The notes below the pieces were generated by a model. The model made no database searches. It was not told where the DNA came from and saw only the letters and a list, made by a program, of their open reading frames with translations. DNA of 29,456 nucleotides from a virus, in the IMG/VR virus record IMGVR_UViG_3300030419_006871, positions 1-29,456 of that record; one strand, given 5' to 3'. Positions within the stretch are counted from its first letter, which is position 1, and each line of letters starts with the position of its first letter. Of this stretch, positions 1 to 29,456 are shown piece by piece. The translations under genes and the position numbers were made by a program.

Positions 1-2
1 AG

Positions 3-3000
3 CAGGCTAGAAAAGTTATTAACGACACAGACAAAGTCGAAGCTGAAGATGAAAGTGCGTCGAAAGGTAAGTCTAAGAGCATGATCAATTCCAGCGGCCA
101 TTTGGTGCTGGTAGCCATGAACCAAATCGGGCTTAACAATATTTTTAAAATTGTATCCGATTCGCATCAAGGTGATAATTTTTACCGCAAGCCACGATTG
201 GATTACAAACTGTTAAAGCAATACGGAGAAGGCATAATCGCCTCCTCCGCGTGTCTGGGAGGAGTATACGCCAAGGACTACTGGAACAACCGAGAAGACG
301 GCCCAGAGGCCATCTTGCAGGCTATGCGCACAACTACCCAGCGTATGGTTGATTGCCTGGGAGACCGTTGGTACGGCGAGTTGCAATGGAACAATGTTCC
401 CGAGCAGCATGAACTAAATAAATATGTAATTCAAATGCACGAAGAGTTCGGAATTGAACTCATTTCTACTGCTGACTCTCATTATCCTAGTGCCTCTGCC
501 TGGAAGGATCGAGAACTTTATAAGCGTCTAGGGTGGCTTGGCAAATCAAAAGTACCAGAGTACATGAAGTCTGAGCTTCCTGTCGACATCGATGAGATGG
601 GCATGGAACTCTACCCAAAGAATGGCGACCAAATGTGGGCATCTTATAAGAAATATTCCGAAGAGTGCGGCGTATCTTATGACGATGAGTTGATATACGA
701 CTCACTGGTAAAGACCCACTGGATTGCGCACGAGCGCATCGAAGACTTTTTGCCGGACGATACAGTTCGCCTTCCTGGGTTTGTTATTCCCGATGGTGAG
801 ACTGGAGAGCAAACATTAGTTAAGGAATCTATTGCCGGCCTGAGAAAGCTGGGTCTTGCAGAAAATCAGGAATATATTGACCGGCTTAAGCACGAGCTTA
901 CTGTCATCAATAACCGTGGCTTTAGTAAGTATTTCCTTACGATGAAGGCCATTTCCGACATGGCTAGCCAGCATATGCTTTCTAGCCCAGGAAGAGGCTC
1001 GGCCGCAGGATCTCTTGTAGCATATGTTTTGAAGATTACACAAGTCGACCCTATTAAGCATGGTCTACTGTTTAGCCGTTTCCTTCGTGCAGATGCCACT
1101 GATTATCCGGATATTGACTATGATGTCAGTGATGCTTTTGGTTTGAAAGAAATTCTAGCCAAAGAGTGGGGCGAGACGACTGTCGTTCCTATTTCAAACT
1201 TTAACACTCTACAGTTGAGATCTTTGATCAAGGACATCGGCAAATTTTATGGTGTGCCATTTACAGAAGTCAATACTGTGACTGGTCGCATGGTCAAGGA
1301 AGCGACGCCAAAGGCAAAGTCAGATCATGGCATTAAGGCTGGGCTGTATATCCCAACGTTTGAAGAGGTTATGAAATATTCTGAATCGTTAATCAACTTT
1401 TTGGAGAAGTATCCACACATCAAGACTCATGTCGAATCTCTGGTTGGACAAGTCAGATCAACTAGCCGGCATGCTGGCGGAGTTGTGATCGGTGAAGATT
1501 TGGACAAGCATATGCCCCTAATTTGCTCCGGCGGTGTTGTACAGACACCCTGGTCCGAAGGTCAGAATGTTAGGCATCTGGAGCCTCTAGGGTTTATTAA
1601 GTTTGATTTGCTTGGCCTGTCAACTATTGAGATGATCGAGTCAGCGATTGGCCATATTTTAAAAAGATATAATGGAGTTGAGAATCCTAGCTTTGATGAT
1701 GTTAGGAAATATTACAACGACAACCTTCATCCTGATAAGATTGACTTAGATGATCAAGAGGTATATAAGAATATCTTCCATGAAGGAAAATTTGCAGGAA
1801 TATTTCAGTTTACCAATATCGGTGCTCAGAGATTTTGCAAGAGAGCAAAGCCACAGAATATAATTGATATCTCTGCCATCACTTCTATTTATCGCCCGGG
1901 CCCTCTGAGCGCCGGCGTCGACAAACAATATGTCAAAGCCAAGAGCAGTGCAGAAGATATTGACTATCTTAATGATGTCATTCAAGAGGTGACAGAAGAG
2001 ACAGCAGGATTTCTTATTTTCCAGGAGCAAATCGCGCTCCTGGCACACAAGCTAGGTAAGGGCATTTCTCTTGATGAAGGGAATAAGCTCAGAAAACTTT
2101 TAACGAAAAAGGGGACAGGAAAAGGTGCACAAGAGAAGAACAAGATCCGCGAGAAGTTTGTCGCGGGTTGCAAAGAGAAGGGCATTAAGGAGGGAACAGC
2201 AGGAGACCTCTGGCAGACATTCGAGTACTTTAGCGGCTATGGGTTTAATAAGTCTCACGCTGTTTCTTATTCTATACTCAGTTTTCAATGCGCATGGCTA
2301 CTGAACTACTATCCTGAGTGCTGGATGGCTGCTTTTCTAGACAAGGAGCCCGAATCTAGAAAAGAGGCGGCCATCTCTCTAGCGCAGAAGGCCGGCTTTT
2401 TGATTAAATCACTAGACATCAACACATCCTCCGAACAATGGGAGATTGCAGATGATGGCAAGACCCTTATTCAGCCGCTAAGCTCTATTAAAGGTCTAGG
2501 CGACAAAGCTATCGAACAGATAATCAACAATCGCCCATTTAACAATGTGGAGGAGCTTCTTTTCAATGAGGACATTGTCTACTCGAAATTAAATAAAAAA
2601 GCTCTTGATGTTCTATGCCGGTCCGACGCCCTAGGGTCTTTGATTGACGAGAGGTTCTCCGGCGGTAAGCATTTTTGGATGGCCTGTATTCAGGATAAGC
2701 CAAAAAACCCAAAGAAGTTGAAGGAAAATATCGACCTTTACCATCCAGAAGGGGAGTTTTCAAACGAGGAGCATATTGAGTATATTTCCACCCTTACTGG
2801 CTTATTTCCTTTTCATTTGGTCATGTCCAATCGGGTGAGAGAGTCGATTGAGAAATATTGCGTCCCCCCTCTCGGAAAGTGGGACAATAAATTAAAAATT
2901 GCCTGGTTTATTCCGCGCGAGATACTCGTCAAGAAGACAAAGAACGGCAAGCCATATTGGATTGTTAAAGTGATCGACCAGACTTCGACGACCACAAAAA

Positions 3001-3131
3001 TTAAGTGCTGGTCACCACAAGAGCATGACAGGATTCATATCAACAGGCCTTATGCCGCGAAACTGGATTACAGCGAAGAGTGGGGATTCAGTACGAGATC
3101 CGTTAGCAAGAATTTTAAATTGTTGGGGTAA
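3..3131 (+). CDS. dnaE: DNA polymerase III alpha subunit (DnaE type), 5' end outside window
   Basis: This is the replicative DNA polymerase of the bacterial family C. The frame is open to the left edge, so the start codon and most of the N-terminal PHP domain lie upstream; the first in-window ATG (81) is internal. Visible blocks follow the DnaE order: the end of the PHP region (ADSHYP near 475), the polymerase motif PGRGSAAGSLVAY (about 987-1026), the catalytic aspartates in PDIDYD (about 1106-1123), RHAGGVVIGED, the third catalytic Asp in KFDLLGLS (about 1600-1620), YRPGPLSAG, FNKSHAVSYS (about 2245-2275), a helix-hairpin-helix SIKGLGDKAIEQI and a C-terminal OB-like segment ending at 3131. 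The charged stretch at 3-80 looks like a linker. dUTPase and a GMP reductase homologue follow closely, which fits a replication block. Family assignment is very secure; the role as phage replicase is inferred. Confidence 0.96.
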   Translation, partial: QARKVINDTDKVEAEDESASKGKSKSMINSSGHLVLVAMNQIGLNNIFKIVSDSHQGDNFYRKPRLDYKLLKQYGEGIIASSACLGGVYAKDYWNNREDGPEAILQAMRTTTQRMVDCLGDRWYGELQWNNVPEQHELNKYVIQMHEEFGIELISTADSHYPSASAWKDRELYKRLGWLGKSKVPEYMKSELPVDIDEMGMELYPKNGDQMWASYKKYSEECGVSYDDELIYDSLVKTHWIAHERIEDFLPDDTVRLPGFVIPDGETGEQTLVKESIAGLRKLGLAENQEYIDRLKHELTVINNRGFSKYFLTMKAISDMASQHMLSSPGRGSAAGSLVAYVLKITQVDPIKHGLLFSRFLRADATDYPDIDYDVSDAFGLKEILAKEWGETTVVPISNFNTLQLRSLIKDIGKFYGVPFTEVNTVTGRMVKEATPKAKSDHGIKAGLYIPTFEEVMKYSESLINFLEKYPHIKTHVESLVGQVRSTSRHAGGVVIGEDLDKHMPLICSGGVVQTPWSEGQNVRHLEPLGFIKFDLLGLSTIEMIESAIGHILKRYNGVENPSFDDVRKYYNDNLHPDKIDLDDQEVYKNIFHEGKFAGIFQFTNIGAQRFCKRAKPQNIIDISAITSIYRPGPLSAGVDKQYVKAKSSAEDIDYLNDVIQEVTEETAGFLIFQEQIALLAHKLGKGISLDEGNKLRKLLTKKGTGKGAQEKNKIREKFVAGCKEKGIKEGTAGDLWQTFEYFSGYGFNKSHAVSYSILSFQCAWLLNYYPECWMAAFLDKEPESRKEAAISLAQKAGFLIKSLDINTSSEQWEIADDGKTLIQPLSSIKGLGDKAIEQIINNRPFNNVEELLFNEDIVYSKLNKKALDVLCRSDALGSLIDERFSGGKHFWMACIQDKPKNPKKLKENIDLYHPEGEFSNEEHIEYISTLTGLFPFHLVMSNRVRESIEKYCVPPLGKWDNKLKIAWFIPREILVKKTKNGKPYWIVKVIDQTSTTTKIKCWSPQEHDRIHINRPYAAKLDYSEEWGFSTRSVSKNFKLLG

Positions 3132-3132
3132 T

Positions 3133-3399
3133 ATGGGAAGCTTAAAAAGAAAGATATCGCGTAAAAAGAAGCGCTCTGCTGAAAAGCAAATGAAAAAACA
3201 GCTTAATATGTTTGATAAGCTTGAAAGCGAATGTTCTGCTTGTACTAAGCCGTTCGATAAGAAATTAAAGGAACATGTTCAGGAGTGGAGAGTCGTGGTT
3301 AGAGAGAAAGAGCAGATTGTAAGACTTTATTGCCCATCATGTTGGGAGAAGGCAATCGACTTAATCAAGCAAGTAGAGGAGGGACAAGATGATAATTGA
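3133..3399 (+). CDS. Small zinc-ribbon-like basic protein
   Basis: An 88-aa protein of unknown function. The N-terminus is strongly basic (K/R-rich, residues 4-22). Two CxxC pairs follow (C34/C37 and C67/C70), the layout expected of a four-cysteine zinc ribbon. The ATG at 3133 is two bases after the polymerase stop. An in-frame ATG lies further upstream inside dnaE, but it would force a long overlap, so 3133 is preferred. The 3' end overlaps the dUTPase start by 11 bases, indicating co-translation. A nucleic-acid-binding role would fit the basic tail plus zinc ribbon but is only inference. Confidence 0.8.
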   Translation: MGSLKRKISRKKKRSAEKQMKKQLNMFDKLESECSACTKPFDKKLKEHVQEWRVVVREKEQIVRLYCPSCWEKAIDLIKQVEEGQDDN

Positions 3400-3841
3400 A
3401 TACTCAAAAGAACGAGAAGGAATCAAATCACCCAGCAGGTCTAATCCGTCAGACGCAGGCCTGGACGTGTATGCAGATTTGCCGGAGCCAGTCGAAATTG
3501 CCCCGGGCAGCAACAAGATGATTCCAACTGGAATTCGTTTTGGAATTCCACACGGCTACATGCTGCAAGTGTGTAATCGATCAAGTATGGGCGCCAAGCG
3601 ATCTCTCGTCGTAGGCGCGCATATTATTGATAGTGGCTACGACGGTGAAGTGTTTATTGACTTACACAACATTGGAACACAAACACAGACAATTAATAAC
3701 GAGGATAAGATTGCCCAGCTTGTTTTGGTTCCTATTGTTAATATAAGATTAAAAGAGAATACCGATGGCTTGCTCTACGAAGGGGCAGCAATTACTATGT
3801 CTAATAGAGGCGAAGGCGCCTTGGGGAGTACAGGAAATTGA
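3389..3841 (+). CDS. dut: dUTP diphosphatase (dUTPase)
   Basis: Hydrolyses dUTP to dUMP and pyrophosphate, keeping uracil out of DNA and supplying the dTMP pathway. All five trimeric-dUTPase motifs are visible in order in 150 aa: SDAGLDVYA (motif 1), NRSSMGAKRSL (2), HIIDSGYDGEV with the catalytic Asp (3), EDKIAQLVLVPI (4) and RGEGALGSTG (5, the flexible C-terminal arm; family form RGxGGFGSTG). Length is typical for the homotrimeric family. A good ribosome binding site (GAGGAGG) precedes the ATG, which lies inside the end of the upstream gene. The stop overlaps the TTG start of the following DUF3310 gene. Confidence 0.97.
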   Translation: MIIEYSKEREGIKSPSRSNPSDAGLDVYADLPEPVEIAPGSNKMIPTGIRFGIPHGYMLQVCNRSSMGAKRSLVVGAHIIDSGYDGEVFIDLHNIGTQTQTINNEDKIAQLVLVPIVNIRLKENTDGLLYEGAAITMSNRGEGALGSTGN

Positions 3842-4173
3842 AAAAGGGATGTAAGAAATGCAATTCTGAAACCAGTACTGCCGATATGCACATGCGTGAC
3901 AGATTTGGCCGTGAGCCTCGGAGCCACGACGACCATTGTGGCTCTTTCAAAGCTCCAGAGATGGTTGATCATCCAGATCACTATAACCATGGAAGATATG
4001 AAACTATCGATGTTATAGAAGACTGGGCCCTAGATTTTAATTGCGGAAATGCAATTAAATATATTTCTAGGCATATGCATAAAGGCACGCCAATTAGAGA
4101 TATTGAAAAAGCCATATGGTATCTTGAACGACGTCTTGAAATGCTTAAAAAGGAGAAAGAAAATGATGAGTAG
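3838..4173 (+). CDS. DUF3310 family protein
   Basis: A 111-aa protein with the phage DUF3310 signature: VDHPDHYN at residues 43-50, then GRYETIDVIEDW, CGNAIKYISRHMHKG and DIEKAIWYLERRL. The family is common in phages, often near nucleotide metabolism genes, and its biochemical role is not settled. The N-terminus carries an extra CKKC motif (residues 5-8) and further Cys/His, a possible metal site. The start is taken as TTG at 3838, overlapping the dUTPase stop (TTGA). The next in-frame ATG is 3886 and would remove the CKKC. The family is secure; the start is less so. Confidence 0.85.
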   Translation: MKKGCKKCNSETSTADMHMRDRFGREPRSHDDHCGSFKAPEMVDHPDHYNHGRYETIDVIEDWALDFNCGNAIKYISRHMHKGTPIRDIEKAIWYLERRLEMLKKEKENDE

Positions 4174-4179
4174 CTATGG

Positions 4180-4263
4180 ATGTTTTATGATGATTGTAGA
4201 GAGTGTGAACATGTGGGCGATTTGCATGTAGGAGAGAGATATGAGAACTGCACATACATTTGA
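4180..4263 (+). CDS. Possible 27-aa Cys-rich peptide (uncertain)
   Basis: Just after the DUF3310 stop, and in the same frame, is a short open stretch with protein-like composition: a CREC (CxxC) motif, [12 protein letters not shown] and a further Cys. It overlaps the start of the next gene by 23 bases. It has no clear ribosome binding site. The strong one here (AGGAG, 4151-4155) instead fits an ATG at 4163 in another frame, giving a 22-residue hydrophobic peptide that ends at 4231. Either may be translated. Alternatively this is a relic of a longer C-terminus of the DUF3310 protein cut off by the TAG at 4171. Confidence 0.3.
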   Translation: MFYDDCRECEHVGDLHVGERYENCTYI

Positions 4264-5284
4264 TGATGTGCTGCTGGTGCCGAAATTTAGCAACGTGGAG
4301 AGCCGCAAGCAGGTTGACATCAGTAGCGACTTGGATAACAAGTATTCACTAAAAATACCTATTATTTCCAGCCCTATGGATACTATTACATCGACGGACA
4401 TGGCTTGCGCTCTCTCCGCACGAGGCGCGCTAGGCGTGGTACATAGATATAATTCTATCTTAGAGCAGGCTAAAATCGTTTTTTCTGTTTATTCTAGACA
4501 CGAAGAAGCACACCCTGACGTGCCAGGCGTTTTTGCTGCAGCAGTCGGAATGACAGGAGATTTTTATGAAAGATCCTGTGCGCTCGTCGATGCAGGAGCA
4601 AACGTTCTTTGCGTCGACGTGGCCCATGGCCACCACAGCGTTATGGAGCGCTGCTTGAAGACTCTAAAGGACAAGTTCTCTGACTCTATTCACATTATGG
4701 CTGGCAACGTCGCGACACTTGAGGGTTTTGACGCACTGGCATCATGGGGTGCGGATTCGGTAAGGATCGGCATTGGAGGAGGCTCAATTTGCTCTACCAG
4801 ATTGGTGTCTGGCCATGGCGTGCCAACCTTGCAAAGTATTATAGACTGCAGCAAGAGCGAGCATGATGCTAAGATCATCGCAGACGGAGGAATTAAGACA
4901 ACCGGAGATATCGTGAAGGCCTTCGCTGCTGGCGCAGACTTTGTCATGATCGGGTCGATGCTGGCAGGAACAGATGAAACTCCAGGGGAGGTTTTTCTTG
5001 GAAAAGAAAGTAAGAAGTACAAAGTTTATAGAGGCATGGCATCGGCTGCGGCGCAGAATTCTTGGAGAGGAAAGAGTTCAACGCCCGAGGGTATATCGAC
5101 CACTGTACCCTATAAGGGCTCTGTCAACGCTGTCCTCGATGATGTTGTTGGTGGTATTCGTAGTGGTCTGTCTTATTCAGGGTGCCATACTATTGATCAA
5201 CTACATTCCAAAGCAGAATTCATCTTGCAAACCAGTGCAGGTCGGGGGGAAAGTGCCACCCACATCCTGTCAAGAAACAAGTGA
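4241..5284 (+). CDS. guaC: GMP reductase / IMP dehydrogenase family protein
   Basis: A 347-aa (beta/alpha)8-barrel enzyme of purine nucleotide interconversion. The N-terminal [11 protein letters not shown] block, the catalytic loop GGGSICSTR with Cys184, and the phosphate-binding [20 protein letters not shown] and [14 protein letters not shown] segments are all present. There is no CBS pair, and the IMP dehydrogenase flap Arg-Tyr is not visible. Length and Cys position match GMP reductase (E. coli GuaC: 347 aa, Cys186), so NADPH-dependent GMP to IMP conversion is the likelier activity; the VPYKG segment is closer to IMP dehydrogenases, so the substrate direction is open. The ATG at 4241 has a TAGGAG site. 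Its stop overlaps the following GTG start. Confidence 0.85.
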
Positions 5285-5610
5285 TTAAGCCAGTGACAAG
5301 AGACAGAAAAAAGATTATGTTTTATGACTCTCCCGATCGTCAGGCCAGATTCAGAATTAGATGTCAGTACGATGGGTTCAGTCAATCTGATTTCTTTCGT
5401 ATGATGTTGACTGGCTATATTGAGAACGATGAATTGATCTTGCGTTACGTAGATAACTATAAAGAAAGACATTCTTTACAGGGAAAAGAGAAGAGAAGAA
5501 AGATTCAAAGTGCGCACGCAACGGCATCAGAAAATAAAAATAAATTCTCCCTAAAGGACGGGGAGATTGAAAATATATTTGATATAATAGAGTCGGAGTC
5601 TGACATATGA
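5281..5610 (+). CDS. Small phage protein, possible late-transcription accessory
   Basis: A 109-aa protein starting at GTG 5281, which overlaps the upstream stop (GTGA); an in-frame ATG at 5317 is an alternative. It shows a FYDSPDRQARFRIRCQYDGF block, then SQSDFFRMMLTGYI, which could be a strand followed by helices. The middle is basic and the tail acidic (GEIENIFDIIESESD). It sits directly upstream of a sigma region-4-like gene and overlaps it by four bases. In T4-like phages the late co-activator gp33 and sigma gp55 act together, so a gp33-like role is conceivable, but no specific sequence match was established here. Confidence 0.6.
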   Translation: MIKPVTRDRKKIMFYDSPDRQARFRIRCQYDGFSQSDFFRMMLTGYIENDELILRYVDNYKERHSLQGKEKRRKIQSAHATASENKNKFSLKDGEIENIFDIIESESDI

Positions 5611-5861
5611 ATAGTAAAGGTGATCTCTCCTGTTTACAAACGTGCAAGAAACTCGACGTTCCGTGCCCAGTAGAAGAATGTAGAAGTTGGATATCATATC
5701 CGCAAGAATTTAACTGTGTGCATGAGTCAATTGATATCAACGGCGCGATGACTCTTCGCGAAGCCGCTGAACGCTTAAATATCAGCTACGTACGTGTCAA
5801 ACAGATACAAGATAAGGCTATGAAAAAAATAGGTCATTTCTTCGACCAAGAATCTATTTAG
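5607..5861 (+). CDS. Sigma-70 region 4-like HTH protein
   Basis: An 84-aa protein with a C-terminal helix-turn-helix like sigma factor region 4: MTLREAAERLNIS, turn, YVRVKQIQDKAMKKI (residues 48-75), the segment that contacts -35 DNA in sigma70 proteins. The N-terminal half has five cysteines (9, 13, 20, 25, 37) that could bind zinc. It lacks sigma regions 2 and 3, so it cannot replace a full sigma factor alone; it may act as a promoter adaptor or regulator. The ATG overlaps the upstream stop. It is a natural candidate for controlling one of the promoter classes seen further right (inference). Confidence 0.8.
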   Translation: MNSKGDLSCLQTCKKLDVPCPVEECRSWISYPQEFNCVHESIDINGAMTLREAAERLNISYVRVKQIQDKAMKKIGHFFDQESI

Positions 5862-5895
5862 TTTGTGCCATGAAGTGCATTCAAGGAGAAACATA

Positions 5896-6687
5896 ATGAA
5901 AAAGCGGCTTTTAAATGAGGCAGAAATTCGTAAACTTATGAAGTTTGCAAACTTGGGAGCTTTAACTGAGAACTTTGTCGACCAGCTTGAAGAAGCTGAA
6001 ATGGAAGAAGATCTTTACGAGCAAGAGGGTGAAGAAGATCTTGATGATCTTGGAGACGAAGGGCCGCCCGTAGACGCCGCACCAGCCGATGATGCCCCGC
6101 TTCCTGACGAGGAAGGCGAAGAGCTTGATTTAGATGATGCAGAGCTTGGCGCCGATGATGATCCGGTTGATGCAGATCCCGAAGCTGTCGAGTCTGCCGT
6201 CAGACAAATCCTTGATGTTGTAATGGACTCTGTTGAAGAGCTGTTCGGAGACGCCGCCCCAGAAATGTCAGTGGAAGAGCCTGACGAAGAGGGCGAAGAA
6301 GACTTGGGCGACCTAGGCGATCTAGGTGGCGAAGAAGACTTGGGTGACCTAGGCGATCTAGGTGGCGAAGAAGACTTGGGTGACCTCGGAGATGTGGGAA
6401 CCGGCGAGGACGAGGATCTAGAAGATCTCGCAGAGGAGTTGGGCCCGAAGGTGGCTACCCACAAAGGCAAGGATGTTAAGCAACTCCGTTCTAAGGAACC
6501 AAAGAAGTCAAAAAGAGAAAAGGCCATGGATACCGAGCAATACAAAAAGGCTCAACGCGGTGAGGGCGAATTTACTATCGATGAGCCCGAGGTCAACGAG
6601 GACATTTTCCTTGAGGACGAAAGCCTGGAAGAAGACATGGTTAATGAAATTGCCCGTCGCGTCGCCCGCAGGCTTATGCGCAAGTAA
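5896..6687 (+). CDS. Acidic scaffold-like phage protein with internal repeat
   Basis: A 264-aa, extremely Asp/Glu-rich protein. A conserved-looking N-terminal helix (LLNEAEIRKLMKFANLG) is followed by a long acidic low-complexity region (about residues 35-185), a lysine-rich segment (about 195-220), and a C-terminal helix ending in two basic clusters (MVNEIARRVARRLMRK). Charged low-complexity composition with helical ends is typical of phage prohead core/scaffold proteins, and the N-terminal pattern resembles those annotated as structural in marine T4-like phages. The start is ATG 5896 with AAGGAG. A longer reading from upstream lacks a better site. The gene is followed by an intrinsic terminator. 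The scaffold role is inference. Confidence 0.7.
   Translation: MKKRLLNEAEIRKLMKFANLGALTENFVDQLEEAEMEEDLYEQEGEEDLDDLGDEGPPVDAAPADDAPLPDEEGEELDLDDAELGADDDPVDADPEAVESAVRQILDVVMDSVEELFGDAAPEMSVEEPDEEGEEDLGDLGDLGGEEDLGDLGDLGGEEDLGDLGDVGTGEDEDLEDLAEELGPKVATHKGKDVKQLRSKEPKKSKREKAMDTEQYKKAQRGEGEFTIDEPEVNEDIFLEDESLEEDMVNEIARRVARRLMRK
6292..6399 (+). repeat. 3 x 36 bp in-frame tandem repeat
   Basis: Three consecutive 36-base units (6292-6327, 6328-6363, 6364-6399), each coding GEEDLGDLGDLG or a close variant (the third ends DVG). The first two copies differ at one base; the third has four further changes. The unit is a multiple of three, so copy-number change keeps the frame. Confidence 0.95.
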
Positions 6688-6714
6688 AAGATACTAATTA
6701 CTGTAATTTTTTTA

Positions 6715-6745
6715 AAAGCAGGAGCCTCATCTCCTGCTTTTTTTT
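6715..6745 (+). terminator. Rho-independent terminator
   Basis: A perfect 10-bp stem (AAAGCAGGAG / CTCCTGCTTT) with a six-base loop is followed by a run of T. It closes the transcription unit ending with the acidic scaffold-like gene and lies in the short gap before the gene at 6759. Confidence 0.95.
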
Positions 6746-6758
6746 ATTTGGAGATAAA

Positions 6759-7121
6759 ATGGAATTAACAAATGCTTTATTTTTATTCTTGTCTGGGGCG
6801 ATTAGCCACGCTTTTCTTTCTAGACTGCTTGGAATTAACGCCAAAGTTCGAGTTTATAGGACAGCTTTGATTAGTTGCCTGGGGATTACAAAATTTGCCG
6901 GCGACCATGCAGAGAGATTCCTGACAATGACTTGCGAAGATGAGAATGAGAAGCCATATATTAAAAATGCAGTAGAGTATTGGCAGAACTTATCTCTAGT
7001 TTCTTTGAAAAATAGTACGCCGCCTGAAATTTGGGCGTCCCTTGGCGTAAAAGACTGGCGCAGCGCCAGCAAACTTGTTGAAAACATGGAAAGATTCACA
7101 CAGGAGCATAACAATGAGTGA
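6759..7121 (+). CDS. Hypothetical protein with N-terminal hydrophobic helix
   Basis: A 120-aa protein of unknown function. Residues 5-25 are hydrophobic (NALFLFLSGAISHAFLSRLL), consistent with one membrane anchor or a signal-like segment. The rest is soluble, with WASLGVKDWRSASKLVENM near the C-terminus. ATG 6759 has a GGAG site and is the first gene after the terminator. It overlaps the ClpP-like gene by eight bases, so the two are probably co-translated; a membrane partner for the protease is one possibility, unsupported by homology. Confidence 0.75.
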   Translation: MELTNALFLFLSGAISHAFLSRLLGINAKVRVYRTALISCLGITKFAGDHAERFLTMTCEDENEKPYIKNAVEYWQNLSLVSLKNSTPPEIWASLGVKDWRSASKLVENMERFTQEHNNE

Positions 7122-7710
7122 AGAAGAAAATCAGCCTGAGAATGATGAACTAGTTGCAGCGCTAAATACTGCTTTTCCAGTCGATAACTTTCGAGCCACG
7201 GGACTGTATGGCGACGTCACCGAGGAGAGGTGCGCGGAGACAATTTATAGTCTTTTGAGTTTAAAGTCTACACTCACGCAGTGCTCCGATGAGCCCGATC
7301 CAATTGAATTTTATATTTCGACATACGGAGGTCAGGCTAGTGAGATGTTCTCTTTGTATGACTTGATGCGCCTTGTTCAAAGCGAAGTCCCAATACATAC
7401 TTATGGCATTGGCAAGGTCATGTCTGCGGGCGTCTTGCTGCTCGCTGCCGGCACCAAGGGAGAGAGAAGAATCGGCGCCAATTGTAGGGTGATGATTCAC
7501 GGCCTGATCGCCGGCCAGCATGGCCAGATTCCTGATATCGAAAATGAATTTACTGAGGTGAAAATGACACAGAAATTATATATTAAATCCTTGGCAAGAG
7601 AAACGAACATGGACGAAAAACAAATTAAAAAGATGATGGATAAAAAGACAAATGTTTATTTGGATGCAGAAAAAGTGATAGAATTGGGAATTGCGGATAT
7701 AATTTTCTAA
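7114..7710 (+). CDS. clpP: ClpP-like serine protease with Asn in the catalytic triad
   Basis: A 198-aa ClpP/crotonase-fold protease homologue. The nucleophile region GIGKVMSAGVLLLAAG places Ser104, and RVMIHGL places His129; their 25-residue spacing equals that of E. coli ClpP (S97-H122). Aligning the C-terminal block NVYLDAEKVIELGIAD with the ClpP block DRFLSAPEAVEYGLVD puts Asn180 where the catalytic Asp171 should be. An Asn in this place is known from Listeria ClpP1, so activity is not excluded. No Clp ATPase is seen in the window; the phage enzyme may use host ClpA/ClpX or act as a processing protease. The start is ATG 7114; upstream in-frame starts lie inside the preceding gene. Confidence 0.9.
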   Translation: MSEEENQPENDELVAALNTAFPVDNFRATGLYGDVTEERCAETIYSLLSLKSTLTQCSDEPDPIEFYISTYGGQASEMFSLYDLMRLVQSEVPIHTYGIGKVMSAGVLLLAAGTKGERRIGANCRVMIHGLIAGQHGQIPDIENEFTEVKMTQKLYIKSLARETNMDEKQIKKMMDKKTNVYLDAEKVIELGIADIIF

Positions 7711-7727
7711 TTATTAAGAGGTGCTCT

Positions 7728-9254
7728 ATGAACAAAGATGAATTAGAATATGTCAAAGAGAATTATTTTCCAGACTCTTTGAAACTGGAAACTCTGTTTG
7801 AAATAATTGATCAGATTTCTTTAATTAGCGAAGCGCGCGAGCAGAAAGACATCACTTTAAAGCTGCCAATCATTCGCATCTCTGAAAAGATGTGGGGCAC
7901 AGAGGGCACAAAAGACAGAGAGGTCATTCAGAATCTCTTGTCTAGAATTGTCGCTAAAGGCAGCAACTTAACTGAAAAGATACAATATATTAATGAATTC
8001 ATCGAAAATCCTCCGGTGACGGATGACATATCGGAGATTCTTTCTCACATTGTACTCTTGGACACGCTGACCAATATTCTATTGCACTTCAACGCCTCAG
8101 CGGCTGGGTTTGCTTTTGAGGGCTTCCTCGCCGCGCTGCTCAGCGGAACGCAAGTGCCAGCCGGTACCGCTGGAATTCAAGATCTGGTTGACAATGACAG
8201 AAATCCAGTTAGCTTGAAGTTGCTCGGGGAGAAGCCCGGCGATGTACATGGCAGCTATAGAGACCTGGTCGATCACTTTATTGATCCCGGAGGCCTCAAG
8301 CAGGACCCCGAAAGCAATCAGTTTGTTGGTCAAGCCGGCGCCGAAGGCAGAATGACTTATATCGTAGGCTTGAAAACCTTCAAAGAGGCGGGCTCCGGAG
8401 CAGCTTTGACAGGAGCAGACGCTCAGGCAATTAAATTCTATCAGTTTGATTTCAGCCCTAAGACATTTTTAGAGTCTTTGTTGTCTTATAAGAAAAACTA
8501 TAAGCTCTTACTCCTCCCAGAAGATTTAACTTCCGATCCTTCGACACAGCCCGCGCCCACCGAGGATGAGGCCTACGCTCCAATCTCAATGGATACGGAC
8601 GAGGCTAGAGGCTGGATCAAGGGCGGTCCTGGCGGAATGAACCAATATTTAAAAATTTTAGATTCCTATGATGTTGATTACGTGAAGGATCTTCTCGCCC
8701 ATGCCGAGCTGTTAGATGCTGAAGAGCCCCCAAGAGGAAAGAAGTTTAGACTTTATAAAGACGGAGAGCCAGTTGCGTTTGAGAAGTTGCCACCTGGAGA
8801 TTCTCGTTGGAAGACTGTCGGATCTAAGACTTACCAAGGCTATCGCACCTTTAGAGAGTCGGTTGCCATGCTGCGTGCAGCATTGGCTCAGTCTCCAGAG
8901 GATTTTTGGAGCTTGATAGCTAGAACTTCTGGCTATGAGGGCTCAGCCGGCGAGACACAATTTATTGTAAGTAGCCGGTATTATAAAGGAAAATTCTATG
9001 ACCAAGATGGCTTTGGCTATCTAGGGCAAATTAAGATTGGCCAGCAAGCTGTACGTGACCTAGCTGAGCAGTATGTTGATATCTTAAATGAGCAGATCTT
9101 TGAGCTATTTTCTAGAGTCGAAAAACTATCCAATGAAATTAATGCTTACTTTATTGGCGGCGACAAAGAACAAGGCCTGGAAGCTGCTCGCACCGCCGGC
9201 CAGATTGAAAAGCGCCAAAGAACTTATATCAAAAAAGCTGAAGAAAGTCCTTAA
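7728..9254 (+). CDS. 508-aa phage protein with possible PD-(D/E)XK nuclease core
   Basis: A large protein without a recognised product name. Residues about 125-170 read as a nuclease-like core: FEGFLAALL (Glu131), IQDLVD (Asp152) and PVSLKLL (Lys164). The helix-Glu / Asp / x-x-Lys order is that of PD-(D/E)XK endonucleases, although the usual acidic residue two before the Lys is Ser here. The middle (about 280-300) is acidic and Pro-rich, probably a linker. The C-terminal third has YKGKFYDQDGFGYLGQIKIG and a helical tail. It follows clpP by 17 bases with an AGAGG site. It could be a structural or packaging-associated protein carrying a nuclease fold; this is inference from motifs alone. Confidence 0.7.
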   Translation: MNKDELEYVKENYFPDSLKLETLFEIIDQISLISEAREQKDITLKLPIIRISEKMWGTEGTKDREVIQNLLSRIVAKGSNLTEKIQYINEFIENPPVTDDISEILSHIVLLDTLTNILLHFNASAAGFAFEGFLAALLSGTQVPAGTAGIQDLVDNDRNPVSLKLLGEKPGDVHGSYRDLVDHFIDPGGLKQDPESNQFVGQAGAEGRMTYIVGLKTFKEAGSGAALTGADAQAIKFYQFDFSPKTFLESLLSYKKNYKLLLLPEDLTSDPSTQPAPTEDEAYAPISMDTDEARGWIKGGPGGMNQYLKILDSYDVDYVKDLLAHAELLDAEEPPRGKKFRLYKDGEPVAFEKLPPGDSRWKTVGSKTYQGYRTFRESVAMLRAALAQSPEDFWSLIARTSGYEGSAGETQFIVSSRYYKGKFYDQDGFGYLGQIKIGQQAVRDLAEQYVDILNEQIFELFSRVEKLSNEINAYFIGGDKEQGLEAARTAGQIEKRQRTYIKKAEESP

Positions 9255-9279
9255 AAGGGAGCTTTACTTTATCTATAAT
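9251..9279 (+). promoter_or_regulatory. Candidate sigma70-type promoter upstream of groEL
   Basis: TTAAAA (9251-9256), 17 bases, TATAAT (9274-9279). The -10 is part of a perfect inverted repeat TATAAT-GAT-ATTATA (9274-9288). The GroEL gene starts 31 bases downstream with its own ribosome binding site. This element does not match the repeated promoter class right of 16.5 kb. Confidence 0.5.
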
Positions 9280-9310
9280 GATATTATAGTTATATTACAC
9301 AGAGGTGTGC

Positions 9311-10897
9311 ATGTCAAAGATTTATTCTGACGATTTAGATTTACAACAAAGAATACTTAGCGGAGTTAATAAGCTAGCAAACAACGTAGCTGCGACTCTG
9401 GGCCCAAAAGGTAGAAATGTTCTTTTAGCCCGGCCAAGTGGAAGTCCGATTATCACGAAGGATGGTGTAACTGTTGCTAGGTTTGTTGACCTTGAAGATG
9501 CAGTGGAAAATTCTGCCGCGCAGCTACTGAAGCAGGTGGCGATGGAAACAAACTCTCAAGCTGGAGACGGCACTACGACCTCTACTGTTTTGGCGAGAGA
9601 TATTTTGAGAAATAGCCAACGCTATCTAATGGCCGGCTCTTCTCCGATCGAGCTAAAGAGAGGTATGGACAGGGCTTTAAAGAAGGTTGTTGTCTCTATA
9701 GAGTCTCAGTCCCGTCCCGTCACAGATTTGCAGGATGTTGAGCACATCGCTACTATTTCTGCCAACGGTGATCCGAAGATAGGAAAGCTGGTAGCCATGG
9801 CAGTTGACAAGGCCGGCCATGATGGCTCTATTCTTATTGAGGATGCAAAGTCATTTGAAACTTCGCTGGATCTCGTCGAGGGATTTAGATTTGATTCGGG
9901 ATACTTTGCTCAGGCATTTGTCACTAATGAGAGAAAGAATGCAGTAGAGTATGATGATCCTTTTCTGTTGGTTACGGACCATAAAATAGACACCGTGGAA
10001 AAAATCCTTCCAGCCCTGGAGCTGGCTGCACGAGAGAGCAAGCCGCTGGTCATTGTGGCAGAATCCGTCGAAGGGCAAGCGTTGGCTGCGCTGATAATGA
10101 ATACAGTTCGCGGCACCATGAAAGTCGCTGCCGTTAAGGCACCAGGCTACGGCAAGGAGCGAACGGATACGATGAAAGATCTCTGCCTTTCAACTGGCGC
10201 GGCGTTCTTGTCCAGATCTTCAGGGCGAAGCTTGCAGGATGTTGAGTTAGCCGATTTTGGCCTGTGCAAGAAGGTTGAAGTATTGAAAAATCAAACTACC
10301 ATCATGGGAGGCACTGCAGATTGGGATAAAGTCGAAGAAAGAATGGCATCTCTTAAGAGCGAGATTAAGCAGACTGATGATCTCGCTGAGTGTCAAAGAT
10401 TGCAGCACAGGATAACGAGGCTTTCCTCGGGCGTAGCCATTATTAAGGTTGGCGGCTCGACTGAAGTGGAGATGATAGAAAAGAAGCACAGAATAGAAGA
10501 CGCCCTGGAGGCAGTGAAGTCGGCACAGGAGCTAGGGGTCGTCCCAGGCGGCGGCACAACACTATTAAATTGCAGCAGCTTCGAGATTGACGCGGACAAC
10601 GAAGACCAGAATCTAGGCGCCGAAATAGTACGCAAATCCTTGCAGGCACCAATGCGCCAGATGGCGCTAAATGCAGGAGCCAGCCCAGATGTCATAATCA
10701 ACAAAGTATTAGAAAAGAATATGGATGCTAGCGAGAAGTCATTTGGCTGGGATTTTAAAAATGAAGAAGTTGTGAACATGTTCGAAGAGGGCATTATCGA
10801 CCCAGCAAAAGTTACTAGTGTGGCGGTGAGAAACGCAGTTTCGGTGGCTTCCACCCTCATGACAACGAGCAACGCTATAATAGAGGTAGAAAAATGA
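9311..10897 (+). CDS. groEL: GroEL-type chaperonin (Hsp60)
   Basis: A 528-aa group I chaperonin subunit, which forms ring assemblies that fold proteins with ATP. Family landmarks: NVAATLGPKGRNVLL, the nucleotide motif AGDGTTTSTVLA (about residues 84-95), VKAPGYGKERTDTMKDL in the apical domain, RIEDALEAVKSA with the hydrolysis Asp near 397 (E. coli D398), and ELGVVPGGGTTLL. The protein ends without the flexible GGM-repeat tail of E. coli GroEL. No GroES-like gene is visible nearby, so it may use a host or distant phage co-chaperonin. ATG 9311 has AGAGG five bases upstream; a GTG six bases earlier is less likely. It overlaps the next gene by four bases (ATGA). Confidence 0.97.
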   Translation: MSKIYSDDLDLQQRILSGVNKLANNVAATLGPKGRNVLLARPSGSPIITKDGVTVARFVDLEDAVENSAAQLLKQVAMETNSQAGDGTTTSTVLARDILRNSQRYLMAGSSPIELKRGMDRALKKVVVSIESQSRPVTDLQDVEHIATISANGDPKIGKLVAMAVDKAGHDGSILIEDAKSFETSLDLVEGFRFDSGYFAQAFVTNERKNAVEYDDPFLLVTDHKIDTVEKILPALELAARESKPLVIVAESVEGQALAALIMNTVRGTMKVAAVKAPGYGKERTDTMKDLCLSTGAAFLSRSSGRSLQDVELADFGLCKKVEVLKNQTTIMGGTADWDKVEERMASLKSEIKQTDDLAECQRLQHRITRLSSGVAIIKVGGSTEVEMIEKKHRIEDALEAVKSAQELGVVPGGGTTLLNCSSFEIDADNEDQNLGAEIVRKSLQAPMRQMALNAGASPDVIINKVLEKNMDASEKSFGWDFKNEEVVNMFEEGIIDPAKVTSVAVRNAVSVASTLMTTSNAIIEVEK

Positions 10898-11190
10898 GAG
10901 TAAAAGTTTCCTATACGGTAGACATTGAGGAAGTTTCAAGCTTGGTCCAAGACTTGTTGTCTTCCATTAGATCACGGCTAACAAAGCACAGTGATGTGAG
11001 CGCTAGCGTTTTCACTCCGGAAAAGACTATTGAAAGTTTATTAGAGATTCAGAGGGATATTTCTGTAGTAGAGGCGCAAACCTCTGATTGTATCAATATA
11101 ATCCAGGGGTTCCTGAGCGCCTTGAACGAGCATAGTCAGGCAGAAGAAGCGCCTGATTTGTCGCCGGAGACCATTGATGAAGAAAATTAA
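10894..11190 (+). CDS. Hypothetical protein downstream of groEL
   Basis: A 98-aa acidic, mostly helical protein of unknown function, translationally coupled to groEL through an ATGA overlap. A short N-terminal strand-like segment (VKVSYTVDIEEV) is followed by two predicted helices and an acidic tail rich in Glu and Asp. It has none of the GroES features (mobile loop, beta-barrel pattern), so it is not a recognisable co-chaperonin, although its position makes a GroEL-related role worth testing. Confidence 0.75.
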   Translation: MRVKVSYTVDIEEVSSLVQDLLSSIRSRLTKHSDVSASVFTPEKTIESLLEIQRDISVVEAQTSDCINIIQGFLSALNEHSQAEEAPDLSPETIDEEN

Positions 11191-11389
11191 TTCAGGAGAT
11201 TTGGTCTACATTCCAGCAGAGGTTGTTTTGCGTGCAACAAGTGCAGATAACAGTCGTGTTGTTGAAAGATGGGTTAAGCTTGATAAGCCTAAAAGCCTTC
11301 TGGTGACCAATGTCTATGAAGAAGTATATCAAGTTTATTATGAAAATAAAAATTGGCTAGTAGAAAAAAATAAAGTTTACGAGGTTTAA
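11177..11389 (+). CDS. Small GDLV (SH3/KOW-like) protein
   Basis: A 70-aa protein opening with MKKINSGDLVYIPAEVV, the same short beta-barrel opening (x-G-D-L-V) found in the large family at 16.5-29 kb. Here it stands alone in the left half. ATG 11177 overlaps the upstream gene by 14 bases. The C-terminal half (VYQVYYENKNWLVEKNKVYEV) is compatible with two beta strands. Function unknown. Confidence 0.7.
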   Translation: MKKINSGDLVYIPAEVVLRATSADNSRVVERWVKLDKPKSLLVTNVYEEVYQVYYENKNWLVEKNKVYEV

Positions 11390-11686
11390 ATGATAAAACT
11401 AACAGAAGTGCGTCAATCTGCTGGATCGTACGATTCCGAAAAGCGAACGGTGATTTCAAGCCACTCCCTTCAAAGTATATATCTAAATGAAGAATATATT
11501 TTTTTAATGAGAGAAAATAAGATGCTGAAAAAGAAGGTTTTAAATGATCCAGCGCTGTCAGGGCTTAGTAGAGATATTGCTATTACGCAGCTATCCTTAG
11601 CCTCTCCCGGCACCGCGCCTCTCTTGATAAATGTCGTAGGGAGTGTCGAGCAGGTGCTAGAAGCTATCAATAAAGCGAAAAATTAA
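11390..11686 (+). CDS. Hypothetical protein
   Basis: A 98-aa protein of unknown function, beginning immediately after the upstream stop. It has a strand-rich first third (KRTVISSHSLQSIYLNEEYIFLMRENKML), a middle containing LSRDIAITQLSLASPG, and a C-terminal helix (VEQVLEAINKAKN). Its stop overlaps the glutaredoxin start (TAATG), so it belongs to the same unit. No catalytic motif seen. Confidence 0.7.
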   Translation: MIKLTEVRQSAGSYDSEKRTVISSHSLQSIYLNEEYIFLMRENKMLKKKVLNDPALSGLSRDIAITQLSLASPGTAPLLINVVGSVEQVLEAINKAKN

Positions 11687-11937
11687 TGAAATATGTGGTG
11701 TTTTGCAAGAAAACCTGTCCGTTTTGTGTCAAGGCATTAGAAGTCTTGCAAGAAAAGGAATTGCCTTTTTATTCGGTTAATTTTGATGAAGATTCTGAGA
11801 TCCTTCTACAGGAGATGAAGACTGCCTATGATTGGCCAACCGTCCCGATGATTTTTCTTAGAGAAGATGAGAAAGTGATTAAATTTATTGGTGGCTATAC
11901 AGATCTTATGGAGTGGCTGGAACTTGGAGAAAGTTGA
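11686..11937 (+). CDS. Glutaredoxin
   Basis: An 83-aa dithiol glutaredoxin, a small thioredoxin-fold redox protein. The active site is TCPFC (Cys11, Cys14), the cis-proline is in TVPMIF (Pro54), and FIGGYTDL (about residues 67-74) matches the glutathione-binding GG-x-D region. In phages such proteins commonly keep ribonucleotide reductase reduced; no reductase gene is in this window, so the partner is unknown. The start overlaps the upstream stop. Confidence 0.94.
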   Translation: MKYVVFCKKTCPFCVKALEVLQEKELPFYSVNFDEDSEILLQEMKTAYDWPTVPMIFLREDEKVIKFIGGYTDLMEWLELGES

Positions 11938-12283
11938 TGTCTATACTCTCCCCATAAGCTCTGTATTTGAAATGGTGGATGAGACAAAAAGTCAAATATC
12001 TACTACCAAGGAATTTTTGGTTGATTTGCTTCAGCAGCAGGATAAGGCAGATGATTATTTTCTCTTGCCTCTTGTGGTGGAAATACTAGCATCAAACTAT
12101 TCCATACAAAAATTATTAGAAAGAGAAGTTCAAAATGCAGTGTTCCACGAAACAGAAGAAGGAACCAGCCAGGATATTATTTTATTGAAAGAAGTTGTCG
12201 GCGCATTAAGCAACCTTTTGATAAGCAGATATCAAGCAAATTTGGAATTAAATGCACTTTCGCGGTCCATAAGTGTGCATTAA
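11924..12283 (+). CDS. Hypothetical helical protein, start uncertain
   Basis: About 119 aa, mostly helical and acidic. The frame is clearly coding from KVDVYTLPISSVFEMVDETK onward, but there is no ATG near the glutaredoxin stop in this frame. TTG 11924 (GGAG ten bases upstream) is the best start; ATG 11972 would give a shorter 103-aa product without a good ribosome binding site. The segment IILLKEVVGALSNLLISRYQ is a long amphipathic helix. Function unknown. Confidence 0.6.
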   Translation: MEKVDVYTLPISSVFEMVDETKSQISTTKEFLVDLLQQQDKADDYFLLPLVVEILASNYSIQKLLEREVQNAVFHETEEGTSQDIILLKEVVGALSNLLISRYQANLELNALSRSISVH

Positions 12284-12331
12284 GTAAAAAAGTTTTATCT
12301 TTTTGTCAAAAAAGTTAATAATTAAATTAGA

Positions 12332-12353
12332 GCATGCAAAGATCTTTGTGTGC
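12332..12353. promoter_or_regulatory. Near-palindrome upstream of PAP2 gene
   Basis: A 22-base near-palindrome centred on AAAGATCTTT, with flanks GCATGC and GTGTGC. As RNA it forms a 9-bp stem (two G-U pairs) with a GATC loop. It lies in the 104-base gap before the PAP2 gene, 35 bases ahead of its start. It could be an operator or an mRNA hairpin. It has no T-run, so it is not a standard terminator. A TTGTCA at 12303-12308 lacks a convincing -10. Confidence 0.4.
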
Positions 12354-12387
12354 TAGTCTAACTCTCTGAGCCGAAAGGAATTGCTCT

Positions 12388-13023
12388 ATGTCAAGAATAA
12401 AGAAAGCGACATACACAAGTTTGTTGTTTTTAGTTTATCTTACCGTATACACAGCAATACAATATTTCGTACAAAAAAACGACTTGACGCTCTGGACTAC
12501 TCTTGACGCTTCCATACCGTTCATGCCCGAGTTTGTCTGGCTATATCATACGCTACCGTTGAGTATATTTATGGTTATGGTTTGCTTTATTCAAAGTCGT
12601 CACTTGTTCATGGTGACCTTCTGGGCGTGTATTATAGCTTGCGCTGCAATGTCTATATTGCACATAAGCTTTCCGGTATTCTACCCGAGAGAGGATTTTT
12701 TGGTCTTCAATGCGCATGAGTATCTTTTACACTTAACTCAACAGCTTGATGCAGCCAGCAATACATTCCCTTCTGGCCACGTGGCTTTTTCTTGGCTCAT
12801 GTATTTCGCGGCTAGGCAGACGAAGATGGCTAGAGAGTGGCCAACCGTAAGTTATGTGTTCATGCTCTGGGCGATAGGTATTTCACTTTCAACTTTAGTT
12901 ATAAAACAGCATTTTGTTGTGGATGTTCTGTCTGGATGGTTCACTGCCGCGCTTAGTTTCTACACAGCTAAACTTTTTATTGTCGAACAGCGGACCAGCG
13001 CCCTAGTTACTGGTGAGGGATGA
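12388..13023 (+). CDS. PAP2-family membrane phosphatase
   Basis: A 211-aa integral membrane protein of the phosphatidic acid phosphatase type 2 family, which dephosphorylates lipid phosphates at the membrane surface. Motif C2 is PSGH (128-131) and motif C3 is ST-x5-H-x3-D (168-179), holding the expected catalytic His131, His175 and Asp179. Hydrophobic segments at about 10-28, 55-68, 76-92, 131-142, 152-172 and 180-196 suggest six membrane passes. Motif C1 (Kx6RP) is not obvious; FPVFYPRED near 95-103 may stand in its place, as in divergent PAP2-like transferases. The start ATG 12388 has an AAGGAA site. Substrate unknown; lipid or undecaprenyl-pyrophosphate remodelling are options. Confidence 0.88.
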   Translation: MSRIKKATYTSLLFLVYLTVYTAIQYFVQKNDLTLWTTLDASIPFMPEFVWLYHTLPLSIFMVMVCFIQSRHLFMVTFWACIIACAAMSILHISFPVFYPREDFLVFNAHEYLLHLTQQLDAASNTFPSGHVAFSWLMYFAARQTKMAREWPTVSYVFMLWAIGISLSTLVIKQHFVVDVLSGWFTAALSFYTAKLFIVEQRTSALVTGEG

Positions 13024-13044
13024 GATAATTAAAGAGAGACGACG

Positions 13045-13065
13045 GCTGATAATTCTGTTATCAGC
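13045..13065 (+). promoter_or_regulatory. Perfect 8-bp hairpin before deformylase gene
   Basis: GCTGATAA / TTATCAGC with a five-base loop (TTCTG), in the short gap between the PAP2 and peptide deformylase genes. It is followed by a weak mixed T-rich stretch rather than a clean T-run, so it may be a weak terminator or an mRNA element affecting deformylase translation, whose own ribosome binding site is poor. Confidence 0.5.
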
Positions 13066-13086
13066 GCTGGTTGTAAATTTGTTCTT

Positions 13087-13575
13087 ATGTTTGTGGATAT
13101 TGCTATCAGGGAACTAAGCAAAGTGAAATATGTCACTGATGAACAGCTGCTAAGAAGAGAATGTAAGCCGTGCAAAAACACAACGGCTGGCATCTTCGCC
13201 GGCGAGCGACTTCTAGAGATTCTTGCTGAGAATAAAGACGGCGTAGGTCTAGCGGCCAACCAAGTTGGTATTGATTTGGCAGTGTGTGTCATCAACGTTA
13301 CAAGGCCGATAATCCTTGTCAATCCGAAGATTGTAGGAAAGTTTGGAAAAAGTTTCTTTCAGGAAGCTTGCCTATCGTTTCCAGGTGACTACATTATAAC
13401 AGAGCGATGGACAGACATTATCGTATCAGATGACTACAACAAGAAGGATCTGGTTTTTTCTTTCGAGAAGAGCCCCTTGGAGTGTGTATGCGTACAGCAT
13501 GAAATTGATCATTTGAATGGCATAGTAATGTCAGACAGAGCAGTAGACCCGGAGATTTTTGATGTCAAAATTTGA
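13087..13575 (+). CDS. def: Peptide deformylase
   Basis: A 162-aa metallohydrolase that removes the formyl group from the N-terminal methionine of new proteins. Motif 1 is GVGLAANQ (52-59), motif 2 EACLS (93-97; usual EGCLS) and motif 3 HEIDH (138-142). Metal ligands are Cys95, His138 and His142, with catalytic Glu139. All key residues are present, so the enzyme should be active. Phage deformylases are known from marine viruses and may speed maturation of phage or photosystem proteins in cyanobacterial hosts; the host here is unknown. ATG 13087 lacks a strong ribosome binding site. The end overlaps the next small gene. Confidence 0.95.
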   Translation: MFVDIAIRELSKVKYVTDEQLLRRECKPCKNTTAGIFAGERLLEILAENKDGVGLAANQVGIDLAVCVINVTRPIILVNPKIVGKFGKSFFQEACLSFPGDYIITERWTDIIVSDDYNKKDLVFSFEKSPLECVCVQHEIDHLNGIVMSDRAVDPEIFDVKI

Positions 13576-13723
13576 AACTAAGAAGAAGACAAGACAGGGA
13601 AATGGAAAATTCTCGAAGACTCCCAAAGCTGGTGGAGAAACCTTTCATGGCAACCATCGGTCAGGCAGTCCGCCAAGCGCCGCGCGAAGAAGAAAAAAGC
13701 CGAGCCGAGGCCAAGGCAAATGA
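13562..13723 (+). CDS. Small basic protein (53 aa)
   Basis: A very basic 53-aa protein beginning MSKFETKKKTRQGNGKFSK and ending in RRRKKPSRGQGK, rich in Lys, Arg, Gly and Ser, with no hydrophobic core. The reading frame is chosen over a competing frame (ATG 13572) because of its overlap style: it starts 14 bases before the deformylase stop, and its TGA overlaps the next ATG. Composition fits a nucleic-acid-binding or virion core peptide; function unknown. Confidence 0.7.
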   Translation: MSKFETKKKTRQGNGKFSKTPKAGGETFHGNHRSGSPPSAARRRKKPSRGQGK

Positions 13724-13851
13724 GCGAAGAGCAGCCATATTTGAGAGTTCCGCTTGAGCCCCCAAGAGAGTGGCTGGAAAAACTGGAAGAGAGAGACGAC
13801 GAAGAAGAGCAAGAAAGCGAAAACGAGCATGTGGTAATATTACAGCTTTAA
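13720..13851 (+). CDS. Small acidic protein (43 aa)
   Basis: A 43-aa strongly acidic protein (ERDDEEEQESENE) coupled to the preceding basic peptide by an ATGA overlap. The N-terminal part is Pro-rich (YLRVPLEPPREW) and the last residues are a hydrophobic strand-like HVVILQL. A basic/acidic pair in tandem could form a complex (inference). A similar layout (Pro-rich start, acidic middle, HVVVIEL end) is seen in the gene at 28201. Confidence 0.65.
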   Translation: MSEEQPYLRVPLEPPREWLEKLEERDDEEEQESENEHVVILQL

Positions 13852-13887
13852 TATTCGTGAGTATTTATTTGCAGGAGTAACATAGCG

Positions 13888-14055
13888 ATGCGCGTTTATG
13901 TTCCCGATAAGCGGGACAAGGTTATTACCGAAGTTTTGAAAGAGCTTTACCTTTTAAGACAATCAGTTGATTTTCAATCGGGCACACCCGATTCTAGAAT
14001 TAAATTGATTGACTCTATAAGAGGCAAGTTGCTTGATCTAACTGAGAATTCTTAA
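13888..14055 (+). CDS. Hypothetical 55-aa protein
   Basis: A short protein, RVYVPDKRDKVITEVLKELY then SRIKLIDSIRGKLLDL, probably two amphipathic helices. GGAG lies ten bases upstream of the ATG. It stands between the small acidic gene and the lipoprotein gene. No family recognised. Confidence 0.6.
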   Translation: MRVYVPDKRDKVITEVLKELYLLRQSVDFQSGTPDSRIKLIDSIRGKLLDLTENS

Positions 14056-14060
14056 AGAGG

Positions 14061-14291
14061 ATGATAAAAAAAATGAGAATTATTATACTAGCAGCAACTC
14101 TAATGCTTGCTAGCGGGTGTGAGATCGCTTTCACATCGCCGGCGACAAGTGATGATATTGAAACAGGTCAAGAAATTGACACCGAAGACACGACGGAACA
14201 GGAAGAGAACTGTTTTTACAACCGAATTGACGACTTGTGGATTATCTTTCCAATGTATAGATATCTGCCGCCTATCACAAGATACGCATAA
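14061..14291 (+). CDS. Small lipoprotein
   Basis: A 76-aa secreted lipoprotein: a basic start (MIKKMR), a hydrophobic stretch IIILAATLML and lipobox LASG-C (Cys20), the signal peptidase II site. The mature part is acidic, with a Thr/Glu/Asp-rich linker and a second Cys (ENCFYNR). The ribosome binding site AAAGAGG directly abuts ATG 14061, so the in-frame ATG at 14073 may be the real start; both keep the signal. Phage lipoproteins of this size include Rz1-like outer spanins and superinfection-exclusion proteins; neither can be assigned here. Confidence 0.75.
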   Translation: MIKKMRIIILAATLMLASGCEIAFTSPATSDDIETGQEIDTEDTTEQEENCFYNRIDDLWIIFPMYRYLPPITRYA

Positions 14292-14300
14292 CAAAAACAT

Positions 14301-14387
14301 GGCCCTGTGGTGGAATTGGCATACACAACAGACTTAAAATCTGTCGCCTAGTTAGGCTTGCGGGTTCGAGTCCCGCCGGGGCTACCA
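14301..14387 (+). tRNA. tRNA-Leu (UAA)
   Basis: Full cloverleaf with the CCA end encoded. Acceptor GGCCCTG pairs with CGGGGCT (with G-U pairs); the anticodon stem ACAGA/TCTGT holds the loop CTTAAAA, anticodon TAA at 14335-14337; a class II long variable arm (GTCGCCTAGTTAGGCT region) and T arm GCGGG/CCCGC with TTCGAGT follow. Reads UUA and, by wobble, UUG. Confidence 0.96.
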
Positions 14388-14399
14388 AACGAGGTATAT

Positions 14400-15347
14400 A
14401 TGTACAATCTAGGATACGCATGTATCAACATGGGCTTGAGCAGCCAACCCAAGTCTAGGAGAATCACGACAAATCGATCGATGATTCGCAGAACTTTTCT
14501 GAGCAAAGGCTTGCCCTATGCTTCTGAACTAGCCCTTCAAAACTGTTTAGATCTTGAAAGAATTATTCAGTGGAACGAAGACAACGATATTAAGTTTTAT
14601 CGTATGTCATCAGATATTATTCCGTGGCATAGTGAGTATGAGCTAGAACAACTACCAGATTTCACTGCAATTGCTGAGTCGCTAGCACGCTCCGGCGCCC
14701 TTGCACACAGCTACGGACAACGTATTACCACGCACCCAGGGCCGTTTAATAAGCTAACCAGCCCAACGGCACATGTTGTCATCAACACGATCATCGATCT
14801 AGAGAACCATGGCAGGATTTTTGATCTGATGGGTCTAGCACGCTCTCCGTACGCAAAAATAAACATTCACGTCGGCGCGCACTACAACAACAAGCCAATG
14901 GCAATCGGTAATTTTTGTCGTAACTTCGAAAGTCTCACTGAGTCCGTACGCTCCCGGCTAACCGTCGAAAACGACGACAAGGCTAGCCTGTACTCGACAA
15001 AAGAACTATATGATGAGATCTATAGTCGCATTGGTATCCCAATTGTTTTTGATTATCACCACCACAAGTTTTGCACTGGCGATCTGGACGAGGAGGAGGC
15101 GCTACTTACAGCGTGTATGACGTGGGGTGATGTGCGGCCTGTTGTTCACTATTCGCAATCTAGATCAATTGAATACAACGATCCAAAAATCAGAGACAAC
15201 GCACATTCAGACTCCTACTGGAAGCCGATTAAGCTTTACAATCTGGATCTGGATGTTATGTTAGAATGCAAGCACAAAGAGCTAGGTCTCTTTAAGATGC
15301 GAGAACTAATGGAGGAAGAGAATGAACGAATTCGCAAGGCTGCATAG
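14400..15347 (+). CDS. uvsE: UV damage endonuclease (UvdE/UvsE family)
   Basis: A 315-aa TIM-barrel metal-dependent endonuclease that nicks DNA 5' of UV photoproducts and some other lesions, starting an excision repair route separate from UvrABC. Family blocks in order: LGYACIN at the N-terminus, RIIQWNEDNDIKFYRMSSDIIPW, YGQRITTHPGPFNKL, INIHVGAHYNNK, RLTVENDD, VFDYHHHKF and HYSQSR, which provide the His/Glu/Asp metal ligands. ATG 14400 has GAGG nine bases ahead, just after the tRNA; an upstream in-frame start would lie inside the tRNA. The 3' end overlaps a small membrane-peptide gene. It points to a phage exposed to sunlight or carrying its own DNA repair. Confidence 0.94.
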   Translation: MYNLGYACINMGLSSQPKSRRITTNRSMIRRTFLSKGLPYASELALQNCLDLERIIQWNEDNDIKFYRMSSDIIPWHSEYELEQLPDFTAIAESLARSGALAHSYGQRITTHPGPFNKLTSPTAHVVINTIIDLENHGRIFDLMGLARSPYAKINIHVGAHYNNKPMAIGNFCRNFESLTESVRSRLTVENDDKASLYSTKELYDEIYSRIGIPIVFDYHHHKFCTGDLDEEEALLTACMTWGDVRPVVHYSQSRSIEYNDPKIRDNAHSDSYWKPIKLYNLDLDVMLECKHKELGLFKMRELMEEENERIRKAA

Positions 15348-15429
15348 CGGCGACGGAATCTTCAAGGGCATAATGATCGGAAGTTTCATTTTCGGTGCTA
15401 TTTTCGCCTTTTACATGCTAACTTACTAA
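15322..15429 (+). CDS. 35-aa single-pass membrane peptide
   Basis: Starts at ATG 15322 after a perfect ribosome binding site (GGAGGAAGAG) inside the end of uvsE, and ends one base before the tRNA-Arg. After a short polar start the peptide has one hydrophobic helix (GIMIGSFIFGAIFAFYMLTY). Function unknown; the strong ribosome binding site is the main support. Confidence 0.65.
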   Translation: MNEFARLHSGDGIFKGIMIGSFIFGAIFAFYMLTY

Positions 15430-15506
15430 GCGCCCGTAGCTCAGTTGGATAGAGCATCGGCCTTCTAAGCCGAGGGTCACAGGTTCGAATCCTGTCGGGC
15501 GTACCA
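15430..15506 (+). tRNA. tRNA-Arg (UCU)
   Basis: Class I cloverleaf with encoded CCA. Acceptor GCGCCCG pairs with CGGGCGT; D arm GTAGCTCAGTTGGATAGAGC; anticodon stem TCGGC/GCCGA with loop CTTCTAA, anticodon TCT at 15464-15466; T arm ACAGG/CCTGT with TTCGAAT. Reads AGA/AGG, codons frequent in the left half of this window. Confidence 0.97.
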
Positions 15507-15517
15507 GAAAACAAATT

Positions 15518-15742
15518 ATGAAAAAGAGAATACACGTCAACCAACACAAGATCCGATCTAACAAGAAGACCGGAACCCGTGAGCCTGTCATAACAGTAAA
15601 GACTTACAAGACAAACGACTATTGTCATGAGGTTTATATTGAAGGCCCTTGCAAAGTAATATACTCGCCAGACAAGCCTTTGTCGTGCGGCGCAAGAGTA
15701 TGGATTGAGACGGAATCTGATGTTAAGTGTGGTGGAGGGTAA
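15518..15742 (+). CDS. Conserved-looking hypothetical protein, beta-rich
   Basis: A 74-aa protein, MKKRIHVNQHKIRSNKKTG, then PVITVKTYK, EVYIEGPCKVIYSPDKPLSCGARVWIETES. Strand-forming segments and conserved-looking Cys (CHEVYI, GPCKV, LSCGARV) suggest a compact beta barrel. Its resemblance to small proteins of marine T4-like phages is an impression from memory, not a search. It starts 11 bases after the tRNA-Arg. Confidence 0.75.
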   Translation: MKKRIHVNQHKIRSNKKTGTREPVITVKTYKTNDYCHEVYIEGPCKVIYSPDKPLSCGARVWIETESDVKCGGG

Positions 15743-15747
15743 CTACC

Positions 15748-15981
15748 ATGAAAGGTAATAAACAAATTTTCTCTAGCTCTAGAGATGAAAGAATTAAAGG
15801 CTATAAAAAGCTTTTCAAAGCTAAGGGTAATGACTACGACCCTCCGAAGGACATAGCTAAGGGTATCGTCGAGGCGATGGAAGCTCAAGGCTATGAAGTA
15901 GATGAGAAGCAAGTCATGGCTTATATGAAGTCTTCGTATGCAGTATTCGATAGAAATTATTTTACGAACACCCGACGTTGA
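15748..15981 (+). CDS. Hypothetical protein (77 aa)
   Basis: A 77-aa basic, helical protein of unknown function. ATG 15748 follows a GGAGGG site; a longer reading from GTG 15727 would overlap the previous gene. The sequence contains DPPKDIAKGIVEAMEAQGYEVDEKQVMAYMK, which looks like two helices with a short connecting turn. It is the last gene before the late-type promoter. Confidence 0.7.
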   Translation: MKGNKQIFSSSRDERIKGYKKLFKAKGNDYDPPKDIAKGIVEAMEAQGYEVDEKQVMAYMKSSYAVFDRNYFTNTRR

Positions 15982-15995
15982 GTTGTTTAACTACT

Positions 15996-16003
15996 TATAA
16001 ATA
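15996..16003 (+). promoter_or_regulatory. T4-type late promoter (TATAAATA)
   Basis: An exact TATAAATA, the T4 late promoter consensus at -10, 17 bases before the ATG of the 16020 gene. It is the only exact copy noticed in the window. An alternative sigma70 reading (TTAACT 15987-15992, 17 bases, TATAAT 16010-16015) overlaps it. Confidence 0.65.
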
Positions 16004-16019
16004 GTAGGATATAATATCG

Positions 16020-16472
16020 ATGTACTTGCCACTCACAGGCTACAAAGAACGAGACAATATTGATGAACAGGTAGATATGAACCCTATTGGACCAAAATTT
16101 GATGCTCAGGTTGTGCAGCCGCTGGACAAGTCAGTCCGCGCACAGCAGGAGACACAGAAAATTAATTCTCCAGGCGAGAATAATGAACAGCAGTTAAAAG
16201 AAAGCCAGGACAAGTCCGAATCAAATGTGGTTGCTGCTCACTACGGCACGTCAATGAATACGCAAGACTTTCTAGTCTTGAAGGCACAAACTAAAGATGA
16301 GCCCTATGAGATTCTCGATAGTGTAATCTCCAAGATGAAAGAGAACATGGAAGAGGTCGGTGAAGCACTTGAAGTGTTGTCAGAGATGGTCAAGAAAACA
16401 TCAAAGTCCAACATCGCCTTGGAGATCTTACAGAAAACTTTCGATGCCATCGATGAGATGCGAGGCAAGTGA
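16020..16472 (+). CDS. Hypothetical protein, candidate late/virion protein
   Basis: A 150-aa protein of unknown function behind the late-type promoter. The N-terminal half is Gln/Asp/Pro-rich and probably disordered (MNPIGPKFDAQVVQPLDKS). The middle has VVAAHYGTSMNTQDFLVLKAQ, and the C-terminal half is a long amphipathic coiled-coil-like helix (VISKMKENMEEVGEALEVL onward). The promoter type suggests late expression, hence a structural or assembly role (inference). It is the boundary gene: to the right, promoter type and codon use change. Confidence 0.75.
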   Translation: MYLPLTGYKERDNIDEQVDMNPIGPKFDAQVVQPLDKSVRAQQETQKINSPGENNEQQLKESQDKSESNVVAAHYGTSMNTQDFLVLKAQTKDEPYEILDSVISKMKENMEEVGEALEVLSEMVKKTSKSNIALEILQKTFDAIDEMRGK

Positions 16473-16508
16473 TAGTTTTTTACTCACACCTGCGATAGTT
16501 TTTTACTC
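16471..16508 (+). repeat. Direct repeat of a 15-base promoter segment
   Basis: GATAGTTTTTTACTC occurs at 16471-16485 and again at 16494-16508. Each copy carries a TTTACT -35; only the second has a matching -10 downstream. This looks like a partial duplication of the promoter at the left edge of the early-type region. Confidence 0.85.
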
Positions 16509-16529
16509 GCGCATGTGTGTACTTATATT
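16502..16529 (+). promoter_or_regulatory. Repeated-class promoter P1
   Basis: TTTACT, 16 bases, TATATT. The spacer starts CGCG, as in three other copies. The -10 is followed by six bases and then ATG 16536, so the predicted transcript would start at or next to the start codon. Confidence 0.75.
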
Positions 16530-16535
16530 ATGAGC

Positions 16536-16754
16536 ATGGAGATTGGCGACACCATAGAATACACGAACTTGGACGGCGACGTGATTTACGGCATTGTGTG
16601 CGAGGGATTGCACAAGTACACATTCGACACCACAGGGCCCAGGAAGTATCATGATGCAGTTAAGGTTGCCTGGATGGATGACGCCAGCGTAACAACCGAA
16701 TTGGTTGATGATATTCTTAATCCCGAGTACGACGGGATAGTGCTAGTTGCATGA
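16536..16754 (+). CDS. GDLV-family small protein, probably leaderless
   Basis: A 72-aa small beta-barrel-like protein (MEIGDTIEY, GDVIYGIVCEG, VKVAWMDD), matching the repeated family pattern G-D-x-[VI], G-x-V, V-x-W. The ATG at 16536 is preferred because it lies seven bases after the P1 -10; ATG 16530 and GTG 16515 overlap the promoter. It has no ribosome binding site. Its stop overlaps the next ATG (ATGA). Confidence 0.75.
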   Translation: MEIGDTIEYTNLDGDVIYGIVCEGLHKYTFDTTGPRKYHDAVKVAWMDDASVTTELVDDILNPEYDGIVLVA

Positions 16755-17086
16755 AAGTATCTGATTTGAAAATAGGATCGCTCTATGCCCTTTCAAGCGA
16801 CGAGAGAGTTGGCTTTGTTACGGGCGCGACTCCTATTGAAGAGGCATCTCGCCTAGCCCTCTACGTTCTAAAGAAGCACGCACGAGTCGCTCCGGTCGAT
16901 CCAAAGATGGCTAGCGCTTGGAGCGCGGAGGCACTCATCTATCTTGGCCCGAAGCAGGTCTATGGAGGACTGAACGGCGATTCTGTGAAATACGTGAAGA
17001 TGCACCACTTTGTTAGACAGAACGGAAAACGTCTTTATATTTCAGGACAACACATTAAACACATCAGGCCCTTTACACAGGGCTAG
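16751..17086 (+). CDS. Hypothetical protein, possible GDLV-type fold
   Basis: A 111-aa basic protein coupled by ATGA to the preceding gene. The start MKVSDLKIGSLYALSSDERVGFVTGATP resembles a GDLV opening in which the G-D is replaced by G-S, followed by G-x-V. It is longer than its relatives, with a helical insert (EEASRLALYVLKKHARV), and ends with VKYVKMHHFVRQNGKRLYI. Function unknown. Promoter P2 overlaps its last codons. Confidence 0.7.
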   Translation: MKVSDLKIGSLYALSSDERVGFVTGATPIEEASRLALYVLKKHARVAPVDPKMASAWSAEALIYLGPKQVYGGLNGDSVKYVKMHHFVRQNGKRLYISGQHIKHIRPFTQG

Positions 17087-17100
17087 CTGGTCCCTATGGT
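17072..17100 (+). promoter_or_regulatory. Repeated-class promoter P2
   Basis: TTTACA, 17 bases ending CCC, TATGGT. The zinc-knuckle gene begins 35 bases after the -10 with AAGGAGG, a leadered arrangement. The leader contains GGACGACCC. Confidence 0.75.
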
Positions 17101-17134
17101 ACTAGCGTAGACGAAAGCCAAGGAGGACGACCCA

Positions 17135-17917
17135 ATGGCATACATGACTGACGAGAATGGAAACTATAAGCGCACGGTGCGCTGTGGCTACTGCTATGAG
17201 AAGGGCCACAACAAGAGTGCTTGCCCCAAGCGCAAGCAAGATCTCAAAGATAATATTGAAACCTACACTAAAGAGCTAGCTAATTCTACCGCGCCTGCTG
17301 ATGATTGGCAGAGGAAGAACACCGAGCGTTATCTCAAGCGTAGCAAAGAGCAGCTTCACAAGATGGAGACTCGCGGGCAAAATCGCAAGTGTGGTTTCTG
17401 TAGTGAAGAAGGCCACACTAGGCGTACTTGTACGCATCGCAAAGCTAAGGTAGCCGAGCAGATGGCCAAGACGATTGCTCTTCGCAAGGGCGCAGCCCAG
17501 AGAATGATTGCTGATGGTTTTGGCCCCGGTGCTTTGATTCAGGTTAACCATCCTCGCAAGTCAGATGAAAGAGTCCTCGCCGTAGTGACCGGAGTGGATT
17601 TTGTGAATATGCGTCCTTCGCATAAGGTTACGAAGGACGACTACTTCGACACTCATCGAGGAGTGAGCTTCCAGTATGTTGTGCCAATCAAGGACACTTG
17701 GGGTGGAGTATACGAGAGCGGAAGTTGTTATGTAAGTCTTAGCCACTTCAATATCGACGACATTCCACAGGCTGAATGGTACCGTTCGCCAAACAATCGC
17801 GAGGCATCGCTTCTCTCAGGAGTCGCGGTAAGCGAGGACCAGCTTCTTACCGAGGAGGCTGTGAACGAGAAGCAGGTAAGCAAGTGGGTTGCTGATAACA
17901 TCGTAGATGTAAGGTAA
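17135..17917 (+). CDS. Double CCHC zinc-knuckle protein with SH3-like domain
   Basis: A 260-aa protein with two CX2CX4HX4C zinc knuckles: Cys17/Cys20/His25/Cys30 and Cys86/Cys89/His94/Cys99. They are joined by a charged helical linker (31-85) and followed by basic helices. Zinc knuckles bind single-stranded nucleic acid in retroviral nucleocapsids and eukaryotic RNA factors and are rare in phages. The C-terminal part (from about residue 128, GFGPGALIQVNHPRKSDERV, VLAVVTGVDF, SFQYVVPI) resembles the GDLV barrel seen in neighbours. It probably binds RNA or ssDNA (inference). It has a clear ribosome binding site and its own promoter P2. It has the longest coding region within 16.5-25 kb. Confidence 0.88.
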   Translation: MAYMTDENGNYKRTVRCGYCYEKGHNKSACPKRKQDLKDNIETYTKELANSTAPADDWQRKNTERYLKRSKEQLHKMETRGQNRKCGFCSEEGHTRRTCTHRKAKVAEQMAKTIALRKGAAQRMIADGFGPGALIQVNHPRKSDERVLAVVTGVDFVNMRPSHKVTKDDYFDTHRGVSFQYVVPIKDTWGGVYESGSCYVSLSHFNIDDIPQAEWYRSPNNREASLLSGVAVSEDQLLTEEAVNEKQVSKWVADNIVDVR

Positions 17918-17929
17918 GAGGAGAAAAAA

Positions 17930-18115
17930 GTGTTTACTTTGCAAGAACTTATGGAGCACAAGCAGGTGATCGAGGGTCTAATCGAGTCTCGCTGCGTGTG
18001 CGTAAATAAACCAGAACAGCGTGAAAATATTGTAGAAACTCTTGAAGTTGTCCACGCTATGCTGGATGCTGTTACGACACAGCTAGAAAAACAGTCGCTT
18101 ACCTTTACACCATAG
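17930..18115 (+). CDS. Hypothetical helical protein (61 aa)
   Basis: Starts at GTG 17930 after AGGAG, 12 bases past the zinc-knuckle stop. The protein is almost entirely helical (LQELMEHKQVIEGLIES; ENIVETLEVVHAMLDAVTTQ), probably a helical hairpin with two Cys (CVCVN) in the turn. Function unknown. Promoter P3 overlaps its last codons. Confidence 0.7.
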   Translation: MFTLQELMEHKQVIEGLIESRCVCVNKPEQRENIVETLEVVHAMLDAVTTQLEKQSLTFTP

Positions 18116-18132
18116 ATTGTCGTCCCTATGGT
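18104..18132 (+). promoter_or_regulatory. Repeated-class promoter P3
   Basis: TTTACA, 17 bases ending CCC, TATGGT. It differs from P2 mainly in the spacer. The following gene starts 12 or more bases downstream. Confidence 0.7.
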
Positions 18133-18144
18133 GAAGGTACAAGG

Positions 18145-18372
18145 TTGAGCCACACACTGTGGCGGGATAGGGTGGGTACATTGAACATCAAACCAGGAGT
18201 TTTGGTCGAGATCGATGAGGAAGTCGAAACGCTCGGCCACTGCACTCATGGTGTTGTTATCGGAAGATTCGAATACTTAGAATCTGACCGACAAGGGGAT
18301 AATATATGGAGAATCCTCTGCGGCGGCCGGATAATTATTTTGTGGGAAAGAGAGTTTAAGGTAGTAGAGTAA
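18145..18372 (+). CDS. GDLV-family small protein, start uncertain
   Basis: Up to 75 aa. The barrel part is NIKPGVLVEIDEEVETLG, HGVVIGRFEY, IWRILCGGRIIILW, REFKVVE. The longest reading uses TTG 18145, 12 bases after the P3 -10; GTG 18172 or TTG 18181 would start closer to the conserved part and look more like the MKVGDLV relatives. The stop overlaps the next gene's start (TAATG). Confidence 0.6.
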   Translation: MSHTLWRDRVGTLNIKPGVLVEIDEEVETLGHCTHGVVIGRFEYLESDRQGDNIWRILCGGRIIILWEREFKVVE

Positions 18373-18899
18373 TGATGCTAGCAAGTTATATTTTCAAGCC
18401 TCGCAGTCTCGACATCGCTGCAAAGGTCATAGAAAGTTTTTGTAACGACTTCCTACACTATGGACATGAAGGTTTCTACGTCCATTGGAGAGATAATCCT
18501 GCTCACAACAAGCTGCCTGATGGGTATGTAGAGTTTTGGATTGAAACCGAGAACGGCAACATGGATGTCTTTACCGAGACTAGCTTTAACGATGAGCCTC
18601 TGACCGCACAAGATCTTACAGATAATTTGTTCGCTTTTCTCGATGACAATTTTTGGGAAGACGACTGCGAGGGCGGCAAATTGTATACCTTCTATGAGCG
18701 TGAGTTGTCCGAAGTTGTGTCGGCCCTAAGTGTTCGAAACTCAAGGGTTATAGCCTTCGAGGCCGGTAGAAATGCCTGGGTGCATGATATCGGTCAAGGT
18801 GGTAATGGGCATTATCATCGTGTTGACATGGTTGAACACCTCCTAAGCGCTGACTTGCCTAAAAAGTCAAATAGGCAGTTGACTTTGCCTTTGGCGTAA
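18372..18899 (+). CDS. Hypothetical protein (175 aa)
   Basis: A 175-aa acidic protein of unknown function, starting at ATG 18372 or 18375 (tandem ATGs). Visible segments: FCNDFLHYGHEGFYVHWRDN, DGYVEFWIETENGNMDVF, LFAFLDDNFWEDDCEGGKLY and a Gly-rich VHDIGQGGNGHYHRVDM near the C-terminus. Several aromatic and His residues could form a binding site, but no family was recognised. It ends just before promoter P4, whose -35 lies in its last codons. Confidence 0.75.
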   Translation: MMLASYIFKPRSLDIAAKVIESFCNDFLHYGHEGFYVHWRDNPAHNKLPDGYVEFWIETENGNMDVFTETSFNDEPLTAQDLTDNLFAFLDDNFWEDDCEGGKLYTFYERELSEVVSALSVRNSRVIAFEAGRNAWVHDIGQGGNGHYHRVDMVEHLLSADLPKKSNRQLTLPLA

Positions 18900-18906
18900 C
18901 TATGTT
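18879..18906 (+). promoter_or_regulatory. Repeated-class promoter P4
   Basis: TTGACT, 16 bases, TATGTT. Six bases separate the -10 from ATG 18913, the leaderless geometry. Confidence 0.75.
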
Positions 18907-18912
18907 GGTGTC

Positions 18913-19110
18913 ATGGCTATTTGCATTGAGTGTGATGAAGAGTATTCTGACCGTCGTTTGGCGCTCGGATACAGAGTTTGTTTGGACTGTGGACAGGAAG
19001 CAGCCGAGCGTGAGATTTTATTCAAGGCGAAGTGTACCGCGCCTGCCTATAACAAAGGTGGGTACATGTACGTCTCAAGCGTCAATATGGCGAAGGATTT
19101 GGGAAGATGA
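18913..19110 (+). CDS. Zinc-ribbon small protein, probably leaderless
   Basis: A 65-aa protein with two CxxC pairs (CIEC at 4-7 and CLDC at 23-26) separated by a short charged stretch, a typical zinc ribbon. It is followed by a conserved-looking PAYNKGGYMYVSSV segment. ATG 18913 lies seven bases after the P4 -10, with no ribosome binding site. A competing frame at 18902 lacks any motif. Its stop overlaps the next ATG. Function unknown; a nucleic-acid-binding role is plausible. Confidence 0.8.
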   Translation: MAICIECDEEYSDRRLALGYRVCLDCGQEAAEREILFKAKCTAPAYNKGGYMYVSSVNMAKDLGR

Positions 19111-19316
19111 TTACTGGTGATTTGGTTCACATGAAGATTGACGGCGATGTTTTGGAGGCTACATTAGGTGTAGTGACTAGCTCGCTGGGCGATGAACAAT
19201 ACAAGGTTCTCTGGCTTGATGAAGCTAGCTCGGGAGCACAGGGCACATACGCAGCGTATAGCTTGCAGCCCATGAACGATATTGAATATCAGGAGACACT
19301 CTTTGAAAATTGGTGA
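19107..19316 (+). CDS. GDLV-family small protein
   Basis: A 69-aa family member: MITGDLVHMKIDGDVLEATLGVV, YKVLWLDEASSG, and an acidic end lacking the usual LEVI. ATGA overlap with the zinc-ribbon gene upstream. It overlaps the TTG start of the next gene by 14 bases. Confidence 0.8.
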   Translation: MITGDLVHMKIDGDVLEATLGVVTSSLGDEQYKVLWLDEASSGAQGTYAAYSLQPMNDIEYQETLFENW

Positions 19317-19455
19317 TACCGTAAGTGCTGGAAATGTAACAGGAAAGCTGATTCGTATCCAGCCAAAGACGCAAGACTTGGTTCTGCTCGACAAACAAGG
19401 AGAGGTTCACATTGTCCTCAGTACAGAAGCAAGACTCTCGACTTCGACCCGGTGA
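19303..19455 (+). CDS. Very short GDLV-family protein (50 aa)
   Basis: Starts at TTG 19303, seven bases after AGGAG, reading MKIGDTVSAGNVTGKLIRIQ and DLVLLDKQGEVHIVL. The opening is clearly of the GDLV family in a shortened form. It lies between two accepted members and overlaps both. The TTG start and small size lower confidence, but the ribosome binding site and family opening support it. Confidence 0.65.
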   Translation: MKIGDTVSAGNVTGKLIRIQPKTQDLVLLDKQGEVHIVLSTEARLSTSTR

Positions 19456-19648
19456 CTTGCTTCGCCTCAAAGACGGAAGCGGCGCTGTCGGCCTAATACT
19501 AGGCCCAGGCTATATTTCTCCAGCGAAGGAAGTGCAGACAATGCAAGTCTTGTGGAGCGACGATGACGAGCCTTGTGAAATTGATGTGGTAGCCTATGAA
19601 AAAGGGTGGGTGGAGCTTGTCAGTCGCGCAGATGTTCCTACAGTATGA
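19412..19648 (+). CDS. GDLV-family small protein
   Basis: A 78-aa member starting at TTG 19412 behind AGGAGAGG: a ten-residue lead, then LRPGDLLRLKDGSGAVGLILG, TMQVLWSDDDE, KGWVELVS. All parts of the family pattern are present. The -35 of promoter P5 lies in its last codons, and its TGA overlaps the six bases between that -10 and the next start. Confidence 0.75.
   Translation: MSSVQKQDSRLRPGDLLRLKDGSGAVGLILGPGYISPAKEVQTMQVLWSDDDEPCEIDVVAYEKGWVELVSRADVPTV
19617..19644 (+). promoter_or_regulatory. Repeated-class promoter P5
   Basis: TTGTCA, 16 bases ending TTCC, TACAGT. Followed by ATGAGC and then ATG 19651: the same TATGAGCATG context as at P1. Confidence 0.6.
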
Positions 19649-19650
19649 GC

Positions 19651-19845
19651 ATGAAGACGACGAAACCTAAAGTTGGACACCTTGTCCGCATCGATAGTAG
19701 CTACCCGAACACTCAAGCCGCAGGCCAGCTAGCCCTGGTGGTTAAGACTATTGGCATTGAATGTGTTGTGCAGCCCTTGGTCAACCCCGGTGGTCATGGC
19801 AAGCCCTGGTGGTTTAGCCGTACCCATCTTGAGGTTTTGTCATGA
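19651..19845 (+). CDS. GDLV-family small protein, probably leaderless
   Basis: A 64-aa member: MKTTKPKVGHLVRIDSSYP, GQLALVVKTIG, PWWFSRTHLEVLS. ATG 19651 is seven bases after the P5 -10 and has no ribosome binding site. It is the first gene of the tightest part of the paralogue array; its terminal LEV codons (TTGAGG) provide the next ribosome binding site. Confidence 0.8.
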   Translation: MKTTKPKVGHLVRIDSSYPNTQAAGQLALVVKTIGIECVVQPLVNPGGHGKPWWFSRTHLEVLS

Positions 19846-20021
19846 AAGTAGGTGATTTGGTTAGATTTAAGTCCAAGACACTGACAGGCCCCAACCCGAT
19901 TGTCCTAGTGGTCAAAGTTTGGCCTGGGATTGAAGGCTCGGTCGGCGTTGTCAACCTCGACAGCGGAGAGAGGACTGGAAGATTCGTTACTGATCTGGAG
20001 ATTGTAAGTGCAAGTCGGTGA
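19842..20021 (+). CDS. GDLV-family small protein (59 aa)
   Basis: MKVGDLVRFKSKTLTG, NPIVLVVKVWPG, GSVGVVNLDSG, TDLEIVSASR. ATG 19842 overlaps the upstream stop by four bases. Its own stop lies 14 bases inside the next gene: the tail SASR-stop is written by the same bases that encode the next MQVGD. Confidence 0.85.
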   Translation: MKVGDLVRFKSKTLTGPNPIVLVVKVWPGIEGSVGVVNLDSGERTGRFVTDLEIVSASR

Positions 20022-20217
20022 TTTGGTGAGGTGGGTGGCACACACGAAATGGCAGCGCGGCGGCCTAGGAACGATTGTTGATGTAGCAACTATGTTCGAG
20101 GGCAACTCTTATCGAATCATGTGGCATGTGGATATTGAGGATATCAGAGACTACAGGGGAGTTTGGTATACCAAGGCCGACTTTGAAGACGGAACGATTG
20201 TAAATGAAAGTCGGTGA
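20008..20217 (+). CDS. GDLV-family small protein (69 aa)
   Basis: GTG start. MQVGDLVRWVAHTKWQ, GLGTIVDVATMFEG, YRIMWHVD, GTIVNESR. GGAG in the upstream LEI codons lies eight bases before the GTG. It ends with a 14-base overlap into the next member. Confidence 0.85.
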   Translation: MQVGDLVRWVAHTKWQRGGLGTIVDVATMFEGNSYRIMWHVDIEDIRDYRGVWYTKADFEDGTIVNESR

Positions 20218-20383
20218 TTTAGTTGTACAAAAAGGCTGGGAAGCATGCGGCGCAGGTATCGTAACCAGAGTAGCCGCCGAGTCTGCCCTCATTGAACCAC
20301 CCGTGCGGGTCACAGTCCAGTGGCCAAACGGTGAGGTAGATATGTATCGGAGTCAGTTGAAGGTCATCAGTGAAAGTCGGTGA
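20204..20383 (+). CDS. GDLV-family small protein (59 aa)
   Basis: MKVGDLVVQKGWEACGAGIV, VRVTVQWPNGEVDMY, SQLKVISESR. ATG 20204. The ribosome binding site is weak here because the upstream protein ends GTIVN rather than LEIV; this is the one junction of the run without GGAG. 14-base overlaps on both sides. Confidence 0.85.
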   Translation: MKVGDLVVQKGWEACGAGIVTRVAAESALIEPPVRVTVQWPNGEVDMYRSQLKVISESR

Positions 20384-20570
20384 TTTAGTAAATAACACTC
20401 ATGCCCTTGACGGACAAGGTTTGGGTCTTATAGTACAGATAGAGCGTGATGCAACAAAGCGCACGCCAACTTGCGAATACAAAGTAGAGTGGATTCGCCC
20501 GCCGCCTGGATGCCCAAGATATTCTTGGAACAGCGCCGCGTGGCTGGAGATTGTAAATGAAAGTCGGTGA
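20370..20570 (+). CDS. GDLV-family small protein (66 aa)
   Basis: GTG start. MKVGDLVNNTHALDGQGLGL, IVQIERDATKR, YKVEWIRPPPG, AAWLEIVNESR. It carries a Pro-rich loop before the last strand. 14-base overlaps on both sides. Confidence 0.85.
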   Translation: MKVGDLVNNTHALDGQGLGLIVQIERDATKRTPTCEYKVEWIRPPPGCPRYSWNSAAWLEIVNESR

Positions 20571-20778
20571 TTTGGTTAGGCTTCTGGACGATCCAGAGGT
20601 CCACAGGAACAACGGAGAGATTCCCCCTGATGCTATTGGCATCGTGGTCGAGGAGCCTTCGACTGCTTGCTTCCAGAAAGGCGGCGCGCTAGAATCCATG
20701 TGGGTCCAGTGGAATGGCCGATGGGATTGGGACTCGATGTTTGTCGAAGACTTGGAGGTCATCAGTGCAACCCGGTAA
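20557..20778 (+). CDS. GDLV-family small protein (73 aa)
   Basis: MKVGDLVRLLDDPEVHR, DAIGIVVEEPS, MWVQWNGRWDWDS, EDLEVISATR. ATG 20557, preceded by GGAG eight bases upstream within the LEI codons of the previous gene. It has a longer acidic loop 1 and a Trp-rich strand. Confidence 0.85.
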   Translation: MKVGDLVRLLDDPEVHRNNGEIPPDAIGIVVEEPSTACFQKGGALESMWVQWNGRWDWDSMFVEDLEVISATR

Positions 20779-20947
20779 CTTAGTGAAGCATATAGAGATT
20801 CCCAGGCTGGGCGTGGGCCTTGTGACGAAAGTTCGAGGCATACACTGCATGGTGCAGTGGACATACGAAGCTGACGACGCCCGCAAGAATCCTGGTCCAA
20901 CGCTGGAGCAAAACAGTATGCTGGAGGTCATCAGTGCAAGTCGGTGA
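20765..20947 (+). CDS. GDLV-family small protein (60 aa)
   Basis: GTG start. MQPGNLVKHIEIPRLGVGLV, HCMVQWTYEADDARK, SMLEVISASR. The junction copy is slightly diverged (V-G-D has become P-G-N), yet the overlap and the GGAGG position are kept. Confidence 0.83.
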   Translation: MQPGNLVKHIEIPRLGVGLVTKVRGIHCMVQWTYEADDARKNPGPTLEQNSMLEVISASR

Positions 20948-21104
20948 TTTGGTAAAGTTTACAAGTGGTTATACTGGTATCATTTTAGAGTTTACCAAGT
21001 ACAACGGAGTTACTATATTTGTTAATGAGCCGGTTCATTTTAAGAATCCGACGACAATGAGCTTGAAGATGCTAATCCGAACCGCAGAATTGGTTTGTGA
21101 ATAA
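20934..21104 (+). CDS. GDLV-family small protein (56 aa)
   Basis: GTG start. MQVGDLVKFTSGYTGIILEF, VTIFVNEPVHF, RTAELVCE. Last of the uninterrupted run of 14-base overlaps; its TAA overlaps the ATG of the unrelated MGTRS-type gene. Confidence 0.82.
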   Translation: MQVGDLVKFTSGYTGIILEFTKYNGVTIFVNEPVHFKNPTTMSLKMLIRTAELVCE

Positions 21105-21445
21105 TGGGCACTAGATCAAACATATACATTGAAACTGAGCCAGGGACTTATATTGGCACATACTGTCATTTTGACGGATACCCTAGTCATATGTTCCCCA
21201 TACTTGAGAGTATGGCAAACGACGAACTTCAGAGTCACATCCTCATCGCAATGACCCAAGGTGGCATCCGAGTAATGGATAATGTTGCGACAGAGTATAT
21301 TGGTGACGAAAGTTCTACCGTCATACTAACGGACCCGCACATGGAAGATTGGGGGCCTGACTATATCTGGATCAAGTGTCATGATGGTAGCGTGAAGTGG
21401 CGTTATAGTTCAGATGACAGATGGCGCTTGACCCAGGACGAGTAG
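21104..21445 (+). CDS. MGTRS-type conserved phage protein
   Basis: A 113-aa protein opening MGTRSNIYIETEPG, then TYCHFDGYPSHMFPIL. This pattern (MGTRS, strand, Y-C-H-x-D-G-Y) is widespread in phage genomes; its function is not known to me. The C-terminal part alternates strands and loops with many Trp/Asp (EDWGPDYIWIKCHDGSVKW). TAATG overlap with the upstream array member. Promoter P6 lies over its 3' end. Confidence 0.82.
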   Translation: MGTRSNIYIETEPGTYIGTYCHFDGYPSHMFPILESMANDELQSHILIAMTQGGIRVMDNVATEYIGDESSTVILTDPHMEDWGPDYIWIKCHDGSVKWRYSSDDRWRLTQDE

Positions 21446-21455
21446 TTCCTATGTT
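21428..21455 (+). promoter_or_regulatory. Repeated-class promoter P6
   Basis: TTGACC, 16 bases ending TTCC, TATGTT. GTG 21462 starts seven bases after the -10: leaderless geometry. Confidence 0.72.
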
Positions 21456-21461
21456 GTTGGC

Positions 21462-21638
21462 GTGACAGAGACATTCAAAATTGGTGACTTGGTAAGGCCC
21501 GATCGGCTCTGGCATCGACATGAGCTAGGCGTTGTTCTTCAGATTTTTCACGAAGGCTCTTCCAACGAAGGCTTGAAAGTGAAGCTGATAAATGGTGATA
21601 TTCTTGTCGCACCGTCTGATGAGTGGGAGAAAGTATGA
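21462..21638 (+). CDS. GDLV-family small protein (58 aa), probably leaderless
   Basis: GTG start seven bases after the P6 -10, without a ribosome binding site. MTETFKIGDLVRPDRLWHRH, LGVVLQIFHEG, LKVKLINGDILVAPS, WEKV. It overlaps the next start by four bases (ATGA). Confidence 0.75.
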   Translation: MTETFKIGDLVRPDRLWHRHELGVVLQIFHEGSSNEGLKVKLINGDILVAPSDEWEKV

Positions 21639-21898
21639 AAGAAGGTGATCTGGTTAAGTTCGTGGGAGATGCGAATTTTTACAAGGGGCGCGTCGGCGTC
21701 GTGTGCAAGCTATACAGCACACATGGAATTAAGCGGAACGGGATTGAAACGCCAAACAGCGCACTGGTCTACTACGCAGGGGCCGAGAACGATGGACGTG
21801 CCGCACGGGATAGCATGACGAGGAACGAGTATCGTCGTCACGGAACATCTGGCCTCCACCCTATGGCTCTTGCCGAGCTTGAGGTCATCACTCGATGA
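21635..21898 (+). CDS. GDLV-family small protein (87 aa)
   Basis: MKEGDLVKFVGDANFYKGRV, GVVCKLYS, ALVYYAG, AELEVITR. ATG 21635 (GGGAG upstream) is chosen over GTG 21623, which would overlap the previous gene more. It carries an extra charged loop (ENDGRAARDSMTRNEYRRHG), the longest insertion among the simple members. Confidence 0.83.
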   Translation: MKEGDLVKFVGDANFYKGRVGVVCKLYSTHGIKRNGIETPNSALVYYAGAENDGRAARDSMTRNEYRRHGTSGLHPMALAELEVITR

Positions 21899-22104
21899 AA
21901 GTCGGTGATATTGTTACGCTTTCTGCTTACGGCAAGAGGTTGAAGTGCAATAAGATGTTTGTTGGCATGGTCGGTTTGGTCGTGAATGTTGATCCCGTCG
22001 CCGGTATGGTGCATCATAGCAACGCGGTGATGGTTGCATGGAACGGACAAGACGCATCCAAGCCTCATTATCATATCCGCGCTGACCTCAAGCACGCAAA
22101 ATAG
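21895..22104 (+). CDS. GDLV-family small protein (69 aa)
   Basis: MKVGDIVTLSAYGKRLKCNK, GLVVNVDPVAG, AVMVAWNGQDASK. ATGA overlap; the ribosome binding site is in the upstream LEV codons (TTGAGG). It ends in DLKHAK rather than LEVI, just before promoter P7. Confidence 0.83.
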   Translation: MKVGDIVTLSAYGKRLKCNKMFVGMVGLVVNVDPVAGMVHHSNAVMVAWNGQDASKPHYHIRADLKHAK

Positions 22105-22106
22105 AG

Positions 22107-22135
22107 TTTACTACTCGCGACCACGTTCCTACGGT
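22107..22135 (+). promoter_or_regulatory. Repeated-class promoter P7
   Basis: TTTACT, 17 bases ending TTCC, TACGGT (a weak -10). ATGGGC then ATG 22142 follow, repeating the geometry of P1 and P5. Confidence 0.6.
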
Positions 22136-22141
22136 ATGGGC

Positions 22142-22411
22142 ATGAACGAACAATACACATGGAATCAAGCTCCCAGAAACATTTCAGTTGGCACGCTGGT
22201 GCGATTCGTGCCGGGCCGCCCGAGGTTTCGCGGTGAAGACCCGCGTGACCCTGGACACGATAATGATGGGGAGGCTCTCATTGGCCAGTTGGCTGTCATA
22301 GTATCAAGTGGACGCGAAGATGTGCATGGTTGGGGCGGTGTCTTTCGACTTAACATGGTACGAGGCGACTCGCTTTCGCACTTCGGTGACTTCTTGGAGG
22401 TAGTACAGTGA
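22142..22411 (+). CDS. GDLV-family small protein (89 aa), probably leaderless
   Basis: A lead of about 12 residues (MNEQYTWNQAPRN), then ISVGTLVRFVPGRPRF, QLAVIVSSG, VFRLNMVRG, DFLEVVQ. Rich in Arg, Gly and Asp in loop 1. ATG 22142 is preferred over 22136 by the promoter spacing. GTGA overlap at its end. Confidence 0.75.
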   Translation: MNEQYTWNQAPRNISVGTLVRFVPGRPRFRGEDPRDPGHDNDGEALIGQLAVIVSSGREDVHGWGGVFRLNMVRGDSLSHFGDFLEVVQ

Positions 22412-22647
22412 GGTGTCGCCTGAAGCCTGGTGACTTAATCATCTGGCCGGATGGCACTCCTGGCGTGCTGTTGGAGCGATTCGATATGTATGCCAAGCCC
22501 GAAGATCAGAGTGCCCGCCCCCACCCTAGTTGGTGTTGGCACATTGGGTTTAGCGGTCCAACCCCGCGAGATTATAATGAAAAGTATGGAGTCCTAGAAG
22601 TGAATATGTTGAACTTAGGAATGGTGCGGAGGGCACAATGCAAATGA
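22408..22647 (+). CDS. GDLV-family small protein (79 aa)
   Basis: GTG start in a GTGA overlap; the upstream LEV codons give TTGGAGG as the ribosome binding site. MRCRLKPGDLIIWPDGTPGV, LLERFDMYAK, CWHIGFSGP, GVLEVNML. It has a Pro-rich middle loop. Confidence 0.8.
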   Translation: MRCRLKPGDLIIWPDGTPGVLLERFDMYAKPEDQSARPHPSWCWHIGFSGPTPRDYNEKYGVLEVNMLNLGMVRRAQCK

Positions 22648-22823
22648 TGCAAGCAGGAAATCTAGTAATGATTACAAGAACTTCTGTTGGCGTGCCAGCC
22701 AATACGATGGCTCTACTTATCGAACAACAACAGCAGTTGGCCAAAACCCCGGTTTGGCTAGTGCAACTTATGGACGGACGAACCCGTCGATACCTTGAAG
22801 GAGATTTGGAGGTAATCAAATGA
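22638..22823 (+). CDS. GDLV-family small protein (61 aa)
   Basis: MQMMQAGNLVMITRTSVGVP, MALLIEQQQQLAK, VWLVQLMDG, GDLEVIK. It has three possible in-frame ATGs (22638, 22644, 22647); the first is reported. The opening has G-N in place of G-D. Confidence 0.78.
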   Translation: MQMMQAGNLVMITRTSVGVPANTMALLIEQQQQLAKTPVWLVQLMDGRTRRYLEGDLEVIK

Positions 22824-23005
22824 AAGTCGGAGACTTGGTGGTAAGTAAGGCTTACCAGAATCATGCGAGCGTAGTGCCAGCGAAGCTGGTAGTGAGCGTT
22901 TCAAACCGTGCCCTGGAGGGACCGGAGAACCCCTACATCGTCACTGCTGACGACCCTGAAGAGTGGAAGCCAGCACGTAATTTTTTCGTCGTGTCACGCG
23001 CATAG
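22820..23005 (+). CDS. GDLV-family small protein (61 aa)
   Basis: MKVGDLVVSKAYQNHASVVP, AKLVVSVSN, NPYIVTADDPEEW, NFFVVSRA. ATGA overlap behind TTGGAGG in the upstream DLEV codons. It is the last member of the main array, before promoter P8. Confidence 0.83.
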   Translation: MKVGDLVVSKAYQNHASVVPAKLVVSVSNRALEGPENPYIVTADDPEEWKPARNFFVVSRA

Positions 23006-23008
23006 TTA

Positions 23009-23037
23009 TTTACTCGCGCCACACACGTACCTATGTT
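23009..23037 (+). promoter_or_regulatory. Repeated-class promoter P8
   Basis: TTTACT, 17 bases starting CGCG and ending CC, TATGTT. A leader with GAAGGAGG precedes ATG 23056. Confidence 0.8.
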
Positions 23038-23055
23038 GATTGAAGGAGGCCAAAG

Positions 23056-23244
23056 ATGGCAGATTTGAGTTTGAGTAGTATTGTTGCGGAACTTGAGCAC
23101 ATCAAGATTGATCTGCAACGCACCCTTGAGCGAGTGGACGGCGCTCTTATGGACGCGCGCATCCTTTCAGAAGGCAAGAAGGTCGAGTTCAAAGATGTGA
23201 ACGCTGACTTCTCAGAGGACAAGGAGAACTTCATCGCGCCATGA
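23056..23244 (+). CDS. Hypothetical helical protein (62 aa)
   Basis: MADLSLSSIVAELEHIKIDL then QRTLERVDGALMDARILSEG: a long amphipathic helix with an acidic tail. Strong ribosome binding site (AAGGAGG) and its own promoter P8. Coupled to the next gene by ATGA. Function unknown. Confidence 0.75.
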   Translation: MADLSLSSIVAELEHIKIDLQRTLERVDGALMDARILSEGKKVEFKDVNADFSEDKENFIAP

Positions 23245-23519
23245 ATATGAAAGTATGCAAGCGACTCCAATCAGGGGCGATGGTTAGACAATCATGGGAC
23301 ACCGTGCCCGGTCGCACCCCGAAGCTGGGTCTTGTACTTGGCAAGCAGCATGTCAAAGAGGAACATCAAGCGAAGACTCTAGGCGGCAAAAAGCAGGAGA
23401 GATACGACATTGTTGTTCATTGGCTCGATGGCCCTCGAAGAACGTGGTCCGAACATGCCAGCCCAAACCCTGAAGTGCTCCAGTGCTGGGAGTTGATGTT
23501 GGTGTCTAATGCCGAGTGA
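23241..23519 (+). CDS. GDLV-family related protein (92 aa)
   Basis: MNMKVCKRLQSGAMVRQSWD, then LGLVLGKQHVK, YDIVVHWLDGPRR and a C-terminal ELMLVSNAE. The family pattern (x-G-x-x-V, G-x-V, V-x-W) is recognisable with a long basic insertion. ATG 23241 overlaps the upstream stop; ATG 23247 is an alternative. Its stop (GTGA) overlaps the likely start of the membrane peptide that follows. Confidence 0.75.
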   Translation: MNMKVCKRLQSGAMVRQSWDTVPGRTPKLGLVLGKQHVKEEHQAKTLGGKKQERYDIVVHWLDGPRRTWSEHASPNPEVLQCWELMLVSNAE

Positions 23520-23650
23520 GTGGTTTTATATCTCACAGAGGAAAAGAAAAGATGAAAAAGCTAAGTCAATTCGAGATGTTAGAGCGCCTAGCGCTTGTGT
23601 TGATGACACTCCCTTTACTGTACCTACTGTCGTTCCTACAGTGTCAGTGA
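23516..23650 (+). CDS. Small single-pass membrane peptide with embedded promoter
   Basis: A 44-aa peptide from GTG 23516 (GTGA overlap) or 32 aa from ATG 23552 (AGAGG nine bases upstream). Its hydrophobic helix ERLALVLMTLPLLYLLSFL is typical of a membrane anchor. The final codons contain promoter P9. It resembles the peptide at 28647 (both have E-x-L-E then a helix ending LLYL-x-x-FL). An overlapping 69-aa reading (23509-23718) is judged a shadow. Confidence 0.6.
   Translation: MSGFISHRGKEKMKKLSQFEMLERLALVLMTLPLLYLLSFLQCQ
23614..23642 (+). promoter_or_regulatory. Repeated-class promoter P9 inside a coding region
   Basis: TTTACT, 17 bases ending TTCC, TACAGT, lying within the last codons of the membrane peptide gene. 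It would drive the GTG 23672 gene, whose leader contains GAGGAGG. Confidence 0.65.
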
Positions 23651-23671
23651 ACGACGAGGAGGACGACTTCG

Positions 23672-23944
23672 GTGAAGAAGAAGAGCGAACTGAGCTACGG
23701 CAATCTAGTGGTCGATAAGTTCGATGCTGGCCAGCCTATCTATGAATCCATCGCTAAACAAATGTTTGTTCTACGTGATGAGGACTTTGCGTTTGAGTAT
23801 GTTCACGTTGATTGGCAGACCGAAGAACGAGAGACTGGCGTTCAATATCCCTATTGCGACGAGATGAACCAGGAGCTAGGACGCTTTTGGAGTGTTGTCT
23901 ATCGATATTACCCACGAACAAGTCACGAGCGAGCGGCGACATGA
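23672..23944 (+). CDS. GDLV-related protein (90 aa)
   Basis: GTG start behind GAGGAGG. MKKKSELSYGNLVVDKFDAG, FAFEYVHVDWQTEE, and an aromatic C-terminal half (ELGRFWSVVYRYYPRTSHER). The Y-G-N-L-V opening and V-x-W strand suggest a diverged barrel. ATGA overlap with the next gene. Function unknown. Confidence 0.75.
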   Translation: MKKKSELSYGNLVVDKFDAGQPIYESIAKQMFVLRDEDFAFEYVHVDWQTEERETGVQYPYCDEMNQELGRFWSVVYRYYPRTSHERAAT

Positions 23945-24207
23945 GGCGAAGAGACAGAAGACAGAATAGACGGCGGTTATCCGCTGAAGACAGGGCAGAG
24001 TTTGCCCGTGAGCGTCAAGCCCTGGTGGGCTCGCTCATCACCCAACAAGGTTTTGAAGGTGCCCTTGTCCTCGAACACATCCGAGGGTCACAATATCTTA
24101 TCCGTATGCCAGACGGCACGCAGGTCTACGCTTCGCACAAGAAACAAAGAGGCAGCGAGGCAGCAATCACCAAGGCCGGATGGCGCTTGTGGGAGGAGAG
24201 AAGGTAA
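23941..24207 (+). CDS. Small basic protein (88 aa)
   Basis: Starts MRRRDRRQNRRRLSAEDRAE, an Arg-rich helix, then GSLITQQGFEGALVLEHIRG, YLIRMPDGTQVYASHKKQRG and WRLWEERR. The second half has the G-x-V / Y-x-x-R-x-x-D-G pattern of a small barrel, so this may be a GDLV relative with a basic extension. ATGA upstream, TAATG downstream. Confidence 0.75.
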   Translation: MRRRDRRQNRRRLSAEDRAEFARERQALVGSLITQQGFEGALVLEHIRGSQYLIRMPDGTQVYASHKKQRGSEAAITKAGWRLWEERR

Positions 24208-24602
24208 TGGGATACCGTTCAGATGTGGTCCTGGCAATCGATGCAAAAATCGTGCCAGCGCTGCTAACAGCTTTCGCGAGATGTGAATCGACACAGTTGC
24301 TATGCACGAAGGAGTGTGACGAGCTTAATACCGACTATGACGGCGCAGGCAACTGGATGATGCGCTGGGAATCTATCAAGTGGTATGAAAGCTATCCAGA
24401 GATTGCCATGCTCAATAGCTTCATCGAGGCTCTAGAGTGCGATGACCTATCGGAGTTCGGACTCAAGGATCTGACGTTAGATGCTGGCGATGGATATGCC
24501 GAGCTATTCAAGTTTGTGCGCCTAGGCGAAGACAACGATGACATAGAGCAGAAAGGCTATGCCTTTGAATCTATTGGGATTTCTAGGTCTATTCACTACT
24601 AG
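24207..24602 (+). CDS. MGYRS-type conserved phage protein
   Basis: A 131-aa protein opening MGYRSDVVLAIDAKIVPALL, with DYDGAGNWMMRWESIKWYES in the middle and LFKFVRLGEDNDDIEQKG near the end. This set of blocks is recurrent in phage genomes as an uncharacterised family; I know no function. The N-terminal M-G-x-R-S echoes the MGTRS protein at 21104, possibly a distant relationship. It starts in a TAATG overlap. Confidence 0.85.
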   Translation: MGYRSDVVLAIDAKIVPALLTAFARCESTQLLCTKECDELNTDYDGAGNWMMRWESIKWYESYPEIAMLNSFIEALECDDLSEFGLKDLTLDAGDGYAELFKFVRLGEDNDDIEQKGYAFESIGISRSIHY

Positions 24603-24604
24603 GG

Positions 24605-24632
24605 TTTACTCCACGAGACTGGTGCCTATAGT
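24605..24632 (+). promoter_or_regulatory. Repeated-class promoter P10
   Basis: TTTACT, 16 bases ending TGCC, TATAGT. The leader GTACCCAGGACGACGGAG ends in the ribosome binding site of the 24663 gene. Confidence 0.8.
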
Positions 24633-24662
24633 TTAGGCGTACCCAGGACGACGGAGAAGACA

Positions 24663-25322
24663 TTGGGATACTACGGATATCAGCGAAGAGTGCGAAGAAA
24701 GCCCACACCACGACAAGACAATCCTGAGTTGGTTGCTCGCATTGAAAAGGCAGCCGCTCGCGGCACGTCCTCGCTCACTGATTGGGAGCGTAATTTTATG
24801 GGCTCTCTGCTCGACTCTGCAAAGAAGTGGGGCCGACTGACTGCAAAACAGCACGAGGTCTTTCAGCGCATCGAGAGGAAGACAGACCCAGCCCATGTCA
24901 AGGCTGTAGCTGACTGGCGCGCTAACTTCACTGATGAGATGCGCGAGGCCACTGTGTTCGCAGCCAACTACTACAAGGCTAACCCGCCTTACTTCGGTGA
25001 TGCAGCAGACAGAATCCTTAATGATTCCAACTACATCCCGAGCGAGAAGCTGTATCGCAAGATGGTCGAGAACAAGTACGTCCAGCGTGCCATGGCAAAC
25101 GCCCAGACCGGCGCGCTTTACACCGTCGGCTCGATGGTCACGGTACGCAACTCGACCAGCGTCCGTGGCCGCGCGTACTATCATCGAGGCAAGGATGCTG
25201 TCGTCTTGGAGGCTCAAGACAACCTGAGCGCCACGAAAGGTGCGAGAATCTATAAGGTTCTTCCCGTCGGTGCTGTGGAAGCTATCGAAACTGAGGAACG
25301 CTACCTCAAGAAAAAGCGATAA
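24663..25322 (+). CDS. Phage protein with helical N-terminus and C-terminal SH3-like part
   Basis: A 219-aa protein. TTG 24663 follows CGGAGAAG; no ATG lies near. Residues 20-120 are helical: NPELVARIEKAA, SLTDWERNFMGSLLDSAKKW, GRLTAKQHEVFQRIERK, then NYYKANPPYFGDAADRIL and PSEKLYRKMVENKYVQRAMA. From about residue 150 a barrel-like segment follows (YTVGSMVTVRNSTSV, DAVVLEAQDN, IYKVLPVG), again recalling the GDLV opening. Proteins with the SL-x-DWE block recur in phages without a known role. Single-gene unit between P10 and P11. Confidence 0.8.
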   Translation: MGYYGYQRRVRRKPTPRQDNPELVARIEKAAARGTSSLTDWERNFMGSLLDSAKKWGRLTAKQHEVFQRIERKTDPAHVKAVADWRANFTDEMREATVFAANYYKANPPYFGDAADRILNDSNYIPSEKLYRKMVENKYVQRAMANAQTGALYTVGSMVTVRNSTSVRGRAYYHRGKDAVVLEAQDNLSATKGARIYKVLPVGAVEAIETEERYLKKKR

Positions 25323-25328
25323 GACTAT

Positions 25329-25356
25329 TTACTAACATAGGCCGGTGCCTATGTTG
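25329..25356 (+). promoter_or_regulatory. Repeated-class promoter P11
   Basis: TTTACT, 16 bases ending TGCC, TATGTT. The leader holds a 6-bp hairpin GTCGGA-AGG-TCCGAC (25363-25377) ahead of the MoxR ATPase gene. Confidence 0.82.
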
Positions 25357-25411
25357 ATTGTGTCGGAAGGTCCGACGACGATTTCAAAACCCTGGCCCTG
25401 ATGGAGTTATC

Positions 25412-26467
25412 ATGGCTATCGATTTTAAGACTTTTGTTTCTGTTGCCCCCCACGTCCTGAAGGTTCGCAAGCCTTTGATGCTTCGTGGACGGCACGGAGT
25501 TGGGAAGTCGGAGCTTGTCTATCAGGTGGCCTCCGACATGGGCCTGCCCGTCGTTGAACGACGCGCATCACAGATGACTGAGGGCGACCTTGTTGGTCTG
25601 CCTCGCACGGACGGTGACGTGACTAGCTTCTGCCCGCCTGACTGGCTGGCTGATGCCTGCTCGCGCCCGGTCCTTCTCTTTCTTGACGAAGTTGACCGCG
25701 CCATCCCCGAGGTGCGTCAGGGCATCTTCGAGTTGACCGACTCCCGCAAGATTTTCGGCAACTACCTCGACCCCGATACCGTTGTGGTCGCCGCTGTCAA
25801 CGGTGGCGAGCATGGTTCGCAGTATCAGGTGGGCGAGATGGACCCCGCCGAGCTTGACCGATGGACCGTCTTTGACGTTGAGCCATCGACCGAGGACTGG
25901 CTGACTTGGGCCAAGGACAACACCGAGACTGTGGTGTGGGACTTCATCAACCAGAATCGCTCTCACTTGGAGCATGGCGAGGACTTCGAGCCCAACAAGA
26001 TTTATCCCTCGCGTCGTAGCTGGAAGCGGCTGAATGATTGCCTGGAGGCGGCTGAGATGCTCGGAGAGGAGCACAACCCCGCCATCTTCCACCTTGCTAC
26101 TGGCTTTGTTGGTTTCGAGGCTGCGGTTGCCTTCAACGACTTCGTGAAGAACTACGAGCGTCAGGTGACTGTCGAGATGATTCTTGACGAGGGCAAGGTC
26201 GAAAAGACCAGTGATTTCAACATCAACGAGCACTGTGCCCTCATCGAGAAGATGGAGTCTACCGAGACGTTCCAGGGCGAGTTGACTGATGACCAGTGCA
26301 AGAACCTTGCCAACTACTTCGTCTCTCTGCCCTCCGAGGCTGTGATGAAGCTGTGGCAGGCTCTCGGCTCCGGCAATGTTGACAACGTGACTCGCTTCCA
26401 CAAGGCGAAGGCCGACAACGGCGAGACTGTGGGTAACAAGCTGGTCACTATCCTGACCGGGAAGTAA
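25412..26467 (+). CDS. MoxR-type AAA+ ATPase
   Basis: A 351-aa AAA+ ATPase of the MoxR/RavA type. Walker A is GRHGVGKS (26-33), Walker B LLFLDEVD (88-95), and an arginine-containing ELDRW segment follows the sensor region. MoxR ATPases act as chaperones that insert cofactors into, or remodel, VWA-domain partners. A VWA protein is encoded just downstream (26771), making a typical pair. ATG 25412 has GGAG eight bases upstream; a longer reading would start inside the leader. Arginine codons are almost all CGN, unlike the left half. Target unknown. Confidence 0.93.
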   Translation: MAIDFKTFVSVAPHVLKVRKPLMLRGRHGVGKSELVYQVASDMGLPVVERRASQMTEGDLVGLPRTDGDVTSFCPPDWLADACSRPVLLFLDEVDRAIPEVRQGIFELTDSRKIFGNYLDPDTVVVAAVNGGEHGSQYQVGEMDPAELDRWTVFDVEPSTEDWLTWAKDNTETVVWDFINQNRSHLEHGEDFEPNKIYPSRRSWKRLNDCLEAAEMLGEEHNPAIFHLATGFVGFEAAVAFNDFVKNYERQVTVEMILDEGKVEKTSDFNINEHCALIEKMESTETFQGELTDDQCKNLANYFVSLPSEAVMKLWQALGSGNVDNVTRFHKAKADNGETVGNKLVTILTGK

Positions 26468-26482
26468 CCCCAAGGCGCAGGG

Positions 26483-26503
26483 AGGCATGGCCCATAGATG
26501 CCT
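26483..26503 (+). other. Hairpin after the MoxR gene
   Basis: AGGCAT / ATGCCT with a nine-base loop, 15 bases after the MoxR stop. A second inverted repeat TTTGAAA / TTTCAAA follows at 26510-26532. Neither has a T-run. They belong to the 303-base gap between the MoxR and VWA genes, which holds no convincing gene. Confidence 0.5.
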
Positions 26504-26574
26504 CAACCCTTTGAAATCATGGAGGTTTCAAATGAATTAACAACCAACTAACTGAAATTACTAGAAAAAGCCCC

Positions 26575-26702
26575 AGCAGCGACGATGGGCTGACGATATT
26601 TGTGAGCCGCACTTTTTGCCTGTAAGTGTGCGGAATGTAAGAAAAAACCAAGACAGGATAGCAAGGTCGCAATGCAAGTAAACGACCCTCGCTGCTTTTT
26701 TT
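26575..26702 (+). ncRNA. Candidate structured RNA ending in an intrinsic terminator
   Basis: An 8-bp closing stem, AGCAGCGA (26575-26582) with TCGCTGCT (26689-26696), runs straight into a seven-T tract (26696-26702). Inside it lie GGTCG/CGACC (26665-26669 with 26683-26687) and CCGCAC/GTGCGG in the 26600-26635 region, so a multi-branched fold is possible. No promoter of the repeated class lies upstream; it may be a 3' UTR element of the MoxR mRNA or a processed RNA. Promoter P12 starts two bases after the T-run. Confidence 0.5.
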
Positions 26703-26704
26703 CC

Positions 26705-26732
26705 TTTACCCCATAGGCTCCGTGCCTATGTT
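26705..26732 (+). promoter_or_regulatory. Repeated-class promoter P12
   Basis: TTTACC, 16 bases ending TGCC, TATGTT. The leader GTACCCAACGACGACGACC resembles that of P10. Confidence 0.8.
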
Positions 26733-26770
26733 CACTGTGTACCCAACGACGACGACCGATGGAGGACGCC

Positions 26771-28042
26771 ATGTCCGACTTCAACCTGAACGACCATGTT
26801 TATCGGCTGCTGCAAGCCGAGCCTTTCTTCGCCGCGCTATCGCGCCGCATTGACAAGCGCTCAAGCACTGCCATTCCAACCGCTGGCGTGCGAGTGAATG
26901 AAGATGGGTACTTCGAGATGCTCTACAACCCCGAGTTCTTTGCGGGGTTGGCTGACAACGAGCGCACTGGTGTTCTCATTCACGAGTTCTACCACTTGGT
27001 ATTTGAGCATGTGACGGGTCGCCTGCCTGATGAGTTGGCTGGTGCCATGCACGACCCCAACCCGTCGAAGGCTGTGCAGCAGCAATTCAAGCTGTGGAAT
27101 ATCGCGGCTGACCTCTCGATTAACTATCACATCGGAGCCTCTAACCTGCCTGAGATGGCGTGCATCCCCGGCGGCAAGATGTTCGAGGACATGCCCGGTG
27201 ACATGACTGCCGAGTGGTACTACAACAAGCTGATTCAGAAGATGAAGGAGCAGGAGCAGAATGGAAGCGGTGGCGGTTCTGGCGATGGCGATGATGGCGA
27301 CGGTAGCTCAAATGGGTCTGGTGACTTTGACCCTGACGCTGCTGGTCAGTTTGATTCCCACGAAGAGTGGGGGCAAGGACAGGCCAATGAGGCCGCTCAG
27401 GAAGCGGTAGAGATTGCGAAGGAGCGACTGAAGGAGGCGCTGAAGGACGCAGCCCAGGAGGCTTCTAGCAAGGGCTGGGGCACAGTTTCGGGCTCGTGTC
27501 GCAAGGAAATCATGGAGCGCATCACGTCTAAGGTTGATTGGCGCAAGGTGCTCCGGTACTTCGTCAAGACCTCACAGCGTGCTAGCAAGCGTAGCACTCC
27601 CAAGAGGCTTAACCGTCGCTATGCCTACGTCCACCCCGGTCGCAAGGTCAACCGCACTGCCAACATCGCGGTGAGCATCGACCAGTCTGGTTCAGTGTCC
27701 GATTCTATGCTGGCGGCATTTTACGGAGAACTGAACAAACTGGCTGATATTGCTACGTTTACGGTCATCCCGTTCGACACCCGCGTAGCTGAAGATAAGG
27801 TCTTCGAGTGGAAGAAGGGACAGACGCACCCGCAGAAGCGCTACATGTACGGTGGCACGTGCTTCAATGCACCCACCGAGTATGTCAATAGTGGCAAGTT
27901 CGATGGTCACATCATCCTGACGGACATGGAGGCCCCGAAGCCGAAGGCCAGCAAGTGTCAACGCATGTGGATGACCACGGAGCGACACGCGCAGCGTCCT
28001 TACTTCCAAACCACTGAGCGAGTTATCGCGATTGATGAATGA
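26771..28042 (+). CDS. VWA-domain / HExxH metallopeptidase-like protein (DUF2201 type)
   Basis: A 423-aa protein of the predicted metallopeptidase plus VWA-like type. HEFYH at 71-75 in VLIHEFYHLVFEH is a zincin HExxH motif. A Gly/Asp/Ser-rich flexible linker spans about 160-190. The C-terminal VWA-like part has the MIDAS motif DQSGS (Asp304-x-Ser306-x-Ser308), GGTCF and ILTDME. ATG 26771 with GGAGG five bases upstream is preferred over ATG 26759, which overlaps that site. It pairs with the upstream MoxR ATPase, whose family loads or remodels VWA proteins. Whether it is a working protease is unknown; the catalytic motif is intact. Confidence 0.92.
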   Translation: MSDFNLNDHVYRLLQAEPFFAALSRRIDKRSSTAIPTAGVRVNEDGYFEMLYNPEFFAGLADNERTGVLIHEFYHLVFEHVTGRLPDELAGAMHDPNPSKAVQQQFKLWNIAADLSINYHIGASNLPEMACIPGGKMFEDMPGDMTAEWYYNKLIQKMKEQEQNGSGGGSGDGDDGDGSSNGSGDFDPDAAGQFDSHEEWGQGQANEAAQEAVEIAKERLKEALKDAAQEASSKGWGTVSGSCRKEIMERITSKVDWRKVLRYFVKTSQRASKRSTPKRLNRRYAYVHPGRKVNRTANIAVSIDQSGSVSDSMLAAFYGELNKLADIATFTVIPFDTRVAEDKVFEWKKGQTHPQKRYMYGGTCFNAPTEYVNSGKFDGHIILTDMEAPKPKASKCQRMWMTTERHAQRPYFQTTERVIAIDE

Positions 28043-28059
28043 TTACAAGGAGTTACGTC

Positions 28060-28128
28060 ATGTTTCATTTTATTGTCGGCCTAGCGGCTATCGTGTATCT
28101 CTGGGATAACCTCATTAATCCCAAGTAG
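28060..28128 (+). CDS. 22-aa membrane micropeptide
   Basis: MFHFIVGLAAIVYLWDNLIN plus two residues: one hydrophobic helix with a short polar end. AAGGAG lies eight bases before ATG 28060, 17 bases after the VWA gene stop. Good ribosome binding site and membrane-like sequence; homologues unknown. Confidence 0.55.
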   Translation: MFHFIVGLAAIVYLWDNLINPK

Positions 28129-28142
28129 TTACAAGTTTTTTT

Positions 28143-28168
28143 CTCGCATGTGTTTACTCGCGTGCGAG
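28143..28168. promoter_or_regulatory. Inverted repeat spanning a -35 element
   Basis: CTCGCA (28143-28148) and TGCGAG (28163-28168) flank the TTTACT -35 of promoter P13. A candidate operator; a random origin is possible at this length. Confidence 0.35.
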
Positions 28169-28180
28169 GGTTCTTATCTT
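28153..28180 (+). promoter_or_regulatory. Repeated-class promoter P13
   Basis: TTTACT, 16 bases beginning CGCG, TATCTT. The leader with GAGGAGACGACAC leads to ATG 28201. Confidence 0.75.
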
Positions 28181-28200
28181 GATTGTGAGGAGACGACACA

Positions 28201-28368
28201 ATGAATTACGCATATCTTCAGCTTCATGCCCCTGCACCGCCCCAACGACGCGAGCGGGATAATCGAAGCGATGAGAATCCTTATCCTGATTATGAGCAGT
28301 CCTTTATCGTCGAAGACGAGGACCGAACCGAGCGCGAGGACTCCCACGTCGTCGTGATTGAGCTTTAA
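28201..28368 (+). CDS. Small acidic protein (55 aa)
   Basis: MNYAYLQLHAPAPPQRRERD, then an acidic middle (EDEDRTERED) and a hydrophobic end SHVVVIEL. Clear GGAG site and promoter P13. Probably disordered except at the ends. Architecture parallels the 43-aa gene at 13720, which ends HVVILQL. Function unknown. Confidence 0.7.
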   Translation: MNYAYLQLHAPAPPQRRERDNRSDENPYPDYEQSFIVEDEDRTEREDSHVVVIEL

Positions 28369-28377
28369 GGTAGATAC

Positions 28378-28650
28378 ATGAGCCTATTTGAAGCAGCAGG
28401 CCTCTACGGCGACCTGAACGACGTGCCCGTGCATATGCGCGCTCAAGTCAAACGCGCCCGTGATGCTCGACGTTACGCAGACATCGACATGCCCAAGGTG
28501 GGCGACCTTGTGATGATTAACTACGGATATCACCCCGGCAAGCCAGCGGTGGTGACTTATGTCAACCCGCCAGACATCCGGTTTGTCTACCCCGATGGCA
28601 AGGAAGGCAGCAGCGGAGTCCGAGGCGTGAAACTTGTGAGCAAAAAGTGA
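28378..28650 (+). CDS. GDLV-family protein with helical N-terminal extension (90 aa)
   Basis: A helical lead (LFEAAGLYGDLNDVP, RAQVKRARDARRYADI) is followed by MPKVGDLVMINYGYHPGKPA, VVTYVNPPDIRFVYPDG and VKLVSKK. The PKVGDLV opening shows family membership well outside the main array. Its stop overlaps the GTG of the next micropeptide (GTGA). Confidence 0.82.
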   Translation: MSLFEAAGLYGDLNDVPVHMRAQVKRARDARRYADIDMPKVGDLVMINYGYHPGKPAVVTYVNPPDIRFVYPDGKEGSSGVRGVKLVSKK

Positions 28651-28727
28651 ATAAAACCGAGGTGTTAGAAGGAATCTGGTTTTTTTCCATGATGGTGGGT
28701 TTACTCTACCTGATGGCGTTCCTATAG
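28647..28727 (+). CDS. 26-aa membrane micropeptide with embedded promoter
   Basis: GTG start in a GTGA overlap; MNKTEVLEGIWFFSMMVGLL followed by YLMAFL. Ten of 24 aligned residues match the membrane peptide at 23516, including the end LLYL-x-x-FL. Promoter P14 lies within its last nine codons, in the same register as P9 in the relative. Confidence 0.55.
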   Translation: MNKTEVLEGIWFFSMMVGLLYLMAFL

Positions 28728-28728
28728 T
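28700..28728 (+). promoter_or_regulatory. Repeated-class promoter P14 inside a coding region
   Basis: TTTACT, 17 bases ending TTCC, TATAGT. Its leader shares a 23-base identical segment (28735-28757) with the leader after P15 (29167-29189). Confidence 0.78.
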
Positions 28729-28756
28729 TCTACTGTCCCCAGCAGAGGAGAAGGAC

Positions 28757-28945
28757 ATGACCCGCAAACACTTTCAAATGATTGCCAACGTCGTCAAGAA
28801 CATCGACGACCCGAATGTACGCCACGCGGTGGCGATGGACTTCGCTCTGAAACTCAAGGGCGAGAACCCGCGCTTCGACATTAGCCGCTTCGTCGGCGCA
28901 TGTAACAGCTACGCAACCCCCGACTCGGTAGAGGTTCAATTCTAA
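28757..28945 (+). CDS. Small conserved-looking phage protein (62 aa)
   Basis: MTRKHFQMIANVVKNIDDPN, RHAVAMDFALKLKGENP, RFDISRFVGACNS. The MTRKHF start and NPRFD-x-x-RF-x-x-AC end recur in many phage and prophage small proteins of unknown function. AGGAGAAGG gives a strong ribosome binding site. Probably a helical hairpin. Confidence 0.82.
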   Translation: MTRKHFQMIANVVKNIDDPNVRHAVAMDFALKLKGENPRFDISRFVGACNSYATPDSVEVQF

Positions 28946-28946
28946 A

Positions 28947-29129
28947 ATGCTTGGAAACACTTACAAGACGGCTCAGTCGTTCCACACGCAGGCGCGCAGC
29001 GTTAAAATCAAGCTCGCGAAGATTTGTAATGAGATTGATGACATCCTGAATCAACTCGGTGGTGAAAACTACTGTCCTTACGAGGAGTTGGAAGCAATCC
29101 AAGAAAAACTTCTCGAAATGACCGATTAA
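28947..29129 (+). CDS. Hypothetical helical protein (60 aa)
   Basis: Starts one base after the upstream stop. MLGNTYKTAQSFHTQARSVK, ICNEIDDILNQLGG, PYEELEAIQEKLLEM: three helices, no recognised motif. It has no clear ribosome binding site, so translation is probably coupled to the gene before. Confidence 0.7.
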   Translation: MLGNTYKTAQSFHTQARSVKIKLAKICNEIDDILNQLGGENYCPYEELEAIQEKLLEMTD

Positions 29130-29132
29130 GGG

Positions 29133-29160
29133 TTTACTCCCCTCAACCTGTCCCTATGTT
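29133..29160 (+). promoter_or_regulatory. Repeated-class promoter P15
   Basis: TTTACT, 16 bases ending TCCC, TATGTT: one of the best copies. The leader repeats 23 bases of the P14 leader and contains the AGGAGAAGG ribosome binding site. Confidence 0.83.
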
Positions 29161-29166
29161 TATCAC

Positions 29167-29189
29167 GTCCCCAGCAGAGGAGAAGGACA
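29167..29189 (+). repeat. Duplicated promoter leader (second copy)
   Basis: Identical over 23 bases to 28735-28757. Starts GTCCCCAGCAG and ends with the ribosome binding site AGGAGAAGG and ACA. The genes behind the two copies are unrelated, so only the promoter/leader cassette is shared. Confidence 0.9.
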
Positions 29190-29191
29190 AC

Positions 29192-29416
29192 ATGGCGAAC
29201 AACCTTGACACTGTGATGACCCGCGACGAGGCCATCGAACAATTCGACAACTACGTTCTGCCCGTCGTGATTCAGCTTCACGAGCAGGATGGCGGATTCG
29301 ACGAGTGCGCGCGCTCCGAGGCTTGGAACAACTGGACTGATGCCATGTGCAAGGATGGTCGGATTAGTGACTGGCAGTACGAGAACTGGACGCACCCGCC
29401 AAGCTGTGAGCGATGA
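29192..29416 (+). CDS. Hypothetical acidic protein (74 aa)
   Basis: MANNLDTVMTRDEAIEQFDN, YVLPVVIQLHEQDGGFDECA, AWNNWTDAMCKDGRISDWQY, ENWTHPP. A helical acidic protein with several Trp; the TRDEAIEQF start and ISDWQYENW end look like conserved small-phage-protein segments. ATG 29192 behind AGGAGAAGG. It overlaps the next gene start by 11 bases. Function unknown. Confidence 0.78.
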   Translation: MANNLDTVMTRDEAIEQFDNYVLPVVIQLHEQDGGFDECARSEAWNNWTDAMCKDGRISDWQYENWTHPPSCER

Positions 29417-29456
29417 CGTGATTGTCTTCCACAAGCCGAGCGAGTGGGAGCGATTC
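29406..29456 (+). CDS. 5' end of a further gene, cut by the window
   Basis: GTG 29406 opens a frame reading MSDDVIVFHKPSEWERF that runs off the right edge. The overlapping-start style matches its neighbours. Too short to identify. Confidence 0.5.
   Translation, partial: MSDDVIVFHKPSEWERF

Follow-up and report, generated by a model that had tools for sequence, protein, structure and literature searches.

Positions 19107–23005 of the viral IMG/VR record IMGVR_UViG_3300030419_006871 (positions 1–29,456, all 29,456 nt of which form the window analysed here) carry a run of small genes, which raises the question of how these genes are related, how the array is maintained and what its products do. 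The array of small genes originally predicted here is genuine, its genes and coordinates were confirmed, and it comprises 18 family-like ORFs and one unrelated gene (Table 1). About 1,190 relatives lie in 80 marine phage loci. A profile built from other phages only (leave-window-out, E<0.001 at Z=1000) identified 16 of the 18 array ORFs (19303 and 22142 being weak) and 20 of the 28 candidate genes of the window; outside the array interval it supported 16536, 18145, 23241 and 28378, and with it 11177, 16751, 17135 (C-terminus), 23672, 23941 and 24663 (C-terminus) were not significant by sequence. Since these remaining outliers are not significant, the defensible count is 20 members by sequence and one (24663) by predicted fold, rather than the roughly 25 first proposed. 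The C-termini of 17135 and 24663 were rejected as family members by sequence (hhalign probabilities 5.5% and 11%, respectively). The 17135 gene carries two CCHC knuckles. The relationship extends beyond the first motif: when everything through GD[LI]V was cut away and the remainder scored against up to 200 self-shuffles, 14 of the 18 array genes together with 16536, 18145 and 23241 beat every shuffle, so alignable similarity in most members is not confined to the first residues; one shuffle each outscored 19303, 22408, 22820 and 28378, and 15 shuffles outscored 22142.

Table 1. Array genes, outlying members and predicted promoters in the window
Feature	Position	Strand	Evidence or comment
Outlying member B	16536..16754	+	profile E=0.0011
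Outlying member E	18145..18372	+	profile E=8.2e-4
Predicted sigma-70-like early promoter, TTGACT-N16-TATGTT	18879..18906	+	heads operon 18913, 19107, 19303, 19412
Member F (GDLV, 69 aa)	19107..19316	+	leave-window-out profile E=3.9e-6
Member G, TTG start, 50 aa, weak/possibly truncated	19303..19455	+	profile E=0.09
Member H, 78 aa	19412..19648	+	profile E=5.7e-8
Promoter-like site, TTGTCA-N16-TACAGT	19617..19644	+	overlaps end of member H; predicted to drive 19651 onward
Member I, first in its operon, N-terminal extension	19651..19845	+	profile E=3.5e-9
Member J	19842..20021	+	profile E=1.7e-11
Member K, 14-nt connector 20008-20021 shared with J	20008..20217	+	profile E=3.8e-11
Member L, modelled SH3-like barrel, connector 20204-20217	20204..20383	+	profile E=4.4e-15; AlphaFold2 pLDDT 88.7
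Member M, connector 20370-20383	20370..20570	+	profile E=2.5e-13
Member N, connector 20557-20570	20557..20778	+	profile E=4.7e-14
Member O, connector 20765-20778	20765..20947	+	profile E=1.8e-10
Member P, connector 20934-20947	20934..21104	+	profile E=2e-7
Unrelated small gene within array (MGTRSNIYIE...)	21104..21445	+	without Pfam match
Predicted sigma-70-like promoter for Q-R-S	21428..21455	+	promoter scan
Member Q	21462..21638	+	profile E=8e-8
Member R, 87 aa, 4-nt overlap with Q	21635..21898	+	profile E=2.5e-6
Member S	21895..22104	+	profile E=2e-8
Predicted sigma-70-like promoter for T-U-V-W	22107..22135	+	promoter scan
Member T, diverged, weak	22142..22411	+	profile E=0.32
Member U	22408..22647	+	profile E=2.1e-4
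Member V	22638..22823	+	profile E=3.2e-8
Member W, last of the array	22820..23005	+	profile E=2.4e-5
Outlying member X	23241..23519	+	profile E=7.7e-5
Core gene, helical N-terminus and C-terminal SH3-like barrel	24663..25322	+	fold-related only; AlphaFold2 pLDDT 91.5
Outlying member BB, domain in C-terminal half	28378..28650	+	profile E=7.2e-6

The relatives lie almost entirely on one strand (1,195 on + and 2 on -), with a repertoire of about 15 to 33 array genes per phage. The T4-type capsid protein Gp23 was found in the relatives' records, the window itself stopping short of the capsid region: it is present in 6/6 and 7/9 of the array-carrying records and in all 13 large records tested, and the two array records without it are a 62-kb fragment and a bacterial bin. 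The carriers are best read as large marine T4-type phages. Searches of named phage genomes with two members (tblastn, E<=0.01) and with the 17135 gene gave no match. No described family contains such arrays, and searches of a library of open-access papers returned no description of them.

The original prediction missed the main feature of the locus, namely a connector of 14 nt that codes in two frames, together with the shuffling of whole genes. Among 1,007 neighbouring pairs, 420 share an overlap of exactly 14 nt whose sequence hardly varies. This overlap is the core of a longer constant connector, TTGGAGGTCATC-[AG]TGAAAGTCGGTGA-TTTGGT, and at least 120 stretches of IMG/VR contain the exact 20-nt version. 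Host assignment by way of this element was abandoned: in GTDB it turns up in a WOR-3 bin and in several marine MAG contigs whose phyla are unrelated. Contamination during binning is likely, so that we name no host, and many other matches (e.g. Nostoc) were discarded as containing the 20-mer without family members. The terminal L-E-V-I, previously read as part of the protein pattern, is a real motif, but it is in large part conserved at the nucleotide level, as the site at which ribosomes bind for the gene that follows. Its Glu is encoded by GAG in 96% of cases (393/411) when a gene starts just downstream and in 42% (36/86) when none does, against a background of 44%; L-E-V-I is thus largely the Shine-Dalgarno sequence of the next gene read as protein. 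The Shine-Dalgarno core itself is present in 396/486 cases with a gene start downstream vs 26/184 without.

Whole-gene gain and loss, scrambling of gene order and movement of single genes were all observed. The near-identical loci L004 and L005 differ by whole-gene indels of 148, 145 and 181 nt with the connector at their bounds; these three are the connector-bounded indels resolved at base level, the more distant cases of gain and loss including compound changes. A relative of outlying member X (23241) is likewise a whole-gene indel between these two loci. Gene order changes much more rapidly in the arrays than in the remainder of the loci that carry them, as adjacency was retained in 25/37, 16/31, 22/53 and 3/29 cases in the arrays vs 64/66, 38/44, 131/147 and 207/267 elsewhere. 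Single genes show 80–95% protein identity between phages whose MoxR proteins are 62–71% identical, and in nearly all of 26 comparisons both flanks of such moved genes were at background identity. A modular architecture is well supported. No integrase was found among the array-interspersed genes scanned, and no attC sites were noticed; a GIY-YIG nuclease, a frequent array gene, was considered as the shuffling enzyme and rejected, as it is not universal and is missing from the window.

It is possible, if on the unlikely side, that the junction is a translational device only and that ordinary phage mosaicism does the shuffling, breakpoints elsewhere killing a gene. The overlap does serve two reading frames and a ribosome binding site, and in members without the overlap the start codons drift (GTC 65% vs 90%, GGT 69% vs 100%); the connector may be conserved just for these functions, with recombination as a by-product. 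However, base conservation runs past the overlap, where Leu6 is TTG or TTA in 87% vs 38% in gene bodies (a bias of which an early-codon preference for A/T could be a part), and the far faster change of order in the array than elsewhere in the same loci is also at odds with this explanation.

The predicted fold agrees with the original assignment. The AlphaFold2 model of member L is a confident five-strand SH3/KOW-like barrel (strands 6–9, 17–23, 35–40, 43–48 and 52–56), which at fold level is the five-stranded small barrel of the SH3/KOW-like superfamily, and the proposed comparison with KOW, Tudor and SH3 folds returned matches to Spt5 KOW, Tudor and CarD (TM ~0.55–0.74, yet Foldseek E>0.05), as well as CdnL, Mfd and ribosomal proteins. 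In the 24663 product the predicted C-terminal strands are 158–161, 178–188, 195–201, 208–211 and 215–217. Profile similarity to the C-terminal KOW domain of NusG is significant, the closest sequence match among solved structures being Thermotoga NusG KOW (hmmsearch with A1: 2xhc, E=1.3e-4; a second NusG KOW chain, 2lq8, E=0.0035). Pfam matches were weak, and below curated cut-offs where these were shown: 2/100 members matched KOW (PF00467) at E<=0.1 (best E=0.005) and 4/100 matched DUF2158 (PF09926; best E=0.0021), member F scoring 12 bits against a DUF2158 cut-off of 22.3. DUF2158 (YodC-like), small KOW/SH3-like and T4-type Gp30.5-like proteins share this fold and are likewise small G-D-[LV] barrels; among the BFVD fold matches are a phage protein of the DUF2158 family and a Gp30.5 protein, Q400H0. 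The members, single domains with a median length of about 64 aa, were rejected as NusG transcription factors (NGN + KOW).

These similarities would suit regulators of the NusG/Spt5 KOW or CarD-RID type that all act on RNA polymerase or on the ribosome and have diverged to tune different promoters or operons. We consider this unlikely: scores of this size are reached between SH3-like barrels and many unrelated families, and the members, with net charges from about -8 to +6 and no surface columns or motif conserved across them, do not resemble a family that acts at a single site. Nor, given the charge spread, is a common nucleic-acid binding role supported. As the barrels have neither a catalytic signature nor a shared surface motif, they are most likely small binding proteins. 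The SH3-like fold by itself implies no host targets; the originally proposed targeting of varied host factors is plausible, and the lack of a conserved surface motif and the wide spread of charge fit it. None of the members was recognised as belonging to a known anti-defence family, and the DNA methyltransferases that lie between array genes are suggestive at most.

Rapid turnover and exchange between co-occurring phages would suit conflict between phages as well as with the host, and the products might accordingly be immunity or superinfection-exclusion factors aimed at other phages. This is improbable, as there is no positive pointer to it, and a membrane-like segment in only 12/1,044 members makes classical membrane exclusion proteins unlikely.

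Array genes evolve faster than their neighbours (dN/dS 0.22 vs 0.09), under purifying selection. Loops are the places where length varies, as first described, but in orthologues every region, loops included, has a dN/dS of about 0.17, so that the suggested rapid diversification of loops was not borne out and positive selection in them is unsupported. Nor is the array locally expanded, as had been thought: the best match of 1,062 members lies in another genome and that of 18 in their own, which speaks against recent local expansion. In spite of the tandem layout and one clear recent duplicate (in L047, 98.6% identical), recent tandem duplication (gene amplification) inside one phage, with copies decaying or diverging neutrally, is highly improbable and already refuted as the main process, because of these best matches, because blastp within the window matched no member to another and because a dN/dS of about 0.2 indicates that the copies are not decaying.

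Conserved sigma-70-like promoters, as predicted by sequence, precede the operons: 18 sites lie on the + strand of the window and 0 on the - strand (about 0.5 expected), and 67 and 0, respectively, in the relatives. The site at 19617..19644 is based on an exact match to GTTCCTACAGT at 19634. These promoters back the earlier idea of a probable early region, although they are only suggestive of early timing.

Taken together, we favour, with a probability of roughly 55%, the view that the locus is a promoter-driven array whose products are interchangeable and interact with the host, and that recombination at the overlap maintains it. It would be an accessory region of a large marine phage of the T4 type, expressed early and directed at the host, and would consist of one-gene cassettes, each encoding a single SH3/KOW-like domain, a barrel of some 60 residues, with the constant connector plugging neighbouring cassettes together. 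The first part of the connector doubles as the last strand of the upstream protein and as the ribosome binding site for the gene downstream, and within its 14-nt core the next gene starts and the previous one stops. Because all junctions have nearly the same sequence, precise whole-gene exchange would be possible, and exchange between any two of them could add, remove or swap whole genes, leaving frames and ribosome binding sites intact. Strong sigma-70-like promoters would fire the operons early, the overlaps would couple translation of adjoining genes, and the barrels may act against the host as small binders with a separate target each, be it a host protein or a nucleoprotein site, in the machinery of defence, transcription or translation. 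The broader proposition, that the 14-nt dual-coding overlap is a universal recombination connector by which ocean phages trade SH3-like binders and assemble different host-targeting repertoires, is advanced tentatively, at somewhat short of even odds. If true, the arrays would represent a ready-made library of small binders on one fold, with >1,000 natural variants in the sample, selected by phages against bacterial targets, and the connector would offer a simple search rule for more such genes. Overlapping genes, usually put down to compactness, could then also free gene order for interchange, and precise cassette exchange vs random mosaicism in phage accessory regions would become testable.

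The host takeover module of SPO1 comprises 26 genes, mostly small and early, grouped into several short operons whose promoters and ribosome binding sites are strong, and its products act on host functions (PMC6873191). The array resembles it in having small genes clustered in short promoter-headed operons. To our knowledge, the SPO1 module proteins have not been presented as one paralogous fold, nor has a constant 14-nt connector or cassette shuffling been reported for them. By analogy, not membership, the array is also like integron cassettes, i.e. single-gene units with near-identical bounds that are gained, lost and reordered whole; integrons are characterised by attI/attC sites and a tyrosine integrase, and unlike in integrons, the boundary in the array is itself coding and nearly all cassettes encode one fold. 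Among early genes of archaeal viruses, shared regulatory sequences mark anti-defence genes (PMC11065993). As in the array, conserved upstream sequences there mark small early gene sets; however, in archaeal viruses the shared sequence is the promoter region before diverse genes (PMC11065993), whereas the constant element of the array falls where genes of a single protein family overlap.

Besides a DnaE-like polymerase, dUTPase, IMP dehydrogenase, ClpP and GroEL, identified by translation of ORFs, the 29,456-base IMG/VR virus fragment encodes a UvdE endonuclease (Pfam) and two tRNAs, and its region of small genes is followed by a MoxR/AAA ATPase and a DUF2201 metallopeptidase (Pfam). In the array (19107–23005), ORF calls place 18 family-like ORFs together with a single gene unrelated to them. 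The zinc-knuckle gene listed in the table has no Pfam match, and profile comparison gives no convincing membership in the array family. The gene just upstream of the ATPase is predicted to combine a helical domain with an SH3-like barrel; nitrile hydratase beta subunits top its fold-search list with a low TM-score.

Individual genes of the window discussed in the text
Feature	Position	Remark
DnaE-like (PolIII alpha) polymerase	3–3131	translation only
Conserved early gene, two CCHC zinc knuckles and an unassigned C-terminal domain	17135–17917	orthologues in 41 loci
Conserved gene immediately preceding the MoxR ATPase	24663–25322	orthologues in 55 loci

Searching viral contigs with the neighbouring ATPase yielded 80 loci from apparently marine phage contigs, and an HMM seeded with the array of the window and run iteratively on every ORF of these loci reached about 1,190 members (median 15 per locus; 1,195 on the array strand vs 2 on the opposite one). 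When all window sequences were left out of its construction, a profile still scored 20 of the 28 window candidates well. The similarity was predicted to extend past the first motif, and so it does: with the N-terminal motif cut off, most candidates still outscored all of up to 200 shuffles. Whole records of 158–293 kb usually carry 13–33 strong members, the exceptions being G018 with 2 and G021 with 5. The array-carrying phages are T4-type in the broad sense, as all 13 large virus records tested possess a Gp23-type capsid. A DnaE-like polymerase, its identity taken from translation, would be an unusual companion of such a capsid. Eleven family members and three exact connectors also occur, without Gp23, in L220 (CP070664.1, a candidate division WOR-3 bin77 MAG presented as a chromosome; ~2.078 and 2.143 Mb), where the array genes may represent a phage fragment, a prophage or a misassembly.

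AlphaFold2, supplied with 100 relatives, predicted a five-strand barrel (pLDDT 88.7; least certain in loop 24–34), in agreement with the suggested KOW, Tudor or SH3 fold. NusG KOW domains are the best sequence relatives among solved structures, and the fold matches, each non-significant by itself, comprise KOW, Tudor, CarD-type and ribosomal SH3-like domains; among viral models, small unnamed proteins match best, as do a Gp30.5 and a DUF2158 protein. Conservation is confined to the turn and core (G4, D5, L6, V7, G18, I/V19-20, V38, W40, L52–I55), the remaining columns being free.

The terminal L-E-V-I of the original prediction is present, but much of its conservation reflects a ribosome binding site: GGAGG within its codons lies six bases upstream of the next start, and Glu is encoded by GAG in 393/411 cases with a gene start just downstream vs 36/86 without one, the latter equal to the 44% background. 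Neighbouring genes overlap by exactly 14 nt in 420 of 1,007 distinct pairs (by 4 nt in 64), with the junction sequence TTGGAGGTCATC[AG]TGAAAGTCGGTGATTTGGT. The next gene's start codon and its predecessor's stop codon both fall within [AG]TGAAAGTCGGTGA, and therefore the preceding protein ends in ...S-E-S-R. Among close pairs synonymous change is low in this C-terminal tail (pS 0.09 vs 0.23 overall), and the codons are relaxed in members without the overlap. Arrays of many relatives also contain a small GIY-YIG nuclease gene (L004:4793–5053 and about 28 other matches in fetched loci), often with the same ...INESR tail and connector, which could be a passenger or a helper in array rearrangement.

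The near-identical loci L004 and L005 differ by whole genes of 148, 145 and 181 nt, present in one, missing from the other and flanked by the connector repeat. Array adjacency is much less stable than that of other genes, with neighbour pairs kept in 25/37 vs 64/66, 16/31 vs 38/44, 22/53 vs 131/147 and 3/29 vs 207/267 cases across related pairs (Fisher p 0.0015 to 1e-12, the genome pairs not being fully independent). The best match lies in another genome for 1,062 members and in the same genome for 18; one clear recent tandem duplicate was found, in the related locus L047. In 26 comparisons between phages whose MoxR proteins are 62–71% identical, single members show 80–95% protein identity, while the DNA immediately outside them is at the background identity of 0.49 in nearly all. 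Long-term shuffling of shared neighbours would resemble direct transfer; either requires single genes to move as units.

Array members have a dN/dS of 0.22, vs 0.09 for neighbouring larger genes in the same pairs. They are maintained as functional genes and evolve faster than their neighbours, without detectable loop-specific positive selection. Loops had been proposed as the most variable parts; this holds for length, since most length changes fall there (insertions in the first loop in 41% of members, in the second in 46%), but is not supported for rate: in close pairs regional dN/dS is 0.12–0.22, the short overlapped tail apart, with no excess in loops.

Promoter sites matching TTKACN-N15/18-TAYRKT (often found as TTTACT-N16/17-TATGTT, the -10 being directly preceded by CC) number 18 on the plus strand of the window, 11 with CC, and none on the minus strand, vs 0.5 expected; 13 of the 18 lie ~25–65 bases upstream of an operon's first gene. 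Relatives have 67 sites with CC on the plus strand and none on the minus strand. The form is host-type, and early transcription is thus likely. Two operons share the putative repeated leader/ribosome binding site CCCCAGCAGAGGAGAAGGACA (~28735–28760 and 29165–29190), directly before different small genes.

The members exhibit neither a catalytic signature nor a common surface motif, a membrane-like segment occurs in only 12/1,044, and net charge ranges between about -8 and +6. In combination with position and turnover, these features best fit a collection of binders whose targets differ; the main rival is a common role of all members at RNA polymerase or the ribosome. The SH3-like fold, single small SH3-like phage proteins and clustered small early genes are already known. 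Arrays of one such fold with a constant dual-coding connector and whole-gene exchange found no description in the open-access literature searched, itself weak evidence of absence. As a set of binders, the array would be alike in logic to the host takeover module of SPO1, from which it differs in being built on one fold with interchangeable junctions.
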